Assembly: GCF_009733815.1 (NCBI RefSeq)
Contig: NZ_WNXY01000009.1
Span: forward strand, 62,001-126,000
Direction: 5' to 3'
Source: Pseudactinotalea suaedae
GTDB lineage: Bacteria > Actinomycetota > Actinomycetes > Actinomycetales > Beutenbergiaceae
DNA: 64,000 nucleotides
Shown: positions 1-64,000 of the stretch, piece by piece
Numbering within the stretch: position 1 is the stretch's first letter
How the letters are laid out: each line of letters begins with the position of its first letter
The notes under the pieces: model-generated
The model's database searches: none
What the model was told of the DNA's origin: nothing
What the model saw: the letters and a program-made list of their open reading frames with translations, nothing else
Made by a program: the position numbers and the translations under genes

Positions 1-711
1 GCCATGGCGCGGATAGAGACCACTCCGGAGTTCCACCTCGGCAGCTGGCTCAAGCAGGTCAGCCGGGTCGAGTGGGACGCTCTCGCGAGCTACAGCTCCA
101 CCAGGGCTGCGTCGATCTTCGAACGGATGGTGGCGGCCGACGTGGCGTACACGCCGACGCTCGCGGTGCATGCAGTCATCGACCACCCGGAGTCCGTCGA
201 CGCGGACGATCCGCGCATGGGCTACATGGTCCCCGGCACCCCCGAGTCCTGGGACTTCCTCCAGACCCAGATCTACTGCGGAGGTGGCCGATCGGAGGAA
301 GAGGTGGGCCGGCATCGCGCCCTGCACGGCTGGCGTCTCGCGACCGTGGCGGCGATGGACGAGGCCGGAGTGCGGCTGCTCGCCGGCACGGACTGCGTCG
401 GTCCCGGTCTGTTCCCCGGGTTCAGCCTGCATGTCGAGCTCGAGCTGCTGGTCGCGGCAGGCCTCACCCCGATGCGCGCTCTGCAGTGCGCCACCCTGGA
501 ACCGGCCAGGTTCCTGGGCCGCGAGCAGCTGGCCGGCACGGTCGAGCAGGGCCGCCTGGCCGATCTGGTGATCCTGGATGCCGACCCGCTGGACGACATC
601 CGGAACACCCGGTCGATCGACGCCGTGGTGGTCGACGGCCGTCACGTCGCTCAGCCCGAGCGGCAGGAGCTGCTGGCGGCCGCGCGCCGCATCGCCGGGG
701 GCGTGCAGTGA
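1..711 (+). CDS. Amidohydrolase family protein, C-terminal part (5' end outside window)
   Basis: This is the C-terminal part of a metal-dependent amidohydrolase of the imidazolonepropionase-like type. The reading frame is open to the window edge, and the first visible residues are already interior to the family fold, so the ATG at base 4 is probably not the true start. The signature LLAGTDCVGPGLFPG carries the late metal-binding aspartate, followed by the family pattern GLTPMRALQCATLEPARFLG. The end, GRLADLVILDADPLDDI, is the typical return to the small beta-sandwich domain. The next genes encode a nucleobase-type permease and an isochorismatase-like hydrolase, so the substrate may be a cyclic amide or ureide. 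That substrate is inference; the family assignment is firm. Confidence 0.85.
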   Translation, partial: AMARIETTPEFHLGSWLKQVSRVEWDALASYSSTRAASIFERMVAADVAYTPTLAVHAVIDHPESVDADDPRMGYMVPGTPESWDFLQTQIYCGGGRSEEEVGRHRALHGWRLATVAAMDEAGVRLLAGTDCVGPGLFPGFSLHVELELLVAAGLTPMRALQCATLEPARFLGREQLAGTVEQGRLADLVILDADPLDDIRNTRSIDAVVVDGRHVAQPERQELLAAARRIAGGVQ

Positions 712-766
712 GGCGTGAGAGGCGATGTTCCTCGCCAACGACGGCGGGGTGTGCCACGCTCCCGCC

Positions 767-2248
767 ATGACAGAGACGACGTCCGCACCCGAGGGCAGCA
801 CCGCGCTCGAGCAGGACACCCGTATCGAGACCACCGGCATCGAGATCGTCACGCCGGACAAACGGACCGCGAAGCCGCGCGACCTGTTCTGGCCCTGGTT
901 CGCCGCGAACATCTCGGTGTTCGGTGTCAGCTACGCCTCGTTCGTCTACGGGTTCGGCGTCAGCTTCGGCCAGGCGGCGATCGTCACCGTCATCGGGATC
1001 ACGCTGAGCTTCCTGGCGTGCGGCGTCATCGCGCTCGCCGGCAAGCGGGGCTCGGCGCCCACGATGATCCTCTCGCGCGCCTCGTTCGGCGTGGCGGGCC
1101 AGAAGGTCCCCGGCGTGTTCTCCTACCTGATCTCGATGGGGTGGGAGACCTTCCTCGCGATCATGGCGGTGCTCGCCACAGCAACGATCTTCACGCGCCT
1201 GGAGTGGGGCGGCGGCACCACCACCAAGGTCCTGGCCATGCTCGTGGTCGCCGCGTTGATCGTGGGCGCCTCGGTCGCCGGGTACCACCTGATCATGAAG
1301 CTGCAGTCGGTGCTCACCTGGGTCACCGGCGCGGTCACCCTCGCCTACATCGTGCTGACGGTCAGCGAGATCGACCTCGGTGCCGCCGCTGCCATCCCGG
1401 CCGGCTCGGGTCAGGCCATGGTGGGCGCGCTGGTCATGGTGCTCACCGGCTTCGGGCTCGGCTGGGTCAACATCGCCGCCGACTGGTCGCGCTACCAGCG
1501 CCGCGACGCCAACGGCGGTGCGATCGTCTTCTGGAACACCTTCGGCGGCGCGATCGCCCCGATCATGCTGGTGCTCTACGGGCTCGCGCTGATCGGCACC
1601 CGGCCCGACCTCATGGACGGCATCTCCGCCGACCCGATCGGAACCCTGGCCACGCTGCTTCCCACCTGGTTCCTGGTGCCGTTCCTGGTCGCGGCCGTGC
1701 TCGCCCTGGTCTCCGGTGCCGTGCTCGGCATCTACTCCTCGGGCCTGACGCTGCTGAGCCTCGGCCTGCGGGTCAAGCGCCCGGTCGCCGCAGCGATCGA
1801 CGGCGCCATCCTCACCGTCGGTGCCATCTGGGTGGTGTTCTTCGCGCAGGACTTCCTCGGCCCGTTCCAGTCGTTCCTCATCACGCTCGGCGTCCCGATC
1901 GCCGCGTGGGCGGGCATCGCGATGGCCGACACCCTGCTGCGCCGCCGCGACTACGACGACCAGGCGCTCTTCGACCCCCGCGGCCGCTACGGCAGCTGGA
2001 ACTGGACCTCGATCGCGCTGATGGCGGTCGCGTCGGTGATCGGGTGGGGCCTGGTGATCAACAACTTCGCCGACGCCGCGCCGTGGAACAACTGGCAGGG
2101 CTACCTCCTCGGCCCGCTGGGCCTGGGCGGTCGCGACGGCGACTGGGCCTGGGCGAACCTCGGTGTGCTGTTCGCGCTGCTCATCGGGCTCCTCGGCTAC
2201 CTCCTGCTGCAGCGTGGCGCGGTCCGCCGCCAGGAGACCGGCTCGTGA
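767..2248 (+). CDS. NCS1 family purine-cytosine permease-like transporter
   Basis: This is an integral membrane symporter of the NCS1 (cytosine/purine/hydantoin) family with about 12 hydrophobic segments over 493 residues. After a soluble N-terminal tail of about 35 residues, the first helix begins at DLFWPWFAANISVFGVSYAS. SAPTMILSRASFGVAGQ and GLGWVNIAADWSRYQRR match conserved regions of CodB-type permeases. An upstream in-frame ATG at 725 exists, but the ATG at 767 gives the usual family N terminus. The gene follows an amidohydrolase and overlaps the next gene by four bases (GTGA), so uptake and hydrolysis of a nucleobase-like or hydantoin-like compound are probably coupled. The precise substrate cannot be read from the sequence. 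Confidence 0.85.
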   Translation: MTETTSAPEGSTALEQDTRIETTGIEIVTPDKRTAKPRDLFWPWFAANISVFGVSYASFVYGFGVSFGQAAIVTVIGITLSFLACGVIALAGKRGSAPTMILSRASFGVAGQKVPGVFSYLISMGWETFLAIMAVLATATIFTRLEWGGGTTTKVLAMLVVAALIVGASVAGYHLIMKLQSVLTWVTGAVTLAYIVLTVSEIDLGAAAAIPAGSGQAMVGALVMVLTGFGLGWVNIAADWSRYQRRDANGGAIVFWNTFGGAIAPIMLVLYGLALIGTRPDLMDGISADPIGTLATLLPTWFLVPFLVAAVLALVSGAVLGIYSSGLTLLSLGLRVKRPVAAAIDGAILTVGAIWVVFFAQDFLGPFQSFLITLGVPIAAWAGIAMADTLLRRRDYDDQALFDPRGRYGSWNWTSIALMAVASVIGWGLVINNFADAAPWNNWQGYLLGPLGLGGRDGDWAWANLGVLFALLIGLLGYLLLQRGAVRRQETGS

Positions 2249-2775
2249 GCGAGGCCCCCTGGCTGGTGGTGATCGACCACCAGCGCGTCTTCGCCGACCC
2301 TGGCTCCGACTGGGGCTCGCCGATGTTCGCCGACACCGTTCCGGTAGTCGCTGAGCTCGCGCGTGAGCACGGTGACCGGGTGGTCCTGACGCGCTGGGTG
2401 CCGGCCACCGGCGCCGCCCGCATCGGGTCCTGGACCGACTACTTCGAGGCCTGGCCGTTCGCCGACAAGCCGGCCGACGACGCCTTGTTCGACCTCGTCG
2501 ACGAGGCGCGCGCGCTCGCCGCCCCGCACGTGCTCACCCGGCCGACCTTCGGCAAGTGGGGTCCCGAGCTCGAGGCGATCACCGGACCGGCCCCCACGAT
2601 CACCCTCGTCGGTGTCTCGACCGACTGCTGCGTCATCTCGACCGCTCTCGCGGCCGCGGACGGCGGCGCCCGGGTCCGGGTCGTCGCGGCCGGGTGCGCG
2701 GGGTCGAGCCTCGAGGCCCACGAGAGCGCCCTGTCCGTGATGCGGCTCTACGCGCCGCAGATCGAGGTGGTCTGA
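2245..2775 (+). CDS. Isochorismatase-like cysteine hydrolase
   Basis: This is a 176-residue cytoplasmic hydrolase of the isochorismatase/nicotinamidase fold. The catalytic triad is visible: Asp11 in VVIDHQ, Lys104 in TFGKWG and Cys129 in VSTDCCV, in the spacing normal for the family. It starts at a GTG overlapping the permease stop codon by four bases, so it is translationally coupled to the transporter. Members of the family hydrolyse amides (nicotinamide, N-carbamoyl compounds, biuret) or vinyl ethers. With an amidohydrolase and an NCS1 permease beside it, a late ureide or carbamoyl hydrolysis step is plausible, but that is inference. Confidence 0.85.
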   Translation: MSEAPWLVVIDHQRVFADPGSDWGSPMFADTVPVVAELAREHGDRVVLTRWVPATGAARIGSWTDYFEAWPFADKPADDALFDLVDEARALAAPHVLTRPTFGKWGPELEAITGPAPTITLVGVSTDCCVISTALAAADGGARVRVVAAGCAGSSLEAHESALSVMRLYAPQIEVV

Positions 2776-2895
2776 CGCGGCGACGCGTCGCTCTCCACGC
2801 ATCCGCCGGCGAGCGCCCGTCTGCCACCTGTCCGCGAGCACCCGCCTGCGAGCGCGCACCTGCGCCCGCGCGTGCGCTCGCACCTCCATGTCGGT

Positions 2896-2961
2896 GAGGT
2901 CGTACCGTTGGCTCGAGATCGCACCGCCAACGGTGCGATCTCGAGCCGGAGGTACGACCTC
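2896..2961. repeat. Long palindromic intergenic element, copy A
   Basis: Two arms pair around the loop CCAA: an outer 11-bp arm GAGGTCGTACC and an inner 17-bp arm GGCTCGAGATCGCACCG, separated by one 3-base internal mismatch. The inner word recurs in a second palindrome near 38.3 kb (copy B). The element lies between the isochorismatase-like gene and the SRPBCC gene, both on the plus strand. A run of GTGCC/GTGCT repeats follows it. It could act as a terminator, but there is no T tract and the recurrence suggests a dispersed palindromic repeat. Confidence 0.75.
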
Positions 2962-3015
2962 GTGCCGTGCCGTGCCGTGCCGTGCTGTGCTGTGCCGTGT
3001 GAGGGAGGAGCCGCC

Positions 3016-3492
3016 GTGCCCGTGGTGGAGTCGTCCGTGGTGGTGCCCGTCGACCCCGCGACCGCGTTCGCGGTCTCGCAGACCACCGGGCCCACGCGGC
3101 TGAGCTGGGACCCCTTCATCCGGCGTCAGCACTTCCTCGACGGGGCGACCGCGCCCGCGAAGGGCGTGCGCACCTTCACCCAGCACACCTCGGGGATGAC
3201 CATGGTGAGCGAGTACGTCTCGTACGCTCCGCCGTCGAACGTCGGCATGCGGATGGTGACCGGACCGTGGTTCTTCACCAACCTCGCAGGCGGCTGGCGC
3301 TTCAAGGCCACCGACGGCGGCACGCAGGCCACCTGGAAGTACAGCTTCGGGTGCCGGCCCGCGTGGCTCGCACCGCTGGCCGAACGGATCGGGACCTGGC
3401 TGCTGCAGCGCGACATCGACCGCAGAATCGCCGGGTTCGCGCGCGGCTGCGCCGACCCCCGCGTGCTGGCCGCCGTGCGACCGACCGCATGA
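3016..3492 (+). CDS. SRPBCC family protein
   Basis: This is a 158-residue protein with the START/Bet v 1-like (SRPBCC) ligand-pocket fold. The N terminus VVVPVDPATAFAVSQT is the typical first strand and helix. A central TFTQHTSGMTMVSEYVSY strand region and a C-terminal long helix (LAERIGTWLLQRDIDRRIAGF) complete the pattern. A GTG start is chosen because GGGAGGAG lies about five bases upstream; the reading frame also runs further back, through the palindrome, without good coding character. The stop overlaps the start of the downstream EamA exporter (ATGA), so the two are co-translated. The ligand or substrate is unknown. Confidence 0.8.
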   Translation: MPVVESSVVVPVDPATAFAVSQTTGPTRLSWDPFIRRQHFLDGATAPAKGVRTFTQHTSGMTMVSEYVSYAPPSNVGMRMVTGPWFFTNLAGGWRFKATDGGTQATWKYSFGCRPAWLAPLAERIGTWLLQRDIDRRIAGFARGCADPRVLAAVRPTA

Positions 3493-4445
3493 GGCAGCGC
3501 AGCACCGGCGCCGGCATGGCGCTCGCACTCGTCTCCGCGCTCGCCTTCGGCACCTCGGGAGCGATCGCGAAAGGCCTGCTCGACGCCGGCTGGTCACCCG
3601 CAGCAGCCGTCACGGCCCGCGCCGCGATCGCCGCCGTGCTGCTGGCGGTGCCGGCGAGCATCGCGATGCGGGGTCGCTGGCGGCTGCTGCTGACGGGCTG
3701 GCGCACGGTGCTGCTGTTCGGCGTGATGGCCGTCGGCGTCACCCAGCTGGCGTACTTCCAGGCCGTGCAGCACGTCTCGGTGGGCGTGGCACTGCTGCTG
3801 GAGTACCTGGGCGTGCTGCTGGTGGTGCTCTGGCTGTGGTTGCGGCACGGGCAGCGACCGCGGCCGCTCAGCATCGCCGGCGGGGTGGTCGCGCTCGTGG
3901 GCCTGGTGGGGGTGCTGGACGTCGCCAGCGGTGCGAGCGTCAACCCGCTCGGGGTGGTCTGGGGGCTGATCGCGGCGGTCGGGCTGGCGACCTACTTCGT
4001 GACCTCGGCCGACGCCCGCACCCCGATCCCTCCCGTGGCGCTCGCCGCGGCCGGGCTCCTGACCGGGGCCGTGACGCTCGGGCTGGTGGGCGCGATCGGC
4101 ATCCTGCCGATGCGGTTCACCGCGGCGGACGTCACGCTCGCCGGGCAGTCGCTGCCGTGGTGGGTGCTGGTCGGCGCACTGGGGCTGATCTCGACGGCGA
4201 TCGCGTACAGCTCCGGCGTCGGCGCCGCGCGTGTGCTCGGCTCCAAGGTCGCCTCGTTCGTGGGCCTCACCGAGGTGCTGTTCGCCGTGCTCATCGCCTG
4301 GGCGCTCCTCGGCCAGCTGCCCCGCCCGATCCAGCTGGTCGGCGGCGTGCTCATCCTCGCCGGCGTGATCGCCGTCAAGGCCGACGAACGGTCCGGCGTC
4401 AGCGACGTCGGCGTCGAGCCCGAGCCCGCCATCCCCGACTCCTGA
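3489..4445 (+). CDS. EamA/DMT family transporter (RhaT-like)
   Basis: This is a 318-residue inner-membrane transporter of the drug/metabolite superfamily with ten predicted helices arranged as two EamA repeats (about residues 8-140 and 150-300). SALAFGTSGAIAKGLLDAGW opens the first repeat. The second half ends in VGLTEVLFAVLIAWALLGQ followed by GGVLILAGVIAV, a hallmark of the family. The start codon overlaps the stop of the SRPBCC gene. Family members export amino acids, metabolites or drugs; nothing here fixes the substrate. A triplicated repeat follows the gene. Confidence 0.88.
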   Translation: MRQRSTGAGMALALVSALAFGTSGAIAKGLLDAGWSPAAAVTARAAIAAVLLAVPASIAMRGRWRLLLTGWRTVLLFGVMAVGVTQLAYFQAVQHVSVGVALLLEYLGVLLVVLWLWLRHGQRPRPLSIAGGVVALVGLVGVLDVASGASVNPLGVVWGLIAAVGLATYFVTSADARTPIPPVALAAAGLLTGAVTLGLVGAIGILPMRFTAADVTLAGQSLPWWVLVGALGLISTAIAYSSGVGAARVLGSKVASFVGLTEVLFAVLIAWALLGQLPRPIQLVGGVLILAGVIAVKADERSGVSDVGVEPEPAIPDS

Positions 4446-4450
4446 ACCGC

Positions 4451-4520
4451 TTTCAACGCACTTCCGCCCCCGCAGAGGTTTCAACGCACTTCTGCGCCTC
4501 CAGGGGTTTCAACGCACTTC
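4451..4520 (+). repeat. Three 14-base words (TTTCAACGCACTTC) at exact 28-base spacing
   Basis: Identical 14-base words begin at 4451, 4479 and 4507. The 14-base intervals between them are related but not identical (CGCCCCCGCAGAGG and TGCGCCTCCAGGGG), so this is a diverged 28-bp tandem repeat and not a CRISPR array. It lies just after the EamA stop codon and ahead of the ArsR promoter. Function is unknown. Confidence 0.8.
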
Positions 4521-4530
4521 TGGCACGCGC

Positions 4531-4583
4531 TTGACTGCGAGCCCCTCATGTGTAAGCATCCTCTTACGTAAGATCTTGCTTAC
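4531..4583 (+). promoter_or_regulatory. ArsR operon promoter with two adjacent 16-bp operators
   Basis: A -35-like TTGACT at 4531 is followed after 16 bases by TAAGCA at 4553. Two abutting 16-bp sites, GTAAGCATCCTCTTAC (4552-4567) and GTAAGATCTTGCTTAC (4568-4583), each have the form GTAAG-N6-CTTAC and overlap the -10 and presumed start site. Their position directly before an ArsR-family gene fits autorepression. The family commonly binds such dyads, but the assignment here is inference from position and symmetry. Confidence 0.7.
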
Positions 4584-4596
4584 CTAGGAGGAACGG

Positions 4597-4944
4597 ATGC
4601 CGGTCACGACCGATGGTTTGAGCCGGATCTTCGCGGCGCTCGCGGACCCGACGCGGCGGGACATCCTCAGCCGTCTGGAGACCGGTCCGCTCTCGGTGAC
4701 CGAGCTCGCCGCGCCGTACTCGATGAGTCGGCCGGCGGTCTCGCAGCACGTGACGGTGCTCGAGGAGGCCGGCCTCATCACGCGGTCGGCGGCCGCGCAG
4801 TACCGCCCCTGCCACCTGCGGCCGGAGGGCATGGACGAGGCGTCGGCATGGATCGCGCAGCACAGCGCCGCCTGGGAGCGACGGTTCGAGAAGTTGGACC
4901 AGCACCTGCGCCGGACGGCGCCGGACGAGGAGAGGAACGCATGA
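4597..4944 (+). CDS. ArsR family winged-helix transcriptional regulator
   Basis: This is a 115-residue regulator with the ArsR winged helix: ALADPTRRDILSRL, LSVTELAAPYSMSRPAVSQHVTVLEEAGLI (recognition helix around SRPAVSQH), then a basic wing. No Cys pair or other metal site is present. It therefore belongs to the metal-independent subgroup often paired with AHSA1/SRPBCC genes. A strong ribosome site TAGGAGG precedes the ATG by six bases. It overlaps the AHSA1-domain gene by four bases, and two dyads in the promoter suggest it represses its own operon. The inducer is unknown. Confidence 0.9.
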   Translation: MPVTTDGLSRIFAALADPTRRDILSRLETGPLSVTELAAPYSMSRPAVSQHVTVLEEAGLITRSAAAQYRPCHLRPEGMDEASAWIAQHSAAWERRFEKLDQHLRRTAPDEERNA

Positions 4945-5378
4945 CCAGCAAGGAGTTCACCATCGTGCGCGAGTTCGACGCCACCCCGGACCGGATCTGG
5001 TCCGCGTGGGTCGAACCGGACCAGATGGCCCACTGGCTGCCCGACGGCGTCAGCACCCCGCGCGAGAGCATCTCCGTGGACCTGCGCGTGGGCGGCAGGT
5101 ACGCGTACACGATGATCAACGACGAGACCGGCGCTACCTACCCCACCGGTGGCGAGTACATCGAGCTGGAGGCGCCCCACCGGCTGGTGATGTCCTGGGG
5201 CCACCCCACCGACAGCATCGAGGACGCGATGCAGATCACCGTCGACCTTGAGCCGGTCGGCGGCCGCACCCGCATGACGTTCACGCTGCAGGGGGTCGAG
5301 GGCGCGCCCGGCGACGGCTTCATCTACGACGGCTGGGACGAGGCCCTCGCGAGCCTCAGCCGATGGGTGGCGGCATGA
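4941..5378 (+). CDS. AHSA1-type SRPBCC domain protein
   Basis: This is a 145-residue single-domain protein of the activator-of-Hsp90-ATPase-like SRPBCC family. Typical family motifs are visible: FDATPDRIWSAWVEPDQMAHWL at the N terminus, VDLRVGGRYAYTM in the middle and GWDEALASLSRW in the closing helix. Genes of this family are very often co-transcribed with an ArsR regulator, exactly as here, with ATGA overlaps on both sides. The pocket presumably binds a small hydrophobic ligand; no enzymatic role is established for this subgroup. Confidence 0.88.
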   Translation: MTSKEFTIVREFDATPDRIWSAWVEPDQMAHWLPDGVSTPRESISVDLRVGGRYAYTMINDETGATYPTGGEYIELEAPHRLVMSWGHPTDSIEDAMQITVDLEPVGGRTRMTFTLQGVEGAPGDGFIYDGWDEALASLSRWVAA

Positions 5379-5869
5379 CCGGGGACGAGGTGCGCCGGCT
5401 ACTCAACGAGGACCCGCTCGCGCAGCAGCTGCTCGCCGCCCCGATCCCCGCGCGGCTGGCATACGTCGCCACCGACGGCACGCCCCGCGCGATACCGATC
5501 GGCTACCACTTCGACGGCACCGCTTTCGTGATGGCCACCTCCGAGGGCGCACCCAAGATCGCCGCACTCCAGCAGAACCCGGCGGTGGCGCTGACCATCG
5601 ACACCGACACCCACCCGCCGCTGATCCTGCTGGTGCGCGGCACGGTCGAGGTCGAGATGGTCGACGGCGTGGTCCCCGAGTACCTGGAAGGTGCTCGCCG
5701 CACGTTGGGCGACGACGCGCTCCCGGCCTTTCGAGAGGAGGTCACCGCCCTCTACGACCGGATGGCCAAGATCACCCTCACGCCGACGTGGGCGCGTGTG
5801 TACGACTTCGAGACCCGGATCCCGGACAACCTCGTGCGGCTCATGCGCGAGAAGGGCCTCATGAGCTGA
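5375..5869 (+). CDS. Pyridoxamine 5'-phosphate oxidase-like flavin/F420-binding protein
   Basis: This 164-residue protein has the split beta-barrel fold shared by PNPOx-like flavin- and F420-dependent enzymes. ARLAYVATDGTPRAIPIGYHFDGTAFVMATS followed by APKIAALQQNPAVALTID matches the barrel core used for cofactor binding. The ATG at 5375 overlaps the preceding stop (ATGA), as elsewhere in this operon; an ATG four codons earlier is possible. It is the third gene of the ArsR operon. The substrate, and whether it uses FMN or F420, cannot be told by inspection. Confidence 0.8.
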   Translation: MTGDEVRRLLNEDPLAQQLLAAPIPARLAYVATDGTPRAIPIGYHFDGTAFVMATSEGAPKIAALQQNPAVALTIDTDTHPPLILLVRGTVEVEMVDGVVPEYLEGARRTLGDDALPAFREEVTALYDRMAKITLTPTWARVYDFETRIPDNLVRLMREKGLMS

Positions 5870-5873
5870 GCGT

Positions 5874-6899
5874 CTACGCCAGCGCCTCGCGCACGAGCGG
5901 CGCGACCTCGGTCCCGTACAGCTCGATGCACGAGGTGGTCAGGTGGTGCGGGAGGGTCCCCGCGCTGTACTTGAGGTCGAACCGGGACAGCCCCAACGCC
6001 GTCGCCGTGCGCACGATCTTGGCGGCGACGGTGCGGGGCGACCCGACGAACAAGGCACCCTCGGGACCGGCCTCGGCCTCGAACCGCGAGCGCGTGAGCG
6101 GCGGCCAGCCGCGCTCCCGGCCGATGCGACCCAGCATCGTCGCGTAGTGCGGGAAGTACTCCTCGCGCGCCTGCTCGTCGGTGGCCGCCACGTAGCCGGG
6201 CGCGTGCACGCCCACGGGCAGCATCGGGCGGCCGTGCTGGGCGAGGGCGTCGCCGAACAGCTCGACGAACGGCGCGAACCGCACCGGGTCACCCCCGATG
6301 ATCGCGAGCATCAGCGGCAACCCGTAGCTGGCCGCACGGATGACTGACTCGGGGCTGCCGCCCACGCCGATCCAGGTGCGCAGGGAGCCGCTCGCCGTCG
6401 GCGGGTAGACGGTCACGCCCTCCAGCGGCGGCCGGGTCGGCCCGGACCAGCTGATCGGGCCGCCCTGCAGCAGCGCGGCGAACAGGTCCAGCTTGGAGCT
6501 GAACAGCACCTCGTAGTCGGCGAGGTCGAGCCCGAACAGCGGGAACGACTCGGTGAACGAGCCCCGGCCCAGGGTGACCTCCGCGCGGCCGTTCGAGACC
6601 GCGTCCAGGGTGGAGAAGCGCTGGAACACCCGGATCGGGTCGTCGGAGGACAGCACGGTCACCGAGGAGCCGAGCCGGATCCGCTCGGTGCGCGCTGCGA
6701 CCGCCGTCAGCACCACGTCCGGTGCTGACACGGCGAAGTCGTCCCGGTGGTGCTCGCCCACCCCGAAGAAGTCGAGCCCCACCTCCTCCGCGAGGACGCC
6801 CTCCTCGACGACGTCCCTGATCACCTGGTGGTGCGGGACCGGTCGACCGTCCTGGTCGACCGTGACATCTCCGAACGTGTCCACACCGAGCTCGATCAC
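5874..6899 (-). CDS. LLM class flavin-dependent oxidoreductase
   Basis: This is a 341-residue luciferase-like TIM-barrel monooxygenase or oxidoreductase. The N terminus MIELGVDTFGD, the strand GLDFFGVGEHHRDDF and the segment RIRLGSSVTVLSSDDPIRVFQRFSTLD are standard for the bacterial luciferase-like group. ALFVGSPRTVAAKI near the C terminus is also typical. It is convergent with the PNPOx-like gene only four bases away. The GTG start lies six bases after a TACGCT -10 box (6906-6911, minus strand), so the transcript is probably leaderless. The substrate is unknown. Confidence 0.88.
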   Translation of the reverse strand: MIELGVDTFGDVTVDQDGRPVPHHQVIRDVVEEGVLAEEVGLDFFGVGEHHRDDFAVSAPDVVLTAVAARTERIRLGSSVTVLSSDDPIRVFQRFSTLDAVSNGRAEVTLGRGSFTESFPLFGLDLADYEVLFSSKLDLFAALLQGGPISWSGPTRPPLEGVTVYPPTASGSLRTWIGVGGSPESVIRAASYGLPLMLAIIGGDPVRFAPFVELFGDALAQHGRPMLPVGVHAPGYVAATDEQAREEYFPHYATMLGRIGRERGWPPLTRSRFEAEAGPEGALFVGSPRTVAAKIVRTATALGLSRFDLKYSAGTLPHHLTTSCIELYGTEVAPLVREALA

Positions 6900-6960
6900 C
6901 GGACCAGCGTAGGCACCTCTGCCCTGTCGTGCCGAGGCAGCGGATCCCTACGCTCGCCCC

Positions 6961-7422
6961 ATGACCACACCCGCACCAGCAGACCTTCCCGGATGGCACC
7001 CGTACACCTTCGCCGAGGAGCCGGCGCCGACGGCCGAGATGATGCCGACCTGGCCCCGACTGCACGGGCCCTACCCGCTGCTGCACGGCTTCTCACGGTT
7101 CGGCCACGTCTTCCTCTCCGACGAGGACCAGCAGCAGTTCTGCGCCGTCTACCCGCTGGAGGGCGGCAGCAAGGCCTACCCGGCCGCCTCGCTCACCGAG
7201 TTCCGCCGTACCGTGACCGACGACCCCGGCTTCCAGAGCTGGATCTTCCCGCCCAGCCTGGTGCGCTCGGTCGTCGAGCGGCTCGGTCCGATCGGCCCCG
7301 AAGAGGTGTACATGCCCGTCCCCTATCCGATGCTCGGCGGCAGCGGCGCGCCCGAGACCTACAGCAAGGGTGACGTGTGGGTCTTCCTCGAGATCGTCGG
7401 AGAGCTCTGGCAACGAGCCTGA
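6961..7422 (+). CDS. Small protein with T6SS Tdi1 immunity / DUF1851-like C terminus
   Basis: This is a 153-residue soluble protein without signal peptide. The pattern SRFGHVFLSDEDQQQFCAVYPLEGG, then an alpha region, and a closing GAPETYSKGDVWVFLEIVGELWQR resembles the DUF1851/Tdi1-C family. That family includes immunity proteins for DNase-type toxins but also many stand-alone proteins. A TACGCT -10 box six bases before the ATG indicates leaderless expression. No toxin gene lies beside it in this window, so a defence role is speculative. Confidence 0.55.
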   Translation: MTTPAPADLPGWHPYTFAEEPAPTAEMMPTWPRLHGPYPLLHGFSRFGHVFLSDEDQQQFCAVYPLEGGSKAYPAASLTEFRRTVTDDPGFQSWIFPPSLVRSVVERLGPIGPEEVYMPVPYPMLGGSGAPETYSKGDVWVFLEIVGELWQRA

Positions 7423-7530
7423 CCACCAGGCGGTCACTGCAGTACCGCGCCTCAGACACCCGGCACCCCACCCCTCGACAGCGCTCCTAGACTCGGCGCC
7501 AGGGACACCGTCGTGCGAAGGAGCGAGGCT

Positions 7531-10500
7531 GTGGCGACTGCTGGGACCGAGAGCGACGCGATCCGTGACCGGGTCTTCAGGCAGACCGCCGAGCTGACCG
7601 CGGAGGGTGGTGAGCCGGAGCTGGCGCCCGTGATCGAGCGGGTGCTCGAGCACGTCGCCACCGAGGACCTGCTGGAGCGGGAGCCGCGCGACCTCGTGGG
7701 CGCCGTACGGTCGTTGCGCGAGCTCGCCGCGACCCGCGAGCCCCGGCAGACGCTGGTGCGGGTGTTCTCGCCCTCGCTGCGGGAGAACGACTGGACCTCC
7801 CGGCGCACCATCGTGCAGATCTGCACGGACGACTCCCCGTTCCTCGTCGACTCGGTCACGGCCGCGATCGCCCAGGACGAGCTGGCCGTGCACCTGATCG
7901 TGCACCCGCTGCTCGTGGTGCGTCGCTCCGAGAGCGGCTCGCTCGAGGATGTCCGCGACGAGCGCCCGCCGGCCACGGTGGGCGTCACCGAGTCCTGGAT
8001 GCACCTGGAGGTCGACCGGCTCACCACGGCGGAGGCGCAGGACGCCCTGGCCACGCACCTGCGGGACGTGCTCGACGACGTCCGCGCCGCCGTCGAGGAT
8101 TGGCGCGAGATGAAGAGCGCGTGCGAGGCGGTCGTGGCCGACCTCGAGCGCGGCGTCCCACCCACCGTCGATCAGGCGGAGGTCCAGCCCACCCAGGAGT
8201 TCCTCAGCTGGCTCGCCGACGACCACTTCACGTTCGTCGGCTACCGCGAGTACCACCTGGAGGAGGCCGACGTCGACGGCGGCACCGAGCTCGTGCTCCG
8301 GCCCGTCGAGGGCTCCGGGCTCGGCATCCTGCGTACCCCGGACGCCCCGTACACCCGGTTGCGCCCGGAGGCGCAGGCGACCGCACGTGAGCCACGACTG
8401 CTCACCGTGACCAAGGCGAACTCGCGCAGCACGGTGCACCGCCCGGTCTACCTGGACTACATCGGCATCCGCACGTTCGACGCCGACGGCGCCGTCACCG
8501 GCGAGAAGCGCTTCCTCGGGCTGTTCACCTCGACGGCGTACGCCGAGTCGGTCTTCCGGCTCCCGATCGCGGCCGCCAAGGCCGAGGCCGTGCTCGACCG
8601 CTCCGGTTTCGCCGCCAGCAGCCACTCCGGCAAGGACCTCGCCCAGATCCTCGAGGCCTACCCGCGGGACGAGCTGTTCGCCGTCGGCGTGGACCGGCTC
8701 ACCCAGACCGTGCAGGAGGTCGCCTACCTGGCCGAGCGCCGCCGTCCGAAGCTGTTCGTCCGCAAGGACGAGTTCGGCAGGTTCGCCTCGGCGCTGGTGT
8801 TCGTGCCCCGCGACCGGTACACCACGGCGGTGCGGCTGCGCATCGAGTCGATGCTGCGGGAGGCGTTCGACGCCGAGCACGTCGACTACACCACGCGGCT
8901 CTCCGACTCCCCGCTGGCGCAGCTGCACTTCGTGGTGCGCGCCGGCACCGGGCAGTCGGTGCCGGATGTCGACGTGACGGCGCTGCAGGAACGCGTCCTC
9001 GACGCGATCCGCACCTGGGACGAGCAGCTCGCCGACGCCGTCCACGACGCCGGTCACGGCGAGGACGTCGCCAACGACCTGCTGGCACGGTTCCGGTTCC
9101 CGGAGGCCTACAAGGAGGACATCGACCCGGCCGACGCGGTCGGTGACCTGATCCGCCTGGGCGAGCTGTCGTCGTCGGGCCGGTCCGTCCATCTCGCCGC
9201 CGGCGAGGGGCCGGGCGAGCGGCGCTTCAAGGTGTTCTCCGACGAGCCGCTGTCGCTGACCCGCGTGCTGCCCGTGCTGACCGATCTGGGTGTCGAGGTG
9301 GTCGACGAGCGCCCCTACTCGATCGCCTCGCCGGGTTCAGGCCGGTCCGACGACGGCCTGCACATCTACGACTTCGGGCTGCGTGCGCGACCCGAGATCT
9401 GGGACGAGGACGGCGCGCCGTTCGAGGAGGCGTTCACCGCCGTGCGGAGCGGCGCCGCCGAGTCGGACGCGCTCAACGCGCTCGTGCTCACCGCCGGGCT
9501 GAGCTGGCGCGAGATCGTGGTGCTGCGCGCGATCGGGCGGTACCTGCGTCAGGTCGGGTCGGCGTTCTCGATGGACTACATCGAGGAGGCGCTGATCGCG
9601 AACCCGCGCCTCGCGGCCGGCGTGGTGCGGTTGTTCGAGACGCGGTTCGACCCCGACCGGCCCGGGGACGCGACAGCGCGCGAGGAGGAGACCGCCACCC
9701 AGGTGCAGGACCTGCTGCACGCGCTCGACGACGTCGCGAGCCTCGACGCGGACCGGATCCTGCGCTCCTTCATCGGGATCGTGCGCGCCACGCTGCGCAC
9801 CAACTTCTTCCAGCGGGACGAGAGCGCACCGGGGGGCGTCAAGCCGTACGTGTCGATGAAGCTCGACTGCCGCCGGGTCCCCAACCTGCCGCAGCCGCAC
9901 CCGATGGCCGAGATCTGGGTCTACGCACCCTCGGTCGAGGGTGTGCACCTGCGGTTCGGGAAGGTTGCGCGCGGTGGCCTGCGGTGGAGCGACCGGCGTG
10001 AGGACTTCCGCACCGAGGTGCTGGGGCTCGTGAAGGCGCAGATGGTGAAGAACGCCGTGATTGTGCCCACCGGCTCCAAGGGCGGGTTCGTCGCCAAGCA
10101 GCTGCCGGACCCGGCCGCGGACCGGGGCGCGTGGGTCGAGGCCGGCAAGGCCGCCTACCGGACCTTCATCCGTGGGCTGCTCGACCTGACCGACAACCGC
10201 GTCGGCGCGGACGTGGTGCCGCCGGAGCGGCTGGTGCGGCACGACGCCGACGACCCCTACCTCGTGGTCGCGGCGGACAAGGGCACGGCCTCGTTCTCCG
10301 ACGTCGCGAACGAGATCTCGCGCGAGTACGGGTTCTGGCTCGACGACGCGTTCGCCTCCGGTGGGTCCGCCGGGTACGACCACAAGGGCATGGGCATCAC
10401 CGCACGCGGCGCATGGGAGTCGGTGAAGCGGCACTTCCGCGAGCTCGGCGTCAACACGCAGGAGGAGGACTTCACGGTCGTCGGTGTCGGTGACATGAGC

Positions 10501-12372
10501 GGTGACGTGTTCGGGAACGGGATGCTGCTGAGCGAGCACATCCGGCTGGTAGCGGCCTTCGACCACCGGCACGTGTTCGTGGACCCCGAGCCCGACGCCG
10601 CGACCTCGTTCGCGGAGCGGCGGCGCCTGTTCGACCTGCCGAGCTCGAGCTGGGCCGACTACGACAGCACGTTGATCAGCGAGGGCGGTGGCGTCTACCC
10701 GCGGTCGGCGAAGTCGGTGCCGATCACGCCGCAGGTGCGCGCAGCTCTGGCGATCGAGCCGGGTGTGGAGGAGCTGACGCCGGCCGAGCTGATCCACCGG
10801 GTGCTGCTCGCGGAGGTCGACCTGCTGTGGAACGGCGGCATCGGCACCTACATCAAGGCCGCCACCGAGACCCACGGCGAGGTGGGCGACCGCGCCAACG
10901 ACGCCATCCGCGTCGACGGCGGCCGGCTCCGGGCGCGGGTCGTGGGTGAGGGCGGCAACCTCGGGGCGACGCAACGCGGCCGCATCGAGGCCGCGCACGC
11001 CGGTGTGCACATCAACACCGACGCCATCGACAACTCCGCCGGCGTGGGCACCTCAGACAAGGAGGTCAACCTCAAGATCCTGCTGGCCGAACCGGTGCGG
11101 TCCGGCGGACTGACCCTCGAGCACCGCAACGAGCTGCTCGCCTCGATGACGGACGCCGTGGCCGCTCAGGTGCTCCGGGACAACTACGAGCAGAACGTGC
11201 TGCTCGGGAACAGCCGCGCCAACAGCGCCGTGATGCTTCCCGTGCACAGCCGCCTGATCAGCTGGCTGGAGGAGCGCGGCGATCTCGACCGCGAGCTGGA
11301 GTTCCTGCCCGACGAGAACGAGATCGAGCGGCGGGTCGCCGCCGGTGAGGGCCTGACCCGACCCGAGTTCGCCGTCGTGCTGGCCTACGCCAAGCTCGCG
11401 CTCAAGAACGAGCTGGCCACCACCACGCTGGCCGAGGAGCCGTGGTTCGAGCGCACGCTCGCCGAGTACTTCCCGGAGCCCGTGCGGGAGCGGTACGCCG
11501 AGGAGCTGGCGTCGCACCCGCTGCGCAGCGAGATCATCGTGAACTCGGTGGTGAACTCGATGGTCAACCGCGGTGGCATCACGTTCGCGTACCGTGCCAC
11601 CGACGAGACCGGCGGGTCGGTCGAGCAGATCACCCGGGCGTTCGTGACCTCGCGGGAGATCTTCGGGCTGCAGAGCTTCGTGCGCGAGGTCGAGGAGACC
11701 GACAACGTCGCACCGACGCTCGTGCAGACCGACCTGTACCTGACGTTCCGGCGGCTGCTCGACCGCGCCTCGCGCTGGTTCGTGCTGAACCGGCCGGACA
11801 TGGTCGACGTCGCTGCCGAGGTCGAGACGTTCGCCGGGCCGGTGCAGACCTGGACGTACCGGATGGGTGAGCTCCTGCAGGGCGAGGACGCCGCGCGGCA
11901 CCGGGCGAAGGTCGCCGAGCTGCAGGAGGCGGGCTTCACGGACACGTTCGCCGAGCGCGGCGCCGCGCTGCTGGCATCGCTGTCGCTGCTCGACATCGTG
12001 GCGACGGCGGACGAGGAGCCGGCCGCCGTCGACGAGGTCGCTCGCGTCTACTACGCGCTGTCGAGCCAGATCGGCTTCGACTACCTGATGCAGCGGGTCA
12101 ACGCCTTGCCGCAGGACGACCGGTGGGACTCGATGGCCCGCGCGGCGATGCGCGACGACCTGTCCTCGGTGCTGATCGCGCTGACGCGTTCGGTCCTTGC
12201 GGCCACGTCCTCCGAGGCCTCCGCGTCGCAGCGCATCGACGACTGGGCGCAGACCGGCGGCACCGCCACCACCCGCGCCCTCGACGCCCTCGCCGCCGTG
12301 CGCGAGGTGGAAGACCCGGGGATCGCGACGTTGTCGGTCGCCGTCCGGACGCTGCGGACGCTCGCCGGATGA
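7531..12372 (+). CDS. NAD-glutamate dehydrogenase (large, GDH-180 class)
   Basis: This 1613-residue enzyme oxidatively deaminates L-glutamate to 2-oxoglutarate and ammonia with NAD. Length and domain order match the GDH-180 class: a long N-terminal regulatory region with ACT-like parts, then the catalytic core, then a C-terminal helical region. The core signature is VARGGLRWSDRREDFRTEVL followed by KAQMVKNAVIVPTGSKGGF, and the NAD-domain stretch GEGGNLGATQRGRIE lies later. The GTG at 7531 is preferred to the one at 7513 because AAGGAG sits seven bases before it. A TAGACT -10 element lies at 7488-7493. It is a single-gene unit ending at a strong palindrome. Confidence 0.96.
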   Translation: MATAGTESDAIRDRVFRQTAELTAEGGEPELAPVIERVLEHVATEDLLEREPRDLVGAVRSLRELAATREPRQTLVRVFSPSLRENDWTSRRTIVQICTDDSPFLVDSVTAAIAQDELAVHLIVHPLLVVRRSESGSLEDVRDERPPATVGVTESWMHLEVDRLTTAEAQDALATHLRDVLDDVRAAVEDWREMKSACEAVVADLERGVPPTVDQAEVQPTQEFLSWLADDHFTFVGYREYHLEEADVDGGTELVLRPVEGSGLGILRTPDAPYTRLRPEAQATAREPRLLTVTKANSRSTVHRPVYLDYIGIRTFDADGAVTGEKRFLGLFTSTAYAESVFRLPIAAAKAEAVLDRSGFAASSHSGKDLAQILEAYPRDELFAVGVDRLTQTVQEVAYLAERRRPKLFVRKDEFGRFASALVFVPRDRYTTAVRLRIESMLREAFDAEHVDYTTRLSDSPLAQLHFVVRAGTGQSVPDVDVTALQERVLDAIRTWDEQLADAVHDAGHGEDVANDLLARFRFPEAYKEDIDPADAVGDLIRLGELSSSGRSVHLAAGEGPGERRFKVFSDEPLSLTRVLPVLTDLGVEVVDERPYSIASPGSGRSDDGLHIYDFGLRARPEIWDEDGAPFEEAFTAVRSGAAESDALNALVLTAGLSWREIVVLRAIGRYLRQVGSAFSMDYIEEALIANPRLAAGVVRLFETRFDPDRPGDATAREEETATQVQDLLHALDDVASLDADRILRSFIGIVRATLRTNFFQRDESAPGGVKPYVSMKLDCRRVPNLPQPHPMAEIWVYAPSVEGVHLRFGKVARGGLRWSDRREDFRTEVLGLVKAQMVKNAVIVPTGSKGGFVAKQLPDPAADRGAWVEAGKAAYRTFIRGLLDLTDNRVGADVVPPERLVRHDADDPYLVVAADKGTASFSDVANEISREYGFWLDDAFASGGSAGYDHKGMGITARGAWESVKRHFRELGVNTQEEDFTVVGVGDMSGDVFGNGMLLSEHIRLVAAFDHRHVFVDPEPDAATSFAERRRLFDLPSSSWADYDSTLISEGGGVYPRSAKSVPITPQVRAALAIEPGVEELTPAELIHRVLLAEVDLLWNGGIGTYIKAATETHGEVGDRANDAIRVDGGRLRARVVGEGGNLGATQRGRIEAAHAGVHINTDAIDNSAGVGTSDKEVNLKILLAEPVRSGGLTLEHRNELLASMTDAVAAQVLRDNYEQNVLLGNSRANSAVMLPVHSRLISWLEERGDLDRELEFLPDENEIERRVAAGEGLTRPEFAVVLAYAKLALKNELATTTLAEEPWFERTLAEYFPEPVRERYAEELASHPLRSEIIVNSVVNSMVNRGGITFAYRATDETGGSVEQITRAFVTSREIFGLQSFVREVEETDNVAPTLVQTDLYLTFRRLLDRASRWFVLNRPDMVDVAAEVETFAGPVQTWTYRMGELLQGEDAARHRAKVAELQEAGFTDTFAERGAALLASLSLLDIVATADEEPAAVDEVARVYYALSSQIGFDYLMQRVNALPQDDRWDSMARAAMRDDLSSVLIALTRSVLAATSSEASASQRIDDWAQTGGTATTRALDALAAVREVEDPGIATLSVAVRTLRTLAG

Positions 12373-12385
12373 GGGTGTGTCGCTT

Positions 12386-12428
12386 GTGATGCGGATCCGA
12401 CGCACCAGGTGCATCGGATCCGCATCAC
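12386..12428. terminator. Bidirectional hairpin between convergent genes
   Basis: The 15-bp perfect arms GTGATGCGGATCCGA and TCGGATCCGCATCAC enclose an inner GCACC/GGTGC stem. It lies between the stop of the glutamate dehydrogenase gene and the stop of the convergent TauE-type gene. No T run follows, which is common in high-GC actinobacteria. Confidence 0.75.
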
Positions 12429-12443
12429 CAGGCCCCGAGCGGG

Positions 12444-13343
12444 TCAGGAGGCCACGGGCGCGGGCTCGGACGTCTCCTCGGCGGCCTTCTCGGCCTTGAG
12501 CTCGTTGTTCTTGCGGACGGCGATGGCGAGCAGCGTCGCCCAGATCGCGGCGAGCACCACGTAGATCCACACCTGCTCGACCTCGAAGGCACGGATGATC
12601 GTGCGGGTGTTCGTCACGAGGATGACGCCGCCCACGAGCGCACCGAGCATCGGCAACGACAACCGCCGCACCAGGTATGCCGCGAACGGCGCTGCGATGA
12701 CGCCACCAACGAGCAGGGCGAGCACGATCGAGGGCTGGACGCCCTGCGTCCCCAGCGCGGTGATGAACCCGAGGCTCGCGGCGACGGTCACCGCGAACTC
12801 GGCGGCCGAGACCGAGCCGATCACCCGGCGCGGGTCGAGGCGGCCGGTGGAGAGCAGCGACGGCGTGGCGACCGGGCCCCAGCCGCCGCCACCGGTGGCG
12901 TCGACGAACCCTGCGAACAGGCCGAGCGGTGCGAGGAAAGCGGTCCGCGGGCGAACGCCCAGCGTCACCGTGGGCTGCCTGCGGAACACGAACCGGCTGA
13001 TGATGTAGATGCCGAGCGCGAGCAGGATCAGCGCCATCCAGGGCGTGGCCGACTCGGTGGACAGGTTCGTCAGCACGGTCGCGCCGAGGAAGGCACCGAT
13101 CGCTCCCGGGAGCGCGATCCGCACGACCACGCCCCAGTCGACGTTCCCGAACCGCCAGTGCGAGAACCCGGACACCGCCGTGGTGCCGATCTCCGCCAGG
13201 TGCACCGACGCCGAGGCCGCCGCCGGTGCGATACCTGCAGCGAGCAGGAGGGTGCTGGACGTGACGCCGTACGCCATTCCCAACGAGCCGTCGACGAGCT
13301 GAGCCGCAAGGCCCACAAGGGCGAAGATGATCACGCGTTCCAT
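12444..13343 (-). CDS. TauE/SafE family sulfite/organosulfonate exporter
   Basis: This is a 299-residue membrane protein with about eight helices in the two-repeat TauE/SafE architecture. The repeats are recognisable: LVGLAAQLVDGSLGMAYGVTS near the N terminus and LGLFAGFVDATGGGGWGPVATP in the second half. Family members export sulfite, sulfoacetate or related anions. AGGAG stands seven bases before the ATG. It is divergent from an Rrf2-type regulator with two dyads between them, so control by that regulator is likely. The exact anion is unknown. Confidence 0.88.
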   Translation of the reverse strand: MERVIIFALVGLAAQLVDGSLGMAYGVTSSTLLLAAGIAPAAASASVHLAEIGTTAVSGFSHWRFGNVDWGVVVRIALPGAIGAFLGATVLTNLSTESATPWMALILLALGIYIISRFVFRRQPTVTLGVRPRTAFLAPLGLFAGFVDATGGGGWGPVATPSLLSTGRLDPRRVIGSVSAAEFAVTVAASLGFITALGTQGVQPSIVLALLVGGVIAAPFAAYLVRRLSLPMLGALVGGVILVTNTRTIIRAFEVEQVWIYVVLAAIWATLLAIAVRKNNELKAEKAAEETSEPAPVAS

Positions 13344-13389
13344 GGGTTGCTCCTGGGGCCGAGATTGCTTAGTGGTCGAATTGGACCTC

Positions 13390-13423
13390 TGAACTCTAGT
13401 TCAAGTAGACCTGTTATGTCTAC
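13390..13423. promoter_or_regulatory. Two dyads in the TauE/Rrf2 divergent promoter region
   Basis: TGAACT-CT-AGTTCA (13390-13403) and GTAGAC-N7-GTCTAC (13405-13423) are adjacent perfect inverted repeats lying between the two divergent start codons. They are candidate operators for the Rrf2-family protein. The region is notably AT-richer than its surroundings, as expected for a promoter. Confidence 0.55.
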
Positions 13424-13459
13424 ATCTTCCGATCGGGCGCATGCGGCACAATCGGTCGC

Positions 13460-13918
13460 GTGCGCATCACGGCGAAGGTGGATTACGCGGTGCGGGCCAT
13501 GGTGGCCCTGACCGCTCGCGGCGCGGAAGCGCCGATAACAGCCGAGTCGATCGCGTCCGATCAAGAGATCCCAGGCGCGTTCCTCATCAAGATTCTCGCC
13601 GATCTGCGCACCGCGCGCCTCATCACTAGCCATCGCGGTGCACTCGGCGGCCACCAGCTCGCGCGGAGCCCCGCTGAGATCTCGATCGCCGACGTCATCC
13701 GTGCGGTCGAGGGTCCTCTCGCCGACGTGCACGGGACACCCCCGGAGGATCTCTCCTACCAAGGCGCGGCCTCGGCCCTGCGTGAGGTGTGGCTCGCGAC
13801 GCGGGTCGCGCTGCGCGAGGTGCTCGAAGAGACCACGATCGACGACGTCGCACGCGGTGAGCTACCCGCGCACGTGACGGCTGCACTCAGCCGCCCCGGA
13901 GCCGACCGACGGCGGTGA
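13460..13918 (+). CDS. Rrf2 family transcriptional regulator lacking the Fe-S cysteines
   Basis: This is a 152-residue Rrf2-type winged-helix regulator. The N terminus MRITAKVDYAVRAMVAL, the recognition segment IPGAFLIKILADLRTARLI and the wing GALGGHQLAR are diagnostic. Cluster-binding members (IscR, NsrR, RsrR) carry three cysteines around residues 90-110. Here that stretch (DVHGTPPEDLSYQGAAS) has none, and the whole protein contains no cysteine. It therefore resembles the cluster-free members such as CymR, which controls sulfur metabolism. Divergent pairing with a TauE-type exporter supports a sulfur-related role by inference. Confidence 0.88.
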   Translation: MRITAKVDYAVRAMVALTARGAEAPITAESIASDQEIPGAFLIKILADLRTARLITSHRGALGGHQLARSPAEISIADVIRAVEGPLADVHGTPPEDLSYQGAASALREVWLATRVALREVLEETTIDDVARGELPAHVTAALSRPGADRRR

Positions 13919-14068
13919 AGCCCGAAGGGGTGAAGGCCGTCGACCAGATGTGAAGAGCATGTGCAGGCTTCAACGTGGGATGCCCACCACGAGACGACAC
14001 CCAGCCATCACACGGTGCATCTGCCGCACATGAGGCAAGATGGAATATCGCCCACGAAAGGAATCACC

Positions 14069-14698
14069 ATGGCGAAGACCAAGAAGGCTGACAAGAAGGC
14101 CGACAGCAAGGGCCTGAAGGCCACCGTCAAGAAGCTCGAGAAGAAGCTGAAGGACACCAAGACCCAGGCCAAGAAGGACGTCAAGAAGGCCAACGCGAAG
14201 AAGGACAAGTGGAAGTCCCGCGCGAAGGAGACCGGCGCTGCGAACGTGACGTCGGGCCGCGAGGTTGAGACGTCTGCATCGCCCGTCGGCGCCGGTGGTT
14301 CGGCGGCACGCCCGTCGGCCGCCAAGCCCGCAGGGCCCGCATCCTCCGTCGGTGCCGGTGGTTCGGCAGCGCGCCCGCCGGCCACCAAGCCTGCACGGAC
14401 CCGCAAGTCCCCGGCGCGCAAGGCCGCCGCTGCGAAGCCGGCCACCGCGACCGCGGTCGAGACAGCTCCGACGTCGACGGCGGCTGCTGCCCCGGTGACG
14501 CGCCGTGCGGCGTCGAAGCGCGCCGCCCGTCCCGCCAGCGCCCCGCGGGCAGCCCGTGGTGCCGGTACAGCGACTGCCTCGGGGGCTCCGAACGCCTCCT
14601 GGACCGTCGCCCAGCTGCGCGACGAGGCGAAGAACCGCAAGGTGCCCGGCTACTACAGCAAGAGCAAGGCGGCCCTGCTCGCCGACCTCAACGTCTGA
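14069..14698 (+). CDS. Lys/Ala/Pro-rich histone-like protein with C-terminal SAP/Rho-N-like domain
   Basis: This 209-residue, very basic protein starts with a lysine-rich, coiled-coil-prone region (KKADKKADSKGLKATVKKLE, about residues 6-70). A low-complexity middle follows with two copies of VGAGGSAARPxAxKPA, and the end is WTVAQLRDEAKNRKVPGYYS, resembling a SAP or Rho N-terminal-like helix-extended loop-helix. This layout is seen in actinobacterial histone H1-like nucleoid proteins, so DNA or RNA binding is likely. GAAAGGAA lies before the ATG and a strong terminator follows the stop. It is monocistronic. Confidence 0.75.
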   Translation: MAKTKKADKKADSKGLKATVKKLEKKLKDTKTQAKKDVKKANAKKDKWKSRAKETGAANVTSGREVETSASPVGAGGSAARPSAAKPAGPASSVGAGGSAARPPATKPARTRKSPARKAAAAKPATATAVETAPTSTAAAAPVTRRAASKRAARPASAPRAARGAGTATASGAPNASWTVAQLRDEAKNRKVPGYYSKSKAALLADLNV

Positions 14699-14714
14699 TC
14701 AGCCGCACCTGAAG

Positions 14715-14755
14715 AACGAGGAAGCCCCCGGCATCGTGCCGGGGGCTTCCTCGTT
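14715..14755. terminator. Strong hairpin terminator
   Basis: The 19-bp perfect arms (AACGAGGAAGCCCCCGGCA and its complement) enclose a TCG loop. They lie between the histone-like gene and the convergent lipoprotein gene and probably serve both. Confidence 0.9.
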
Positions 14756-14770
14756 GCTGACTGCGGTGGA

Positions 14771-15430
14771 TCAGGCCCGCGTGAAGGTCTGGCTGAACTC
14801 CATCCCCTGCATCTCGATGCTGAGCGTCAGCTCCGCGTCGGTGCAGGTGTAGTTCTGCGTCTGCCCCGCCATCGCACTCGCGGTGTCGGCGATGTCCTGC
14901 TCCTCGGTGGTACCGGCGACCGTGACGCTGATGGCGCCCTCTGCCGAGACGACCTCGTCGTAGCTGAGCGTCGTGTCGTCGGCGGTGTAGCTGACGACGA
15001 CAGTGGCGTCGGTCGTGGTCGCTCCCTCGACCGCGGTGCCCTCGACCTCGGCGGAGTAGGAGCTGGAGTTCTGCGCGTCGGTCGTCATCGTCGAGCCGTC
15101 GAAGGTCATGGTCGAGGTGCCCTCGACAGTGACCTCGCCCTCACCGCCGAGCTGGGCCAGGACCTGCTCCTCCATGGCCTCGGGTGTCATCTCCCAGGTG
15201 CCGACGAGGCACTCGGGGCCGGCAGCGGCGTCGCCGCCGCCCGCGTCCTCGGTCTCCTCGTCACCCTCGGTGGTGGTCTCCTCGGTCTGCTCGGAGGTGG
15301 CGTCGCCGCCGCCCTCCGCGCCGCTGGTCTCCTCGCCGCCGCCGTCGCCGGAGCACGAGGCCAGGGTCAGACCGAGGGCGGTCGCGGCCGCCAGGTACAG
15401 GAATCGGTTCGTGGTCTTGGTGGTAGTCAC
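14771..15430 (-). CDS. Putative secreted lipoprotein with acidic Thr/Glu/Gly-rich linker
   Basis: This is a 219-residue predicted lipoprotein. Basic TTTKTTNRF is followed by a hydrophobic stretch and the lipobox LTLASC, with lipidation at about Cys26. An acidic Gly/Glu/Thr linker of about 45 residues follows. The mature domain begins ECLVGTWEM, which looks like a lipocalin-like or META-like small beta barrel and ends in alternating beta strands. The GTG start lies seven bases after a TAGCGT box (15438-15443, minus strand), so the transcript is probably leaderless. No function can be assigned. Confidence 0.75.
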   Translation of the reverse strand: MTTTKTTNRFLYLAAATALGLTLASCSGDGGGEETSGAEGGGDATSEQTEETTTEGDEETEDAGGGDAAAGPECLVGTWEMTPEAMEEQVLAQLGGEGEVTVEGTSTMTFDGSTMTTDAQNSSSYSAEVEGTAVEGATTTDATVVVSYTADDTTLSYDEVVSAEGAISVTVAGTTEEQDIADTASAMAGQTQNYTCTDAELTLSIEMQGMEFSQTFTRA

Positions 15431-15491
15431 GGCGCCGACGCTACGACACGTCACGCCCCGCCGGCGCATCCTCGCGGGATATAACTCCCCA

Positions 15492-16256
15492 TCACCGGCG
15501 GCCGACGACGGCGGTCCCGTCGATCGCCTCGTCCCGGCGCAGCGTCGTGGTCAGGTCCTGTGCTTCGAGCGCGGCACGGGTGAGGCCCGCCTGTCGGCGG
15601 CTGGTCTCGATCACGACCGCACCCTGGGTAGCGAGCCACCGCACCGCACCGGCGGCGATACGGCGGTGGAGGTCGGCACCGTCACGGCCGCCGTCGAGGG
15701 CACGGCGCGGCTCGTGCTCGCGCGCCTCGATCGGCATCATCGCGATCTCGTCTGTGGGGACGTAGGGCGCGTTCGCCACGATCGCGTCTACCCGGCCGAG
15801 CAACGACTCCGGTAGCCCGTCGAACAGGTTGCCCCGGACCACGCGGTCGGGGCGCAGGTTGCGGCGCGCCATCTCGACGGCGGCCGGGTCGACGTCGGTC
15901 GCCCACACCTCGGCGTCCGGTCGGGCCTGGCCGATCGCTGCGGCGATCGCGGCCACGCCGCAGCAGACCTCCACGACGACAGGGGCGTCGCGGCCCCTCA
16001 GGAGCTCCAGTGCCGCCTCGACCAGGACGCGCGAGCGCTGCCGGGGCACGAAGACGCCGCGCCCGACGGCGTACCTCGCCCCGCCCAGCTCGACCCAGCC
16101 GAGGACGTGCTCGAGCGGCTCCCCCGCGACCCGGCGCTCCAGCAACGAGGTGAGCTCCGCCGTCGAGGTGGCCTGCTCCCGCAGGAGCGCGGCCTCGTCC
16201 TCGGCGAACACGCACCCGGCTGCGCGCAACCGGGCGACGACCTCCTCCTGGTTCAC
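15492..16256 (-). CDS. Putative protein N(5)-glutamine methyltransferase, PrmC/HemK-related, NAPY variant
   Basis: This 254-residue SAM-dependent methyltransferase is related to PrmC, which methylates glutamine in release factors. An N-terminal helical segment includes RVAGEPLEHVLGWVEL; SAM motif I is VVVEVCCGVAAIAAAIG (about 93-109) and motif II is WATDVDP. The catalytic loop reads NAPYVP (162-167) where PrmC has NPPY. This substitution occurs in the actinobacterial PrmC-related group of unknown target. The GTG start lies seven bases after CAGACT. It is therefore probably not the housekeeping PrmC. Confidence 0.8.
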   Translation of the reverse strand: MNQEEVVARLRAAGCVFAEDEAALLREQATSTAELTSLLERRVAGEPLEHVLGWVELGGARYAVGRGVFVPRQRSRVLVEAALELLRGRDAPVVVEVCCGVAAIAAAIGQARPDAEVWATDVDPAAVEMARRNLRPDRVVRGNLFDGLPESLLGRVDAIVANAPYVPTDEIAMMPIEAREHEPRRALDGGRDGADLHRRIAAGAVRWLATQGAVVIETSRRQAGLTRAALEAQDLTTTLRRDEAIDGTAVVGRR

Positions 16257-16272
16257 GGGCCCGAGTCTGGCA

Positions 16273-17295
16273 TCAGAACAAGGTGGGTTCGATCTCCTCG
16301 ACCGCCGCCGGAACGGGCGCCGGATGCCTACGGCGGCGCTCCTCGTGGACCTCGAGGCGGTGCCGGCGCCGCACGTCCCGGACCCGGTCGCGCAGCCAGT
16401 CCTGGTAGTCCCGCGTGGCGTTGGCGCCGCCGGTGTAGAGCTCCTCGTACCGAGAGACCAGGTGCGGGTGCTCGCGTCGCAACCACGCCAGGTACCACTC
16501 GCGGGCGCCGCTGCGCAGGTGCAGCGCGGTCGTGTGCACCGCGGTGGCCCCCGCCTCCGCGAGCGCGGCGAACGCCTGGTCGAGGTGCTCCTCGGAGTCG
16601 GTGAGCCAGGGCAGCACCGGCATCATGAGCACCGTGCAGGCCAGGCCCGCGTCGCGGATCGCCCGGACCGTGGCGAGCCGTGCGGCGGTGGTGGGCGTCC
16701 CGGGTTCCACCGAGGCCTGCAGCGCATCGTCGAAGACGGCGATCGACATCGCGAGGTCGACCGGGACCCGCTCGGCCGCCTCGGCGAGCAACGGGATGTC
16801 GCGGCGCAGCAGCGATCCCTTGGTGAGGATCGAGATCCCCACACCGTGCCGCGCGAGCGTGCCGATGATGCCGGGCATCAGGCGGTACCGGCCCTCGGCC
16901 CGCTGATAGGGGTCGGTGTTGGTGCCCAGCAGTACCCGCTCGGGGCGCTCCCGCTTGCGCGTGAGCTCGGCGTCGAGCGCGTCTGCCACGTTGACCTTGA
17001 CCACCACGCGGCTGTCGAAGTCCGCTCCGGCGTCGAGGTCGAGGTAGGTGTGGGTGTTGCGGGCAAAGCAGTACACGCAAGCATGTTGGCAGCCCCGGTA
17101 CGGATTGATCGTCCACGCCCCACCCATGAAGCCGTTGCCCGGCACCTTGTTCAGGGCGCTGCGCGAGGTGACCTCGAGGAACTCCATGCCCCGGAACTCG
17201 GGGGTGTCGAAACGGCGGATCAGCCCCCGGCTGCCCTCCAGGCCCGGGAGCGCGTCGCCGTCCGAGGCGTCGACCAGCTGGCTGTCCCACCGCAT
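16273..17295 (-). CDS. Rv2578c-type radical SAM protein (SplB-like)
   Basis: This 340-residue radical SAM enzyme has a C-x3-C-x2-C cluster motif, CQHACVYC (Cys69, 73, 76), inside the family signature INPYRGCQHACVYCFAR. GTNTDPYQRAEGRYRLMPG and SILTKGSLLRRDIPLL are typical of the Rv2578c/SplB-like group, for which DNA-repair-related roles are suggested but unproven. Start ATG is chosen at the usual family N terminus MRWDSQLVD. Immediately upstream is a LexA-like SOS box, so induction by DNA damage is likely. The C terminus is strongly basic (RRRHRLEVHEERRRRHP). Confidence 0.9.
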   Translation of the reverse strand: MRWDSQLVDASDGDALPGLEGSRGLIRRFDTPEFRGMEFLEVTSRSALNKVPGNGFMGGAWTINPYRGCQHACVYCFARNTHTYLDLDAGADFDSRVVVKVNVADALDAELTRKRERPERVLLGTNTDPYQRAEGRYRLMPGIIGTLARHGVGISILTKGSLLRRDIPLLAEAAERVPVDLAMSIAVFDDALQASVEPGTPTTAARLATVRAIRDAGLACTVLMMPVLPWLTDSEEHLDQAFAALAEAGATAVHTTALHLRSGAREWYLAWLRREHPHLVSRYEELYTGGANATRDYQDWLRDRVRDVRRRHRLEVHEERRRRHPAPVPAAVEEIEPTLF

Positions 17296-17303
17296 GACTC
17301 CAT

Positions 17304-17319
17304 TGGAACATACGTTTGA
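17304..17319 (-). promoter_or_regulatory. LexA-like SOS box before the radical SAM gene
   Basis: The site TGGAAC-ATAC-GTTTGA matches the actinobacterial SOS consensus TCGAAC-N4-GTTCGA at ten of twelve fixed positions. It ends nine bases before the ATG of the radical SAM gene and points away from the galactosidase gene, whose stop is nearby. Confidence 0.7.
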
Positions 17320-17369
17320 GACATGACGCGAGGATCGACGCCGTCGACCTCGTGCTCGACGGCGACCGG

Positions 17370-19370
17370 TCAGACCTCCTGGACCACCGCGCAGCCACCG
17401 GCCGGGACCTTGAACCCCGGCTCCACGAGCGAGCCGGTGATCAGCTCGGAGCCGTTCAGGTCGAGCGCGACGACCTCGTCGGTGTGGTTGACGACCACCA
17501 CGAAGCTCCCCTGCTCCCCCACGCGACGAACGGCTTCCATCCCCGCCGGGACGTCGAGCACCGGTGCCACACCCGACTCGGCCAGCAGCGCGTCGACGAG
17601 GGCGGCCGTGCCGCTCTCGTCCTGCCGGGTCGCCACATACCACGCGGCACCGGAGCCGACCTGGCGACGGGTGACCGCCGGCCGACCAGCCATCGCGCCG
17701 TCGGTGAACATCCGGACCGCCTCGGCTCCGGCCAGCTCGACCCGCTCGCTCCACAGGTCTGCGGTGGTGCCGTCGTCGAGCATGGTCGTCTCGCCGTCGA
17801 GCAGCGGGAAGAACTCGTCCACCCGCACCCCGAGCAGCTCACGGAACGCACCGGGGTAGCCGCCGAGCCGGACGTGGTCGTTCGGATCGACGATCCCGGA
17901 GAAGTAGGTGATCGCGACCGAGGCGCCGCGCTCGGCAGCGGCGGCGATGTTGGCCGCGCCCTCGTCGGAGACCAGGTACAGCGTCGGCACCAGGACGAGG
18001 TCGTACGCGTCGAGGTCATCGGTGGAGGCGACCACGTCGGTCGTGATGCCGCGACGCCACAGCGCCGCGTGGAGCGCCCGCATCCGGTCCATGTAGACGA
18101 CGTCGGCGCTCGGGTGCGCGTCGAGCTCCACGGCCCACCACGCCTCGTAGTCCCAGATCAAGGCCGCCCGCGCCTGCACCACCGACCCGGTCAGCGGGGC
18201 CAGCGAGCCGACCGCGGCGCCCAGGGCCACGACGTCGCGGAACACCTGGCTGTCACGACCGGCATGCGGCACGAGCGCCGAGTGGAACTTCTCGGCGCCG
18301 GCCTGCGAGGCGCGCCACTGGAAGAACATCACCGCGTCCGCGCCACGCGCCACGTGCGCCAACGAGTTCCGCATCAGCTCGCCCGGGCCCTTCGCCCGGT
18401 TGCGCGGCTGCCAGTTGACCGCTCCGGAGGAGTGCTCCATCAGCAGCCAGGGCCGCCCGCCCGCGACCCCGCGGGTGAGGTCTGCCGAGAGCGCGAGCTC
18501 GATCTCCCGCTCCGCGTCCGCGGCGATCGTGTAGTGGTCGTTCGCCACGATGTCGACCTCGGCGGCCCAGCGCCGGTAGTCCATCCACTTCGTGGCGCTC
18601 GTGCACATGAAGTTGGTGGTGATCGGGATCTCCGGCGTGATCGGCCGGATCGCGTCGCGGAGCTCGACGTAGTACGACAGCAGCTCGTCGGAGCTGTACC
18701 GGGCGAAGTCGAGCTGCTGGGTCGGGTTGGAGTGGCTCGGGGCTGCCCGCGGCGGCAGCACGTCCTCGAAGTCGCCGTACCGCTGCGACCAGAACGCTGT
18801 CCCCCACGCGGCGTTGAGGGAGTCGATGTCGCCGTACCGTGCTCGCAGCCACCGCCGGAACGCCGCGGCCGCGCTGTCAGAGAAGTCGTGAGGGACGTGG
18901 CAGCCGATCTCGTTGTCCACGTGCCACAGCGTCAGGGCCGGGTGGTCGGCATAGCGGCGGGCGACGGCGACCGCGAGGCCGACGGCGTAGTCCCGCCAGA
19001 TCCGCGAGCTGACCGAGTAGGACTGCCGCGCCCCGGGTGAGAGCACGCTGCCGTCGGCCGTGCGGGGCAGGATCTCCGGGTGCTTGCGCGTCAGCCACGG
19101 TGGCGGCGACGCGGTCGCGGTCGCGAGCGAGACGCGGATGCCGGCCTCGTGCAACCGGTCCATGGTGTCGTCGAGCCAGGACCAGTCGTAGCTGCCCTCG
19201 CGCGGCTCGATGCTCGCCCAGCCGAAGATCGCCAGGCTCACGATCGTGACGCCGGCCTCGCGCATCAGGTCGAGGTCGGCCAGTCGCACGTCATCGGGCC
19301 ACTGCTCGGGGTTGTAGTCGCCTCCGAAGCCGACGCCGCGCAACCCATGAATCGATTCGACCACTCGCAC
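17370..19370 (-). CDS. GH42 beta-galactosidase
   Basis: This is a 666-residue cytoplasmic family-42 glycoside hydrolase. The N terminus GVGFGGDYNPEQWPDD is diagnostic. The acid/base glutamate is Glu154 in WHVDNEIG and the nucleophile Glu312 in LLMEHSSGAVNWQ; trimerisation and C-terminal beta domains follow. There is no signal peptide, so it acts on imported beta-galactosides. The GTG at 19370 is the outermost start; a second GTG two codons on is equally plausible. It lies downstream of the polyol operon but is separated by a hairpin, so it may be its own unit. Confidence 0.93.
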   Translation of the reverse strand: MRVVESIHGLRGVGFGGDYNPEQWPDDVRLADLDLMREAGVTIVSLAIFGWASIEPREGSYDWSWLDDTMDRLHEAGIRVSLATATASPPPWLTRKHPEILPRTADGSVLSPGARQSYSVSSRIWRDYAVGLAVAVARRYADHPALTLWHVDNEIGCHVPHDFSDSAAAAFRRWLRARYGDIDSLNAAWGTAFWSQRYGDFEDVLPPRAAPSHSNPTQQLDFARYSSDELLSYYVELRDAIRPITPEIPITTNFMCTSATKWMDYRRWAAEVDIVANDHYTIAADAEREIELALSADLTRGVAGGRPWLLMEHSSGAVNWQPRNRAKGPGELMRNSLAHVARGADAVMFFQWRASQAGAEKFHSALVPHAGRDSQVFRDVVALGAAVGSLAPLTGSVVQARAALIWDYEAWWAVELDAHPSADVVYMDRMRALHAALWRRGITTDVVASTDDLDAYDLVLVPTLYLVSDEGAANIAAAAERGASVAITYFSGIVDPNDHVRLGGYPGAFRELLGVRVDEFFPLLDGETTMLDDGTTADLWSERVELAGAEAVRMFTDGAMAGRPAVTRRQVGSGAAWYVATRQDESGTAALVDALLAESGVAPVLDVPAGMEAVRRVGEQGSFVVVVNHTDEVVALDLNGSELITGSLVEPGFKVPAGGCAVVQEV

Positions 19371-19387
19371 AGGTTAGCGACACGCGA

Positions 19388-19416
19388 GCGCTGCGGCGAA
19401 TCGGTCGCCGCAGCGC
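19388..19416 (-). terminator. Hairpin after the polyol operon
   Basis: The perfect 12-bp arms GCGCTGCGGCGA and TCGCCGCAGCGC enclose the loop ATCGG. They stand between the stop of the mannitol dehydrogenase-family gene and the start of the GH42 gene. Confidence 0.75.
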
Positions 19417-19427
19417 CGGCGTCGACC

Positions 19428-20906
19428 TCAGCGGGCCAGCAGCTGCTGGAGCGTCGCCCGAGCGCCCGTGGTGCGCAACGCCGTCAGGGCGGCGAGGTAG
19501 GGCTCGGTGAAGGCGGGCTTCTCGGCGAGCGACCCGAACATGCTGGTCTCGCGCACGAACGCCAGCGGGTCCTCGGCCTGGGCGAGCGCGGCGGCGTGGC
19601 GATCGTCCCAGCGCCGGTCGACCGCCTCGATCGGCTGCCCGTTCTCGTCGATGCCCTCGGCGTACCGCGCCCAGCTCGCGACGATCGCCGCGGCGAACCT
19701 CACCGGTCGGCCCTCGCTGATGTTGGTCCGGATCACCGGGACCAGCCACTGCGGGATGCGGTCGGAGGAGAACGCGGCGAGCCGCGCCACGGTGTCGCCG
19801 ATCGCGGCGTTGGAGAAGCGTGGCAACAGCTCGTCGCGGAAGCCCTCGAGATCCATCTCCTCGGCTCGGGGGATGGCGGGTGTGGCCTCGTCGAGATACC
19901 GCCGGACCAGCTCGGCGATGTCGGGGTCGCCCGCGGCCTGGTCGGCGTAGACGTGCCCGAGCAGGTGTCCGAAGTAGGCCAGCGCCTGGTGCGAGGAGTT
20001 CAGCAGCCCGAGCTTCATCAGCTCGTACGGCCGCACGTCCTGCGCCAGGGTGGCCCCGGCGTTCTCCCAGGGCGGCCGGCCCGCCGCGAACCGATCCTGG
20101 ATCACCCACATGGTGAAGGGTTCGCACACCGCGGGCCAGCCGTCCACGATGCCGCGCTGCTCCAGCAGCAGCGCCCGGTCGGCGTCGGTCGTGACGGGCG
20201 CGATCCTGTCGACCATCGTGTTCGGGAAGGCGATCTCGGAACGCACCCACTGCCCCAGCTCGGGGTCGAGGCGCTCGGCGAACGCCCCGAACGCGAGCCG
20301 GGCGAGATCGCCGTTGCCTGGCAGGTTGTCGCAGGACATCACGGTGAGCGGCCCGGCGCCGTTCTCTCGGCGCCGGGCGAGTCCCGCGACGACCAGACCG
20401 AAGGCGGTCGACGGCGTCGCTCCCGGCTCGAGGTCGGCCAGCACCTCGGGCGTGGGGTCGAACGAGCCCGTCGCCTCGTTGACGCTGTAGCCGCCCTCGG
20501 TGATGGTCAGCGACACGATCCTGGTGGCCGGGTCGGCGATCCGGGCCACCACCGCCTCCGGGTCCTCGGGGGCGAGCAGGTAGTCGACGATCGAGCCGAC
20601 CACCCGGGCGGAGACGTCGTCGCCGCCCTTCTCGATCACCGTGTACAGGTGGTCCTGCGAGCGCAGCACCTGTGCCATCGCGGCGTCCTGCGGCAGCACG
20701 CCGACTCCGCAGATGCCCCACTCGGTCTCCCCCGCGGCGAGCAGGTCGTCGGTGTAGACCGCCTGGTGCACCCGGTGGAACGCGCCGACCCCGAGGTGCA
20801 CGATGCCGGCAGTGACCGTGCTGCGGTCATAGCCGGGTACCGCGACGCCGCGCTCAGCGATCGCTGCGAGGGTGTCCGACCGCAGCGGGATCGGTGTGGT
20901 GCTCAT
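19428..20906 (-). CDS. Mannitol dehydrogenase family (polyol 2-dehydrogenase) protein
   Basis: This 492-residue long-chain polyol dehydrogenase oxidises a sugar alcohol such as mannitol, arabinitol or sorbitol to the ketose with NAD. The Rossmann start is IVHLGVGAFHRVHQAVYTDD (about 35-54). The catalytic set of the family is present as Lys298, Asn303 and His306 in MKLGLLNSSH. SCDNLPGNGD is another conserved loop. It is the last gene of the DeoR-controlled operon and starts two bases after the permease stop. It therefore performs the first catabolic step after uptake. The exact polyol is not decided by sequence. Confidence 0.92.
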   Translation of the reverse strand: MSTTPIPLRSDTLAAIAERGVAVPGYDRSTVTAGIVHLGVGAFHRVHQAVYTDDLLAAGETEWGICGVGVLPQDAAMAQVLRSQDHLYTVIEKGGDDVSARVVGSIVDYLLAPEDPEAVVARIADPATRIVSLTITEGGYSVNEATGSFDPTPEVLADLEPGATPSTAFGLVVAGLARRRENGAGPLTVMSCDNLPGNGDLARLAFGAFAERLDPELGQWVRSEIAFPNTMVDRIAPVTTDADRALLLEQRGIVDGWPAVCEPFTMWVIQDRFAAGRPPWENAGATLAQDVRPYELMKLGLLNSSHQALAYFGHLLGHVYADQAAGDPDIAELVRRYLDEATPAIPRAEEMDLEGFRDELLPRFSNAAIGDTVARLAAFSSDRIPQWLVPVIRTNISEGRPVRFAAAIVASWARYAEGIDENGQPIEAVDRRWDDRHAAALAQAEDPLAFVRETSMFGSLAEKPAFTEPYLAALTALRTTGARATLQQLLAR

Positions 20907-20908
20907 CG

Positions 20909-21802
20909 TCACTTCACTGCTCCCATCGAGAGTCCTTGCACCAGTTTGTCCTGTGCGGCGAACCCCGCGATGAGAACCGGCAACGACACGATGGTCGCGG
21001 CCGCGCACACCTGGGCGAGGAACTGGCCCTGGGAGGTGACGAAACCCGTCAGGAACACCGGCGCCGTGCCTGCGGTGACGCCCGTGAGCACCCGCGCGAA
21101 CAGCATCTCGTTCCACGCGAAGATGAAGCAGATCAGCGCCGTCGCCGCCACCCCGGGCGAGATGATCGGCAGGATGATGCTCCGCAGCGTGGTCATGAGC
21201 CCGGCACCGTCGAGCGAGGCCGCCTCGAACAGCGCCGGCGGGATGTCCACCAGGAACGAGCGCAGCATCCACACCGCGATCGGCAGGTTCATCGCGGCGT
21301 AGATGATCAGCAGGAACCAGATGTTGTCGAGGATCTGCAGCCGGCCGGCGATCAGGTAGAGCGGCATCAGGCCGGCCACCGCGGGCAGGAACTTCGTGCT
21401 GAGGAAGAAGAACATCACGTCGGACCACTTGCGGACCGGCTTCACCGACAGCGCGTAGGCGGCCGGCACGGCGAGCAGGATGACCACCAGGGTGCTGACC
21501 CCGGCGGCCCACAGCGAGTTGATCAGCGTCGGCCAGGGGTTGGCCCCGGACTCGGCACCGAAGAACGAGCGGTAGCCCTCGAGCGTGAGCGGTGCGAACA
21601 CCTGCGGTGACGGGCTGGCGGCGTCGGTCTCGGAGTGGAAGCTGGTCAGCACCATCCAGACCAGCGGGAGCACGAACAGCAGGCCGACGGCCCAGGCAGC
21701 CAGACCGAGCCCGAGGCGGGTGCCACGGGACTCCCGGGTGCGGCCCGGTGCGGACGCCGCGCGGACGCGGCGGGTTCGGGGTGCAGCAGCGACGGCGGTC
21801 AT
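20909..21802 (-). CDS. Polyol/sugar ABC transporter permease (MalG type)
   Basis: This is a 297-residue inner-membrane permease with six helices and the BPD_transp_1 EAA loop EAASLDGAGLMTTLRSIILP that contacts the ATPase. The variable basic N terminus followed by LLFVLPLVWMVLTSFHS is typical of CUT1 MalG-type subunits. It overlaps the upstream permease by four bases and precedes the polyol dehydrogenase. No ATPase gene is present in the operon, so a shared MsiK-like ATPase elsewhere in the genome is expected. Confidence 0.92.
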   Translation of the reverse strand: MTAVAAAPRTRRVRAASAPGRTRESRGTRLGLGLAAWAVGLLFVLPLVWMVLTSFHSETDAASPSPQVFAPLTLEGYRSFFGAESGANPWPTLINSLWAAGVSTLVVILLAVPAAYALSVKPVRKWSDVMFFFLSTKFLPAVAGLMPLYLIAGRLQILDNIWFLLIIYAAMNLPIAVWMLRSFLVDIPPALFEAASLDGAGLMTTLRSIILPIISPGVAATALICFIFAWNEMLFARVLTGVTAGTAPVFLTGFVTSQGQFLAQVCAAATIVSLPVLIAGFAAQDKLVQGLSMGAVK

Positions 21803-22752
21803 CGGGACGCCTCCTCCTTCAGCAGGCTCGACACCGAACGCAGCGCGAAGGTCGACACGATGATCGTGCCGATCACCACGAGCACACCCTGAGCGGATGC
21901 GAGCCCGTAGTTCTGGGCGGTGAAGAGGGTCTGGTAGATCGTGTAGGGCAGGTTGGCCGTGCCGAGCGAGCCGGATGTGATCGTGAACACCGCGTCGAAG
22001 TTCTGCACGATGTAGATCGCACCCAGCAGCCCGGCGAGCTCGAGGTAGCGCCGCATGTGCGGCAGCGTCATGAAGACGAACATCTGCCAGCTGCTGGCGC
22101 CGTCGAGACCGGCGGCCTCCAGAACCTCGTGATCACGGGACTGCAGACCGGCGAGCAGGATCAGCGTCATGAAGGGCGTCCACTGCCAGACCAGCTGGAA
22201 GATGATCGAGCCCAGCGGGAACTGGGTGATCCAGTCCACGCCCTCGAGGCCGAACCATCCGAGCACACCGTTGATCAGCCCGAAGGTCGGGTTGTAGATC
22301 GCGTGCTTGAACAGCAGCGCGGCCGCCACCGGGACCACGAGGAACGGCGCGATGATCATCGTGCGCACGAGGCCACGACCGAAGAACCTGCGGTTGAGCA
22401 GCAAGGCGACGCCCAGGCCGAAGACGAGGCTGAGCAGCACCACGCTCACCGTCAGGACGATCGTGGTGAGCACCGAGGCGCGCAGGTCGGCGTCGACGAA
22501 GACCTCGACGTAGTTGCTGAAGCCCGCGAACCCACGGTCGTCGGGCCGGAACGCGCTCCAGCGGAAGAACGAGATCACCAGCGTGGCCACGAACGGCAGC
22601 TGGGTGACCACGATCATGAACACGAAGGCCGGCACGAGCGGTGCCCGGCGGACCCATCGGGCGCGCGGCTCAGTCGGGTATCCCTGGGCGTCCGTCTGCG
22701 ACGCTCGCATCGTCGGTGCGCTCCGCTCGACGGCGGGAGCTGTGGTGGTCAT
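21799..22752 (-). CDS. Polyol/sugar ABC transporter permease (MalF type)
   Basis: This is a 317-residue CUT1 permease with six predicted helices. After a soluble N terminus, the first helix is PLVPAFVFMIVVTQLPFVAT. The EAA motif appears as EAAGLDGASSWQMFVFMTLP, the coupling site for the ATPase. It pairs with the MalG-type subunit that begins inside its stop codon and follows the binding-protein gene by fourteen bases. Together they form the channel of the polyol importer. Confidence 0.92.
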   Translation of the reverse strand: MTTTAPAVERSAPTMRASQTDAQGYPTEPRARWVRRAPLVPAFVFMIVVTQLPFVATLVISFFRWSAFRPDDRGFAGFSNYVEVFVDADLRASVLTTIVLTVSVVLLSLVFGLGVALLLNRRFFGRGLVRTMIIAPFLVVPVAAALLFKHAIYNPTFGLINGVLGWFGLEGVDWITQFPLGSIIFQLVWQWTPFMTLILLAGLQSRDHEVLEAAGLDGASSWQMFVFMTLPHMRRYLELAGLLGAIYIVQNFDAVFTITSGSLGTANLPYTIYQTLFTAQNYGLASAQGVLVVIGTIIVSTFALRSVSSLLKEEASR

Positions 22753-22766
22753 GGTGCGTCCCCCTC

Positions 22767-24140
22767 TCAGTCTTCTTGGTAGGTGTCGGCCACGCGTTGC
22801 GCGAGGGTCTGGCCCTGGGCGAGGGCGTCGGGCACGGATGTTCGCCCTGCGATCGCGCTCGAGATGTACTGGCTGAACTTCGTACCCAGGTCGGTGAACT
22901 CGGGGATGCCGACGAACTGGATCCCGGGCGCGGGACGTGTCTGCACACCCGGGTCGTTGGGGTCGGCCTCGAGGATCGCCGTCCGTGTCGCCTCCGCGAA
23001 CGCGCCTGCGGCGTCGAGGTAGTCCGGGTTCTCGTAGGTGGACTGGCGCTTGCCTGCCGGTGCGCGCTCCCAGCCGTAGACGTCACCCACGAGCGCCTCG
23101 TACTCCGCCGAGGACGCCCACGAGATGAACTCCCAGGCATCGGCGGCCCGCTCCGGGTCCTCCTCCGCGATGCGGGCCTGCATCGCCCACGACCACAGGA
23201 ACAGCCACCCGGAGGAGTCGGTCTCGACGACCGGTGCCTGCGCGTATCCGACGTTCCCGGCGATCGGGGAGCCCTCGGCCTCGAGGCTGCCGGCGGCGGA
23301 GGTGGCGTCGTACCACATGGACACCTGGCCGCTGATCATCGCGTTGAGGCACTCGGTGAAGCCGGCGCTGGGGGCGCCTGCCTCGCCGTGCTCACGGACG
23401 AGATCGACGTAGAACTGCACGGCCTCGGTGAACTCGGGCGAGTCGACGGCGGGGGTCCAGTCCTCCTCGAACCAGGTGCCGCCGAAGGTGTTGACCACCG
23501 TGGTCAGCGGCGCGATGACCTGTCCCCAGCCGGGCTGCCCGCGCAGGCAGATGCCCGCCATGTCGTCGCGCGCGGTGTCGACTGTGGCGGCCGCCTCGGC
23601 GACCTCGTCCCACGTGGGGCGGTCGGACATCTCGATGCCCGCCTCCTCGAAGACGTCGGTGCGGTACATGAGGAAGGAGGACTCGCCGTAGAACGGCTCC
23701 CCGTAGATGGTGCCGTCGACGCTGAGCGCCTCCGCGGCTGCGGGGAAGATGTCCGACTGGTCGAACTCGACGTCGGCATCGGTGTACTGGTTGAGCGGCG
23801 TGAGCCAGCCGTTGCGCCCGTAGATCGGGATCTCGAAGTTGGACAGCGTGGCGATGTCGTACTGGCCTGCCTGGTTGGCGAACTCCGAGGACGCCTTGTC
23901 CCGCAGGTCGTTCTCGGGGAGCACGGTGAAGTTCACGGTGATGCCGGTCTCGGCGGTGAAGTGCTCAGCGGTGAGTGCCTGCAGGTCCATCATCTGGGGG
24001 TTGTTCACCATGAGCACGTTGATCGAGTGCTCCGAGGTGTCGAAGCCTCCCGCGCCCGCGGTGCACCCGGTCACGAGTGCCGCGACCGCCATGCCGCCGA
24101 CCGCGACCGCGCGGTGTCGTCGCTGCGATCTGTTCGTCAT
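22767..24140 (-). CDS. Polyol/sugar ABC transporter substrate-binding lipoprotein
   Basis: This is a 457-residue periplasmic-type binding protein anchored as a lipoprotein. The signal region MTNRSQRRHRAVAVGGMAVA is followed by the lipobox LVTGC (Cys near residue 26). The mature protein has the family-1 SBP pattern, including EDWTPAVDSPEFTEAVQFYV and the late WEFISWASSAEYEAL. AGGAGG lies five bases before the ATG. It is encoded between the DeoR regulator and two permeases, so it is the specificity subunit of the polyol importer. Resemblance to sorbitol/mannitol binding proteins is an impression from context. Confidence 0.9.
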   Translation of the reverse strand: MTNRSQRRHRAVAVGGMAVAALVTGCTAGAGGFDTSEHSINVLMVNNPQMMDLQALTAEHFTAETGITVNFTVLPENDLRDKASSEFANQAGQYDIATLSNFEIPIYGRNGWLTPLNQYTDADVEFDQSDIFPAAAEALSVDGTIYGEPFYGESSFLMYRTDVFEEAGIEMSDRPTWDEVAEAAATVDTARDDMAGICLRGQPGWGQVIAPLTTVVNTFGGTWFEEDWTPAVDSPEFTEAVQFYVDLVREHGEAGAPSAGFTECLNAMISGQVSMWYDATSAAGSLEAEGSPIAGNVGYAQAPVVETDSSGWLFLWSWAMQARIAEEDPERAADAWEFISWASSAEYEALVGDVYGWERAPAGKRQSTYENPDYLDAAGAFAEATRTAILEADPNDPGVQTRPAPGIQFVGIPEFTDLGTKFSQYISSAIAGRTSVPDALAQGQTLAQRVADTYQED

Positions 24141-24204
24141 GTCTGCCTCCTTCGTTCGTCTTTGCATCCGTTGGGCGAGCTGTGAGTCAGGACCGGTTCC
24201 TCCT

Positions 24205-24978
24205 TCAGACACGGATGACGCGCGGTCCGAGCGCGGTCAGCCGGTGCGCCTCTGCCGAGCTGAGCCCGGTGTCGGAGACCATGAGCTCGAAGTCGGCGAT
24301 GTCGGCGAAGTGGGCGAAGCTGCGCACCCCGAACTTGGTGTGGATGCCGCCGAAGATCCGGCGGTGCGAGGCGGCGACCGCGGCGCGCTTGACGGCGGCG
24401 ACCACGGGGTCCGGCGTCGTCAGCCCGCGGGCCTGGCTGACGCCGTTGGCGCCGAGCACGGCGACGTCGAGGGTGAACTCGCGGAGCATCCGCAGCGCCC
24501 ACTCGTCGACCGACGCCTGCGTGCGTGCCCGCACCCTGCCGCCGAGCACGTAGACCGTGTGCTGGGTGAACTCGCTGACGTGCTGGGCGGCGGACAGCGA
24601 GCTGGTCACGACGGCCAGCGGTCGGCTGATCCTGCCCAGGCCACGCGCGACGAGGTCGGGCGTGAAGCCTTCGTCGATGTAGACGGACTCGGCGTTGCCG
24701 AGCTCGTCCAGGATCGCGTCGGCGATGCGCTGCTTCTCCGGCAGCATCGACGTCGCCCGGTGCGCGAGCGCTGTCTCGAATCCCGCGCCCTCAACAGGTT
24801 TGGCTCCCCCGTGGGTACGGCGGAGCAACCCGGCGTCGACGAGGGCGCGCAGGTCGCGGCGCACGGTCTCGGTGGCGACCTCGAGCACCGTCGAGAGCTC
24901 GGCGACCGAGACGGATCCTTCCTCGCGGGCTTGCGTGAGGATGGCTGCGCGGCGGGCATTGCCGGCCTGATCAGGCAT
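24205..24978 (-). CDS. DeoR family regulator of the polyol operon
   Basis: This is a 257-residue regulator with an N-terminal DeoR helix-turn-helix (ARRAAILTQAREEGSVSVAEL, then VATETVRRDLRALVDAGLLRRTHGGA) and a C-terminal phosphosugar-sensing DeoRC domain. The sensor motifs VYIDEGFTP, VTSSLSAAQHV and the GANGVSQARGLTTP stretch are visible. The ATG is chosen because GGAGG sits five bases upstream. It is the first gene of the transporter/dehydrogenase operon and 64 bases precede the binding-protein gene. It probably represses the operon until a phosphorylated or keto sugar binds. Confidence 0.92.
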   Translation of the reverse strand: MPDQAGNARRAAILTQAREEGSVSVAELSTVLEVATETVRRDLRALVDAGLLRRTHGGAKPVEGAGFETALAHRATSMLPEKQRIADAILDELGNAESVYIDEGFTPDLVARGLGRISRPLAVVTSSLSAAQHVSEFTQHTVYVLGGRVRARTQASVDEWALRMLREFTLDVAVLGANGVSQARGLTTPDPVVAAVKRAAVAASHRRIFGGIHTKFGVRSFAHFADIADFELMVSDTGLSSAEAHRLTALGPRVIRV

Positions 24979-25270
24979 CGTTGCCTCCACTTCATCGGGG
25001 TCGGGCGTCAGTGCCTCACCCAGTTGTAGCCCGGTACTGCGAACACCCCAAGTGGGAATGCGCCTCACCGGATGACCGATCTTTGCCCGGTTCGGGGTGT
25101 CCTGGTGCGTGCTTCGATCTCGTCGCCAAGACCACCGGATTCAGTGTTCTGGCGCACCGACGGCGGCTCGCCGGGCGTCCTGGCTTTGCCGTGCGACACC
25201 GGGCCGCGGATACACGTCGGCCCGATCGGGCAGTGGATCGGTGCCCGGTGTGTGCCCGGTCACCTCGAGA
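24979..25270. other. Intergenic region before the DeoR operon
   Basis: This region of about 290 bases separates the DeoR start codon from the stop of the FAD monooxygenase gene. It must contain the polyol operon promoter, but I see no convincing dyad or -35/-10 pair and no coding sequence. Open frames here have poor codon character. Confidence 0.4.
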
Positions 25271-26455
25271 TCAGGGCCTCGGCGGCGGCGGCGTCCAGTC
25301 CATCACGGCATGGGCGCCGCGCGAGATGACGCTGCTCGGAGTGCGGCGCATCAGCGCGTTGCGCGCACCCTGCCAGAACGGCCCCAGGTGGGACCCGATG
25401 AGCGCAGAGGCCAGCGCTGCCCTGGCGATCGTGCGGCAGCGCGGCCGGCGGACCGCGTCGAACTCGGCGAGCGCACCGGCGAGCTCGCCACCGGAGGCGA
25501 CGGGCTCGGCCACGAGACGAGCGACGCAGACGCCGTCCTCGAGCGCCGTCGCCGCGCCCTGGCCCATTGTCGGCAGCATCGCGTGCGCGGCGTCACCGAC
25601 TGCGAGCACGCGGCCGAGGTGATACCGGCGCATGCCGCCGGGCAGGTGCACGACGTCATGGCGGAGCACCGCAGCCGGCGGCGTGGCGTCGATGATGTCG
25701 CGGACGGGCTCGGCCCAGCCCGCGAAGCGCTCGCGCGCGGCCGTGTGCTCGTCGAGCAGCCGGGACCCTTGCGGCATCGCGACGTAGCCGTACCAGTAGG
25801 TCAGCTCGGGACCGACCGGCATCGTGCCGAACTCCGCGTGCGGACCCCAGTACTGGGTGAGCACCGCGGGGTCGATCGCGACCGGGACCACGGCGCGCCA
25901 GCTGGAGTAGCCGGAGTACACGGGACGCTGCTGGGGCGCGAGTGCGGTGCGCACCGCGCTGTTGACGCCATCGGCCGCGATCACCAGGTCGGCGCGGTGG
26001 TCGGTGCCGCCGGCCGTGACGACGGCCTGCTCGCCGTCGGGTGACCCGGCGACCACATCGGTCACGGCCGCGCCGGTCTTCACGTGCACATCGTGCGCTC
26101 GGACCCGGTCGAGGAGCGCGTCGTGCAGCCGCGGCCGGTAGACACCGCGCATCGTCACGGCCTCCGCGTGCGCGGCCGATGCCTCGATCGGCATGATCGG
26201 CCCGCCCCGCAGGTCGAACGTGCCGCCCGCACGGGTGGAGACGCCGATCGAGGAGATCGCTTCGTCGTCGAGCCCCAAGCCGCGCAGCGAGGCGACGCCG
26301 TTGCGTGACAGCGCGACGCCCGCGCCGACCTCCCCGAGCTCGGCCGCCCGCTCCAGGACGGTGACCTGCCACCCGGCCTGCGCCAGCCCGAGCGCCGACG
26401 CCAGCCCGGCGATCCCCGCTCCGGCTACGACCGCCGTCGGTCCTGTCTGCACCAC
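25271..26455 (-). CDS. FAD-dependent monooxygenase (PHBH-fold aromatic hydroxylase type)
   Basis: This is a 394-residue class A flavoprotein monooxygenase. The dinucleotide motif AVVAGAGIAGLASALGLAQAG (about 9-29) and VLERA bind FAD. The conserved DG motif lies in LVIAADGVNSAVR, and GRVLAVGDAAHAMLPTMGQG is the second FAD/ribityl motif. Such enzymes hydroxylate aromatic or polyketide substrates with NAD(P)H and oxygen. The GTG start is followed by a second GTG codon. It is isolated, and its promoter would have to lie in or next to the 31-bp repeat array. The substrate is unknown. Confidence 0.9.
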   Translation of the reverse strand: MVQTGPTAVVAGAGIAGLASALGLAQAGWQVTVLERAAELGEVGAGVALSRNGVASLRGLGLDDEAISSIGVSTRAGGTFDLRGGPIMPIEASAAHAEAVTMRGVYRPRLHDALLDRVRAHDVHVKTGAAVTDVVAGSPDGEQAVVTAGGTDHRADLVIAADGVNSAVRTALAPQQRPVYSGYSSWRAVVPVAIDPAVLTQYWGPHAEFGTMPVGPELTYWYGYVAMPQGSRLLDEHTAARERFAGWAEPVRDIIDATPPAAVLRHDVVHLPGGMRRYHLGRVLAVGDAAHAMLPTMGQGAATALEDGVCVARLVAEPVASGGELAGALAEFDAVRRPRCRTIARAALASALIGSHLGPFWQGARNALMRRTPSSVISRGAHAVMDWTPPPPRP

Positions 26456-26483
26456 GCCACCATCCTTCCCCAGCCGACCCCCT

Positions 26484-27116
26484 GGGCGGTGAGATAGCGC
26501 CCACGAGGTGCGCCGGTCTGGGCGCTATCTCACCGCCACCTCCGTCAGGTGGGCGCTATCCCACCGCCACCCCCGCCAGGTGGGCGCTACGTCACCGCCA
26601 CCCCCGCCAGGTGGGCGCTCACTGCAGCCAACCCCGCCGAGTGGCCGCTATTCCACCGCGCCTCGCGCCTGCACGGGGCGGTGAGTTAGGGCCCACAAGG
26701 TGCGCCGTCGTGGGCGCTAACTCACCGCCACCCCCGCCGGGTGGGCGCTATCTCACCGCCACCCCCGCCAGATGGGCGCTACCTCACCGCCACCCCGGCG
26801 CGTGCACGGGGCGGTGGGATCGGGCCCACGCGGAACGCCGTCGTAGGCCCTAACTCACCGCCACCCCCGCCAGATGGGCCCTCACTCACCGCCACCTCCG
26901 CCAGGTGGGCCCAATCTCACCGCCACCCCCGCCAGGTGGGCGCTACGTCACCGCCACCCCGCGCGTGCACGGGGCGGTGGGATAGGGCCCACGCGGAACG
27001 CCGTCGTGGGCGCTAACTCACCGCCAACCCCGCCAGGTGGGCCCTAACTCACCGCCACCCCTGCAGATGGGCGCTAACCCACCGCTACCCCCGCCAGGGT
27101 GGGCGCTACCTCACCG
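26484..27116. repeat. Array of about sixteen 31-bp direct units in four blocks, each opened by an inverted copy
   Basis: The unit is close to TGGGCGCTAACTCACCGCC followed by ACCCCCGCCAGG. Direct units begin at 26519, 26550, 26581, 26612, 26642; 26711, 26742, 26773; 26844, 26875, 26906, 26937; and 27007, 27038, 27068, 27100, nearly all 31 bases apart. Each block is preceded by an inverted half-unit (GGCGGTGAGATAGCGCCCA type) at about 26485, 26677, 26810 and 26973, so every block can form a hairpin with its first direct unit. In blocks 2-4 the inverted copy follows GCGCxTGCACGGG. The array fills the space between two divergent genes. Its open frames read Pro/His-rich and are not genes. Confidence 0.92.
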
Positions 27117-27137
27117 GCGACCCGGGAGACTGGACCG

Positions 27138-27767
27138 GTGTCCACGGTCGAGATCGGTCTGACGGCGATCGGCGTCTTCGCGTTCGCGCTCTCGGGCGCG
27201 CTGATGGCGGTGCGCAAGGAGATGGACGTCGTCGGCATGTTCGTGCTGGCGGCCGTGACGGCCGTGGGCGGCGGGCTCACGCGCGACCTGCTCCTCGGGC
27301 TGCGGCCGGCGGCGTTGCAGAACCCGTGGTGGTGGCTGATCGTCGCGGTGGCCACCTTGATCGTGTTCTTCTTCAGCCGCGTGGTCGACCGGCTGCGTCG
27401 CGCGGTGCTGCTGTGCGACGCCGTCGGGCTCGGGCTGTTCTGCGCCACCTCGACGACGATCGCGCTGCAGGTGGGCCTCGGACAGCTCGAGGCGATCCTG
27501 GTCGGCACGGTCGGCGGCGTGGCGGGCGGTGTGCTGCGCGACGTGCTCGCGGGCGAGATCCCCTCGGTGCTGCGCCGCGACACCCAGCTGTACGTGGTCC
27601 CCGCCGTGCTGGGGTGCGCTCTGCTGGCGGTCGCCTCGACGACAGGGCTCGACGGCGGCCCGCTGATCGTCCTGGCCGGTGCCGCGATCGCGGTGGTCCG
27701 GATCCTCGCCCTGTGGCGCGGCTGGAAGGCTCCTGCACCACGGCCGGGCGGGCGTACCGTGAGGTGA
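27138..27767 (+). CDS. Trimeric intracellular cation channel (TRIC, UPF0126) family protein
   Basis: This is a 209-residue membrane protein with seven hydrophobic helices in two repeats. AIGVFAFALSGALMAVRKEMDVVGM and AVTAVGGGLTRDLLLG are the first repeat signature; GLGLFCATSTTIAL and GTVGGVAGGVLRDVLAGEIP the second. Prokaryotic TRIC proteins form K+-permeable trimers. The GTG is chosen at the usual family N terminus and lies just after the repeat array, without a ribosome site, so it is probably leaderless. Its stop overlaps the VOC gene start (TGATG). Confidence 0.9.
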   Translation: MSTVEIGLTAIGVFAFALSGALMAVRKEMDVVGMFVLAAVTAVGGGLTRDLLLGLRPAALQNPWWWLIVAVATLIVFFFSRVVDRLRRAVLLCDAVGLGLFCATSTTIALQVGLGQLEAILVGTVGGVAGGVLRDVLAGEIPSVLRRDTQLYVVPAVLGCALLAVASTTGLDGGPLIVLAGAAIAVVRILALWRGWKAPAPRPGGRTVR

Positions 27768-28165
27768 TGGCTGGTATCCGCGGTTTCACGTCCTGGGTCG
27801 GCGTCGTCCTCGGCAGCAGCGACCCGGTCGCGCTGGCGCGGTTCTACTCGGCGTTGCTCGGGTGGGAGCTCAAGACCTCCGATCCCACGTGGGTCACGAT
27901 GGTGATGCGCGACCCCGAGGGCCGCCCCACCACCAGCAACCTCGCGTTCCAGCTCGAGGAGACCCACGTCCGGCCGGTGTGGCCCGGCGAGCCGGGCACG
28001 CAGCAGATGCAGATGCACCTCGACATCGGCGTCCATGACCTGGAGCCGGCCGTCGAGGACGCGCTCGCGCTGGGCGCCCAGCTGGCCGAGTTCCAGCCGC
28101 AGGAGGACGTCCGGGTGCTCCTCGACCCCGACGGACACCCGTTCTGCCTGTACATCGACCGCTGA
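27767..28165 (+). CDS. VOC (glyoxalase/bleomycin-resistance) family protein
   Basis: This is a 132-residue single-domain vicinal-oxygen-chelate protein. It has two beta-alpha-beta-beta-beta modules: WVGVVLGSSDPVALARFYSALLGWE and MHLDIGVHDLEPAVEDALALGA, and it ends VLLDPDGHPFCLYID. One His in MHLDIG and a late acidic region are candidate metal ligands. Many proteins of this subgroup are uncharacterised enzymes or binding proteins. It is coupled to the TRIC gene by a one-base overlap. Confidence 0.85.
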   Translation: MAGIRGFTSWVGVVLGSSDPVALARFYSALLGWELKTSDPTWVTMVMRDPEGRPTTSNLAFQLEETHVRPVWPGEPGTQQMQMHLDIGVHDLEPAVEDALALGAQLAEFQPQEDVRVLLDPDGHPFCLYIDR

Positions 28166-28328
28166 TCCGGAGCGGTCCGGTCGGCGTCGAGCCGGCCGCC
28201 GCGTCGGGGCAGCCCGGCGGCTGAGACGCGGGCGACCGAAGCGTGGCGCCGATGTCCACATGGTGGACCTGCGGTGCACAATGGCGCGGGCGCGCCGCTG
28301 CGCGCGCGAACGTCGAGGAGAGGGTCGG

Positions 28329-29684
28329 ATGAGCCAGCGCGGGTTCGTGGAGCAATGGCAGCTGCGGGCAGCGTTCGCACGCAGCCTGTCGGACATGTAC
28401 GGCACCGAGGTCCCCGCGTACACGACCCTGCTGGAGGTCAGCCACGAGGTCAACGCCGATGTGATGGCCGCCGACGCGGACGCCGCGCAACGGCTGGGCA
28501 GCATCGACCGGGTCACCGCGGAGCGGCACGGCGCGATCCGGCTGGGCACCCCGGCGGAGATGCAGCAGGTGGCGCGGGTGTTCGGGGCGATCGGGATGCA
28601 CCCGGTCGGCTTCTACGACCTGCGCGAGGCCGCGACGTCGGCGGTGCCGGTCGTCTCCACCGCGTTCCGCCCCATCGAGGCGGAGGAGCTGGCGCGCAAC
28701 CCGTTCCGCGTCTTCACCTCGGTGATCACCTCCAGCGACCGGCGGTTCTTCTCCCCCGACCTGCAGCAGCGTCTGCAGAACTTCCTCGGACGGCGTGAGA
28801 TCTTTCCGCCCGAGCTGCTGGACCTGGCCGATCGCGCGGAGGCCGAGCGGGGCCTGCCGAGCGACGAGGCGCAGCGGTTCCTGGAGCTCGCGACCGCGGT
28901 GTTCGAGCTCTCGCCCGAGCCGGTCGACCGCGCCTGGTACGACGAGCTGGAGCAGGTGAGCGCGGTCGCCGCGGACATCGGCGGTGTCGGCTCCACGCAC
29001 ATCAACCACCTGACCCCGCGAGTGCTGGACATCGACGCTCTCTACGAGCGCATGCAGGCGCGCGGCATCACGATGATCGACGACATCCAGGGCCCGCCCC
29101 GCTGGGAGGGTCCGGACGTGCTGCTGCGGCAGACCTCGTTCCGGGCGCTGGCCGAGCCGCGCACCTTCCGGATGCCCGACGGCTCGATCACCCAGGACGC
29201 GCTGCGGGTCCGGTTCGGCGAGGTGGAGGCCCGCGGCATCGCGCTCACACGCGCCGGCCGCGACATCTACGACAACGCGATCGTGGAGGCCAAGCGTCTC
29301 GGCGCCGAGCGTGGCATCACCAGCGCCGAGGGTCGGCAGGAGGTGCTGCGTGAGCTCTGGCGCCGCGACTTCCCGAGCACCGAGGACGGCCTGGCCGAGC
29401 GCGGTCTGGCGTACTTCACCCACGGCGTCGACGGGGCCGGCAACCCCACCCGCACCCCGATCGTCTACGAGGACTTCCTGCCCGCGAGCGCAGCCGGGAT
29501 CTTCCAGTCCAACCTCACCTCCGACGGGTCCAAGGACACCACCCAGGAGGCCACCGCGCTCGACGCGGACTGGATGGCCGGTGCCCTGGGCCGCGACCTG
29601 CACGACCCCTTCGACCTGTACGCCGCGCAGGAGTCAGCCTCCCGCGCCGCCCTCGACCACCGAACCGCTAGGAGCTCCCCGTGA
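28329..29684 (+). CDS. hglS: 2-oxoadipate dioxygenase/decarboxylase (HglS/YdcJ, DUF1338)
   Basis: This 451-residue, iron-dependent VOC-superfamily enzyme converts 2-oxoadipate to D-2-hydroxyglutarate in lysine catabolism. Recognisable HglS features are LLEVSHEVNAD near the N terminus, FRVFTSVITSSDRRFFSPDL, the metal-site segment STHINHLTPRVLDID and the end YEDFLPASAAGIFQSNL. The metal-binding histidines of the family are consistent with those in the HEVN and THINH segments. GAGGAG precedes the ATG. Its stop overlaps the start of an ALDH7-type dehydrogenase (GTGA). The two thus act on adjacent parts of the aminoadipate route. Confidence 0.9.
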   Translation: MSQRGFVEQWQLRAAFARSLSDMYGTEVPAYTTLLEVSHEVNADVMAADADAAQRLGSIDRVTAERHGAIRLGTPAEMQQVARVFGAIGMHPVGFYDLREAATSAVPVVSTAFRPIEAEELARNPFRVFTSVITSSDRRFFSPDLQQRLQNFLGRREIFPPELLDLADRAEAERGLPSDEAQRFLELATAVFELSPEPVDRAWYDELEQVSAVAADIGGVGSTHINHLTPRVLDIDALYERMQARGITMIDDIQGPPRWEGPDVLLRQTSFRALAEPRTFRMPDGSITQDALRVRFGEVEARGIALTRAGRDIYDNAIVEAKRLGAERGITSAEGRQEVLRELWRRDFPSTEDGLAERGLAYFTHGVDGAGNPTRTPIVYEDFLPASAAGIFQSNLTSDGSKDTTQEATALDADWMAGALGRDLHDPFDLYAAQESASRAALDHRTARSSP

Positions 29685-31213
29685 CCCTCACCGCCGGAAC
29701 CGATCTGCGCGCCGCCGCGACCGAGGCGCTCGAGCGCCTCGGAGTCACCCTTCCTGTCATCGCCGACGGCGGAGTCACGTTCGAGGTCCTCTCGCCGTTG
29801 TCCGGAGAGCCGATCGCGACGCTCCCCCAGGCCGGTGCGGCCGAGGTGGACGCCGTCGTCGCGCGCGCCAAGACGGCCTTCACCACGTGGCGCACCGTCC
29901 CCGCCCCGGCGCGCGGCGCCGTCGTCAAGGCGTGGGGGGACCTGCTGCGCGAGCACAAGGACGACCTCGCCGGCTTCGTGACCCTCGAGGCCGGGAAGAT
30001 CACGGCGGAGGCGCGCGGCGAGGTCCAGGAGATGATCGACATCTGCGACTTCGCGGTCGGGCTCTCGCGCCAGCTGTACGGGCAGACGATGCCCTCCGAG
30101 CGCCCCGGTCACCGGTTGATGGAGACCTGGCACCCGCTCGGCGTCGTCGGCGTCATCTCGGCGTTCAACTTCCCCGCCGCGGTGTGGGCGTGGAACACCG
30201 CGATCGCCCTGGTGTGCGGCGACACCGTGGTGTGGAAGCCGTCGGAGATGGCGCCGCTGACCGCCCTGGCCAGCGCTGCCCTGCTCGACCGGGCCCTGGC
30301 CGAGGCGGGCGCGCCGCAGGGCGTCTCCGCCGTCGTGCTCGGTGCCCGCGAGGCCGGCGAGGCGCTGGTGGCCAACCGGGACGTCGCGCTGCTCTCGGCC
30401 ACCGGCTCCGAGCGCATGGGCGCCGAGGTCGGACCGGTCGTGGCAGCCCGGTTCGGGCGCTCGCTGCTGGAGCTCGGCGGCAACAACGCCGCGATCATCG
30501 CGCCCTCGGCGGACCTCGACCTCGCGGTGCGCGGGATCGTGTTCTCCGCGGTCGGGACCGCGGGCCAGCGGTGCACGTCGCTGCGCCGGCTGATCGTGCA
30601 CAGCTCGATCGTCGACGACGTCGTGGCTCGCCTGCAGCGCGCCTACGAGAAGCTCCCGATCGGCGACCCCCGCCACGAGAGCACCCTGGTGGGGCCGCTC
30701 ATCAACGCGGCGTCGCGGGATCGGATGATGGCCTCGTTGGAGCAGGCCCGAGCCGAGGGCGGCGAGGTCGTCGTCGGCGGTGAGCCGGTCGAGGTCGACG
30801 GCGCCCCCGGTGCCGCCTACGTCACGCCCGCGCTCGTCCGGATGCCGGCCCAGTCCGACGTCGTGCATCGCGAGACGTTCGCCCCGATCCTCTACGTCAT
30901 GAGCTACGACGACCTCGACGAGGCGATCGAGCTGCACAACACGGTCCCGCAGGGTCTGTCGAGCTCGATCTTCACGCTCGACCAGCGGGAGGCGGAGCGG
31001 TTCATGGCCGCCGACGGCTCCGACTGCGGCATCGTCAACGTCAACATCGGCACCTCCGGTGCTGAGATCGGTGGCGCGTTCGGTGGCGAGAAGACCACCG
31101 GCGGCGGCCGTGAGTCGGGGTCGGACGCGTGGCGCGCCTACATGCGCCGGGCGACCAACACGATCAACTACTCGACCGAGCTGCCGCTCGCGCAGGGCGT
31201 CGACTTCGGCTGA
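29681..31213 (+). CDS. Aldehyde dehydrogenase family 7 (2-aminoadipate semialdehyde / piperideine-6-carboxylate dehydrogenase)
   Basis: This 510-residue NAD-dependent dehydrogenase oxidises 2-aminoadipate 6-semialdehyde to 2-aminoadipate. Catalytic Cys298 is in GTAGQRCTS and Glu264 in LLELGGNN; the nucleotide-site motif is AFNFPAAVWAWNTA. The ending GTSGAEIGGAFGGEKTTGGG with WRAYMRRATNTINYS is diagnostic for ALDH7A1/AmaB-type enzymes. The GTG start overlaps the HglS stop and has AGGAG six bases upstream. No aminotransferase or lysine cyclodeaminase gene is in the window, so the first lysine step must be elsewhere. Confidence 0.93.
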   Translation: MTLTAGTDLRAAATEALERLGVTLPVIADGGVTFEVLSPLSGEPIATLPQAGAAEVDAVVARAKTAFTTWRTVPAPARGAVVKAWGDLLREHKDDLAGFVTLEAGKITAEARGEVQEMIDICDFAVGLSRQLYGQTMPSERPGHRLMETWHPLGVVGVISAFNFPAAVWAWNTAIALVCGDTVVWKPSEMAPLTALASAALLDRALAEAGAPQGVSAVVLGAREAGEALVANRDVALLSATGSERMGAEVGPVVAARFGRSLLELGGNNAAIIAPSADLDLAVRGIVFSAVGTAGQRCTSLRRLIVHSSIVDDVVARLQRAYEKLPIGDPRHESTLVGPLINAASRDRMMASLEQARAEGGEVVVGGEPVEVDGAPGAAYVTPALVRMPAQSDVVHRETFAPILYVMSYDDLDEAIELHNTVPQGLSSSIFTLDQREAERFMAADGSDCGIVNVNIGTSGAEIGGAFGGEKTTGGGRESGSDAWRAYMRRATNTINYSTELPLAQGVDFG

Positions 31214-31222
31214 CCGCCGGGC

Positions 31223-32041
31223 TCACCCTTCGCAGTCCGGCACCCCCGGCGCGGCTGCCACCACGGCGAGCCGCCAGTCGAGGTCGTCGAGCCCCGAACC
31301 GCCTGCCCAGGCGAGCACGGCCTCGACCTCGGCCGGGTCGTCGACGGACGTGCAGCCGTACCGGGGCATCTCGGAGATCGGTGTCGCGAGGGGCCAGTCG
31401 GTCACCTCCTCGTCGGCGATCGGGCCGTACGTGTGCACGAACAGCCGGTCGACCTCGACCTGCTCGGTGAGCTCGGTCGCGTCCTCCACGAGCGTCCACA
31501 GGTCGGCAAGGTCCTGCCGGGCGCGGGCCTGGGCGCCACCGATGCCGTGCCCCGGGTCGCTGCGGTCGAAGGCGTACAGGGAGATCGTCGTGCCGTCGAG
31601 GCGGAAGGACGTGCTGGCCTGGTCCGTGATCTGCGGCTCCCCGAAGTCGACGCCGGGGGCGAACAGCGGCTCGGCCTTCTCGATCACGACGTCCAGCTCG
31701 CAGTCCGAGAGCCAGCCAGCCACGAACCCGCCGGGCTGCTCACCGGTGAATCCCGGCGCCATCATCGGCAGGTGCAGGTAGCCCGCGGCGCCCTGTGCTC
31801 CGATGCCGTCGACGGCCGCGGTCGGGATGACCACGGCGCCGTCGGCGTAGACGACGGTCGGGGCGTAGGTCGCTTCGCCGAAGAACAGCAGCGGCTCGGC
31901 GTCACCGGGCTCGCCGGCCGTGCGGGTCTCGTCGGTGCAACGGGCGGTCGGTTCACCGCCGCCGCCGACCCCGCATGCTGCCGTCCCGCACAGCATCGCG
32001 GCACTGAGCGCGATGATCGGCCATACGTGTGCCTTGCCCAT
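31223..32041 (-). CDS. Putative secreted or lipid-anchored protein of unknown function
   Basis: This 272-residue protein has an N-terminal export signal (MGKAHVWPIIALSAAMLCG) followed by TAACG, a weak lipobox that would lipidate Cys24. The mature part has several cysteines (RCTDE, SDCELD, YGCTS, DCEG) that could form disulfides outside the membrane. I recognise no domain. The ATG was chosen for the signal peptide; GGGAG lies eight bases upstream. It is convergent with the ALDH7 gene and separate from the USP gene behind it. Confidence 0.7.
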   Translation of the reverse strand: MGKAHVWPIIALSAAMLCGTAACGVGGGGEPTARCTDETRTAGEPGDAEPLLFFGEATYAPTVVYADGAVVIPTAAVDGIGAQGAAGYLHLPMMAPGFTGEQPGGFVAGWLSDCELDVVIEKAEPLFAPGVDFGEPQITDQASTSFRLDGTTISLYAFDRSDPGHGIGGAQARARQDLADLWTLVEDATELTEQVEVDRLFVHTYGPIADEEVTDWPLATPISEMPRYGCTSVDDPAEVEAVLAWAGGSGLDDLDWRLAVVAAAPGVPDCEG

Positions 32042-32123
32042 GTCAGCTGCTCCCGTCGCGTTCCTGACGAGAGTGTGTCGCGCGGCTGCGCCGCGCGTCA
32101 CCGGTGGGCAGAAGTGCCCACGT

Positions 32124-32588
32124 TCAGGCCGAGTCGGCCGTGCGCTCCTCGGGCCGGATCACCAGCACCGGGCAGTGTGCGTGATGCACGCACGCCACAC
32201 TCACCGATCCGAGGAGCATGCCGCGGAAGCCTCCGAGGCCGCGGCTGCCCACGATCATCATCGAAGCGGTCTCGCTCTGCTCGATGAGGGTGGGTGCAGC
32301 AGGACCGTAGACGAGCGCGGCCTCAAGATCGACGGGCGGCTCACCGTCGAAGGCTACGGCGAGCGCGCGGTCGAGGATCTCCTGCGCGACCTCCTGCGGC
32401 CCCGTCACGTCGATCGGGACATAGCCACCGAACCCTGGGTCCACGACCCAGGTCGTGACCGCGCGGATCGGGAGGTTCAGCGCGGCTCCGAGGCGGCCGG
32501 CTGTTCGCAGGGCCTCGACCGACGTCGACGATCCGTCGACGCCCACGAGGATCGGGCGGGTGTCGCGGGTGATTGTTGCCGTGCTCAT
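32124..32588 (-). CDS. Universal stress protein (UspA family)
   Basis: This is a 154-residue single USP domain. The first strand ILVGVDGSSTSVEALRTAGRLG and the ATP-binding loop VGSRGLGGFRGMLLGSVS (G-x2-G-x9-G-S form) are present, so it should be an ATP-binding member. The closing strand is CPVLVIRPEE. It stands alone, divergent from the DUF2183 gene. USPs accumulate during dormancy, hypoxia or other stress in actinobacteria. Confidence 0.92.
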   Translation of the reverse strand: MSTATITRDTRPILVGVDGSSTSVEALRTAGRLGAALNLPIRAVTTWVVDPGFGGYVPIDVTGPQEVAQEILDRALAVAFDGEPPVDLEAALVYGPAAPTLIEQSETASMMIVGSRGLGGFRGMLLGSVSVACVHHAHCPVLVIRPEERTADSA

Positions 32589-32690
32589 ACCCCCATGGTT
32601 CCGCGTCAGGACGCCGAAGATCTGGGACCAAGGTCATCGGTGCCGGTCGGGGGACCCGGTGCGTCGCAGCACCTCGATACGCTGGCCGAC

Positions 32691-33752
32691 ATGGCTGGAA
32701 CACATGTCGCTGCCCGCTGGGAGGACTCGTTCCACCGTCGGCTCACCCCGTTCCTCCGGTCGAGAGGGTGGCGCCCCCGCACCATCCCGTACATCGGGTA
32801 CGGCGGCGAGGGGTTCCTGCGGGTGCTCGGCCGGGTGGTGCTGGGACGTCACATCGAGGCCGAGTCGCACGCCGACTCCGCGGCGACGCCCGAGGAGCTC
32901 GCGGAAGCGGTCTTCACCCAGCGCGGCTGGCGGTCCTACGTGACGGCCCCGGTCGGGTACCTGCCGGTGACGATCCACGTCGGCGACGTCGAGTACCGCA
33001 CCAAGACCGACCGGTCCGGCTACATCGACGTCGAGATCCGTGACCACGGCCTGGAGCCCGGGTGGCACGACGTCACGATCGCCGCCCGCGCCGCCCGGCC
33101 CGAGATCGCGCGCGTGAACGTCGTCGCCGCAGACGCCGAGGTGGGGCTGGTCAGCGACATCGACGACACCGTGATGGTGACGCTGGTACCGAGGCCGTTC
33201 ATCGCCGTCTGGAACACGTTCGTCCGGCACGGCAGCGCCCGCAGCGTGGTGCCCGGCATGGCGGCGATGTACGACGAGGTCATCGCCCGCCACCCCGGCG
33301 CGCCCACGTTCTACCTCTCGACCGGCGCATGGAACATCCTCCCGACGCTCGTGCAGGTGCTGCGGTCCGGCGGCTACCCGGCCGGTGCGTTGCTGATGAC
33401 CGACTGGGGTCCCACCAACACCGGGTGGTTCCGCTCCGGGCAGGAGCACAAGCGGTCGATGCTGCGCAGGCTCCGGGCCGAGTTCCCGCACATCCGGTGG
33501 GTGCTCGTGGGCGACGACGGGCAGCACGACCCGATGATCTACCGCGAGTTCGCCACCGAGCACCCCGACCGCGTCGCCGCGATCGCGATCCGGCAGCTGA
33601 CCCCCGGTGAGCAGGTCCTCGCGCACGGAACGCCCATCGCGACGATGGACACGCTGTGGACACCGATGAGTGCGTCGATCCCCGAGGTCTCCGGCGCCGA
33701 TGGGCGTGAGCTCGCCCCGCAGCTGCGCCGAGCGCTGGAGGAGAACGGCTAG
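32691..33752 (+). CDS. App1-like phosphatidate phosphatase domain protein (DUF2183)
   Basis: This is a 353-residue HAD-like phosphatase. The N-terminal part (about 1-145) is the usual beta-rich leader of bacterial DUF2183 proteins. The catalytic motif DIDDT (Asp156, Asp158) lies in EVGLVSDIDDTVMV, followed by the second HAD motif FYLSTGAWN and a late VLVGDDGQHDP with acidic metal ligands. Yeast App1 hydrolyses phosphatidate; the bacterial substrate is unproven. A TACGCT -10 box seven bases before the ATG suggests a leaderless transcript. Its end overlaps the convergent PIG-L gene by four bases. Confidence 0.87.
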   Translation: MAGTHVAARWEDSFHRRLTPFLRSRGWRPRTIPYIGYGGEGFLRVLGRVVLGRHIEAESHADSAATPEELAEAVFTQRGWRSYVTAPVGYLPVTIHVGDVEYRTKTDRSGYIDVEIRDHGLEPGWHDVTIAARAARPEIARVNVVAADAEVGLVSDIDDTVMVTLVPRPFIAVWNTFVRHGSARSVVPGMAAMYDEVIARHPGAPTFYLSTGAWNILPTLVQVLRSGGYPAGALLMTDWGPTNTGWFRSGQEHKRSMLRRLRAEFPHIRWVLVGDDGQHDPMIYREFATEHPDRVAAIAIRQLTPGEQVLAHGTPIATMDTLWTPMSASIPEVSGADGRELAPQLRRALEENG

Positions 33753-34489
33753 TCCTGCAGCCCGATCACCTCGAAGGCGATCGCGGGCACGCCGCCGAAC
33801 CGGGGTGCGACCTCGTCGGCGAAGGACCGGATCATCTGCTCCGGGTCCGGGTGCCAGTCCAACGCGGCCAGGTAGGCCTGGTGGGCGCGGAGCGAGGCGA
33901 TCCCCGCCTCGATCGAGTCGGTGACCTCGACGGCGTGGCTCGGCTCGGTCGAGCCGCTCAGGGCTGTGAAACGCACGCCGTCCCACGGCTCCAGCACCTC
34001 GCCGTCGGGCCCGGTGAGGTCGGAGAACACCCAGCGGTTGGCGGCGTCGCGGACGCCGTCGAGCACCGCGTACCCGACCACGCGGTGGTCGGCCATGTTG
34101 TACATGCCGTTCGGGAAGAAGTCCCGCGGCGAGCCCGTGAGCACGACGTCGGGCCGGTGCCGGCGGACCGCGGCCGCGACGTCACGGCGCAGCTGCATGA
34201 TGTCGTGGATGGTGCCGTCGGGATGCTCGAGGTACTCCAGGGTGGTGACCCCGACGGCGTCGCACGCCGCCCGTTGCTCGGCGGCGCGCACCCGGATGGT
34301 CTCCTCGGGCGGCATGGTGTCGATACCGGCCTCGCCACGCGTGACCAAGAGGTAGCTCACGGTCTTGCCCTGCGCCGTCCAACGCGCGACGGCGGCCGAG
34401 GCGCCGTACTCCATGTCGTCCGGGTGCGCGACGATCGCGAGCGCGCTGTCCCAGTCCTCCGGCAGTGGCTTCAGGTCCTCGTCGCCCAT
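33749..34489 (-). CDS. PIG-L family N-deacetylase (MshB/Mca-like)
   Basis: This is a 246-residue zinc-dependent deacetylase of the LmbE/PIG-L family. The metal motif AHPDDMEYGAS (about 21-31) and the later TGSPRDFFPNGMYNMADHRVVG with its zinc-binding histidine are typical of MshB/Mca enzymes of mycothiol metabolism. Other members deacetylate different N-acetyl sugars, so the substrate stays open. The ATG lies six bases after TAGGCT (34496-34501, minus strand), a leaderless arrangement. Confidence 0.88.
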   Translation of the reverse strand: MGDEDLKPLPEDWDSALAIVAHPDDMEYGASAAVARWTAQGKTVSYLLVTRGEAGIDTMPPEETIRVRAAEQRAACDAVGVTTLEYLEHPDGTIHDIMQLRRDVAAAVRRHRPDVVLTGSPRDFFPNGMYNMADHRVVGYAVLDGVRDAANRWVFSDLTGPDGEVLEPWDGVRFTALSGSTEPSHAVEVTDSIEAGIASLRAHQAYLAALDWHPDPEQMIRSFADEVAPRFGGVPAIAFEVIGLQD

Positions 34490-34529
34490 GTGTCGAGCCT
34501 AGGCGAACCGGAGATGGCAGAGTAGGGAG

Positions 34530-35318
34530 GTGACTTCTGACACCCCCAAGATCCCCACGACCACCCTGCGCCCCGGCGTCGAGATCCCGCTGCTCGGGCT
34601 CGGCACCTGGCAGGCACCGCCCGAGGACGCCTACAAGGCCGTCCGCACCGCCCTCGACCTCGGCTACCGGCACATCGACACCGCCCGCGCCTACGACAAC
34701 GAGGAGGGCGTGGGCCGTGCGATCGCCGACTCCGGCCTCGATCGCTCCGAGATCTTCCTGACGACCAAGCTGCCGCCCGACGAGGTCGACGACGCCCCGC
34801 GCATCATCGACGAGTCGCTGGCCAAGCTGGGCCTGGAGCACCTCGACCTGTGGCTCGTGCACTGGCCGCCGAACAAGGAGGCCCGCCCCGACGTCTGGGA
34901 GCACGTGATCGCCGCGCAGCAGGCCGGCAAGACGCGCGCGATCGGGGTCAGCAACTACTCGGTCGCCCAGATCGACGAGCTGACCAGCGCGACGGGCGTG
35001 ACGCCGTCGATCAACCAGATCCCGTGGAGCCCGGCCGACTACGACGCCGACCTCGTGGCCGCCCACCGCGAGCGCGACGTCGTGCTCGAGGGGTACAGCC
35101 CGTTCAAGCGGACCAACCTCGACGACGCGGTGCTCGCCGAGATCGCCGCCGCGCACGGCGTCACCCCCACCCAGGTGGTGCTGCGCTGGCACCTGGACAC
35201 CGGTGTCGTCGCGATCCCGAAGTCGGTCAACCCCGACCGCATCGCCGCGAACCTCGACGTCACCGGCTTCCAGCTGACCGAGGACGAGATCGCCCGCGTC
35301 AGCGCCCTCGAGGCCTGA
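34530..35318 (+). CDS. Aldo/keto reductase
   Basis: This is a 262-residue NADPH-dependent (alpha/beta)8 reductase of the AKR5-like bacterial group. The catalytic tetrad is visible as Asp and Tyr in IDTARAYDNEEGVG, Lys in FLTTKLPPDE and His in LWLVHWPP. The phosphate-binding segment VVAIPKSVNPDRIAAN is conserved. The GTG start follows AGGGAGG directly. It is monocistronic. The physiological substrate (a ketoacid or aldehyde) is not evident. Confidence 0.92.
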   Translation: MTSDTPKIPTTTLRPGVEIPLLGLGTWQAPPEDAYKAVRTALDLGYRHIDTARAYDNEEGVGRAIADSGLDRSEIFLTTKLPPDEVDDAPRIIDESLAKLGLEHLDLWLVHWPPNKEARPDVWEHVIAAQQAGKTRAIGVSNYSVAQIDELTSATGVTPSINQIPWSPADYDADLVAAHRERDVVLEGYSPFKRTNLDDAVLAEIAAAHGVTPTQVVLRWHLDTGVVAIPKSVNPDRIAANLDVTGFQLTEDEIARVSALEA

Positions 35319-35370
35319 GCACGCTCGGTGCGGCGCCCGCTTGACCGGTGACCGCGCGCACCCCCAACGG

Positions 35371-35427
35371 AAGCGATCTGGGGTCGTCCTCAGCCACCAC
35401 GTGGAAGCAGGACACCCCAAAGCGCTT
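35371..35427. terminator. Imperfect hairpin between convergent genes
   Basis: The arms AAGCGATCTGGGGTCGTCCT and AGGACACCCCAAAGCGCTT pair with a few mismatches around an 18-base loop. They lie between the stops of the aldo/keto reductase and VIT-type genes, where a bidirectional terminator is expected. Confidence 0.5.
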
Positions 35428-35450
35428 TCCGGGGAGCCCGGACGACCGCG

Positions 35451-36521
35451 TCAGGCGATCGTCGTGCCGAACAGCAGCCCGAGGGCGTAGGTCGCTGCTG
35501 CCGCCCCCCAGCCGATCGCGAGCTGGCGCAGCGCGCGCAGCATCGGCGGTGCGCCGGAGAGCACGCCCACGGTCGCCCCGGTCACCATCAGCGCCACCCC
35601 GACGAGACCGGCTGAGACCAGCACCGCCGTCAGGCCCTCGAGACCCACGAGGTAGGGCAGCACCGGGATCACCGCGCCCGAGGCGAAGAAGCAGAAGCTC
35701 GACAGCGCGGCACCCCACGCGGAGCCGATCTCCTCGTGGGAGGGGCCGTCGTGCCGCTCGGGCTCGACACCCTGGCGGGCGGCGGCGAGACGGTCCTCGG
35801 CGCGTTGTGCCGCCTCCTCGGGCGACATGCCGCGAGCGCGGTAGACCAGCGCGAGCTCGTTGGCGTCGACGTCGAGGTCGGGGAGCACACCGTGAGTCTT
35901 CGGGCTCGGCGTGGACGCGGCGAGAAGCTCGCGCTGCGAGCGCACCGAGACGTACTCGCCGGCCCCCATCGAGAGCGCGCCGGCGAGCAGACCGGCGATG
36001 CCGGTGAGCAGGATCGTGGCGGGTGAGGCGCCGGTGGCGCCGATCCCCAGGACCAGGGCGAGGTTGGAGACGAGACCGTCGTTCATGCCGAAGACGGCGG
36101 CCCGGAACGTCCCGGACATCCGCGCCCGGCCCCGTTGGGCGAGCGAGCGGACGACCTCCTCGTGGATCTGCTCGTCGGCGGCCATCGCCGCGGTCGCGTG
36201 CACGTCCGTGGCGTAGGAGGACCTCGACTCGGCACGCTGAGCCAACGCCAGCACGAAGACCGACCCGAACCTGCCCGCCAGCCAGGTCAGCAGCCGCGAG
36301 CGCACCGAGGGTCGCAACGGCAGCCCGACCTTGGTGCCGAGAAGCTGCTCCCAGTGCTCCGCGTGCCGCTGCTCGGCGGTGGCGAGCTCGTGGAGGATCT
36401 CCCGCTCCTCGCCCTCCTTGCGCGCCGCGAGCTCCCGGTACACCGCAGCCTCGGCCCGCTCCTCGGCGAGGTAGCGGCGCCACTTCTGGATGTCAGAGCG
36501 GCTCGGGGGCGAGATCGTCAC
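35451..36521 (-). CDS. VIT1/CCC1 family transporter with N-terminal ferritin-like domain
   Basis: This 356-residue protein fuses a rubrerythrin/ferritin-like helical domain (about 10-130) to a five-helix VIT1/CCC1 membrane domain. The first part carries ERAEAAVYRELAARKEGEER with ATAEQRHAEHWEQLLG and a late DEQIHEEV, giving Glu/His pairs suited to Fe or Mn. The second part begins SGTFRAAVFGMNDGLVSNLALVLG and includes GALSMGAGEYVSVRSQRE, both diagnostic. Family members move Fe2+ or Mn2+ out of the cytosol. The GTG start lies seven bases after CAGACT. It is a single gene. Confidence 0.9.
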   Translation of the reverse strand: MTISPPSRSDIQKWRRYLAEERAEAAVYRELAARKEGEEREILHELATAEQRHAEHWEQLLGTKVGLPLRPSVRSRLLTWLAGRFGSVFVLALAQRAESRSSYATDVHATAAMAADEQIHEEVVRSLAQRGRARMSGTFRAAVFGMNDGLVSNLALVLGIGATGASPATILLTGIAGLLAGALSMGAGEYVSVRSQRELLAASTPSPKTHGVLPDLDVDANELALVYRARGMSPEEAAQRAEDRLAAARQGVEPERHDGPSHEEIGSAWGAALSSFCFFASGAVIPVLPYLVGLEGLTAVLVSAGLVGVALMVTGATVGVLSGAPPMLRALRQLAIGWGAAAATYALGLLFGTTIA

Positions 36522-36612
36522 GGGATCAAGTCTGGCATCGACGGCGAACCGACCGGACCCCGGGGTCGTCCTCGCTTCCCCACCGCGCGCTCAACCGGGA
36601 GGATGGCCCCTG

Positions 36613-37272
36613 ATGTCGGTGCTGGAGCTGTTGTCGGCCGTGCTGGCCGCCGTGGGCGACGTGTGGGCCTTCCGCGCGCCTGCGCGCCTCACGCATCCCC
36701 ATGACGCCGTGTGGGCGCCGGCGATCGGCGTGGCCGTGCTGGCGGGGCTGTCGATGATGCTGGGCAACGTCGTCGTGTTCGCGATCAACCGGGTCAGCGG
36801 GCTGCGGATGCTGGCCGGGATGGCGCTGGGTGCGGTGTTCATGGCGGTGCTGCGGATGCTGTCGGCCACCGCGATCGCGCTCGCCGCCTGGGGCATCACC
36901 CGCGGCGGCATCGACGGCGAGATGATCGCCATCACCTACCTGTTCGCGCTCGCACCGCTGGTGCTGAGCTTCCTCGTGTTCGTCCCGCACCTCGGGCTCG
37001 GGATCGCGAGGCTGCTCGAGATCTGGAGCGTGCTCGCCCTCGTCGCGCTGCTCTCCCCGGTGCTGGGGGTCGGTCGCTGGCCGGCGCTCGCGATCGCCGT
37101 CGGCGGCTGGTTCCTGAGCCAGCTGCTCTCGCGGCTGCTGGCCCGACCGCTCGTGGCGGTCGGCTCACGGGTGTGGACGCTCGCCACGGGTCACGCCACG
37201 CTGCTCACGGCCCAGGACATCCTCACCGGTGCCACGTTCGTGCCGCTCGAGCGACAGGAGCGGCGGCCGTGA
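36613..37272 (+). CDS. YIP1 family membrane protein
   Basis: This is a 219-residue membrane protein with five or six hydrophobic segments. The N-terminal FRAPARLTHPHDAVWAPAIG and the helix run through AITYLFALAPLVLSFLVFV to VGRWPALAIAVGGWFLSQLL fit the loosely defined YIP1 group. The ATG is preceded at some distance by GGGAGG. It ends inside the start codon of the alpha/beta-hydrolase gene, so the two are coupled. Function is unknown. Confidence 0.65.
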   Translation: MSVLELLSAVLAAVGDVWAFRAPARLTHPHDAVWAPAIGVAVLAGLSMMLGNVVVFAINRVSGLRMLAGMALGAVFMAVLRMLSATAIALAAWGITRGGIDGEMIAITYLFALAPLVLSFLVFVPHLGLGIARLLEIWSVLALVALLSPVLGVGRWPALAIAVGGWFLSQLLSRLLARPLVAVGSRVWTLATGHATLLTAQDILTGATFVPLERQERRP

Positions 37273-38204
37273 TCGCGATGCTGCTCGCCGGGCTGCTCGC
37301 GCTGCTGCTCGCGTTCGCGTTCCTCGCACCGTTGGAGTCGATGCGCTGGTGGGCCCGCCGGGCCGAGGACAGGGTGCTCGGCGAGCTCACCCGCGCCGAC
37401 ATCGAGCCCGACGGCGTCACGCCCCTGAGTCCTCAACCTCGCCGGTTCGTCGTGTACCTCTCCGGCATCGGCGCCGTGGACGGGTCCACCAGCTCGCGGC
37501 GCGAGCGCGCCGTGCTCGACGCCGTCGCCGAGCAGCTGCCCGACGTGGCGATCGCCGCGGACGTCTTCCCCTACGCGGTGGAGAACCGCGGCCTGACCCA
37601 GCGTGCCTCGATGTGGTTCTGGAAGGTGCTGCGTCGGCTGCAGCGCATCCCGGTCGCCAAGGTGGCGTCCTATCTCATCAACCTCCGGAACGCGCTGCGC
37701 GTGCTGGTCTCCGCCGATCCGCGCTACGGGCCGACGTACAACCTCGCCGTCGCCCAGGAGATCGCGTCCTCGCTGACGCGGCACGGCTACGACTGGGAGG
37801 CGCGGCCCCCGGTCACGGTGATCGGTTACAGCGGCGGTGGTCAGATCGCGCTCGGCTGCTCCTGGTACCTGGCGGCGCTGGGGGTGCCGATCTCGGTGAT
37901 CTCGATCGGTGGCGTGCTCAGCGACGACCCCGCGCTGCAGCGGGTGCAGCACGTGTGGCACCTCTACGGGTCGAAGGACCGCACCCACATGCTGGGGCCG
38001 TTGGTGTTCCCCGGACGCTGGCCCACGGCCCCGCTCTCGGACTGGCACAAGGCGAAGCACGCGGGAAGGATCACGCTACGCACGATCGGACCGATGAAGC
38101 ACATGGGTGGTCGGGACTACTTCGACCGGCACCACCTCGACGCCGCCGGAACCAGCTACCGACAGCTCACGGTCGATGCGCTGGTCGAGGCGCTGTCGCA
38201 GTGA
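37269..38204 (+). CDS. Membrane-anchored alpha/beta-hydrolase-fold protein
   Basis: This 311-residue protein has one N-terminal hydrophobic helix (MLLAGLLALLLAFAFLAPLE) and then a hydrolase-like domain. The nucleophile elbow is VIGYSGGGQ with Ser188. A histidine near the end (MKHMGGRDYFDRHH) could complete the triad. FVVYLSGIGAVDGS forms the oxyanion-side strand. The GTG overlaps the YIP1 gene by four bases. It may act on a lipid or ester at the membrane, but no substrate is evident. Confidence 0.7.
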   Translation: MIAMLLAGLLALLLAFAFLAPLESMRWWARRAEDRVLGELTRADIEPDGVTPLSPQPRRFVVYLSGIGAVDGSTSSRRERAVLDAVAEQLPDVAIAADVFPYAVENRGLTQRASMWFWKVLRRLQRIPVAKVASYLINLRNALRVLVSADPRYGPTYNLAVAQEIASSLTRHGYDWEARPPVTVIGYSGGGQIALGCSWYLAALGVPISVISIGGVLSDDPALQRVQHVWHLYGSKDRTHMLGPLVFPGRWPTAPLSDWHKAKHAGRITLRTIGPMKHMGGRDYFDRHHLDAAGTSYRQLTVDALVEALSQ

Positions 38205-43353
<5,149 letters not shown>

Positions 43354-43363
<10 letters not shown>

Positions 43364-43419
43364 CGCCGCGCCGTTCTCGTAGCGGGCACCCTACGAGAAC
43401 CGCGCCACGGTACGAGAAC
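43354..43419. repeat. Nested inverted repeat of GTTCTCGTAG words between convergent genes
   Basis: GTTCTCGTAG occurs at 43354 and 43373; its complement CTACGAGAAC at 43391, and GTACGAGAAC at about 43410. The left 29 bases pair with the right 29 at most positions, with an 8-base loop. The GH42 stop codon TAG is inside the first word. It probably ends transcription from both convergent genes, but the word repetition is more than a plain terminator needs. Confidence 0.8.
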
Positions 43420-43433
43420 CGCCAGGGCTCGGG

Positions 43434-44426
43434 TCAGGAGCGGGCGACGGCGATACCCCGCCGCTCGCGCTGGCGGTAGCCGCCGATCATGACCGGCTCG
43501 CGGAGCAGCGACACCGCGCAGTAGTAGTGCTCCAGGCGGCCGTCGTGGGTGATGACAGCCGGCTTGTGGGCGTAGGCGGAGTCGATGCTGCCCTCCGGGC
43601 CGACGTCGATGAGCACGTGCTCCGAGCGCTCCCAGGTGAGCAGGTCGGTGGAGGTGGCGAAGGTCTCGCGGGCGCGGCCGTCGCTGCTGAGACCGAAGTA
43701 GAACATCACCCAGAGGTCCCCGTCGCGCAGCACGCAGGGGTCGGAGGCGAACCGGTCGTCGATGGCTCCGTCCTCGCCGTTGCGGACCAGCGGCTCGGCG
43801 CTGACGCGCTCCCAGCGGTGCAGGTCCGCCGAGCGGGCCGCACCGGTCTGCTCCTGCCAGCCACGCTCACGGTCGTCCTTGGCGTTGTAGAACAGCCAGA
43901 ACTCGCCCTCGTGGTGCATCAGCCACGACTTGTAGAGCCCGCCCCGCTCCCACTCCGCGCCGTCCTCCGGGAGCACCAGCTCGCCGTGCTCCTCCCATGT
44001 GAGCAGGTCGCGGCTGCGCACGATCCCGATCACCCCGGGACCCGACTCGTATCCCTCACCGGGGTAGGCGTGATAGGTCCCGTAGTACCAGCCGTCGACG
44101 GCGACCAGCTCGCCGGTGCCCCGCAGGTCGGGCTCGCGCACGATCGAGGTGAGCGCGGCGTTGTAGCGGCGGTGCACCGAGCCAGGCTCGCGCGGGAGCA
44201 CGAGCTGCGGCTCCGACCACGACGTCCCGTCGAACCACGACAGCCCCGTCTGGTACCCGATGCCGTCCCACCCCACCACGGTCATGCCGAGTCGGCCCTG
44301 CAGGTGGAACACGAACGGGCAGTCCACACCGTGGGAGCGCCAGTCGCCCGCCACGAACGTCGGCTCGAGGACGAGCTCCGAGCTCTTGTGCGGGGTCGCG
44401 AACCTGGCCGCAGGGTCGGTGCTCAC
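43434..44426 (-). CDS. GH43/GH32-superfamily five-bladed beta-propeller glycosidase
   Basis: This is a 330-residue cytoplasmic protein with repeated propeller-blade strands such as GVIGIVRSRDLLTWEEHGEL, GAARSADLHRWERVS and ETFATSTDLLTWERSEH, each ending in the LTWE/HRWE signature of GH43/32/68-type propellers. FASDPCVLRDGDLWVMFYFG carries an acidic residue at the position expected for a catalytic aspartate. AGGAGG lies eight bases before the GTG. The family includes arabinanases, xylosidases and fructosidases; substrate is not clear. It lies within the galactosidase island and has a LacI-like site upstream. Confidence 0.75.
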   Translation of the reverse strand: MSTDPAARFATPHKSSELVLEPTFVAGDWRSHGVDCPFVFHLQGRLGMTVVGWDGIGYQTGLSWFDGTSWSEPQLVLPREPGSVHRRYNAALTSIVREPDLRGTGELVAVDGWYYGTYHAYPGEGYESGPGVIGIVRSRDLLTWEEHGELVLPEDGAEWERGGLYKSWLMHHEGEFWLFYNAKDDRERGWQEQTGAARSADLHRWERVSAEPLVRNGEDGAIDDRFASDPCVLRDGDLWVMFYFGLSSDGRARETFATSTDLLTWERSEHVLIDVGPEGSIDSAYAHKPAVITHDGRLEHYYCAVSLLREPVMIGGYRQRERRGIAVARS

Positions 44427-44477
44427 GCTGTCCTCCTGAAGGTCACGTCATGGCTGCCGAACCATGCTTGTCGGATC

Positions 44478-44490
44478 GAGGATAACGATT
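44478..44490 (-). promoter_or_regulatory. LacI-like operator before the GH43-type gene
   Basis: On the minus strand the site reads AATCGTTATCCTC. Its core AATCGTTA deviates from AAACGTTT but keeps the central CG and flanking A/T runs. A short dyad GTCTG-N7-CAGAC follows at 44491-44507. The remaining approximately 120 bases to the GH65-like stop hold nothing I recognise. Confidence 0.35.
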
Positions 44491-44626
44491 GTCTGCTGCC
44501 AACAGACCCGGCCTCCTGCGCGTCGGCCGGTTGGATGGTGACTCCCGTGCCCCTGGGGCAGCCCGGTCCTGCGGGCATGGGCAGGCGCCGTCGTGACGCC
44601 GACCCAGCCGACCCGGCTCAGCCGCC

Positions 44627-46738
44627 TCACGGGCGCGCGGCGAAACCCTCGGCGACGGCGACCCACCCCTCGGGCAGGTCGGCCCGCCTCGGCGACCCGT
44701 CGCGGTCGACCCAACCGGCGAACAGCAGCGCGGCAGCCATCAGCAGGCCGCCGTTGCCCGGCAGGTACAGCGGCATCCGGTGCGGCACCTGCTGGTTGTG
44801 GCCGTTGGCGAGGTAGGTGTTCTTGGCCTCCCCGCGCAGCAGCGCGTCGAGCGCGATGTCGGAACGGCCGAGCCGGGTGGCACACATGGCGATCATCGGG
44901 AAGTCCCAGCCCCAGGCGCTGCGCCAGTCCCACTGCGCGCACGCACGCTCGAGGGTCCGGAGCATCGCGTCGTGGTCGAGCGCGCCGGTGTCGGGGACCA
45001 CCCCGAGAGCGCCGAGCATCGACGGGTGGTCCCGGTAGGCGGTGCGCGGCGGGTTCTGCACGGCGTCGTAGTGGCCGTCCTCGCTGACCACCGGTCGCAG
45101 TCCGGCGGCGACCCTCGCCCACTCGGCGGGCTGCTCGCGGTCGTCGGCGCGGCGCCAGGCCAGCGCCGTCTCCAGCGCCCAGCGCACGTACGCGACCTCG
45201 AACAGCGGGTCCCAGGTCTCGCGCGCGCCGTAGACCTCCTGTGCCGGCATCAGCGGCGGCGGCAGGTGGTACGCCCCGGCCTCCCCCGCGAGCGCGAACG
45301 AGGCGAGGAACTCGGCGGTCTCGTCAACCAGGTCGCGGTAGCGGTCACGCACCGCGGCGGCGTGATCGGCGTCGTCGGCACCCATGCGCAGCATCTCGGC
45401 GTAGCTGATCACGTGCGGCTGCTGCCACAGCAGCAGCGGCCCGATGACGTTCGGGCTCTCGATGCCCTCAGGTCCGACGTGCTTGGGCCACCGGGCGCCC
45501 CGGAAGCCCTGATCGGCGGCGATCCGCTTCGCGACCGGCAGGATCTCGCGGTACCAGTCCAGGCTTCGCTCGAGCAGCTCGGGGCGTCCCCAGGCCGGGA
45601 AGTGCGCCGCGTGCCACCAGTGCATCTCCAGGTGGAAGGTGCCGCCCCAGCTGTTGCACACCAGCCCGGTCTCCTGCGGTGGCGTGCTCCCGGAGCAGTG
45701 CACCTTGGTCTGGTACTGCGAGAGCACGATGCGGCGCTCGAGCTCGTGCGCCCGCTCGTCGGTGCTGGCGCCGAGGTCGAGCGCGGCACCGCTGCTCCAG
45801 AAGTCCGCCCAGCCGCGCTCGGACCGGGCGAGGACCGTCTCGGCGTCGTCGAGCACGTCGGTGCCCAGCGCCGCGGCGAGCTCGACGACGGCACTCAATC
45901 GGCCGCCGTCGGCCGTCAGGGTCCAGCGGTGCCCCTCCCCCGACACGACCACCTGGCCCGCGGCGCGGACCTGATAGGTGGCCTCGTCCACGCGCCGGTC
46001 CCAGACGTGGGCACCGCCGTCGCGGCGCAGCGTGGTGATGTGCGACTCGGGGCGGTCCCACACCGGCGGGGCCTCGAAGCTCTCCTCGACGCTCGGAAAG
46101 GCGATCTCGACGGCGAGACGTCCGCCGTCGAGCAGCGCCGAGTCGATCGCGAACGCGATCGCGTCGCGCTCGGGGTCGACGGCGGTACGGACCTGGACCG
46201 GGACACCCACGAGCTCGAACCGGCTGGTGACGATGCCGGTCCACACGTCGAGCTCCTGCGAGCGCACCGTGATCTCGTCCCACTCAGGGGTCCGGCCGTC
46301 GAGGAGGAGGCCGATCCTGGCCAGGTGCAGCCGCTGCGGGTTGACCCAGTAGTAGTAGCCCGCGGCGCGGCCGGACGCCGCCGACTGCTCGCGGTCCTCC
46401 ATGTAGTCGTAGGCGGTGGGGTACTCGATGGGGCCGTGCGGGCCCGCGTACTGCTCGAGGGTGTCGCTCAGCCGCCAGCCCTCGGGGTTCGGCGCCCAGT
46501 GGTAGCCCCACTGCGCCTGCGTCCCGAGCGGCATCGCGACCTCACCGCGAGCGCGCGCGGCGTCGCGCTCGTAGCGGTCGGCGAAGGTCTGCAGCCCGGT
46601 GTGGTCCACGGTGAAGGCCAGCTCGCCGTTGCCGACCGAGAGCGGGGCCTCGGGTCGCGGGGCGTCGTACCGGATGGTGTGACGGCGGATCACGGCTGCT
46701 CGGTCGATCACGTGCGCTGACTCCTCGTTCGTCACCAC
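44627..46738 (-). CDS. (alpha/alpha)6-barrel glycosidase, GH65/GH95-like
   Basis: This 703-residue intracellular protein has the layout of clan GH-L/GH95-type enzymes. An N-terminal beta-sandwich with PLSVGNGELAFTVDHTGLQTF comes first, then a linker and a helical toroid (about 310-690) with LVCNSWGGTFHLEMHWWHAAHF and TYLANGHNQQVPHRMPLYLPGNGG. I cannot place the catalytic acid with certainty. It is divergent from the LacI gene with an operator nine bases before its GTG start, so it belongs to that regulon. The substrate is presumably an alpha-linked plant or mucin oligosaccharide; this is inference. Confidence 0.7.
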   Translation of the reverse strand: MVTNEESAHVIDRAAVIRRHTIRYDAPRPEAPLSVGNGELAFTVDHTGLQTFADRYERDAARARGEVAMPLGTQAQWGYHWAPNPEGWRLSDTLEQYAGPHGPIEYPTAYDYMEDREQSAASGRAAGYYYWVNPQRLHLARIGLLLDGRTPEWDEITVRSQELDVWTGIVTSRFELVGVPVQVRTAVDPERDAIAFAIDSALLDGGRLAVEIAFPSVEESFEAPPVWDRPESHITTLRRDGGAHVWDRRVDEATYQVRAAGQVVVSGEGHRWTLTADGGRLSAVVELAAALGTDVLDDAETVLARSERGWADFWSSGAALDLGASTDERAHELERRIVLSQYQTKVHCSGSTPPQETGLVCNSWGGTFHLEMHWWHAAHFPAWGRPELLERSLDWYREILPVAKRIAADQGFRGARWPKHVGPEGIESPNVIGPLLLWQQPHVISYAEMLRMGADDADHAAAVRDRYRDLVDETAEFLASFALAGEAGAYHLPPPLMPAQEVYGARETWDPLFEVAYVRWALETALAWRRADDREQPAEWARVAAGLRPVVSEDGHYDAVQNPPRTAYRDHPSMLGALGVVPDTGALDHDAMLRTLERACAQWDWRSAWGWDFPMIAMCATRLGRSDIALDALLRGEAKNTYLANGHNQQVPHRMPLYLPGNGGLLMAAALLFAGWVDRDGSPRRADLPEGWVAVAEGFAARP

Positions 46739-46746
46739 CAGGCGGT

Positions 46747-46787
46747 GGTGAAACGTTTGTGTAGGTGCTTGCCCACGCTATTACGAT
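46747..46787. promoter_or_regulatory. Divergent promoter with LacI operator
   Basis: GGTGAAACGTTTGTGT (46747-46762, core AAACGTTT at 46751-46758) lies just before the GH65-like gene. TACGAT (46782-46787) is six bases before the ATG of the LacI gene and is probably its -10 box, giving a leaderless mRNA. A TAGCGT (46775-46780, minus strand) may serve the GH65-like gene, with the operator just downstream of the start site. Confidence 0.7.
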
Positions 46788-46793
46788 CCAGGG

Positions 46794-47810
46794 ATGGTGA
46801 CGCTACGAGATGTGGCCGGGCACGCGGGTGTGTCGGTCTCGGTGGTGTCCCGGGTGCTCAACGCGGACCCGTCGATCCGGATCCGCCCTGAGACGCGGGA
46901 CCGCGTGCTCGACTCCGCGCGGCTGCTGCGCTACGCCCCGAACTCGGCCGGGCGCTCGTTGCGCCGTTCGCGCACCCACCTCCTCGCGCTCGTGGTTCCC
47001 GACGTCACCAACGCCACCTTCACCGATCTGGTGAACGGTGTGGAGTCGCGGGCGCTCGACCAGGACTACTCGGTGCTGCTCGCCTCCAGCCCGCGCATGC
47101 AACCCGGGAGCGACGGTTTCACGCGGCTGCTGAGCGAACGACTCGTCGACGGCGTGCTGCTGCAGAAGGGCGACGACGCGCCGATCGATCTCGTGGCCCG
47201 GGCGCTGAGCCACCCCGAACGGACCGTGCTGATCAACTCGGGACCGGTGCAGGGCATGTCGACGATCGCGATCGACGACGTGGCCGCCGGTGCTCTCGCC
47301 ACCCGCCACCTGCTGGAGCTGGGGCACCGAAGCATCGGGTACATCGGCGGGGTGCCGACGTCGGACTCGAACGACCGACGCCGTTCCGGCGTCGAGAAGA
47401 CCCTGGCCGAGGCCGGGCTGAGCCTGGCACCTGAGCACACGACCTCCCTCGGGTACACCTACCGGTCGGCACGCGACGCCGCTCGGCTGGTGCTGAGCCG
47501 GAAGAACCCGCCGACCGCGCTCGTGGTCGGCAACGTCAACGCCGGCATCGGCACGATCACCGAGGCGGCCGAGATGGACGTCCGGGTGCCGCAGGACCTC
47601 TCGGTCGTGGCGATCCACGACATCTGGCCCGCGATCACCTGCGCGCCCGCCCTGACCACGGTCAAGCTCCCGATGGCCAAGCTCGGCGCGACCGCCGTCG
47701 ACGTCCTGCTCGCCAGCTTCGACGCCCCGGACCCGACCGCCCGCCTCGTCGACGACCCCGCGCCGGAGCTGGTCCTCCGCGCCTCGACCGCGCCCCCGCC
47801 GACCGTCTGA
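46794..47810 (+). CDS. LacI family transcriptional regulator
   Basis: This 338-residue repressor has an N-terminal LacI helix-turn-helix (VTLRDVAGHAGVSVSVVSRVLN), a hinge helix (YAPNSAGRSLRRSRTH) and a periplasmic-binding-protein-like sensor domain starting LLALVVPDVTNATFTDLVNGV. The sensor contains HRSIGYIGGVPTSDSNDRR and DLSVVAIHDIWPAITCAP, standard for the family. The probable binding site AAACGTTT occurs in its own divergent promoter and before the GH2 operon, so it likely controls both. The effector would be a product of the galactosidase/fucosidase system. Confidence 0.93.
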   Translation: MVTLRDVAGHAGVSVSVVSRVLNADPSIRIRPETRDRVLDSARLLRYAPNSAGRSLRRSRTHLLALVVPDVTNATFTDLVNGVESRALDQDYSVLLASSPRMQPGSDGFTRLLSERLVDGVLLQKGDDAPIDLVARALSHPERTVLINSGPVQGMSTIAIDDVAAGALATRHLLELGHRSIGYIGGVPTSDSNDRRRSGVEKTLAEAGLSLAPEHTTSLGYTYRSARDAARLVLSRKNPPTALVVGNVNAGIGTITEAAEMDVRVPQDLSVVAIHDIWPAITCAPALTTVKLPMAKLGATAVDVLLASFDAPDPTARLVDDPAPELVLRASTAPPPTV

Positions 47811-47840
47811 CGTCGGACGCGAGACCGACCGCGCCGGCGG

Positions 47841-48383
47841 CTACGACGTCTCGGCGCGGCTGCTCGCGGACGACGTGATCCGGCGCGGGGCACTGGTCTG
47901 CATCAGGGCCAGCAGCCGGTCGCGCCCCTCCGGCGTGAGGAAGCTCGGGTTGCCGATCTGCGCAACCCTCAGCACCTCGATCTCGGCGAGGACGGGATCG
48001 GCCTGGCACGCGGCGCGTGACACCGGACTCTCGACGACCGCCAGGGTGAGCTGCGCCACGAGTCCGGCCTTCGGCGCCGCGGCGGCGCCCCGTGTGCTCT
48101 CGGCTGCCTCGTCCGCCACGAGCGGAGGATCCTCGAGAAGGCCCACGGCCCAGAACCCCGAGACCACGGTCCTGCTGCCCCCGCTGATCCAGAGAAACAC
48201 CAGGTCGTCCGGCCTCATCAGATGCGATCGGTAGTTCTGCTGCACGCACCAGCCGGCGATGTCGGTGCCGCCGGCGGCGAGCAGGGCGTCGACGTCGGAG
48301 AGCGCGGGGTTGGCCTTGACCACCCACGCGCCGAACGGTTGCCCGTTGACGCGGCGCGGCTCGCCTCCTGGTGGAAGGGTCAT
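47841..48383 (-). CDS. EVE domain-containing protein
   Basis: This is a 180-residue soluble protein with an EVE/PUA-like domain. GAWVVKANPALSDVDAL, GWCVQQNYRSHLMRPDDLVFLWISGG and SGFWAVGLL form the core used by EVE proteins to recognise modified bases. A C-terminal region with a predicted helical stretch follows (LAEIEVLRVAQIGNPSFLTPEGRDRLL). Such domains often sense modified DNA or RNA, sometimes in restriction or toxin systems. It is convergent with LacI and lies 35 bases after the Gfo/Idh gene, perhaps by read-through only. Confidence 0.8.
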   Translation of the reverse strand: MTLPPGGEPRRVNGQPFGAWVVKANPALSDVDALLAAGGTDIAGWCVQQNYRSHLMRPDDLVFLWISGGSRTVVSGFWAVGLLEDPPLVADEAAESTRGAAAAPKAGLVAQLTLAVVESPVSRAACQADPVLAEIEVLRVAQIGNPSFLTPEGRDRLLALMQTSAPRRITSSASSRAETS

Positions 48384-48418
48384 GAGGGCTTCCTCTCGCG
48401 TCAACAGCTGGGTGCGGT

Positions 48419-49492
48419 TCAGGGGAGCGGGTGGCCGCCGGCCCGGCTCGAGGAGTGCGCGGCCTCGAGGACCGCCATGGTGCGCAGGACGTCGGTGACC
48501 GCGGTCGGCAGGGTCGACGACTCGCCGGTCACGAACCGCTGCAGCGCGCCCATCGAGCCGATGAAGGCGTCGGGGAACCACGAACCCTCGACGTCGATCT
48601 GCTCCCATCCGGAGCCGCGACCGATCTCCAGCACGTCCGGGCCGCCACGGGGATAGTCCAGCAGCAGGCCCAGCTGGGTGCGGATCGCGCCCGTGGTGCC
48701 GTGCCACAGCACCGACGCCTCCTGGTGCTCCGGCCCGAAGGTGTGGTCGTGGTTGGTGCTGATGCTCACCCGCAGCGGGCGGTCGGCGTAGTGCAGCAGG
48801 TAGGCGGTGCGCGTGCTGGCGAGGTCGGGCTTGGCGGGGTGCCCCACCGTCACGGCGCTGACGCCGCTGGGGTCGCCCACGAACGAGCGCACCAGGTCGA
48901 CGTAGTGCACCGAGTGCATCGGCATCTCCATGCGCTCGAGCCCGAACACGCTGGGGAACAGCTCCCACCGCGTCTCGACCCGCACCAGCACCTCGAGGTC
49001 GACCAAGTCGCCGATCGCCCCCTGCGCGATGAGCCGCCGCGCCGCCGCGACGTGCGGCGCGAACCGCAGCTGGGTGTTGACGGCGGCGGTCAACCGCTTC
49101 CGCTCGACGATCCCCGCCAGCTCCTGCGCCTGGGCGTAGCTGTAGCCGAGCGGCTTCTGCAGCAGCACGGCCGCGCCGTCGGGCAGCGCTTGCAGGATCG
49201 GGGCGAAGGCGTCCGGCATCACCGCGACGTCGTAGATCGCCTCGGTCCCGTGCGCGGCCACCGCATCGGCGACGTCCCCGTAGCACCGCTCGACGGCGAA
49301 CGCCGCGGCCAGCTCGGCCGCTCGCCCGGGGTCGCGGTCGACGACCGCCGCGACCGGGAAGCCGGCCTTGGCGTAGGCGGGCAGGTGCGCGTCACGCGCG
49401 ATGCCGCCCGCGCCGACGAGCACGATCGGCTGCGGCGCGGTCGGGAGGTCGGCGAGGTACGCGGGGTCCGGCGTCAGCTCGGGGAACGTCAC
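48419..49492 (-). CDS. Gfo/Idh/MocA family NAD(P)-dependent sugar dehydrogenase
   Basis: This is a 357-residue oxidoreductase with an N-terminal Rossmann domain (IVLVGAGGIARDAHLPAYAKAGF) and the catalytic-domain lysine motif AAVLLQKPLGYSYAQ, equivalent to EKP in the family. MEMPMHSVHYVDLVRSFVG supplies the conserved histidines. The family oxidises sugar hydroxyls, often at C1 to give a lactone. The GTG start overlaps the stop of the fuconolactonase-like gene, so lactone formation followed by hydrolysis by its neighbour is a natural reading. It is the sixth gene of the GH95 operon. Confidence 0.88.
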   Translation of the reverse strand: MTFPELTPDPAYLADLPTAPQPIVLVGAGGIARDAHLPAYAKAGFPVAAVVDRDPGRAAELAAAFAVERCYGDVADAVAAHGTEAIYDVAVMPDAFAPILQALPDGAAVLLQKPLGYSYAQAQELAGIVERKRLTAAVNTQLRFAPHVAAARRLIAQGAIGDLVDLEVLVRVETRWELFPSVFGLERMEMPMHSVHYVDLVRSFVGDPSGVSAVTVGHPAKPDLASTRTAYLLHYADRPLRVSISTNHDHTFGPEHQEASVLWHGTTGAIRTQLGLLLDYPRGGPDVLEIGRGSGWEQIDVEGSWFPDAFIGSMGALQRFVTGESSTLPTAVTDVLRTMAVLEAAHSSSRAGGHPLP

Positions 49493-50334
49493 TCCGCCAG
49501 CCCGTAGATCCGCGTCGCGGTCCCGGACCGCAGCGCCTGGGCCTGCGCGGCCGGCAACGCTGCGACCGCGTCCACGAGCGCGCGCATCGTGGCCTCGGCC
49601 CCGCTGAAGATCGTGCACACCGGCCAGTCGCTCCCCAGCAGCAGGCGGTCGGCACCGAACGCCGCGAGGGCGGCACCCAGCACCGCCTCCATCTGCTCGG
49701 GTGTCACCGCGGCCTCGGCCACGTCCCGGCGGTAGATCCCCGACACCTTCGCCACGACGTTGGGCAGCGCAGCGATCTCGGCGAGCTGGCCCTGCCAACG
49801 GGACCAGTCGTCGTCGGGCAGGCCCACCGGAGCGGTGCCGAGGTGGTCGAGCACGAACGTCAGGTCCGCGTGCTCGCGTGCGAGCGTGACGAGGTTCTCG
49901 AGGTGACGCGGCAGCACGGCCACGTAGTCGAGCGGGACACCCGCGGCCTCGATCAGCCCGATGCTGCGGCGCTCCTCGGCGCCCAGGACCCAGTCGGGGT
50001 CGGGCCGGTCGTGCGTGAGGTTGCGGACGCCGACGAAGCCGGGGTCCTCGGCCAGCGTCGCCAGCTGGGCGGCCACCGTGCCGGGGTCCTCGAGCGGCAG
50101 GTAGACCACGGCGCCGGCGAGCCGGGCGTCGACCGCGACCAGCTCCAGCAGGTAGGCGGTCTCCGCCAGCGTCTCGTCCGCCTGCACCAGCACCGCCCGC
50201 TCCACCCCGAACGGCGTGAGCGCGGCGAAGCCCTGGTCCAACGAGTGGTCCGCCTGCAGCTGCGCAGGTGCGCCGTCGAGCCAGGCGTAGCGGGACCGCG
50301 CGCGGTCCCAGGTGTGCAGATGGGCGTCGATCAC
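49489..50334 (-). CDS. Amidohydrolase-2 family lactonase (L-fuconolactonase-like)
   Basis: This 281-residue TIM-barrel hydrolase is of the COG3618 type. The opening motif MIDAHLHTWDRARSRYAWL with HxH, the mid-barrel FVLDHLGTAP and the late LLLGSDWPVC are standard for L-fucono-1,5-lactonase and related sugar-lactonases. It would open a sugar lactone to the aldonate. It sits between the MaoC gene (three bases) and the Gfo/Idh gene (four-base overlap). A GH95 fucosidase at the head of the operon fits L-fucose or L-galactose as the sugar. Confidence 0.88.
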   Translation of the reverse strand: MIDAHLHTWDRARSRYAWLDGAPAQLQADHSLDQGFAALTPFGVERAVLVQADETLAETAYLLELVAVDARLAGAVVYLPLEDPGTVAAQLATLAEDPGFVGVRNLTHDRPDPDWVLGAEERRSIGLIEAAGVPLDYVAVLPRHLENLVTLAREHADLTFVLDHLGTAPVGLPDDDWSRWQGQLAEIAALPNVVAKVSGIYRRDVAEAAVTPEQMEAVLGAALAAFGADRLLLGSDWPVCTIFSGAEATMRALVDAVAALPAAQAQALRSGTATRIYGLAE

Positions 50335-50337
50335 CGT

Positions 50338-50784
50338 TCAGCTCCGCTTGTTGACCACGTACAGGTGCACCAGCGACAGCACCGTATCGCCGTCCTGGTT
50401 GGTGACCGTCACCCGCTCGTCGACCCGACCCAGCTCGGGTCGGCGCGGGTGGTCGGTGACCTCGATGATCTCGGCCTGCACCGTGATGCTGTCCCCGAGG
50501 AGCACCGGCTTGATGAAACGGATCCGGTCGTAGCCGTAGCTCATCGCCTGCGGGTTGACGTCCCCGGCGGTCATGCCGACCGCGATCGAGACGATCAGCG
50601 TGCCGTGCGCGATGCGGCCGCCCAGCCCTGCCTGGATCGCCCAGCGCTCGTCCATGTGGTGCGGGAAGAAGTCACCGGTCTGCCCCGCGTGCAGCACCAC
50701 GTCGGCCTCGGTGATCTGGCGGCCCAGCGTGGACCGCACCTCACCCACCCGGTAGTCCTCCAGGTAGCGGTCAACGACCTGCAT
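50338..50784 (-). CDS. MaoC family (R)-specific enoyl-CoA hydratase/dehydratase
   Basis: This is a 148-residue hot-dog-fold hydratase. The catalytic segment ADVVLHAGQTGDFFPHHMDERWA with the Asp/His pair and GRIAHGTLIVSIAVGMTAGD are diagnostic. It acts on CoA or ACP thioesters, adding or removing water. Its 5' end overlaps the binding-protein-like gene by fourteen bases. A thioester hydratase beside a CoA-transferase inside a sugar-degradation operon suggests that the sugar acid or one of its products is activated to CoA. Confidence 0.9.
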   Translation of the reverse strand: MQVVDRYLEDYRVGEVRSTLGRQITEADVVLHAGQTGDFFPHHMDERWAIQAGLGGRIAHGTLIVSIAVGMTAGDVNPQAMSYGYDRIRFIKPVLLGDSITVQAEIIEVTDHPRRPELGRVDERVTVTNQDGDTVLSLVHLYVVNKRS

Positions 50785-51886
50785 CTGCTGCTCCCCACGC
50801 TGCGAACAACTGGTCCAGGTCCTCGAGCACCGCAGCTGCCGGCTCCCGCCCGGTCAGCCCGCGGTGCACCCGCTCGCACGCCGCGTCCTGCACGTGCATG
50901 TAGCCCGGGTGCTGCGGCCGCAGGCTCGCGGCGTCGAGCGTGGCGCGGGTGTCGCGGAAGAAGTCGTGCGTGAGGGCGTTGAGCGCGTCGTCCTCCCACG
51001 CCGCCACGTGCCCGGGCTGGCCACCGCCGGTCGCGTAGACACCGGCCTGCACCTCGCCGGTCGCCGCCCAGGTCGCGAACGCGATCGCGTCGTCGCGGTG
51101 CGCGCTTCGCGCCGACACCGACAGCCCGGCGCCGCCCAGCATCGAGCCGCGCGGAACGCCGTCGATCGCGGGGATGTCGGTCCACCGGACCAGGTGCTCG
51201 CGGAACCCGTCGCGTGCGTAGTTGCTGTACCCGTACAGCAGCGGGGCGTAGGCCCACCGGTCCTCGGCCGCCATCGCGTCGGCCACCTGGATCGGGTTCA
51301 TCGCCAGACACTCGGGCGGAACCAGGTCGCGCAGCTGCCCCAGGAGGTCCCACGCCTGCCCGAAGGCCACCGGGTCACCGAAGCCGGAGCGGCCGGCGTC
51401 GGATCCCTGCAGACCGGAGGTGAGCGTGAAGGTCGAGGCGAACGCGTCGATGGGCTTGGAGGGCCAGAGCACGACGCCGGCGCTCGCCAGCTCGAGCACC
51501 TCCTCCCACGTGCGTGGCGGCTCGGGCAGGAGGTCGGGACGGTAGGCCGCCACCTGCGCGGCGGCGTCGATCGCGAGCCCGTACCGGGCGCCCTCCCAGC
51601 GATAGCTGGCGTCGCTGCGCCCGACGAACGCGCTCGGCCCCTCACCCTCGGGCAGCGCGGCCAGCAGCCCGGCGTGGGCGGCGTGCGGGATGTGCGGGTG
51701 GTCGATGACCAGGAGGTCGTAGGTCTCGCACAGCGCCTCCAGTCCCTGGTCGGCGAAGGCCTGGAGCGACCGCGCCTCCCAGGTGATCTCGACGTCGTGC
51801 GTCTGGGCGTAGGCGCGCGAGGCCGCCACCACGCTGTCCCGGCCGCGCTCGTGGTCCCACGTGATGCCGCGGAGCCGGGTGGTCAT
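50771..51886 (-). CDS. Solute-binding-protein-fold protein without signal peptide
   Basis: This 371-residue protein has the overall sequence pattern of family-1 sugar-binding proteins: YDLLVIDHPHIPHAAHAGLL, LLPEPPRTWEEVLELA, DDAIAFATWAATGEV. It begins MTTRLRGITWDHERGRDSVV with no hydrophobic export segment or lipobox, and its ATG is fixed by an ATGA overlap with the CoA-transferase gene. It is therefore expected in the cytoplasm. It could be a sugar-acid-binding chaperone, a regulator or an enzyme on this fold. No transporter gene adjoins it on this strand. Confidence 0.75.
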   Translation of the reverse strand: MTTRLRGITWDHERGRDSVVAASRAYAQTHDVEITWEARSLQAFADQGLEALCETYDLLVIDHPHIPHAAHAGLLAALPEGEGPSAFVGRSDASYRWEGARYGLAIDAAAQVAAYRPDLLPEPPRTWEEVLELASAGVVLWPSKPIDAFASTFTLTSGLQGSDAGRSGFGDPVAFGQAWDLLGQLRDLVPPECLAMNPIQVADAMAAEDRWAYAPLLYGYSNYARDGFREHLVRWTDIPAIDGVPRGSMLGGAGLSVSARSAHRDDAIAFATWAATGEVQAGVYATGGGQPGHVAAWEDDALNALTHDFFRDTRATLDAASLRPQHPGYMHVQDAACERVHRGLTGREPAAAVLEDLDQLFAAWGAADAGR

Positions 51887-53079
51887 GACACGACCTCGGC
51901 GGGCGTGGGAGCCAGCTCGCTCCGGACGGCCTCGGTGTCGGCGCCCAGCGTGGGCGCCGCCCGCCCACCCCACAGCCGCTCGCCGTCGACACGGATCGGC
52001 AGCCGCGTGGTGGTGACGTCGGTCGTCGAGCCGTCGGCCTCGTCGCGTCGCAACGTCTGCACCATGTCGATCGCGCGGAAGCCGTCGTGCTCCACGAGCT
52101 CGTCGATCGTGTGCAGCGGTGCGCACCAGACGTCGGCGGCGTCGAGGACCTCCAGCCACGCCGCGGTGGTGCGGGTCCGCAGCCGCGCGGCGAGCAGCGT
52201 CTCGATGTGGCCGCGCTGCTCCCACCAGGTCTCCGGCTCGGTCATCTCGACCAGCTCGGGGATCTCGAGCAGCCTGCCGAGCTGGGGGACCGGGTTCATC
52301 GCGATCGAGAGGTAGCCGTCCGCGGTGGGGTACACCCCGTACGGGGCGGGCAGGTAGGTGTGGGCGCTGTGCGGACCGCGCGGGCGCGGGGTGATCGCAG
52401 CCGGCTCGGTCAGCCGCACCGAGAGCATCTCGAACTGCAGGTCGAGCATCGCCTCCAGCAGCGAGGTCTCCACCTGGCCGCCGACGCCGGTGCGCGCCCG
52501 CCGCAGCAGCAGTGCCGTGATGCCGTGCGCGAGGTGGCAGGAGGCGAGGTGGTCGGCGATCGAGATGCCGAACGGGCTGGGCTCGGGGTCGGCCTGCAAC
52601 CACGGCAGCCCGGAGATCGACTGCGCGAGCAGGTCCTGCCCCGGTCGGTCGCGCCACGGGCCCTCGTTGCCGTACCCGGTGATCGACCCGTAGACCACGC
52701 CGGGGTTGACCTCCTTGACGGTCTCGTAGTCGAGCCCGAGCCGCGTCATCACACCGGGCCGGAAGTTCTCCACCACGACGTCGGCCTGCTCCACCAGCTG
52801 CCGCACGAACGCGAGCTGCTCGGGGTCCTTGAGGTCGGCCGCGACGCTCTGCTTGCCGCGGTTCATCGCGTGGAACGACACGGTGTCGGTGCCTGCCCGT
52901 GCGCCCGCGAACGCGAGCCCGCGCCCGATGTCCCCAGAACCGGGGCGCTCGATCTTGATGACGCGGGCGCCGAGATCGGCGAGCCGGAGCGCGGCGACAG
53001 GTCCGGCCAGGAACTGGCTGAAGTCGAGGACGAGGAAACCCTCCAGCGGCCGAGGCAGTCCTGGCGAGGGAACGGTCAT
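51883..53079 (-). CDS. CaiB/BaiF-type (class III) CoA-transferase
   Basis: This is a 398-residue family III CoA-transferase. RPLEGFLVLDFSQFLAGPVAALRLADLGARVIKIE opens the first CoA-binding fold. The active-site aspartate lies in PFGISIADHLASCHLAHGI, and LDYETVKEVNPGVVYGSITGYG and YGVYPTADGYLSIAM are characteristic. It transfers CoA between carboxylic acids. Four-base overlaps couple it to the GH95 gene before it and the binding-protein-like gene after it. Class III enzymes usually use succinyl-, acetyl- or formyl-CoA donors; the acceptor here is unknown. Confidence 0.92.
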   Translation of the reverse strand: MTVPSPGLPRPLEGFLVLDFSQFLAGPVAALRLADLGARVIKIERPGSGDIGRGLAFAGARAGTDTVSFHAMNRGKQSVAADLKDPEQLAFVRQLVEQADVVVENFRPGVMTRLGLDYETVKEVNPGVVYGSITGYGNEGPWRDRPGQDLLAQSISGLPWLQADPEPSPFGISIADHLASCHLAHGITALLLRRARTGVGGQVETSLLEAMLDLQFEMLSVRLTEPAAITPRPRGPHSAHTYLPAPYGVYPTADGYLSIAMNPVPQLGRLLEIPELVEMTEPETWWEQRGHIETLLAARLRTRTTAAWLEVLDAADVWCAPLHTIDELVEHDGFRAIDMVQTLRRDEADGSTTDVTTTRLPIRVDGERLWGGRAAPTLGADTEAVRSELAPTPAEVVS

Positions 53080-55571
53080 GACTGCTCCAGGGAGAGGTCG
53101 TGGGCCACCCGGACGGACTGACCGGGGGCGATGTCGAGCACACGCTCGTGAGATCCGTGGACCACGCGCACGGTCCGCGGGACCGGGTGGTCGGACGAGA
53201 TGCGGGCGCCGGTGAGGGCGCCGCCGCGCCACCGCATGTCGACGACCAGGCCGCCGCGGGCACGCAGGCCGCGGACCTCGCCGTCGGGCAGGTCCGGCGG
53301 GAGCGCCGGCAGGAGCTCGAGCACACCGGCGTGCGAGGCGAGCAGTGCCTCGGAGATCGCGGCCACGACGCCGAGGTTGCCGTCGATCTGGAACGGCGGG
53401 TGGGCGGAGAACAGGTTGCGATACAGACCACCCCGCCACCGGCCGCCGGTGGGACCGGGCTCGATCTCGACGCTGCGCCGCACGAACAGGTCCAGCAGTC
53501 GTTGCACACCCTCGGGGTCGCGCAGGCGGGCGCGCATCGCCATCTTCCACGCCAGCGACCACCCGGTCCCCTCGTCGCCGCGCGCGTCGAGGCTGCGCCG
53601 GGCCGCGTCCGCGATGTAGGCCGACGGCGACGCGTCGGTCGGGTGCACACCGACCAGGTGGACGAGGTGCCGGTGTCGCGGGTCGACCATCTCCTCGACG
53701 TCCGCCCACTCCCGCAGCAGGCCGGCGCTGTCCACGCCGATCTGGCGGATGCGCGGCAGCGCCTCGGCGGCCTCCTGGAGCAGCGCCTCGTCCGCGATGC
53801 CGTAGGTCTCCGCGAGCCGCAGCAGCGAGCGGAGCAGACCGCGGCTGAGCTCGAGGTCCATGGTCGAGTCGGCGGCGACCGAGGAGCCCCGTGCGGTTCC
53901 GGCGACCGCGAAGCGGTTCTCGGGGGAGGTCGAGGGTGAGGTGCCGAGCGTGCCGTCGGGGCGGGGCTCGAGCCAGTCGAGCACAAATCTCGCGGCACCG
54001 GCCAGCGTGGGCCAGAACCGTCGGGCGGCCTCCTCGTCGTGGCTGAAGGTGAGCCGGTCGACCATGTGCGAGCTCAGCCACACCCCGGCGAACGGCCAGA
54101 ACGCCCAGGCAGGGTCGTGCGTGCCGTCGCCCATCGGGTCCACGAACGCCCAGATGTCGCTCGCGTGGTGCGCGACCCACCCCTGCGAGCCGTAGACCCG
54201 CTCGGCGGGCTCGGTGCCGCGCTCGGCGAACGCCTCGATCAGGGCGAACAGCGGCTCGAGGCACTCGACCAGACCGGTGGTCTCCGCCAGCCAGTAGTTC
54301 ATCTCGAGGTTGATGTTCATCGTGAAGTCGGAGCTCCAGGGCGGCTGCATCTGCTGGTTCCAGATGCCCTGCAGGTTGGCGGGGGTGCCACCGGGCCTGG
54401 AGCTGGAGATCAGCAGGTAGCGGCCGTACTGGAAGAGCAGCGCGGCGAGCTCGGGGGCAGCGCCGACCCGCGCGGTCTCACCCTGGGCGACGGCCTCGAG
54501 CAACGCGTCGGTGTCGGCCGGGGCGTCCACCGCCGGCTCGGGACGGTTGCCGAGCCGCAGCTCGGCGCGGTCGTAGAGAGCGCGGTGCGCGGCGACGTGC
54601 TCGCGCTCCACCTGCTCGAGCCCGGCCGCCGCCGCCTGCTCGACCAGCTGCCTGGCCGCGGCGAGCGCGGGTCCCGGGTCACCCGAGGGGTCCTGCCCGA
54701 GCCGGGTGAACGTGGTCCGCACCGCCATCACCAGGGTCGCCCCGCCGTCGACCTCGATCACGACGCCGTGGGGCGCTGTGCGGGCGCGGACCTCGCCGCC
54801 CAGCGCGCGCATCACGACCGCCGCCTGCACGCCACGTGGATCCTGCGCCCACCGGATCGGGTCGGGCTCGCGCTGGAAGCCGGGCACCACGTCGTCGGGA
54901 GCACGAAGCACCATCCAGGCCTCGCCGTCCTCGGCACCGGACTGCTCGAGCCGCAGCGGTGAGTCGAGCGTGAACGCGACCGGCTGGCCGCTCGACTCGA
55001 CCTGCACCACCATCACCTGGTGCGGCGCGCTCACGAAGACCCGCTGCGTCACGGTGCCCGCCGGAGCCTCCGCCCTGGTCCAGGCGGTGGCCGCCTGCAG
55101 GTCGAGCCCACGCGCGTGACGTCCCGACGGAGCGGTGACCGTGTCGTTCGCGGGCACGACCTCGGCCTGCGGCGAGGGTTCGTGGACGCGGCCGATCGTG
55201 CGGCGCAGCCGAGCCAGGGGCTGGAACGACTGCGGATAGGAGTGCTGGAGCGCGTGCAACGCCTGCTCGGCGGCGACGTAGTCCCCGGCCGCGACGGCCT
55301 CGCGCGAGGCGGCGATCGCGGCGGCCGCGACCTCGCTGGTGACCGGGTGCGGCTGCGGCCTGCGGGGCGGCCCCGACCAGACCGAGCCGTCGTTGAGCCA
55401 GAGCAGCTCGTCCTCGACGCCGCCGTAGACCATGGCAGCGAGACGGCCGTTGCCGACCGGCAGCGCCTCGACCCACTCGGTCGCGGGGCTCGAGAACTCG
55501 AGCCGGTGAACCGGGTGCGCCACGGGCCTCGCCGGGTTCGGCACCACCTCGGACGAAAGCTCTGACGACAC
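53076..55571 (-). CDS. GH95 family alpha-L-fucosidase/galactosidase-like enzyme
   Basis: This 831-residue enzyme matches GH95: an N-terminal beta domain with TEWVEALPVGNGRLAAMVYGG, then the (alpha/alpha)6 barrel with WNQQMQPPWSSDFTMNINLE (Asn419, Asn421) and the base-bearing PPFQIDGNLG with Asp730. Where characterised members have a Glu in an HLWEHY-like segment, this one has SHMVDRL, so Asp505 may replace the general acid. There is no signal peptide. The GTG start has GGAG seven bases upstream, and a LacI-like AATCGATT lies before it. It heads a six-gene operon. Confidence 0.88.
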   Translation of the reverse strand: MSSELSSEVVPNPARPVAHPVHRLEFSSPATEWVEALPVGNGRLAAMVYGGVEDELLWLNDGSVWSGPPRRPQPHPVTSEVAAAAIAASREAVAAGDYVAAEQALHALQHSYPQSFQPLARLRRTIGRVHEPSPQAEVVPANDTVTAPSGRHARGLDLQAATAWTRAEAPAGTVTQRVFVSAPHQVMVVQVESSGQPVAFTLDSPLRLEQSGAEDGEAWMVLRAPDDVVPGFQREPDPIRWAQDPRGVQAAVVMRALGGEVRARTAPHGVVIEVDGGATLVMAVRTTFTRLGQDPSGDPGPALAAARQLVEQAAAAGLEQVEREHVAAHRALYDRAELRLGNRPEPAVDAPADTDALLEAVAQGETARVGAAPELAALLFQYGRYLLISSSRPGGTPANLQGIWNQQMQPPWSSDFTMNINLEMNYWLAETTGLVECLEPLFALIEAFAERGTEPAERVYGSQGWVAHHASDIWAFVDPMGDGTHDPAWAFWPFAGVWLSSHMVDRLTFSHDEEAARRFWPTLAGAARFVLDWLEPRPDGTLGTSPSTSPENRFAVAGTARGSSVAADSTMDLELSRGLLRSLLRLAETYGIADEALLQEAAEALPRIRQIGVDSAGLLREWADVEEMVDPRHRHLVHLVGVHPTDASPSAYIADAARRSLDARGDEGTGWSLAWKMAMRARLRDPEGVQRLLDLFVRRSVEIEPGPTGGRWRGGLYRNLFSAHPPFQIDGNLGVVAAISEALLASHAGVLELLPALPPDLPDGEVRGLRARGGLVVDMRWRGGALTGARISSDHPVPRTVRVVHGSHERVLDIAPGQSVRVAHDLSLEQS

Positions 55572-55582
55572 TGTCCACTCCG

Positions 55583-55725
55583 GAGAATCGATTTTACTGG
55601 TGGCCCACACGATAGACCGTGTCGACGCGATTCTGGCAACCCCGCCTAAATTCGTTGTCACAGTGCGGACACGGGGGTTGCATGTCGGGCGCTTCCGTGG
55701 CTAGCATCCGGACAAACGATTCACC
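55583..55725. promoter_or_regulatory. Divergent promoter region of GH95 operon and LplB-type importer
   Basis: Two LacI-like dyads are present. AATCGATT (55586-55593) lies just before GH95; GGTGAATCGTTTGT read on the minus strand (55712-55725) lies before the permease gene. A plus-strand promoter TTGCAT (55678)-18 bases-TAGCAT (55702) is followed directly by the second site. On the minus strand TATCGT (55609-55614) is a candidate -10 for the GH95 operon. Confidence 0.6.
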
Positions 55726-55829
55726 TGACGACGAGGTCACAGGTGCGCAGACCGCCCCGCAACGGTGCGCCGCCAGGCCTGAACATCGAGAGGAACCCCC
55801 AGGGTGCAGACACAGGTCTGGGTACACCG

Positions 55830-56801
55830 ATGACGCCGACACCCATACCGGCTGCTGCGGTGGCGACCCGTCCGTCGGTCGGTGACCGCGGACGGCCAGG
55901 TCGGCTCCGCGCATCGATCCGCCGGCGGTGGCAGCTGTACCTGCTGGTGATCCCTCCGCTGCTGTACTTCGCCCTGTTCAAGTACCTGCCGATGGGGAAC
56001 GCGGTCATCGCGTTCAAGGACTACAACATCATCGCGGGCATCTGGGCCAGCGACTGGGTGGGCCTCGAGCACTTCGTGCGGTTCTTCGGCAACCCGATGT
56101 TCCAGACGGTCGTCAGCAACACGTTTCTCCTCAGTCTGTACGCGCTGATCGCGAGCTTCCCGATCCCGATCATCCTGGCGCTCGCGCTCAACGAGGTCCG
56201 TGGACGGTTCTTCAAGCGCACGGTCCAGATGGTGACCTACGCGCCGTACTTCATCTCGACCGTGATCGTCGTCTCGATGGCGATCCTCATCCTGTCCCCC
56301 CGCATCGGGCTCGCCTCCGACCTGCTCGGGTTCTTCGGCGTTCCGCAGACCGACTGGCTGGCGAAGCCGGACTTCTTCCGCCACGTCTACGTCTGGACCG
56401 AGGTCTGGCAGACGGCCGGCTACTCCGCGGTGATCTACCTCGCCGCCCTCGCCAGCGTCGACCCGGGCCTGTACGAGGCGGCGAAGGTCGACGGCGCGAA
56501 CCGGCTGCAGAAGATCTGGCACGTCGACCTGCCGAGCATCATGCCCACGATCGTGGTGGTGCTCATCCTGTCGGTCGGCAGCATCATGGCGGTCGGGTTC
56601 GAGAAGGCGTTCCTGCTGCAGAACCCGCTGAACCTGTCGCAGTCGGAGATCATCGCGACCTACACCTACAAGCTCGGCATCCTCAACGCCGACTTCAGCC
56701 TCGCCACCGCCGTGGGCCTGTTCAACTCGGTGATCAACCTGGCGCTGCTCCTCGGCGTCAACACGATCTCCAAGCGTGTCACGGGGAACGGGCTGTGGTG
56801 A
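55830..56801 (+). CDS. Oligosaccharide ABC transporter permease (LplB type)
   Basis: This is a 323-residue CUT1-type permease with six helices of the LplB group. YLLVIPPLLYFALFKYLPMGNAVIAFKDYN is the characteristic first region, and EAAKVDGANRLQKIWHVDLP is the ATPase-contact EAA loop. A GTG at 55743 with GAGG six bases upstream would add 29 residues, but those codons have weak third-position GC and rare AGA/AGG; the ATG is preferred. It overlaps the second permease by four bases (GTGA). Divergence from the GH95 operon suggests uptake of its substrate. Confidence 0.88.
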   Translation: MTPTPIPAAAVATRPSVGDRGRPGRLRASIRRRWQLYLLVIPPLLYFALFKYLPMGNAVIAFKDYNIIAGIWASDWVGLEHFVRFFGNPMFQTVVSNTFLLSLYALIASFPIPIILALALNEVRGRFFKRTVQMVTYAPYFISTVIVVSMAILILSPRIGLASDLLGFFGVPQTDWLAKPDFFRHVYVWTEVWQTAGYSAVIYLAALASVDPGLYEAAKVDGANRLQKIWHVDLPSIMPTIVVVLILSVGSIMAVGFEKAFLLQNPLNLSQSEIIATYTYKLGILNADFSLATAVGLFNSVINLALLLGVNTISKRVTGNGLW

Positions 56802-57754
56802 GCGCCGTGACCGTGGCCGAGAAGAAGGGCGAGCCGACGCAGGCGCCCGCAGCCGCCGGCCGGCGCACCCGACCGACCAAGGTGCGCGAGTCCCTCGTGG
56901 ACAGGCTCTTCCTCGTCGGCGTCTACGCCCTGCTGATCACGTTCCTGCTCGTGGTGCTGCTGCCGCTGCTGTACATCGTGGCGAGCTCCTTCAGCAGCCC
57001 TGCCGCGGTCTCCGCCGGCCGCGTGTTCCTGTGGCCGGTCGAGTTCACGCTGCGCGGCTACGAGGTGGCGCTCTCGAGCCCGAAGATCGTGCGCGGCTTC
57101 ACGAACTCGCTCTTCTACACCGCTGCGGGGACGCTGATCAGCGTCACCCTCACCGTCATGCTGGCCTACCCGCTCTCGCGCGCGGACTTCGTGGGCCGCA
57201 AGGTCCTCACCGGCGCCGTGGTCTTCACGATGCTGTTCGCCGGCGGCATGATCCCCACCTATCTCGTGGTCCAGGCGATGGGGATGCTCGACACCCGATG
57301 GGCGCTGCTGATCCCCAACGCGGTGGCGGTCTGGCCGGCGATTCTCGCGATCACCTACTTCCGCACCGCGATCCCCGACGAGGTGCGCGAGGCCGGCGAG
57401 CTGGACGGCGCCAGCGACCTGCGGATCCTGTGGACGCTGGTGCTCCCGCTGGCCACACCCATGATCGCCGTCATCGCGCTGATGTACGCGATCGTGCAGT
57501 GGAACTCCTACTTCGACGCGCTGATCTACCTGCGCGACGAGAGCCTGTACCCGCTCCAGCTGGTGCTGCGGAACATTCTCATCCTCAACACCGACGGCGG
57601 CGGCGACGCGACCTCGGCGCTGGAGCGGCAGCAGCTGGCCAACCTGCTCAAGTACTCGCTCATCGTGATCTCGACGGTCCCGGTGATGCTCATCTACCCG
57701 TTCGTGGCGCGCTACTTCACCAAGGGGCTGCTCCTGGGCGCCGTGAAGGGTTGA
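56798..57754 (+). CDS. Oligosaccharide ABC transporter permease (YtcP type)
   Basis: This is a 318-residue CUT1 permease, the partner of the LplB-type subunit. LLITFLLVVLLPLLYIVASSFSSP begins the membrane part. LFAGGMIPTYLVVQAMGMLD and EAGELDGASDLRILWTLVLP are typical YtcP segments, the latter being the EAA loop. It ends in ARYFTKGLLLGAVKG, the common family terminus. The binding-protein gene starts about 100 bases later. No ATPase gene accompanies the three genes. Confidence 0.92.
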   Translation: MSAVTVAEKKGEPTQAPAAAGRRTRPTKVRESLVDRLFLVGVYALLITFLLVVLLPLLYIVASSFSSPAAVSAGRVFLWPVEFTLRGYEVALSSPKIVRGFTNSLFYTAAGTLISVTLTVMLAYPLSRADFVGRKVLTGAVVFTMLFAGGMIPTYLVVQAMGMLDTRWALLIPNAVAVWPAILAITYFRTAIPDEVREAGELDGASDLRILWTLVLPLATPMIAVIALMYAIVQWNSYFDALIYLRDESLYPLQLVLRNILILNTDGGGDATSALERQQLANLLKYSLIVISTVPVMLIYPFVARYFTKGLLLGAVKG

Positions 57755-57855
57755 TCGACCTGTCGGACGCCGTCGAACGTTGACGGCGGCGGCCATACCC
57801 CCCGCAGTACCCGCCACCACCCGGTGGCGTCACCTCACGACGAAGAGAGAGATAG

Positions 57856-59544
57856 ATGACACGTCGAACCCGGAGTGCGACGGCGACCGTCGCCGTCGGT
57901 GTCAGCGCCGTTGCCCTGACCATCGCCGCCTGTGCCCCCGGCGGCGGCGGTGACGGGGGAGATGGCGGCAACGGTGGCGGAGGCGCCGACGACGGCGTCA
58001 TCACCATCTTCAGCCAGCAGGGCGCGGACTCGGACCTGAACACCAACGAGTTCACGCTCTTCCTGGAGGAGGAGTTCGACGTCGACCTGCAGTTCGAGAC
58101 GACCACCTGGGACTCCGCCTCGGCGGGCGAGGCGCGACAGATCACGCTGGCGAGCGGCGACTACCCCGACGCCTTCCTGCTGATCCCGTGGGTCAACCAG
58201 TTCTCGCAGGCCGAGCTGATCAAGCTCGGCGACCAGGGTGTGATCCGCCCGCTGAACGACCTGCTGGAGGAGAACGCCCCGAACCTGCAGGCAGCCTGGG
58301 AGACCACGCCGGAATGGGAGGCCCTGTCCACGGCGCCGGACGGCAACGTCTGGGGCCTGCCGCAGTGGAACGACTGCTTCCACTGCACCTACCCCTCGAA
58401 GCTGTGGATGAACTCGGCCTGGCTGGACGCCGTCGGCCTGGACCAGCCCACCACACCCGAGGAGCTCCGCGAGGTGCTCACGGCCTTCAAGAACGAGGAC
58501 CCCAACGGCAACGGCCAGGCCGACGAGGTGCCGCTGTCCGGTACCCCGGGTGCGAACTCGGTGCTGCCGTTCCTCATGAACCCGTTCGTCTACGTGCCGA
58601 CCTCGACCATCAACGGATCGGTACCCGCCTCGCTCGCGCTGCGCGACGACACGGTGACCCTGCAGCCCACGCTCGACGGCTGGCGCGAGGGCCTGCGCTA
58701 CGTCAGCTCGCTGTTCGCGGAGGGCCTGATCGACGAGGCTGCCTTCACGCAGAACCAGGACGCCCTGCTGGCGCTGGGTGACGTCGCGGGCGACCCGATC
58801 CTGGGAGCGGCCACGGTCGGGCACCCGGGCGTGTTCGTGACGGTCGGTCAGGAGGACGGCCGCGACAAGCAGTACGACGCGGTCCCGCCGTTGACGGGTC
58901 CGAACGGCTCCCCTGCCTCGGAGCTGCTGTCCTCGGTCGCCGGTGCGACGTTCGTCATCACGAACAACGCCGGTGACGAGGAGGCCGCCAAGCTCGTGCA
59001 GATCATGGACTGGATGGTCGACTTCGACAACCACCTGCGCGCCGAGTTCGGCGAGGAAGGGACCGCCTGGGACTACCCCGCCGAGGGTGACGTCGCGCTG
59101 GACGAGACGCTCGAGCCGCTGTTCATCCGGTACCGCCTCAGCGGGGCCGAGGCGACGCAGAACGCCAACGTGGCCTGGGGTCCGCTCGCGCAGTACTACG
59201 GCAGCGCTGAGTTCCGCGGCGCGCAGGTCGTCCCTGAGGACGTCTACGACCTGGCGGGCTACGAGCGCCGCCTGTTCGAGGCGACCCTCCCCTACGCCGA
59301 GAACAGCCCGTCCGAGGCATTCCCCTACTGGAACCTGTGGGTCCCCGAGGAGCAGTCGGCGGACCTCGCCACGGTGCAGACCAACGTCGAGGCAGTGGTG
59401 CTGCAGGCGAGTGCCGAGTTCATCACCGGTGTCCGTGACATCGAGAGCGACGCCGACTGGCAGGCGTTCCAGGACGCGCTCGTCGCCAACGGCAGCGAGC
59501 AGTACGTGCAGATCTACCAGGAGGCCTGGGACGCGTCGAAGTAG
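57856..59544 (+). CDS. Oligosaccharide-binding lipoprotein (LplA type)
   Basis: This is a 562-residue extracellular solute-binding lipoprotein. The signal RRTRSATATVAVGVSAVALT ends in the lipobox TIAAC (Cys about 27), followed by a Gly-rich spacer. The long mature domain (about 530 residues) with WGLPQWNDCFHCTYPSKLWMNSAWLDAVGL and DPNGNGQADEVPLSGT fits LplA-type binding proteins that take oligosaccharides; the DPNGNGQADE loop resembles the calcium site of that group. AGAGAGA lies before the ATG. It completes the importer with the two preceding permeases and is followed by a terminator. Confidence 0.92.
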   Translation: MTRRTRSATATVAVGVSAVALTIAACAPGGGGDGGDGGNGGGGADDGVITIFSQQGADSDLNTNEFTLFLEEEFDVDLQFETTTWDSASAGEARQITLASGDYPDAFLLIPWVNQFSQAELIKLGDQGVIRPLNDLLEENAPNLQAAWETTPEWEALSTAPDGNVWGLPQWNDCFHCTYPSKLWMNSAWLDAVGLDQPTTPEELREVLTAFKNEDPNGNGQADEVPLSGTPGANSVLPFLMNPFVYVPTSTINGSVPASLALRDDTVTLQPTLDGWREGLRYVSSLFAEGLIDEAAFTQNQDALLALGDVAGDPILGAATVGHPGVFVTVGQEDGRDKQYDAVPPLTGPNGSPASELLSSVAGATFVITNNAGDEEAAKLVQIMDWMVDFDNHLRAEFGEEGTAWDYPAEGDVALDETLEPLFIRYRLSGAEATQNANVAWGPLAQYYGSAEFRGAQVVPEDVYDLAGYERRLFEATLPYAENSPSEAFPYWNLWVPEEQSADLATVQTNVEAVVLQASAEFITGVRDIESDADWQAFQDALVANGSEQYVQIYQEAWDASK

Positions 59545-59565
59545 TCGCGAGCCCTTCTCACCGGC

Positions 59566-59592
59566 GGCCCGGGTGCGCACAGCACCCGGGCC
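59566..59592 (+). terminator. Hairpin after the LplA-type gene
   Basis: The perfect 11-bp arms GGCCCGGGTGC and GCACCCGGGCC enclose a 5-base loop, 21 bases after the stop codon. The next 150 bases up to the operator hold nothing recognised. Confidence 0.85.
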
Positions 59593-59751
59593 GTTCGTCG
59601 CGCTGTCCAGACTGCCTGGCTGGGATCGATGTCATAGGCGTCGGCGAGTTCGTCCCGCATGCATGGGGCACGCCACATCACGGCCGGATCACGATTTCAT
59701 CAGCGCCAGGACATCTCTTGTCGGGGTACCTTCGGTCAGGTACCGTCCCGA

Positions 59752-59769
59752 TGTGGGATGGTTCCCACA
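59752..59769 (+). promoter_or_regulatory. 18-bp operator, site 1 (TGTGGGATGGTTCCCACA)
   Basis: The 18-bp site is the core of a longer perfect dyad (59748-59773, 11-bp arms and TGGT loop) 67 bases before the binding-protein start. Related 18-bp sites lie before the permease pair and the aldolase gene. A GGTACC-N8-GGTACC motif stands just upstream. Confidence 0.75.
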
Positions 59770-59836
59770 TCGGCTCACGGCGTCACCCCACACCGATCGG
59801 CGATGACGCCACCGGCAGTGCCCGAAGGGACATGCA

Positions 59837-61240
59837 ATGAAGCAACCTGGGAAGAGGTTCGTCGCCGTGCTCGCTGGTGCGGGCGTCCTCGCCGTCGCGG
59901 CCTGCGGAGGCGGGAACGGCGGCGGTGGCGGCGGCGGCGGTGGCGGCGAGGAAGCCGAGTTCTCCACAGAGATCTCCGGCGAGCTCGAGCTGTGGGGTTT
60001 TGAGAACGCGGACGAGGTCGCGCAGTCGCGGATCGACCTCGCCGAGGAGGTGGTCGGCGAGTCGGGCGTCACGCTCGAGCAGGACAACTCGGCGTTCGAC
60101 GCGCAGAAGTTCACCACGCTCGCCGCGAGCGGCGGCCTGCCGGACATGGTGCTGATGGATCGGCAGTTCGTCGCCACGTACGCCGCACAGAACCTGATCC
60201 TGCCGCTGGACGCGTGCTTCGAGGCCCAGGGCGTCGATCCGACGTCGTACTGGTACCCCCAGGTGGTCGCGGACGTGACCTACCAGGACGAGGTGTGGGC
60301 GGTGCCGCAGTTCTACCAGCCGCCGGCGATCCTGCTGAACACCCGGGTGCTGGACGAAGCGGGCATCACCCCCGAGCAGATCGACACCTCCGATCCCGCC
60401 GGGCTGGTCGCCGCTGCTGAGGCGATGACGGTTCTCGAGGGCGGCATCCCGACCCGGATCGGGTTCGACCCCCAGGGCGTGAGCAAGGCGTCGCTGTGGT
60501 TCTTGAGCTACGGCGGCGGGATCATCGACGACGAGGGCATGCCGATGATCGACGACCCGGCCAACGTGGAGGCCGTGGAGTTCCTCACCGAGCTCTACGA
60601 CGCCCAGGGCGGGTACGCGAACGTCAAGAGCTTCGTCGACAGCTTCGACGTGTTCGGCGACAACAACTCCTACGTCGCCGACCAGGTCGGCGCTGCCGTG
60701 TTCGACCAGTGGTACGTCAACGTGCTGACACCGTACGCGGAGCAGGTCGAGATCGGCGGTGTGCCGATGATGTCGCAGGACGGGCAGCCGATCACCGCGG
60801 CCAGCGGCTCGTCGTTGGTCATCCCGACGGCGTCCGACAACCCCTCGGCCGCGTGCGCCTACCTGATCGCGCTGACCTCGCTGGAGGCCTGGGAGGCCGC
60901 CGGGGCGGCACGCGCCGAGACCACCGCCGCGGACGCGTCCCGGTTCGGCATCAACGCGGGCCTGTTCACGGGCTCGCCCGAGGCCGACGAGTCGATCCGT
61001 GAGCAGTACGTGCAGGAGACCGACTTCACCGGTTTCAACCAGACGATCGCGACCTACTACGACGTCGCCGCGAGCGGTGAGTCGTTCGGGTCCTCCCCCG
61101 CCGGCCAGCAGATCCAGACGGAGGTGCAGAACGCGGTGACCGCCGCGTTGCTCGGGGAGCAGGAGCCGGCGGCAGCCCTCGCCGCGGCCCAGGAGGCAGC
61201 GATGCGTGCCTACGACCAGGCTGTCGCCGGGCAGGGCTGA
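59837..61240 (+). CDS. Sugar ABC transporter substrate-binding lipoprotein
   Basis: This is a 467-residue family-1 binding protein. The signal KQPGKRFVAVLAGAGVLA ends in lipobox VAAC (Cys about 23), then an unusual run of about a dozen glycines with one Asn. SGELELWGFENADEVAQ starts the mature fold, and AASGGLPDMVLMDRQFVATYA and DEVWAVPQFYQPPAILLNTRVL are typical. It is convergent with two permease genes that likely form its channel and shares their operator type. With the YihT-like aldolase nearby, the ligand may be a sulfosugar or related hexose; this is inference. Confidence 0.9.
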   Translation: MKQPGKRFVAVLAGAGVLAVAACGGGNGGGGGGGGGGEEAEFSTEISGELELWGFENADEVAQSRIDLAEEVVGESGVTLEQDNSAFDAQKFTTLAASGGLPDMVLMDRQFVATYAAQNLILPLDACFEAQGVDPTSYWYPQVVADVTYQDEVWAVPQFYQPPAILLNTRVLDEAGITPEQIDTSDPAGLVAAAEAMTVLEGGIPTRIGFDPQGVSKASLWFLSYGGGIIDDEGMPMIDDPANVEAVEFLTELYDAQGGYANVKSFVDSFDVFGDNNSYVADQVGAAVFDQWYVNVLTPYAEQVEIGGVPMMSQDGQPITAASGSSLVIPTASDNPSAACAYLIALTSLEAWEAAGAARAETTAADASRFGINAGLFTGSPEADESIREQYVQETDFTGFNQTIATYYDVAASGESFGSSPAGQQIQTEVQNAVTAALLGEQEPAAALAAAQEAAMRAYDQAVAGQG

Positions 61241-61290
61241 CAGGCAGGTCGCAGGCAACGGCTGAGTCCTCGGGGGAGGCTCACCACCAA

Positions 61291-61328
61291 GACTCAGGGC
61301 GGGCACCACGAGGTGCCCGCCCTGAGTC
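61291..61328. terminator. Bidirectional hairpin
   Basis: The perfect 17-bp arms GACTCAGGGCGGGCACC and complement enclose a 4-base loop, between the convergent binding-protein and permease genes. Confidence 0.9.
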
Positions 61329-61397
61329 ATGTCCGCCGCCCGCACGGGCCAGCCGGGCTCGCTCAGGCCGGCTGATCACGGTCCGGGAGGGGAGGGA

Positions 61398-62357
61398 TCA
61401 GCCCTTGCGGCCCTGGGTCGCGATGCCCTGGATGAAGTAGCGCTGCCCGAACGCGAAGAGCACGAGCATCGGCAGCGTGACCAGCAGCGAGGCCACCATC
61501 ACGTACTGGTAGTCGCCGTGACCGCCCGCGGTGGGGCTGTACTTCACCATGGCCGAGGCGATGCCGAGCGGCACCGTGTACTGGTCCGGGGAACCCGCGT
61601 TCAGATAGATCAGGGCCGCCTGCAGGTTGTTCCAGCTCGCCTGGAACTCGAACAGGAAGATGATGATGAACGAGGGCACCGAGAGCGGGAAGGCGATGCG
61701 CCAGAACATCCCCCAGTAGCTCAGACCGTCCACGCGGGAGGCCTCGAAGGTCTCACGTGGCAGCCCGAGGAAGAACTGCCGCTGCATGAAGATGTAGAAG
61801 GCGCTGCCGAACAGGTTCGCCCCCCACAGCGGCACGTTCGTGCCCACGAGCCCGAGGTTGTTCCAGATCAGGTACTGCGGGATCAGCGTGACGGCACCGG
61901 GCAGCATCATCGTGGCCAGGACGAGCCCGAACAGGAAGCCGCGCAGCGGGAACCGGAAGTAGGCGAAGCCGAAGGCCACCAGCGAGCTGGAGACCGTCAC
62001 CAGCACCGCGGCCGCCAGCGCGATGAACACGCTGTTGCCGATCCAGTTGAGCAACGGGAGCTCGTCGAAGACCTTGGCGTAGTTCGCGGGCTGCCAGGTG
62101 AGCGGGATCAGGCGGTTGTCGAACACCTGCCCGCGCGGCTTGAAGCTCGCGGCGAGCAGCCACAGGAACGGGTACATGAACATGAAGGTGATCCCGATGA
62201 GCAGGATCCACCGCACCACCTGACCGACCTTGCCGCCCGTGCTCAGCGGGGCGTCGTCACCGCGGGCGATCCGTCGGCGGCGCCCCGGTGGCGGCGGCGG
62301 CGCCGGTTCGGTCAGCGACCCGACGACGGCCGGCACGCGATCCTTCGTGGTGACCAT
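61398..62357 (-). CDS. Sugar ABC transporter permease (MalG type)
   Basis: This is a 319-residue CUT1 permease. A Pro/Arg-rich N-terminal tail (PAPPPPPGRRRRIARGDDAP) precedes the first helix WILLIGITFMFMYPFLWLLAA. EASRVDGLSYWGMFWRIAFP is the EAA loop. It overlaps the MalF-type gene by one base (stop and start share ATGA-type sequence) and is the second gene of a two-gene unit. Its binding protein is probably the convergent gene on the other strand. Confidence 0.92.
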   Translation of the reverse strand: MVTTKDRVPAVVGSLTEPAPPPPPGRRRRIARGDDAPLSTGGKVGQVVRWILLIGITFMFMYPFLWLLAASFKPRGQVFDNRLIPLTWQPANYAKVFDELPLLNWIGNSVFIALAAAVLVTVSSSLVAFGFAYFRFPLRGFLFGLVLATMMLPGAVTLIPQYLIWNNLGLVGTNVPLWGANLFGSAFYIFMQRQFFLGLPRETFEASRVDGLSYWGMFWRIAFPLSVPSFIIIFLFEFQASWNNLQAALIYLNAGSPDQYTVPLGIASAMVKYSPTAGGHGDYQYVMVASLLVTLPMLVLFAFGQRYFIQGIATQGRKG

Positions 62358-63313
62358 CAGCGCTCGCTCTCGTAGTACACGAACCTGTTGCTCAGCCGCA
62401 CCTGGACCACGGAGATCACCATGATGATCACGAAGATCAGCCAGGCCATGGCGGAGGCGAACCCGAAGTTGAACTGCCGGAACGCCTGCTGGAACAGGTA
62501 GACGCCGTAGAACAGCGACGCGTCCGGGGCCGCCGCGGTGTTGTCGCGGTAGAAGAGCAGGTACGCCTGGTCGAACACCTGCAGCGCGGCGATCGTCAGC
62601 ACGATGAAGTTGAAGAACAGCGCGCCGGAGATCATCGGCGTCGTGATCGAGAAGAACTGCCGGACCTTGCCGGCGCCGTCCAGCTCGGCGACCTCGTACA
62701 GCTCACGCGGGACGTTCTTGAGCGCGGCCAGGAAGATCACCATGGTCCCGCTGACCGCCCAGAGCGTCATCAGCACGATCGACGGCTTGATCCAGCCCGG
62801 GTCGAGCAACCACTGGGGACCCTGGATGCCGAGCGCGGCGAGCCCCCTGTTGATGGCTCCCTGGTTGCCGTTGAGGAGCAGCAGGAAGACGGAGGCGGTC
62901 GCGACCGCAGGCGTCATCTTGGGCAGGTAGAAGACCGTGCGGAAGAACCCTGACCCGAAGCGCACGCTGTTGAGCAGCAGCGCCAGCGACAGCGCCACGA
63001 TCAGCTCCAGCGGCACCGCGAGCACGGCGTAGAAGAGCGTGTTGCCGAGCGCGAGCATGACCTTGGGGTCCTCGAGCAGCAGCTCGTAGTTCGCGAACCC
63101 GGCAGGGTTGGCGGTGTTGGTCGCCAGGCTGTAGTACGTGAAGGAGATGTACAGGCTGTAGAGCATCGCGCCGAGCGTGAAGATCAGGAACCCGAGCAAC
63201 CAGGGCGAGATGAAGGCGAGGCCGGCGAGCGCCTCGCGCCTGTTGTACTTGCGCTGCTTGATGGGCGGCCGCGGTGCTTTCCGACGCGTGTCGCTGGCCG
63301 GGGAGGCGGTCAT
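62357..63313 (-). CDS. Sugar ABC transporter permease (MalF type)
   Basis: This is a 318-residue CUT1 permease with six helices. KYNRREALAGLAFISPWLLGFLIFTLG opens the membrane part, and EVAELDGAGKVRQFFSITTP is the EAA loop. The ATG has AGGA six bases upstream; an open frame extends further back through the operator but is not coding. An 18-bp operator lies 80 bases before the start. It is divergent from the YihT-like aldolase gene. Confidence 0.92.
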   Translation of the reverse strand: MTASPASDTRRKAPRPPIKQRKYNRREALAGLAFISPWLLGFLIFTLGAMLYSLYISFTYYSLATNTANPAGFANYELLLEDPKVMLALGNTLFYAVLAVPLELIVALSLALLLNSVRFGSGFFRTVFYLPKMTPAVATASVFLLLLNGNQGAINRGLAALGIQGPQWLLDPGWIKPSIVLMTLWAVSGTMVIFLAALKNVPRELYEVAELDGAGKVRQFFSITTPMISGALFFNFIVLTIAALQVFDQAYLLFYRDNTAAAPDASLFYGVYLFQQAFRQFNFGFASAMAWLIFVIIMVISVVQVRLSNRFVYYESER

Positions 63314-63392
63314 CGTGATCCTGCGCGCTGTCGCAGGGGTCGCCTCTCGCTGCCGATCATCTGCCACCCTCCCTGGACTGCCTCGTCCGTGA

Positions 63393-63410
63393 TGTGGTAA
63401 CGATTCCACA
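63393..63410. promoter_or_regulatory. 18-bp operator, site 2 (TGTGGTAACGATTCCACA)
   Basis: TGTGG and CCACA are perfect inverted ends around TAACGATT, a LacI-type core. It lies in the divergent region between the permease pair and the aldolase gene and matches sites 1 and 3 at most positions. Confidence 0.75.
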
Positions 63411-63486
63411 CATCGCTCGCCGACTATAAGCCCGGGGTTGGGGCGACGCAACCACTCCTCGGCCTCCCTGGTCCGGACGCCGTGGA

Positions 63487-63504
63487 TGTGGGAACGTTGT
63501 CACC
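63487..63504. promoter_or_regulatory. 18-bp operator, site 3 (TGTGGGAACGTTGTCACC)
   Basis: The core GAACGTT with outer GTG/CAC symmetry aligns base for base with sites 1 and 2. It ends twelve bases before the aldolase start codon and abuts the ribosome site, so bound repressor would block expression. Confidence 0.65.
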
Positions 63505-63516
63505 CGGAGGCGAACG

Positions 63517-64000
63517 ATGACGACGACACTGCAGGCGATCGCCCGGCCCTCGGGTGGGCTGGCGATGGTGGCGATGGATCAGCGCGAGAGCCTTCGTCAC
63601 ATGTTCGACCAGGCCGGCGCAGGCCGTGTTCCCGACGGCGTTCTCACACAGTTCAAGCGGGACGTCGCGATCACGCTCGGCGAGCTCGCATCGGCCTTCC
63701 TCGTCGACCGCGATCTGGGCGGCCTGGAGATCCTGGCCGATCGGCTGCTCCCGCCCAGCTGCGGCTTCATCCTCGCGACCGACGCCCTCGAGCAGCGACC
63801 CGGCGGCCCGGTCGAGGACACGGCTCTCGACGACGGCGCGGTCGCGGCGGTCCGCGACGGGGTCGACGCGATCAAGCTGCTGCTGATCTGGCGGCGCGAC
63901 GAGCGCCGGGATGCGCGGATCGACCTCGCCCAGCGCTTCATCGCCGCGGCGCGCGAGCACGGCGTGCTCTCGGTCCTCGAGCCGGTCGTGCGTGCCGCAC
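63517..64000 (+). CDS. YihT/LacD-type class I aldolase, N-terminal part (cut by window end)
   Basis: The visible 161 residues begin LQAIARPSGGLAMVAMDQRES, followed by LRHMFDQAG, then ASAFLVDRDLGG, CGFILATDALEQ, DAIKLLLIWRRDE and HGVLSVLEPVVR. This pattern resembles YihT, the sulfofructose-phosphate aldolase of sulfoquinovose degradation, more than tagatose-bisphosphate aldolase LacD, which shares the fold. The lysine in DAIKLLL is in the strand region before the catalytic site; the Schiff-base lysine may lie beyond the edge. GGAGG lies six bases before the ATG. Further genes of the same operon probably follow outside the window. Confidence 0.75.
   Translation, partial: MTTTLQAIARPSGGLAMVAMDQRESLRHMFDQAGAGRVPDGVLTQFKRDVAITLGELASAFLVDRDLGGLEILADRLLPPSCGFILATDALEQRPGGPVEDTALDDGAVAAVRDGVDAIKLLLIWRRDERRDARIDLAQRFIAAAREHGVLSVLEPVVRAA

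What the first reader, a model, noticed from the sequence alone, without database searches (positions are those of the whole stretch)
48419..55571. Fucosidase-led operon combining sugar-lactone enzymes with CoA-transferase, MaoC hydratase and a cytoplasmic binding-protein fold
Six genes on the minus strand (GH95, CaiB/BaiF CoA-transferase, SBP-fold protein, MaoC, fuconolactonase-like, Gfo/Idh) are joined by overlaps of 4 to 14 bases or a 3-base gap. Known oxidative fucose pathways use a dehydrogenase, lactonase, dehydratase and aldolase, without CoA-transferase or MaoC. The present set suggests that after oxidation and lactone opening a sugar acid or fragment is handled as a CoA thioester. The families are clear; the pathway is inference.
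Basis: partly seen in the sequence, partly recalled or inferred. Interest (0 to 1): 0.78.

Follow-up and report, generated by a model that had tools for sequence, protein, structure and literature searches.

The report
CoA-dependent sugar-acid breakdown gene module
A fucose-linked bacterial operon carries a widespread, apparently undescribed gene module that seems to attach sugar acids to coenzyme A before removing water, using a sugar-binding protein that has been turned into a partner inside the cell.

Summary
In detail: six minus-strand genes (GH95, CaiB, SBP fold, MaoC, fuconolactonase-like, Gfo/Idh) at 48419-55571 with the stated overlaps. In the 80 kept loci found through the SBP-fold protein, CaiB is present in 78 and some MaoC in 75. 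CaiB and SBP genes overlap by exactly 4 bp in 77 of 89 pairs. The SBP shows no export signal and has a confident maltose-binding-type fold.

A second branch (about 34% identity) mostly uses a crotonase instead of MaoC. Dehydrogenase, lactonase and lower-pathway families vary around the CaiB-SBP pair. Two loci (a planctomycete, Azospirillum) look like oxidative sugar pathways with CaiB, SBP and MaoC/crotonase where the sugar-acid dehydratase should be.

My best reading is CoA-thioester-dependent dehydration of an aldonate to a 2-keto-3-deoxy acid, with CoA recycled by CaiB. The biochemistry is inferred. Against it: a conventional dehydratase (FucD or UxaA/GarD-like) is present in most genomes searched, including this one. 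The CoA route would then run in parallel or on another sugar acid. GH95 is a family-specific addition.

The parts
53076..55571 (-). GH95 glycoside hydrolase (alpha-L-fucosidase/L-galactosidase family); lead gene, family-specific addition
   Evidence: Pfam; solved GH95 relatives; motifs SPEN, FQIDGN, NINLEMNYW present (their catalytic role is recalled); start codon uncertain (55523)
51883..53079 (-). CaiB/BaiF type III CoA-transferase; Asp176 (recalled catalytic Asp position)
   Evidence: Pfam; D176 in 89/89 aligned partners; nearest solved relatives include formyl-CoA and succinate-hydroxymethylglutarate CoA-transferases
50771..51886 (-). Cytoplasmic solute-binding-protein-fold partner (cSBP)
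   Evidence: SBP_bac_8; AlphaFold2 pLDDT 95.7, pTM 0.93; Foldseek best SQ-binding protein; N-termini of 80 relatives
50338..50784 (-). MaoC hot-dog hydratase/dehydratase; motif TGDFFPHH, Asp38 and His43
   Evidence: Pfam; best solved relative 4ffu, whose chain is 100% identical to the MaoC of the S. meliloti fucose-type locus; motif
49489..50334 (-). Amidohydrolase-2, fucono-1,5-lactonase-like
   Evidence: Pfam; NCBIfam L-fucono-1,5-lactonase 152 bits, below cut-off; 4dlf Amidohydrolase 2, E 9.6e-27
48419..49492 (-). Gfo/Idh/MocA oxidoreductase, probable sugar dehydrogenase
   Evidence: Pfam; start by overlap with lactonase stop
46794..47810 (+). LacI-family regulator beside the operon
   Evidence: Pfam; LacI orthologue in 9 of 10 homologous loci, all but the short contig L033
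55860..59544 (+). Divergent sugar ABC transporter: two permease genes and an SBP with an N-terminal signal-like segment
   Evidence: gene; BPD_transp_1 for the first permease; three genes of like size and position in 9 of 10 homologous loci

Best explanation
The operon encodes release of a fuco-configured sugar by GH95, oxidation to a lactone (Gfo) and hydrolysis to the sugar acid (amidohydrolase). CaiB, working with the cytoplasmic SBP-fold protein as its sugar-acid-binding partner, puts CoA on the acid. MaoC then removes water across C2-C3: the thioester acidifies the C2 proton and the C3 hydroxyl leaves. The enol product is 2-keto-3-deoxyaldonyl-CoA, from which CaiB moves CoA to the next acid, freeing the 2-keto-3-deoxy acid for the usual lower pathway (2-keto-3-deoxyfuconate dehydrogenase plus hydrolase, or an aldolase). 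Shown: gene families, the linkage of CaiB, SBP and hydratase, the SBP fold and lack of an apparent export signal, conserved residues at catalytic positions, similar pathway logic with exchanged enzyme families. Inferred: every reaction, the substrate, the CaiB-SBP complex, CoA recycling.
For: CaiB in 78/80 loci, within 150 bp of the SBP in 77; MaoC family in 75; the Asp/His motif [TS]GDF[FY]PHH in 63/80. 4-bp CaiB-SBP overlap in 77/89 pairs, and 4-bp SBP-CaiB overlap in reversed order in 2 more, L108 and L117. CaiB Asp176 in 89/89. Crotonase instead of MaoC in the second branch: 7 of 7 Ruaniaceae loci and 11 of 13 second-branch-type plasmid loci at more than 320 bits (L198-L201, L205, L206, L208, L210-L213; L209 only 120 bits, L207 none). 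Both candidate Glu motifs in 9/9 crotonases examined. Planctomycete L070: Gfo-SBP-amidohydrolase-CaiB-aldolase (best solved relative YagE) plus MaoC/IclR, no FucD match in that genome at E 1e-60. Azospirillum L205: SDR-CaiB-SBP-crotonase-FAH-ALDH-ABC. In the 10 plasmid records sent, no enolase-superfamily or IlvD/Edd match lies inside the fetched stretch. The enolase homologue beside the Ruaniaceae crotonase branch lacks the dyad His and Asp in 5/5 full-length copies. In same-genus genome G002 the genes matching 38427-59544 are absent from that place except the lactonase.
Against: A conventional dehydratase is usually there: FucD in 14/14 Ruaniaceae and 14/20 other genomes. Of the six without FucD, five (L075, L083, L084, L108, L114) carry in the locus a two-gene UxaA/GarD-like set (clusters c39/c40; the L108 copy is nearest galactarate dehydratase, 159 bits against 731); only the planctomycete shows neither, and UxaA was not searched there by profile. 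Many rhizobial loci also carry an enolase-type enzyme (MRa, 32 of 80 loci) whose dyad is intact in the close copies shown. Rhizobia often have a second MaoC type without the expected His (27 of 80 loci), not explained by the scheme. Exception in the second branch: Streptomyces L207 has MaoC and no crotonase. The motif has Phe or Tyr where the canonical one has Asn (recalled). In L061, L111 and L202 a crotonase-type CaiB has no SBP directly beside it. No expression or enzyme data; the role of the SBP is a guess.
Confidence: 0.4

Rival explanations
1. Stereochemical salvage. The module does not make the 2-keto-3-deoxy acid as its end product but epimerises a C2 or C3 isomer of fuconate through a CoA ester (loss and re-addition of water, or racemase-like proton exchange, as CaiB relatives such as methylacyl-CoA racemase do) and hands L-fuconate to FucD or a UxaA-like dehydratase.
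For: A FucD or UxaA/GarD-like dehydratase is present in 14/14 Ruaniaceae and 19 of 20 other genomes examined; racemases are among the solved CaiB relatives; the lactonase stays alone in its place in G002, which has FucD.
Against: No enolase or IlvD/Edd dehydratase lies in the Azospirillum stretch, and none was seen in the planctomycete stretch.
Confidence: 0.18
2. Removal of a C3 substituent. The substrate is a substituted fuconate (O-methyl, O-glycosyl or sulfate at C3) that FucD cannot use; as a CoA ester it loses the substituent by beta-elimination, giving the same 2-keto-3-deoxyfuconate.
For: Esterase and glycosidase genes beside some modules: sialate O-acetylesterase and acetylxylan esterase in Rufibacter, GH106 in Croceibacterium, GH95 here; the SBP fold is nearest to a protein for an anionic glycoside.
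Against: I saw no family for removing such groups among the frequent gene clusters of the 80 loci (read by eye); purely an inference.
Confidence: 0.1
3. Downstream or side-acid use. CaiB, SBP and MaoC act on a small acid formed from the sugar, or on an unrelated substrate taken up together with fucose, not on the sugar acid.
For: Solved CaiB and MaoC relatives include formyl-CoA transferase and beta-methylmalyl-CoA dehydratase, enzymes of small hydrophilic acids; 13 of 80 loci have a BMP-type transporter set (my reading, recalled family) after the SBP.
Against: The genes stay near a dehydrogenase and lactonase even when the lower pathway differs.
Confidence: 0.15
4. The SBP-fold protein is itself an enzyme or a sensor and is not a CaiB subunit; CaiB and MaoC work as an ordinary pair.
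For: Invariant His, Arg, Asp and Tyr residues, several on loops that bind ligand in such folds (recalled); a crotonase-type CaiB without adjacent SBP in L061, L111 and L202.
Against: 4-bp coupling to CaiB in 77 of 89 pairs, and reversed order that keeps the pair together in L108 and L117.
Confidence: 0.15
5. Chance neighbours without a shared pathway.
For: None found beyond the lack of direct biochemistry.
Against: Conservation in several phyla.
Confidence: 0.02

Closest known systems
Non-phosphorylating L-fucose pathway, routes 1 and 3 (FucA dehydrogenase, FucB lactonase, FucC fuconate dehydratase, then FucF+FucG or aldolase FucH; PMC11199699, passages seen)
   Same: Fuconolactonase-type amidohydrolase, mutarotase-family protein, SDR and FAH hydrolase, FucD lie in many of the same loci or genomes.
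   Different: The published scheme has no CoA-transferase, hydratase or SBP partner as far as the passages show (term CoA: 0 occurrences in the main texts of PMC11199699 and PMC6336799).
Non-phosphorylating pentose route II (dehydrogenase, pentonate dehydratase, 2-keto-3-deoxypentonate dehydratase, semialdehyde dehydrogenase; PMC6336799, passages seen, and PMC11199699)
   Same: Second-branch loci have SDR or Gfo, a FAH-family protein and often an aldehyde dehydrogenase.
   Different: The Azospirillum locus has CaiB-SBP-crotonase where a pentonate dehydratase would be expected; that its FAH protein is a 2-keto-3-deoxypentonate dehydratase is not shown (no NCBIfam match).
CoA-recycling dehydration of hydroxy acids, e.g. 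carnitine CaiB/CaiD (recalled)
   Same: Type III CoA-transferase plus hydratase; CoA could be carried from product to substrate.
   Different: Partner SBP-fold protein, sugar-oxidation genes, MaoC or crotonase. NCBIfam L-carnitine CoA-transferase 70.5 bits against a cut-off of 413.
Sugar ABC transporter solute-binding proteins (MalE/SmoF type)
   Same: Fold and family.
   Different: No apparent signal peptide, gene coupled to a CoA-transferase, and 40 of the 80 loci have a separate ABC SBP of one cluster.

Membership tests
Non-phosphorylating L-fucose pathway | Sugar 1-dehydrogenase in operon | tested here: inconclusive
   Gfo/Idh family member present, specificity unknown
[quoted passage not shown]
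   Best NCBIfam match but 152 bits against cut-off 400
Non-phosphorylating L-fucose pathway | Fuconate dehydratase (enolase or UxaA type) in the operon | tested here: not met
   None among the six operon genes; FucD relative elsewhere in the genome, 58% identity
CoA-recycling CaiB/hydratase dehydration | Type III CoA-transferase with catalytic Asp | tested here: met
   Pfam; Asp176 in 89/89; role of this Asp recalled
CoA-recycling CaiB/hydratase dehydration | Enoyl-CoA hydratase family enzyme with catalytic residues | tested here: met
   MaoC Asp38/His43; crotonase Glu motifs 9/9 in the other branch; roles recalled
CoA-recycling CaiB/hydratase dehydration | CoA ester of the substrate acid formed and dehydrated | not testable with these tools
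   needs enzyme assay
Sugar ABC transporter solute-binding protein | SBP fold | tested here: met
Sugar ABC transporter solute-binding protein | Export signal | tested here: not met
   At most 11 residues before the conserved [TS]WxH motif in 80/80; best 12-residue hydropathy in the first 40 residues: median 0.40, max 1.43, against median 2.12, min 0.77 for 40 ABC SBPs of the same loci, so the ranges overlap; no signal-peptide program was available
Sugar ABC transporter solute-binding protein | Encoded in one unit with permeases | tested here: not met
   Within 150 bp of CaiB in 77/80; 4-bp overlap in 77/89
GH95 | Catalytic domain and active-site motifs | tested here: met
   Pfam; motifs (catalytic role recalled); substrate not tested
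MaoC (R)-hydratase 2 motif SGDxNPxH (recalled) | Asp and, five residues on, His | tested here: met
   TGDFFPHH; the Asn position is Phe

The most novel reading that the evidence does not exclude
A previously undescribed way to dehydrate sugar acids: instead of a metal-dependent aldonate dehydratase, cells activate the acid as a CoA thioester with a two-part CoA-transferase whose second subunit is a sugar-transport binding protein recruited into the cytoplasm. A MaoC or crotonase then removes water, and CoA is recycled. The same logic would serve hexose, deoxyhexose and pentose acids in at least four phyla, and SBP recruitment would have happened at least twice.
Probability: 0.33. Interest if true: 0.9.

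Novelty: new variant of a known kind. Interest (0 to 1): 0.76.

Why it matters
Oxidative sugar pathways are described as working on free sugar acids with dehydratases of the IlvD/Edd, enolase or UxaA/GarD families (PMC6336799, passages). A CoA-thioester branch would be a new chemical principle in sugar breakdown, present in model rhizobia and Azospirillum as well as soil actinobacteria. It would explain hundreds of proteins annotated as extracellular solute-binding proteins that appear not to be exported and sit beside CoA-transferases. It gives a directly testable set of genes: the MaoC of the S. meliloti 1021 locus already has a solved structure (4ffu, 100% identical).

Tried and rejected
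Considered and rejected: that the CoA genes are chance neighbours; that the module simply replaces FucD in this genome (FucD relative present); that GH95 is part of the core; that Gfo must be the only fucose dehydrogenase (weakened: genes that I read as AKR-type fucose dehydrogenases, not searched against a library, lie in 14 of the 80 loci, and at the FucD locus of G013).

Led nowhere: paper searches gave no description of a CaiB-SBP or sugar-acid-CoA module. Only an open-access library was searched; searches matched 49, 248 and 16 papers, of which 20, 15 and 15 were listed. I saw passages of four papers, none whole. A phylum-wide scan gave 3 of 396 genomes but scored only 4 candidates per genome, so it is not a prevalence estimate. 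The SBP pocket was not measured because no model coordinates were handed out.

Three of the 80 (L048-L050) are the same genomes as L033, L038 and L032. Pairs were usable in 89 of 92 loci; L069, L076 and L127 dropped out. Of the 12 pairs without the 4-bp CaiB-SBP overlap, L108 and L117 have the reversed order and L070 has the lactonase between. MaoC counts include the rhizobial second type: 63 of 80 loci have the Asp/His motif, 27 the second type, 17 both, 7 neither; many stretches are cut. The 20 genomes and the 11 genomes or records were chosen by me, not at random. Plasmid loci not sent to include L024-L028, L047, L200, L202, L208-L211 and L213; the rhizobial ones L025-L028 and L047 have an enolase-type gene, and L200 and L208 a remote one, on the other strand. 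No chance expectation was computed for the gene neighbourhoods.


Full report
What is in the window. Six genes on the minus strand, 55571 to 48419, form one tightly packed unit: GH95, CaiB/BaiF CoA-transferase, a solute-binding-protein (SBP) fold protein, MaoC, an Amidohydro_2 protein and a Gfo/Idh oxidoreductase (Pfam). A LacI gene lies beyond the 3' side and a divergent sugar ABC transporter beyond the 5' side. The genome has 4.54 Mb in 21 contigs.

The operon in the family. The SBP was found in 12 of 59 genomes searched, this one included. Eleven have the close type (72-83% identity in the other ten); seven have a distant type at 31-36%. In the ten other close-type loci CaiB, SBP, MaoC, amidohydrolase and Gfo follow in that order, except that one short contig (L033) ends inside the amidohydrolase gene; in L034 CaiB was recovered by tblastn because the gene caller had merged it. 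GH95 is full length in 7 of 11 operons, cut by a contig end in one, frame-disrupted in one and a 93-codon remnant in two. In one same-genus genome (G002) the genes on both sides are syntenic (64-90% identity for all matched genes but one, 37%), but of the genes corresponding to 38427-59544 only the amidohydrolase stands in that place, intact. The SBP was not found anywhere in G002; the other genes were not sought elsewhere in it, except FucD and FAH, which it has. So GH95, CaiB, SBP, MaoC and Gfo came or went as a block there, while the lactonase has a role of its own.

How wide it is. Of these 80, CaiB is found in 78 and lies within 150 bp of the SBP in 77; a MaoC-family gene is found in 75, an amidohydrolase in 62, a Gfo in 51, a RhaM-type mutarotase in 40, an MRa-type enolase in 32 and FucD in 14 (stretches are at most about 10 kb each side). 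No CaiB was found in L069 and L127. In 77 of 89 pairs the CaiB and SBP genes overlap by 4 bp, 30 of these 77 in loci that I count as Actinomycetota (of 33 pairs there) and the rest in other phyla, mainly Alphaproteobacteria; L108 and L117 have the reversed order, also with 4 bp; L070 has the lactonase between. Distances between CaiB proteins and between SBP proteins correlate at 0.965 over 89 pairs, though shared ancestry inflates this. Hosts include Micrococcales, Kribbella, many rhizobia, Rhodobacterales, Caballeronia and a planctomycete. Plasmid records add Bacteroidota and Azospirillum.

The SBP is probably inside the cell. In 80 of 80 relatives at most 11 residues precede the conserved [TS]WxH motif. 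The best 12-residue hydropathy within the first 40 residues has median 0.40 (max 1.43), against median 2.12 (min 0.77) for 40 ABC SBPs of the same loci; the ranges overlap. The overlap with CaiB supports the start in most. The AlphaFold2 model (alignment A2, 50 sequences) has mean pLDDT 95.7 and pTM 0.93. Foldseek puts the sulfoquinovosyl-binding protein and maltose-type SBPs first. Invariant residues in both alignments include His11, Arg13, Asp61, His62, Asp106, Tyr219 and Arg322; that several sit on ligand-binding loops rests on recall of maltose-binding protein.

Catalytic residues. CaiB Asp176 is present in 89 of 89. The window's type of MaoC has [TS]GDF[FY]PHH (TGDFFPHH 53, SGDFFPHH 7, TGDFYPHH 3), found in 63 of 80 loci; a second rhizobial type beside CaiB, found in 27 of 80 loci (17 have both), has the Asp but no His at that place. 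The MaoC of the S. meliloti 1021 locus is 100% identical to PDB 4ffu, which is also the best solved relative of the window MaoC (E 7.4e-46).

The fucose link. In rhizobia the module lies beside IclR, a sugar ABC transporter, an enolase-type enzyme, a RhaM-family mutarotase, Gfo and MaoC; in the S. meliloti locus read further, SDR, a FAH hydrolase and FucD follow. There the CaiB-SBP pair lies about 10 kb from the rest. The S. meliloti FAH scores 429 bits against a 500-bit cut-off for 2,4-didehydro-3-deoxy-L-rhamnonate hydrolase. In several actinobacteria FucD, LacI, lactonase and transporter genes are mixed with the module. In the Ruaniaceae a FucD relative lies elsewhere in 14 of 14 genomes, including three in which the SBP was not found, with an SDR, FAH or mutarotase beside it in several. 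Published non-phosphorylating routes seen here show no CoA step (PMC11199699 and PMC6336799, passages); PMC11378808 (passages) shows the ordinary dehydrogenase-lactonase-dehydratase set near a fucose transporter of Herbaspirillum.

The same logic with other enzymes. The second SBP branch sits in a different set: Gfo or SDR, CaiB, SBP, a crotonase-type enoyl-CoA hydratase, a FAH-family protein and often an aldehyde dehydrogenase. The crotonase is present in 7 of 7 Ruaniaceae loci and at more than 320 bits in 11 of 13 plasmid loci of this type; L209 has a remote one (120 bits) and L207 has none but a MaoC. In Shinella HZN7 an SMP-30-type lactonase gene is present, and in Ruaniaceae a metallo-beta-lactamase-fold protein may take that place. 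In the planctomycete L070 the set is Gfo-SBP-amidohydrolase-CaiB-aldolase with MaoC and IclR divergent. The aldolase has YagE, a probable 2-keto-3-deoxygalactonate aldolase, as best solved relative, but DapA, below its cut-off, as best NCBIfam match. The genome has no FucD match at 1e-60. So dehydrogenase, lactonase, hydratase and lower pathway families vary, and CaiB-SBP is the most constant pair; but in L061, L111 and L202 a crotonase-type CaiB has no SBP of its own, each time with a MaoC-type CaiB-SBP pair close by.

The missing dehydratase. Azospirillum L205 and the planctomycete show what looks like the rest of an oxidative sugar pathway, with CaiB, SBP and the hydratase as the genes left to make the 2-keto-3-deoxy acid. 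Enolase-superfamily and IlvD/Edd families were searched in 11 genomes or records that I chose: none lies in the fetched stretch of the 10 plasmid loci; the nearest are about 15.5 kb from the SBP in two Streptomyces plasmids. For L070 none was seen among its genes; its genome holds one of each family, whose contigs I did not match to the locus. The UxaA/GarD family was not searched by profile in any of them. The enolase-type neighbour in the Ruaniaceae crotonase loci lacks the dyad His and Asp that FucD has, in 5 of 5 full-length copies (the role of the dyad is recalled).

What speaks against. A normal dehydratase is present in most genomes looked at: FucD in 14 of 20 further genomes, and of the six without it five (L075, L083, L084, L108, L114) carry in the locus a two-gene set clustering with the Bauldia UxaA/GarD-like protein. 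Only the planctomycete shows neither. In fucose-type loci the module therefore probably serves a different isomer or derivative, or runs in parallel. Stereochemical salvage and removal of a C3 substituent remain open.

What I conclude. The module is real, conserved and, by its families, built for CoA-thioester chemistry next to sugar oxidation; I hold this at about 0.9. The most likely reaction is dehydration of an aldonyl-CoA to a 2-keto-3-deoxy acid, with CoA cycled by CaiB and the SBP presenting the sugar acid (0.40).

Novelty. No paper found describes this (searches; open-access library only, listings partly capped). I file it as a new variant of oxidative sugar catabolism; if the mechanism holds it would be more than that.

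Noticed in passing
L195 12670-13797, L196 12439-13671, L197 2426-3613, L117 13318-14511: A second SBP family lies beside Gfo in four genomes that have two CaiB genes (Rufibacter, Persicobacter, Croceibacterium, Caballeronia). Three of the four start at the first strand without a signal-like segment; the Rufibacter annotation starts later. It scores 75-99 bits with the ABC SBPs of the fucose loci but at most 34 with the first family, hinting at a separate recruitment.
   Followed up: partly
L061, L111, L202: Crotonase-type CaiB genes without an adjacent SBP occur where a MaoC-type CaiB-SBP pair lies within 10 kb; one SBP may serve both.
   Followed up: no
rhizobial loci, e.g. L025 7337-7840: A second MaoC type directly before CaiB has Asp but no His at the expected place, so it may not be a hydratase (27 of 80 loci).
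   Followed up: partly
L216 (G002:C25) against window 38427-59544: Syntenic block absent from that place in a same-genus genome except for the lactonase, which stays alone and intact.
   Followed up: partly
window 44627-46738, minus strand: 703-aa protein with no Pfam match; genes of about 670-740 aa stand next to LacI in most family loci, by size only.
   Followed up: no
window 47841-48383, minus strand: EVE-like protein right after the operon in this genome, not found in the 10 family homologues, one of them a short contig.
   Followed up: no
window 63517-64000 and L193 1-399: DeoC/LacD-family aldolase running across the window edge, beside a second sugar ABC transporter.
   Followed up: no
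L069 9995-11119: Brucella gallinifaecis keeps the SBP, lactonase, SDR, FAH and FucD genes but no CaiB was found in the stretch; possibly a decaying locus.
   Followed up: no
L034, L037, L038: GH95 is frame-disrupted in one genome and reduced to a 93-codon remnant in two while the CoA genes are found.
   Followed up: partly
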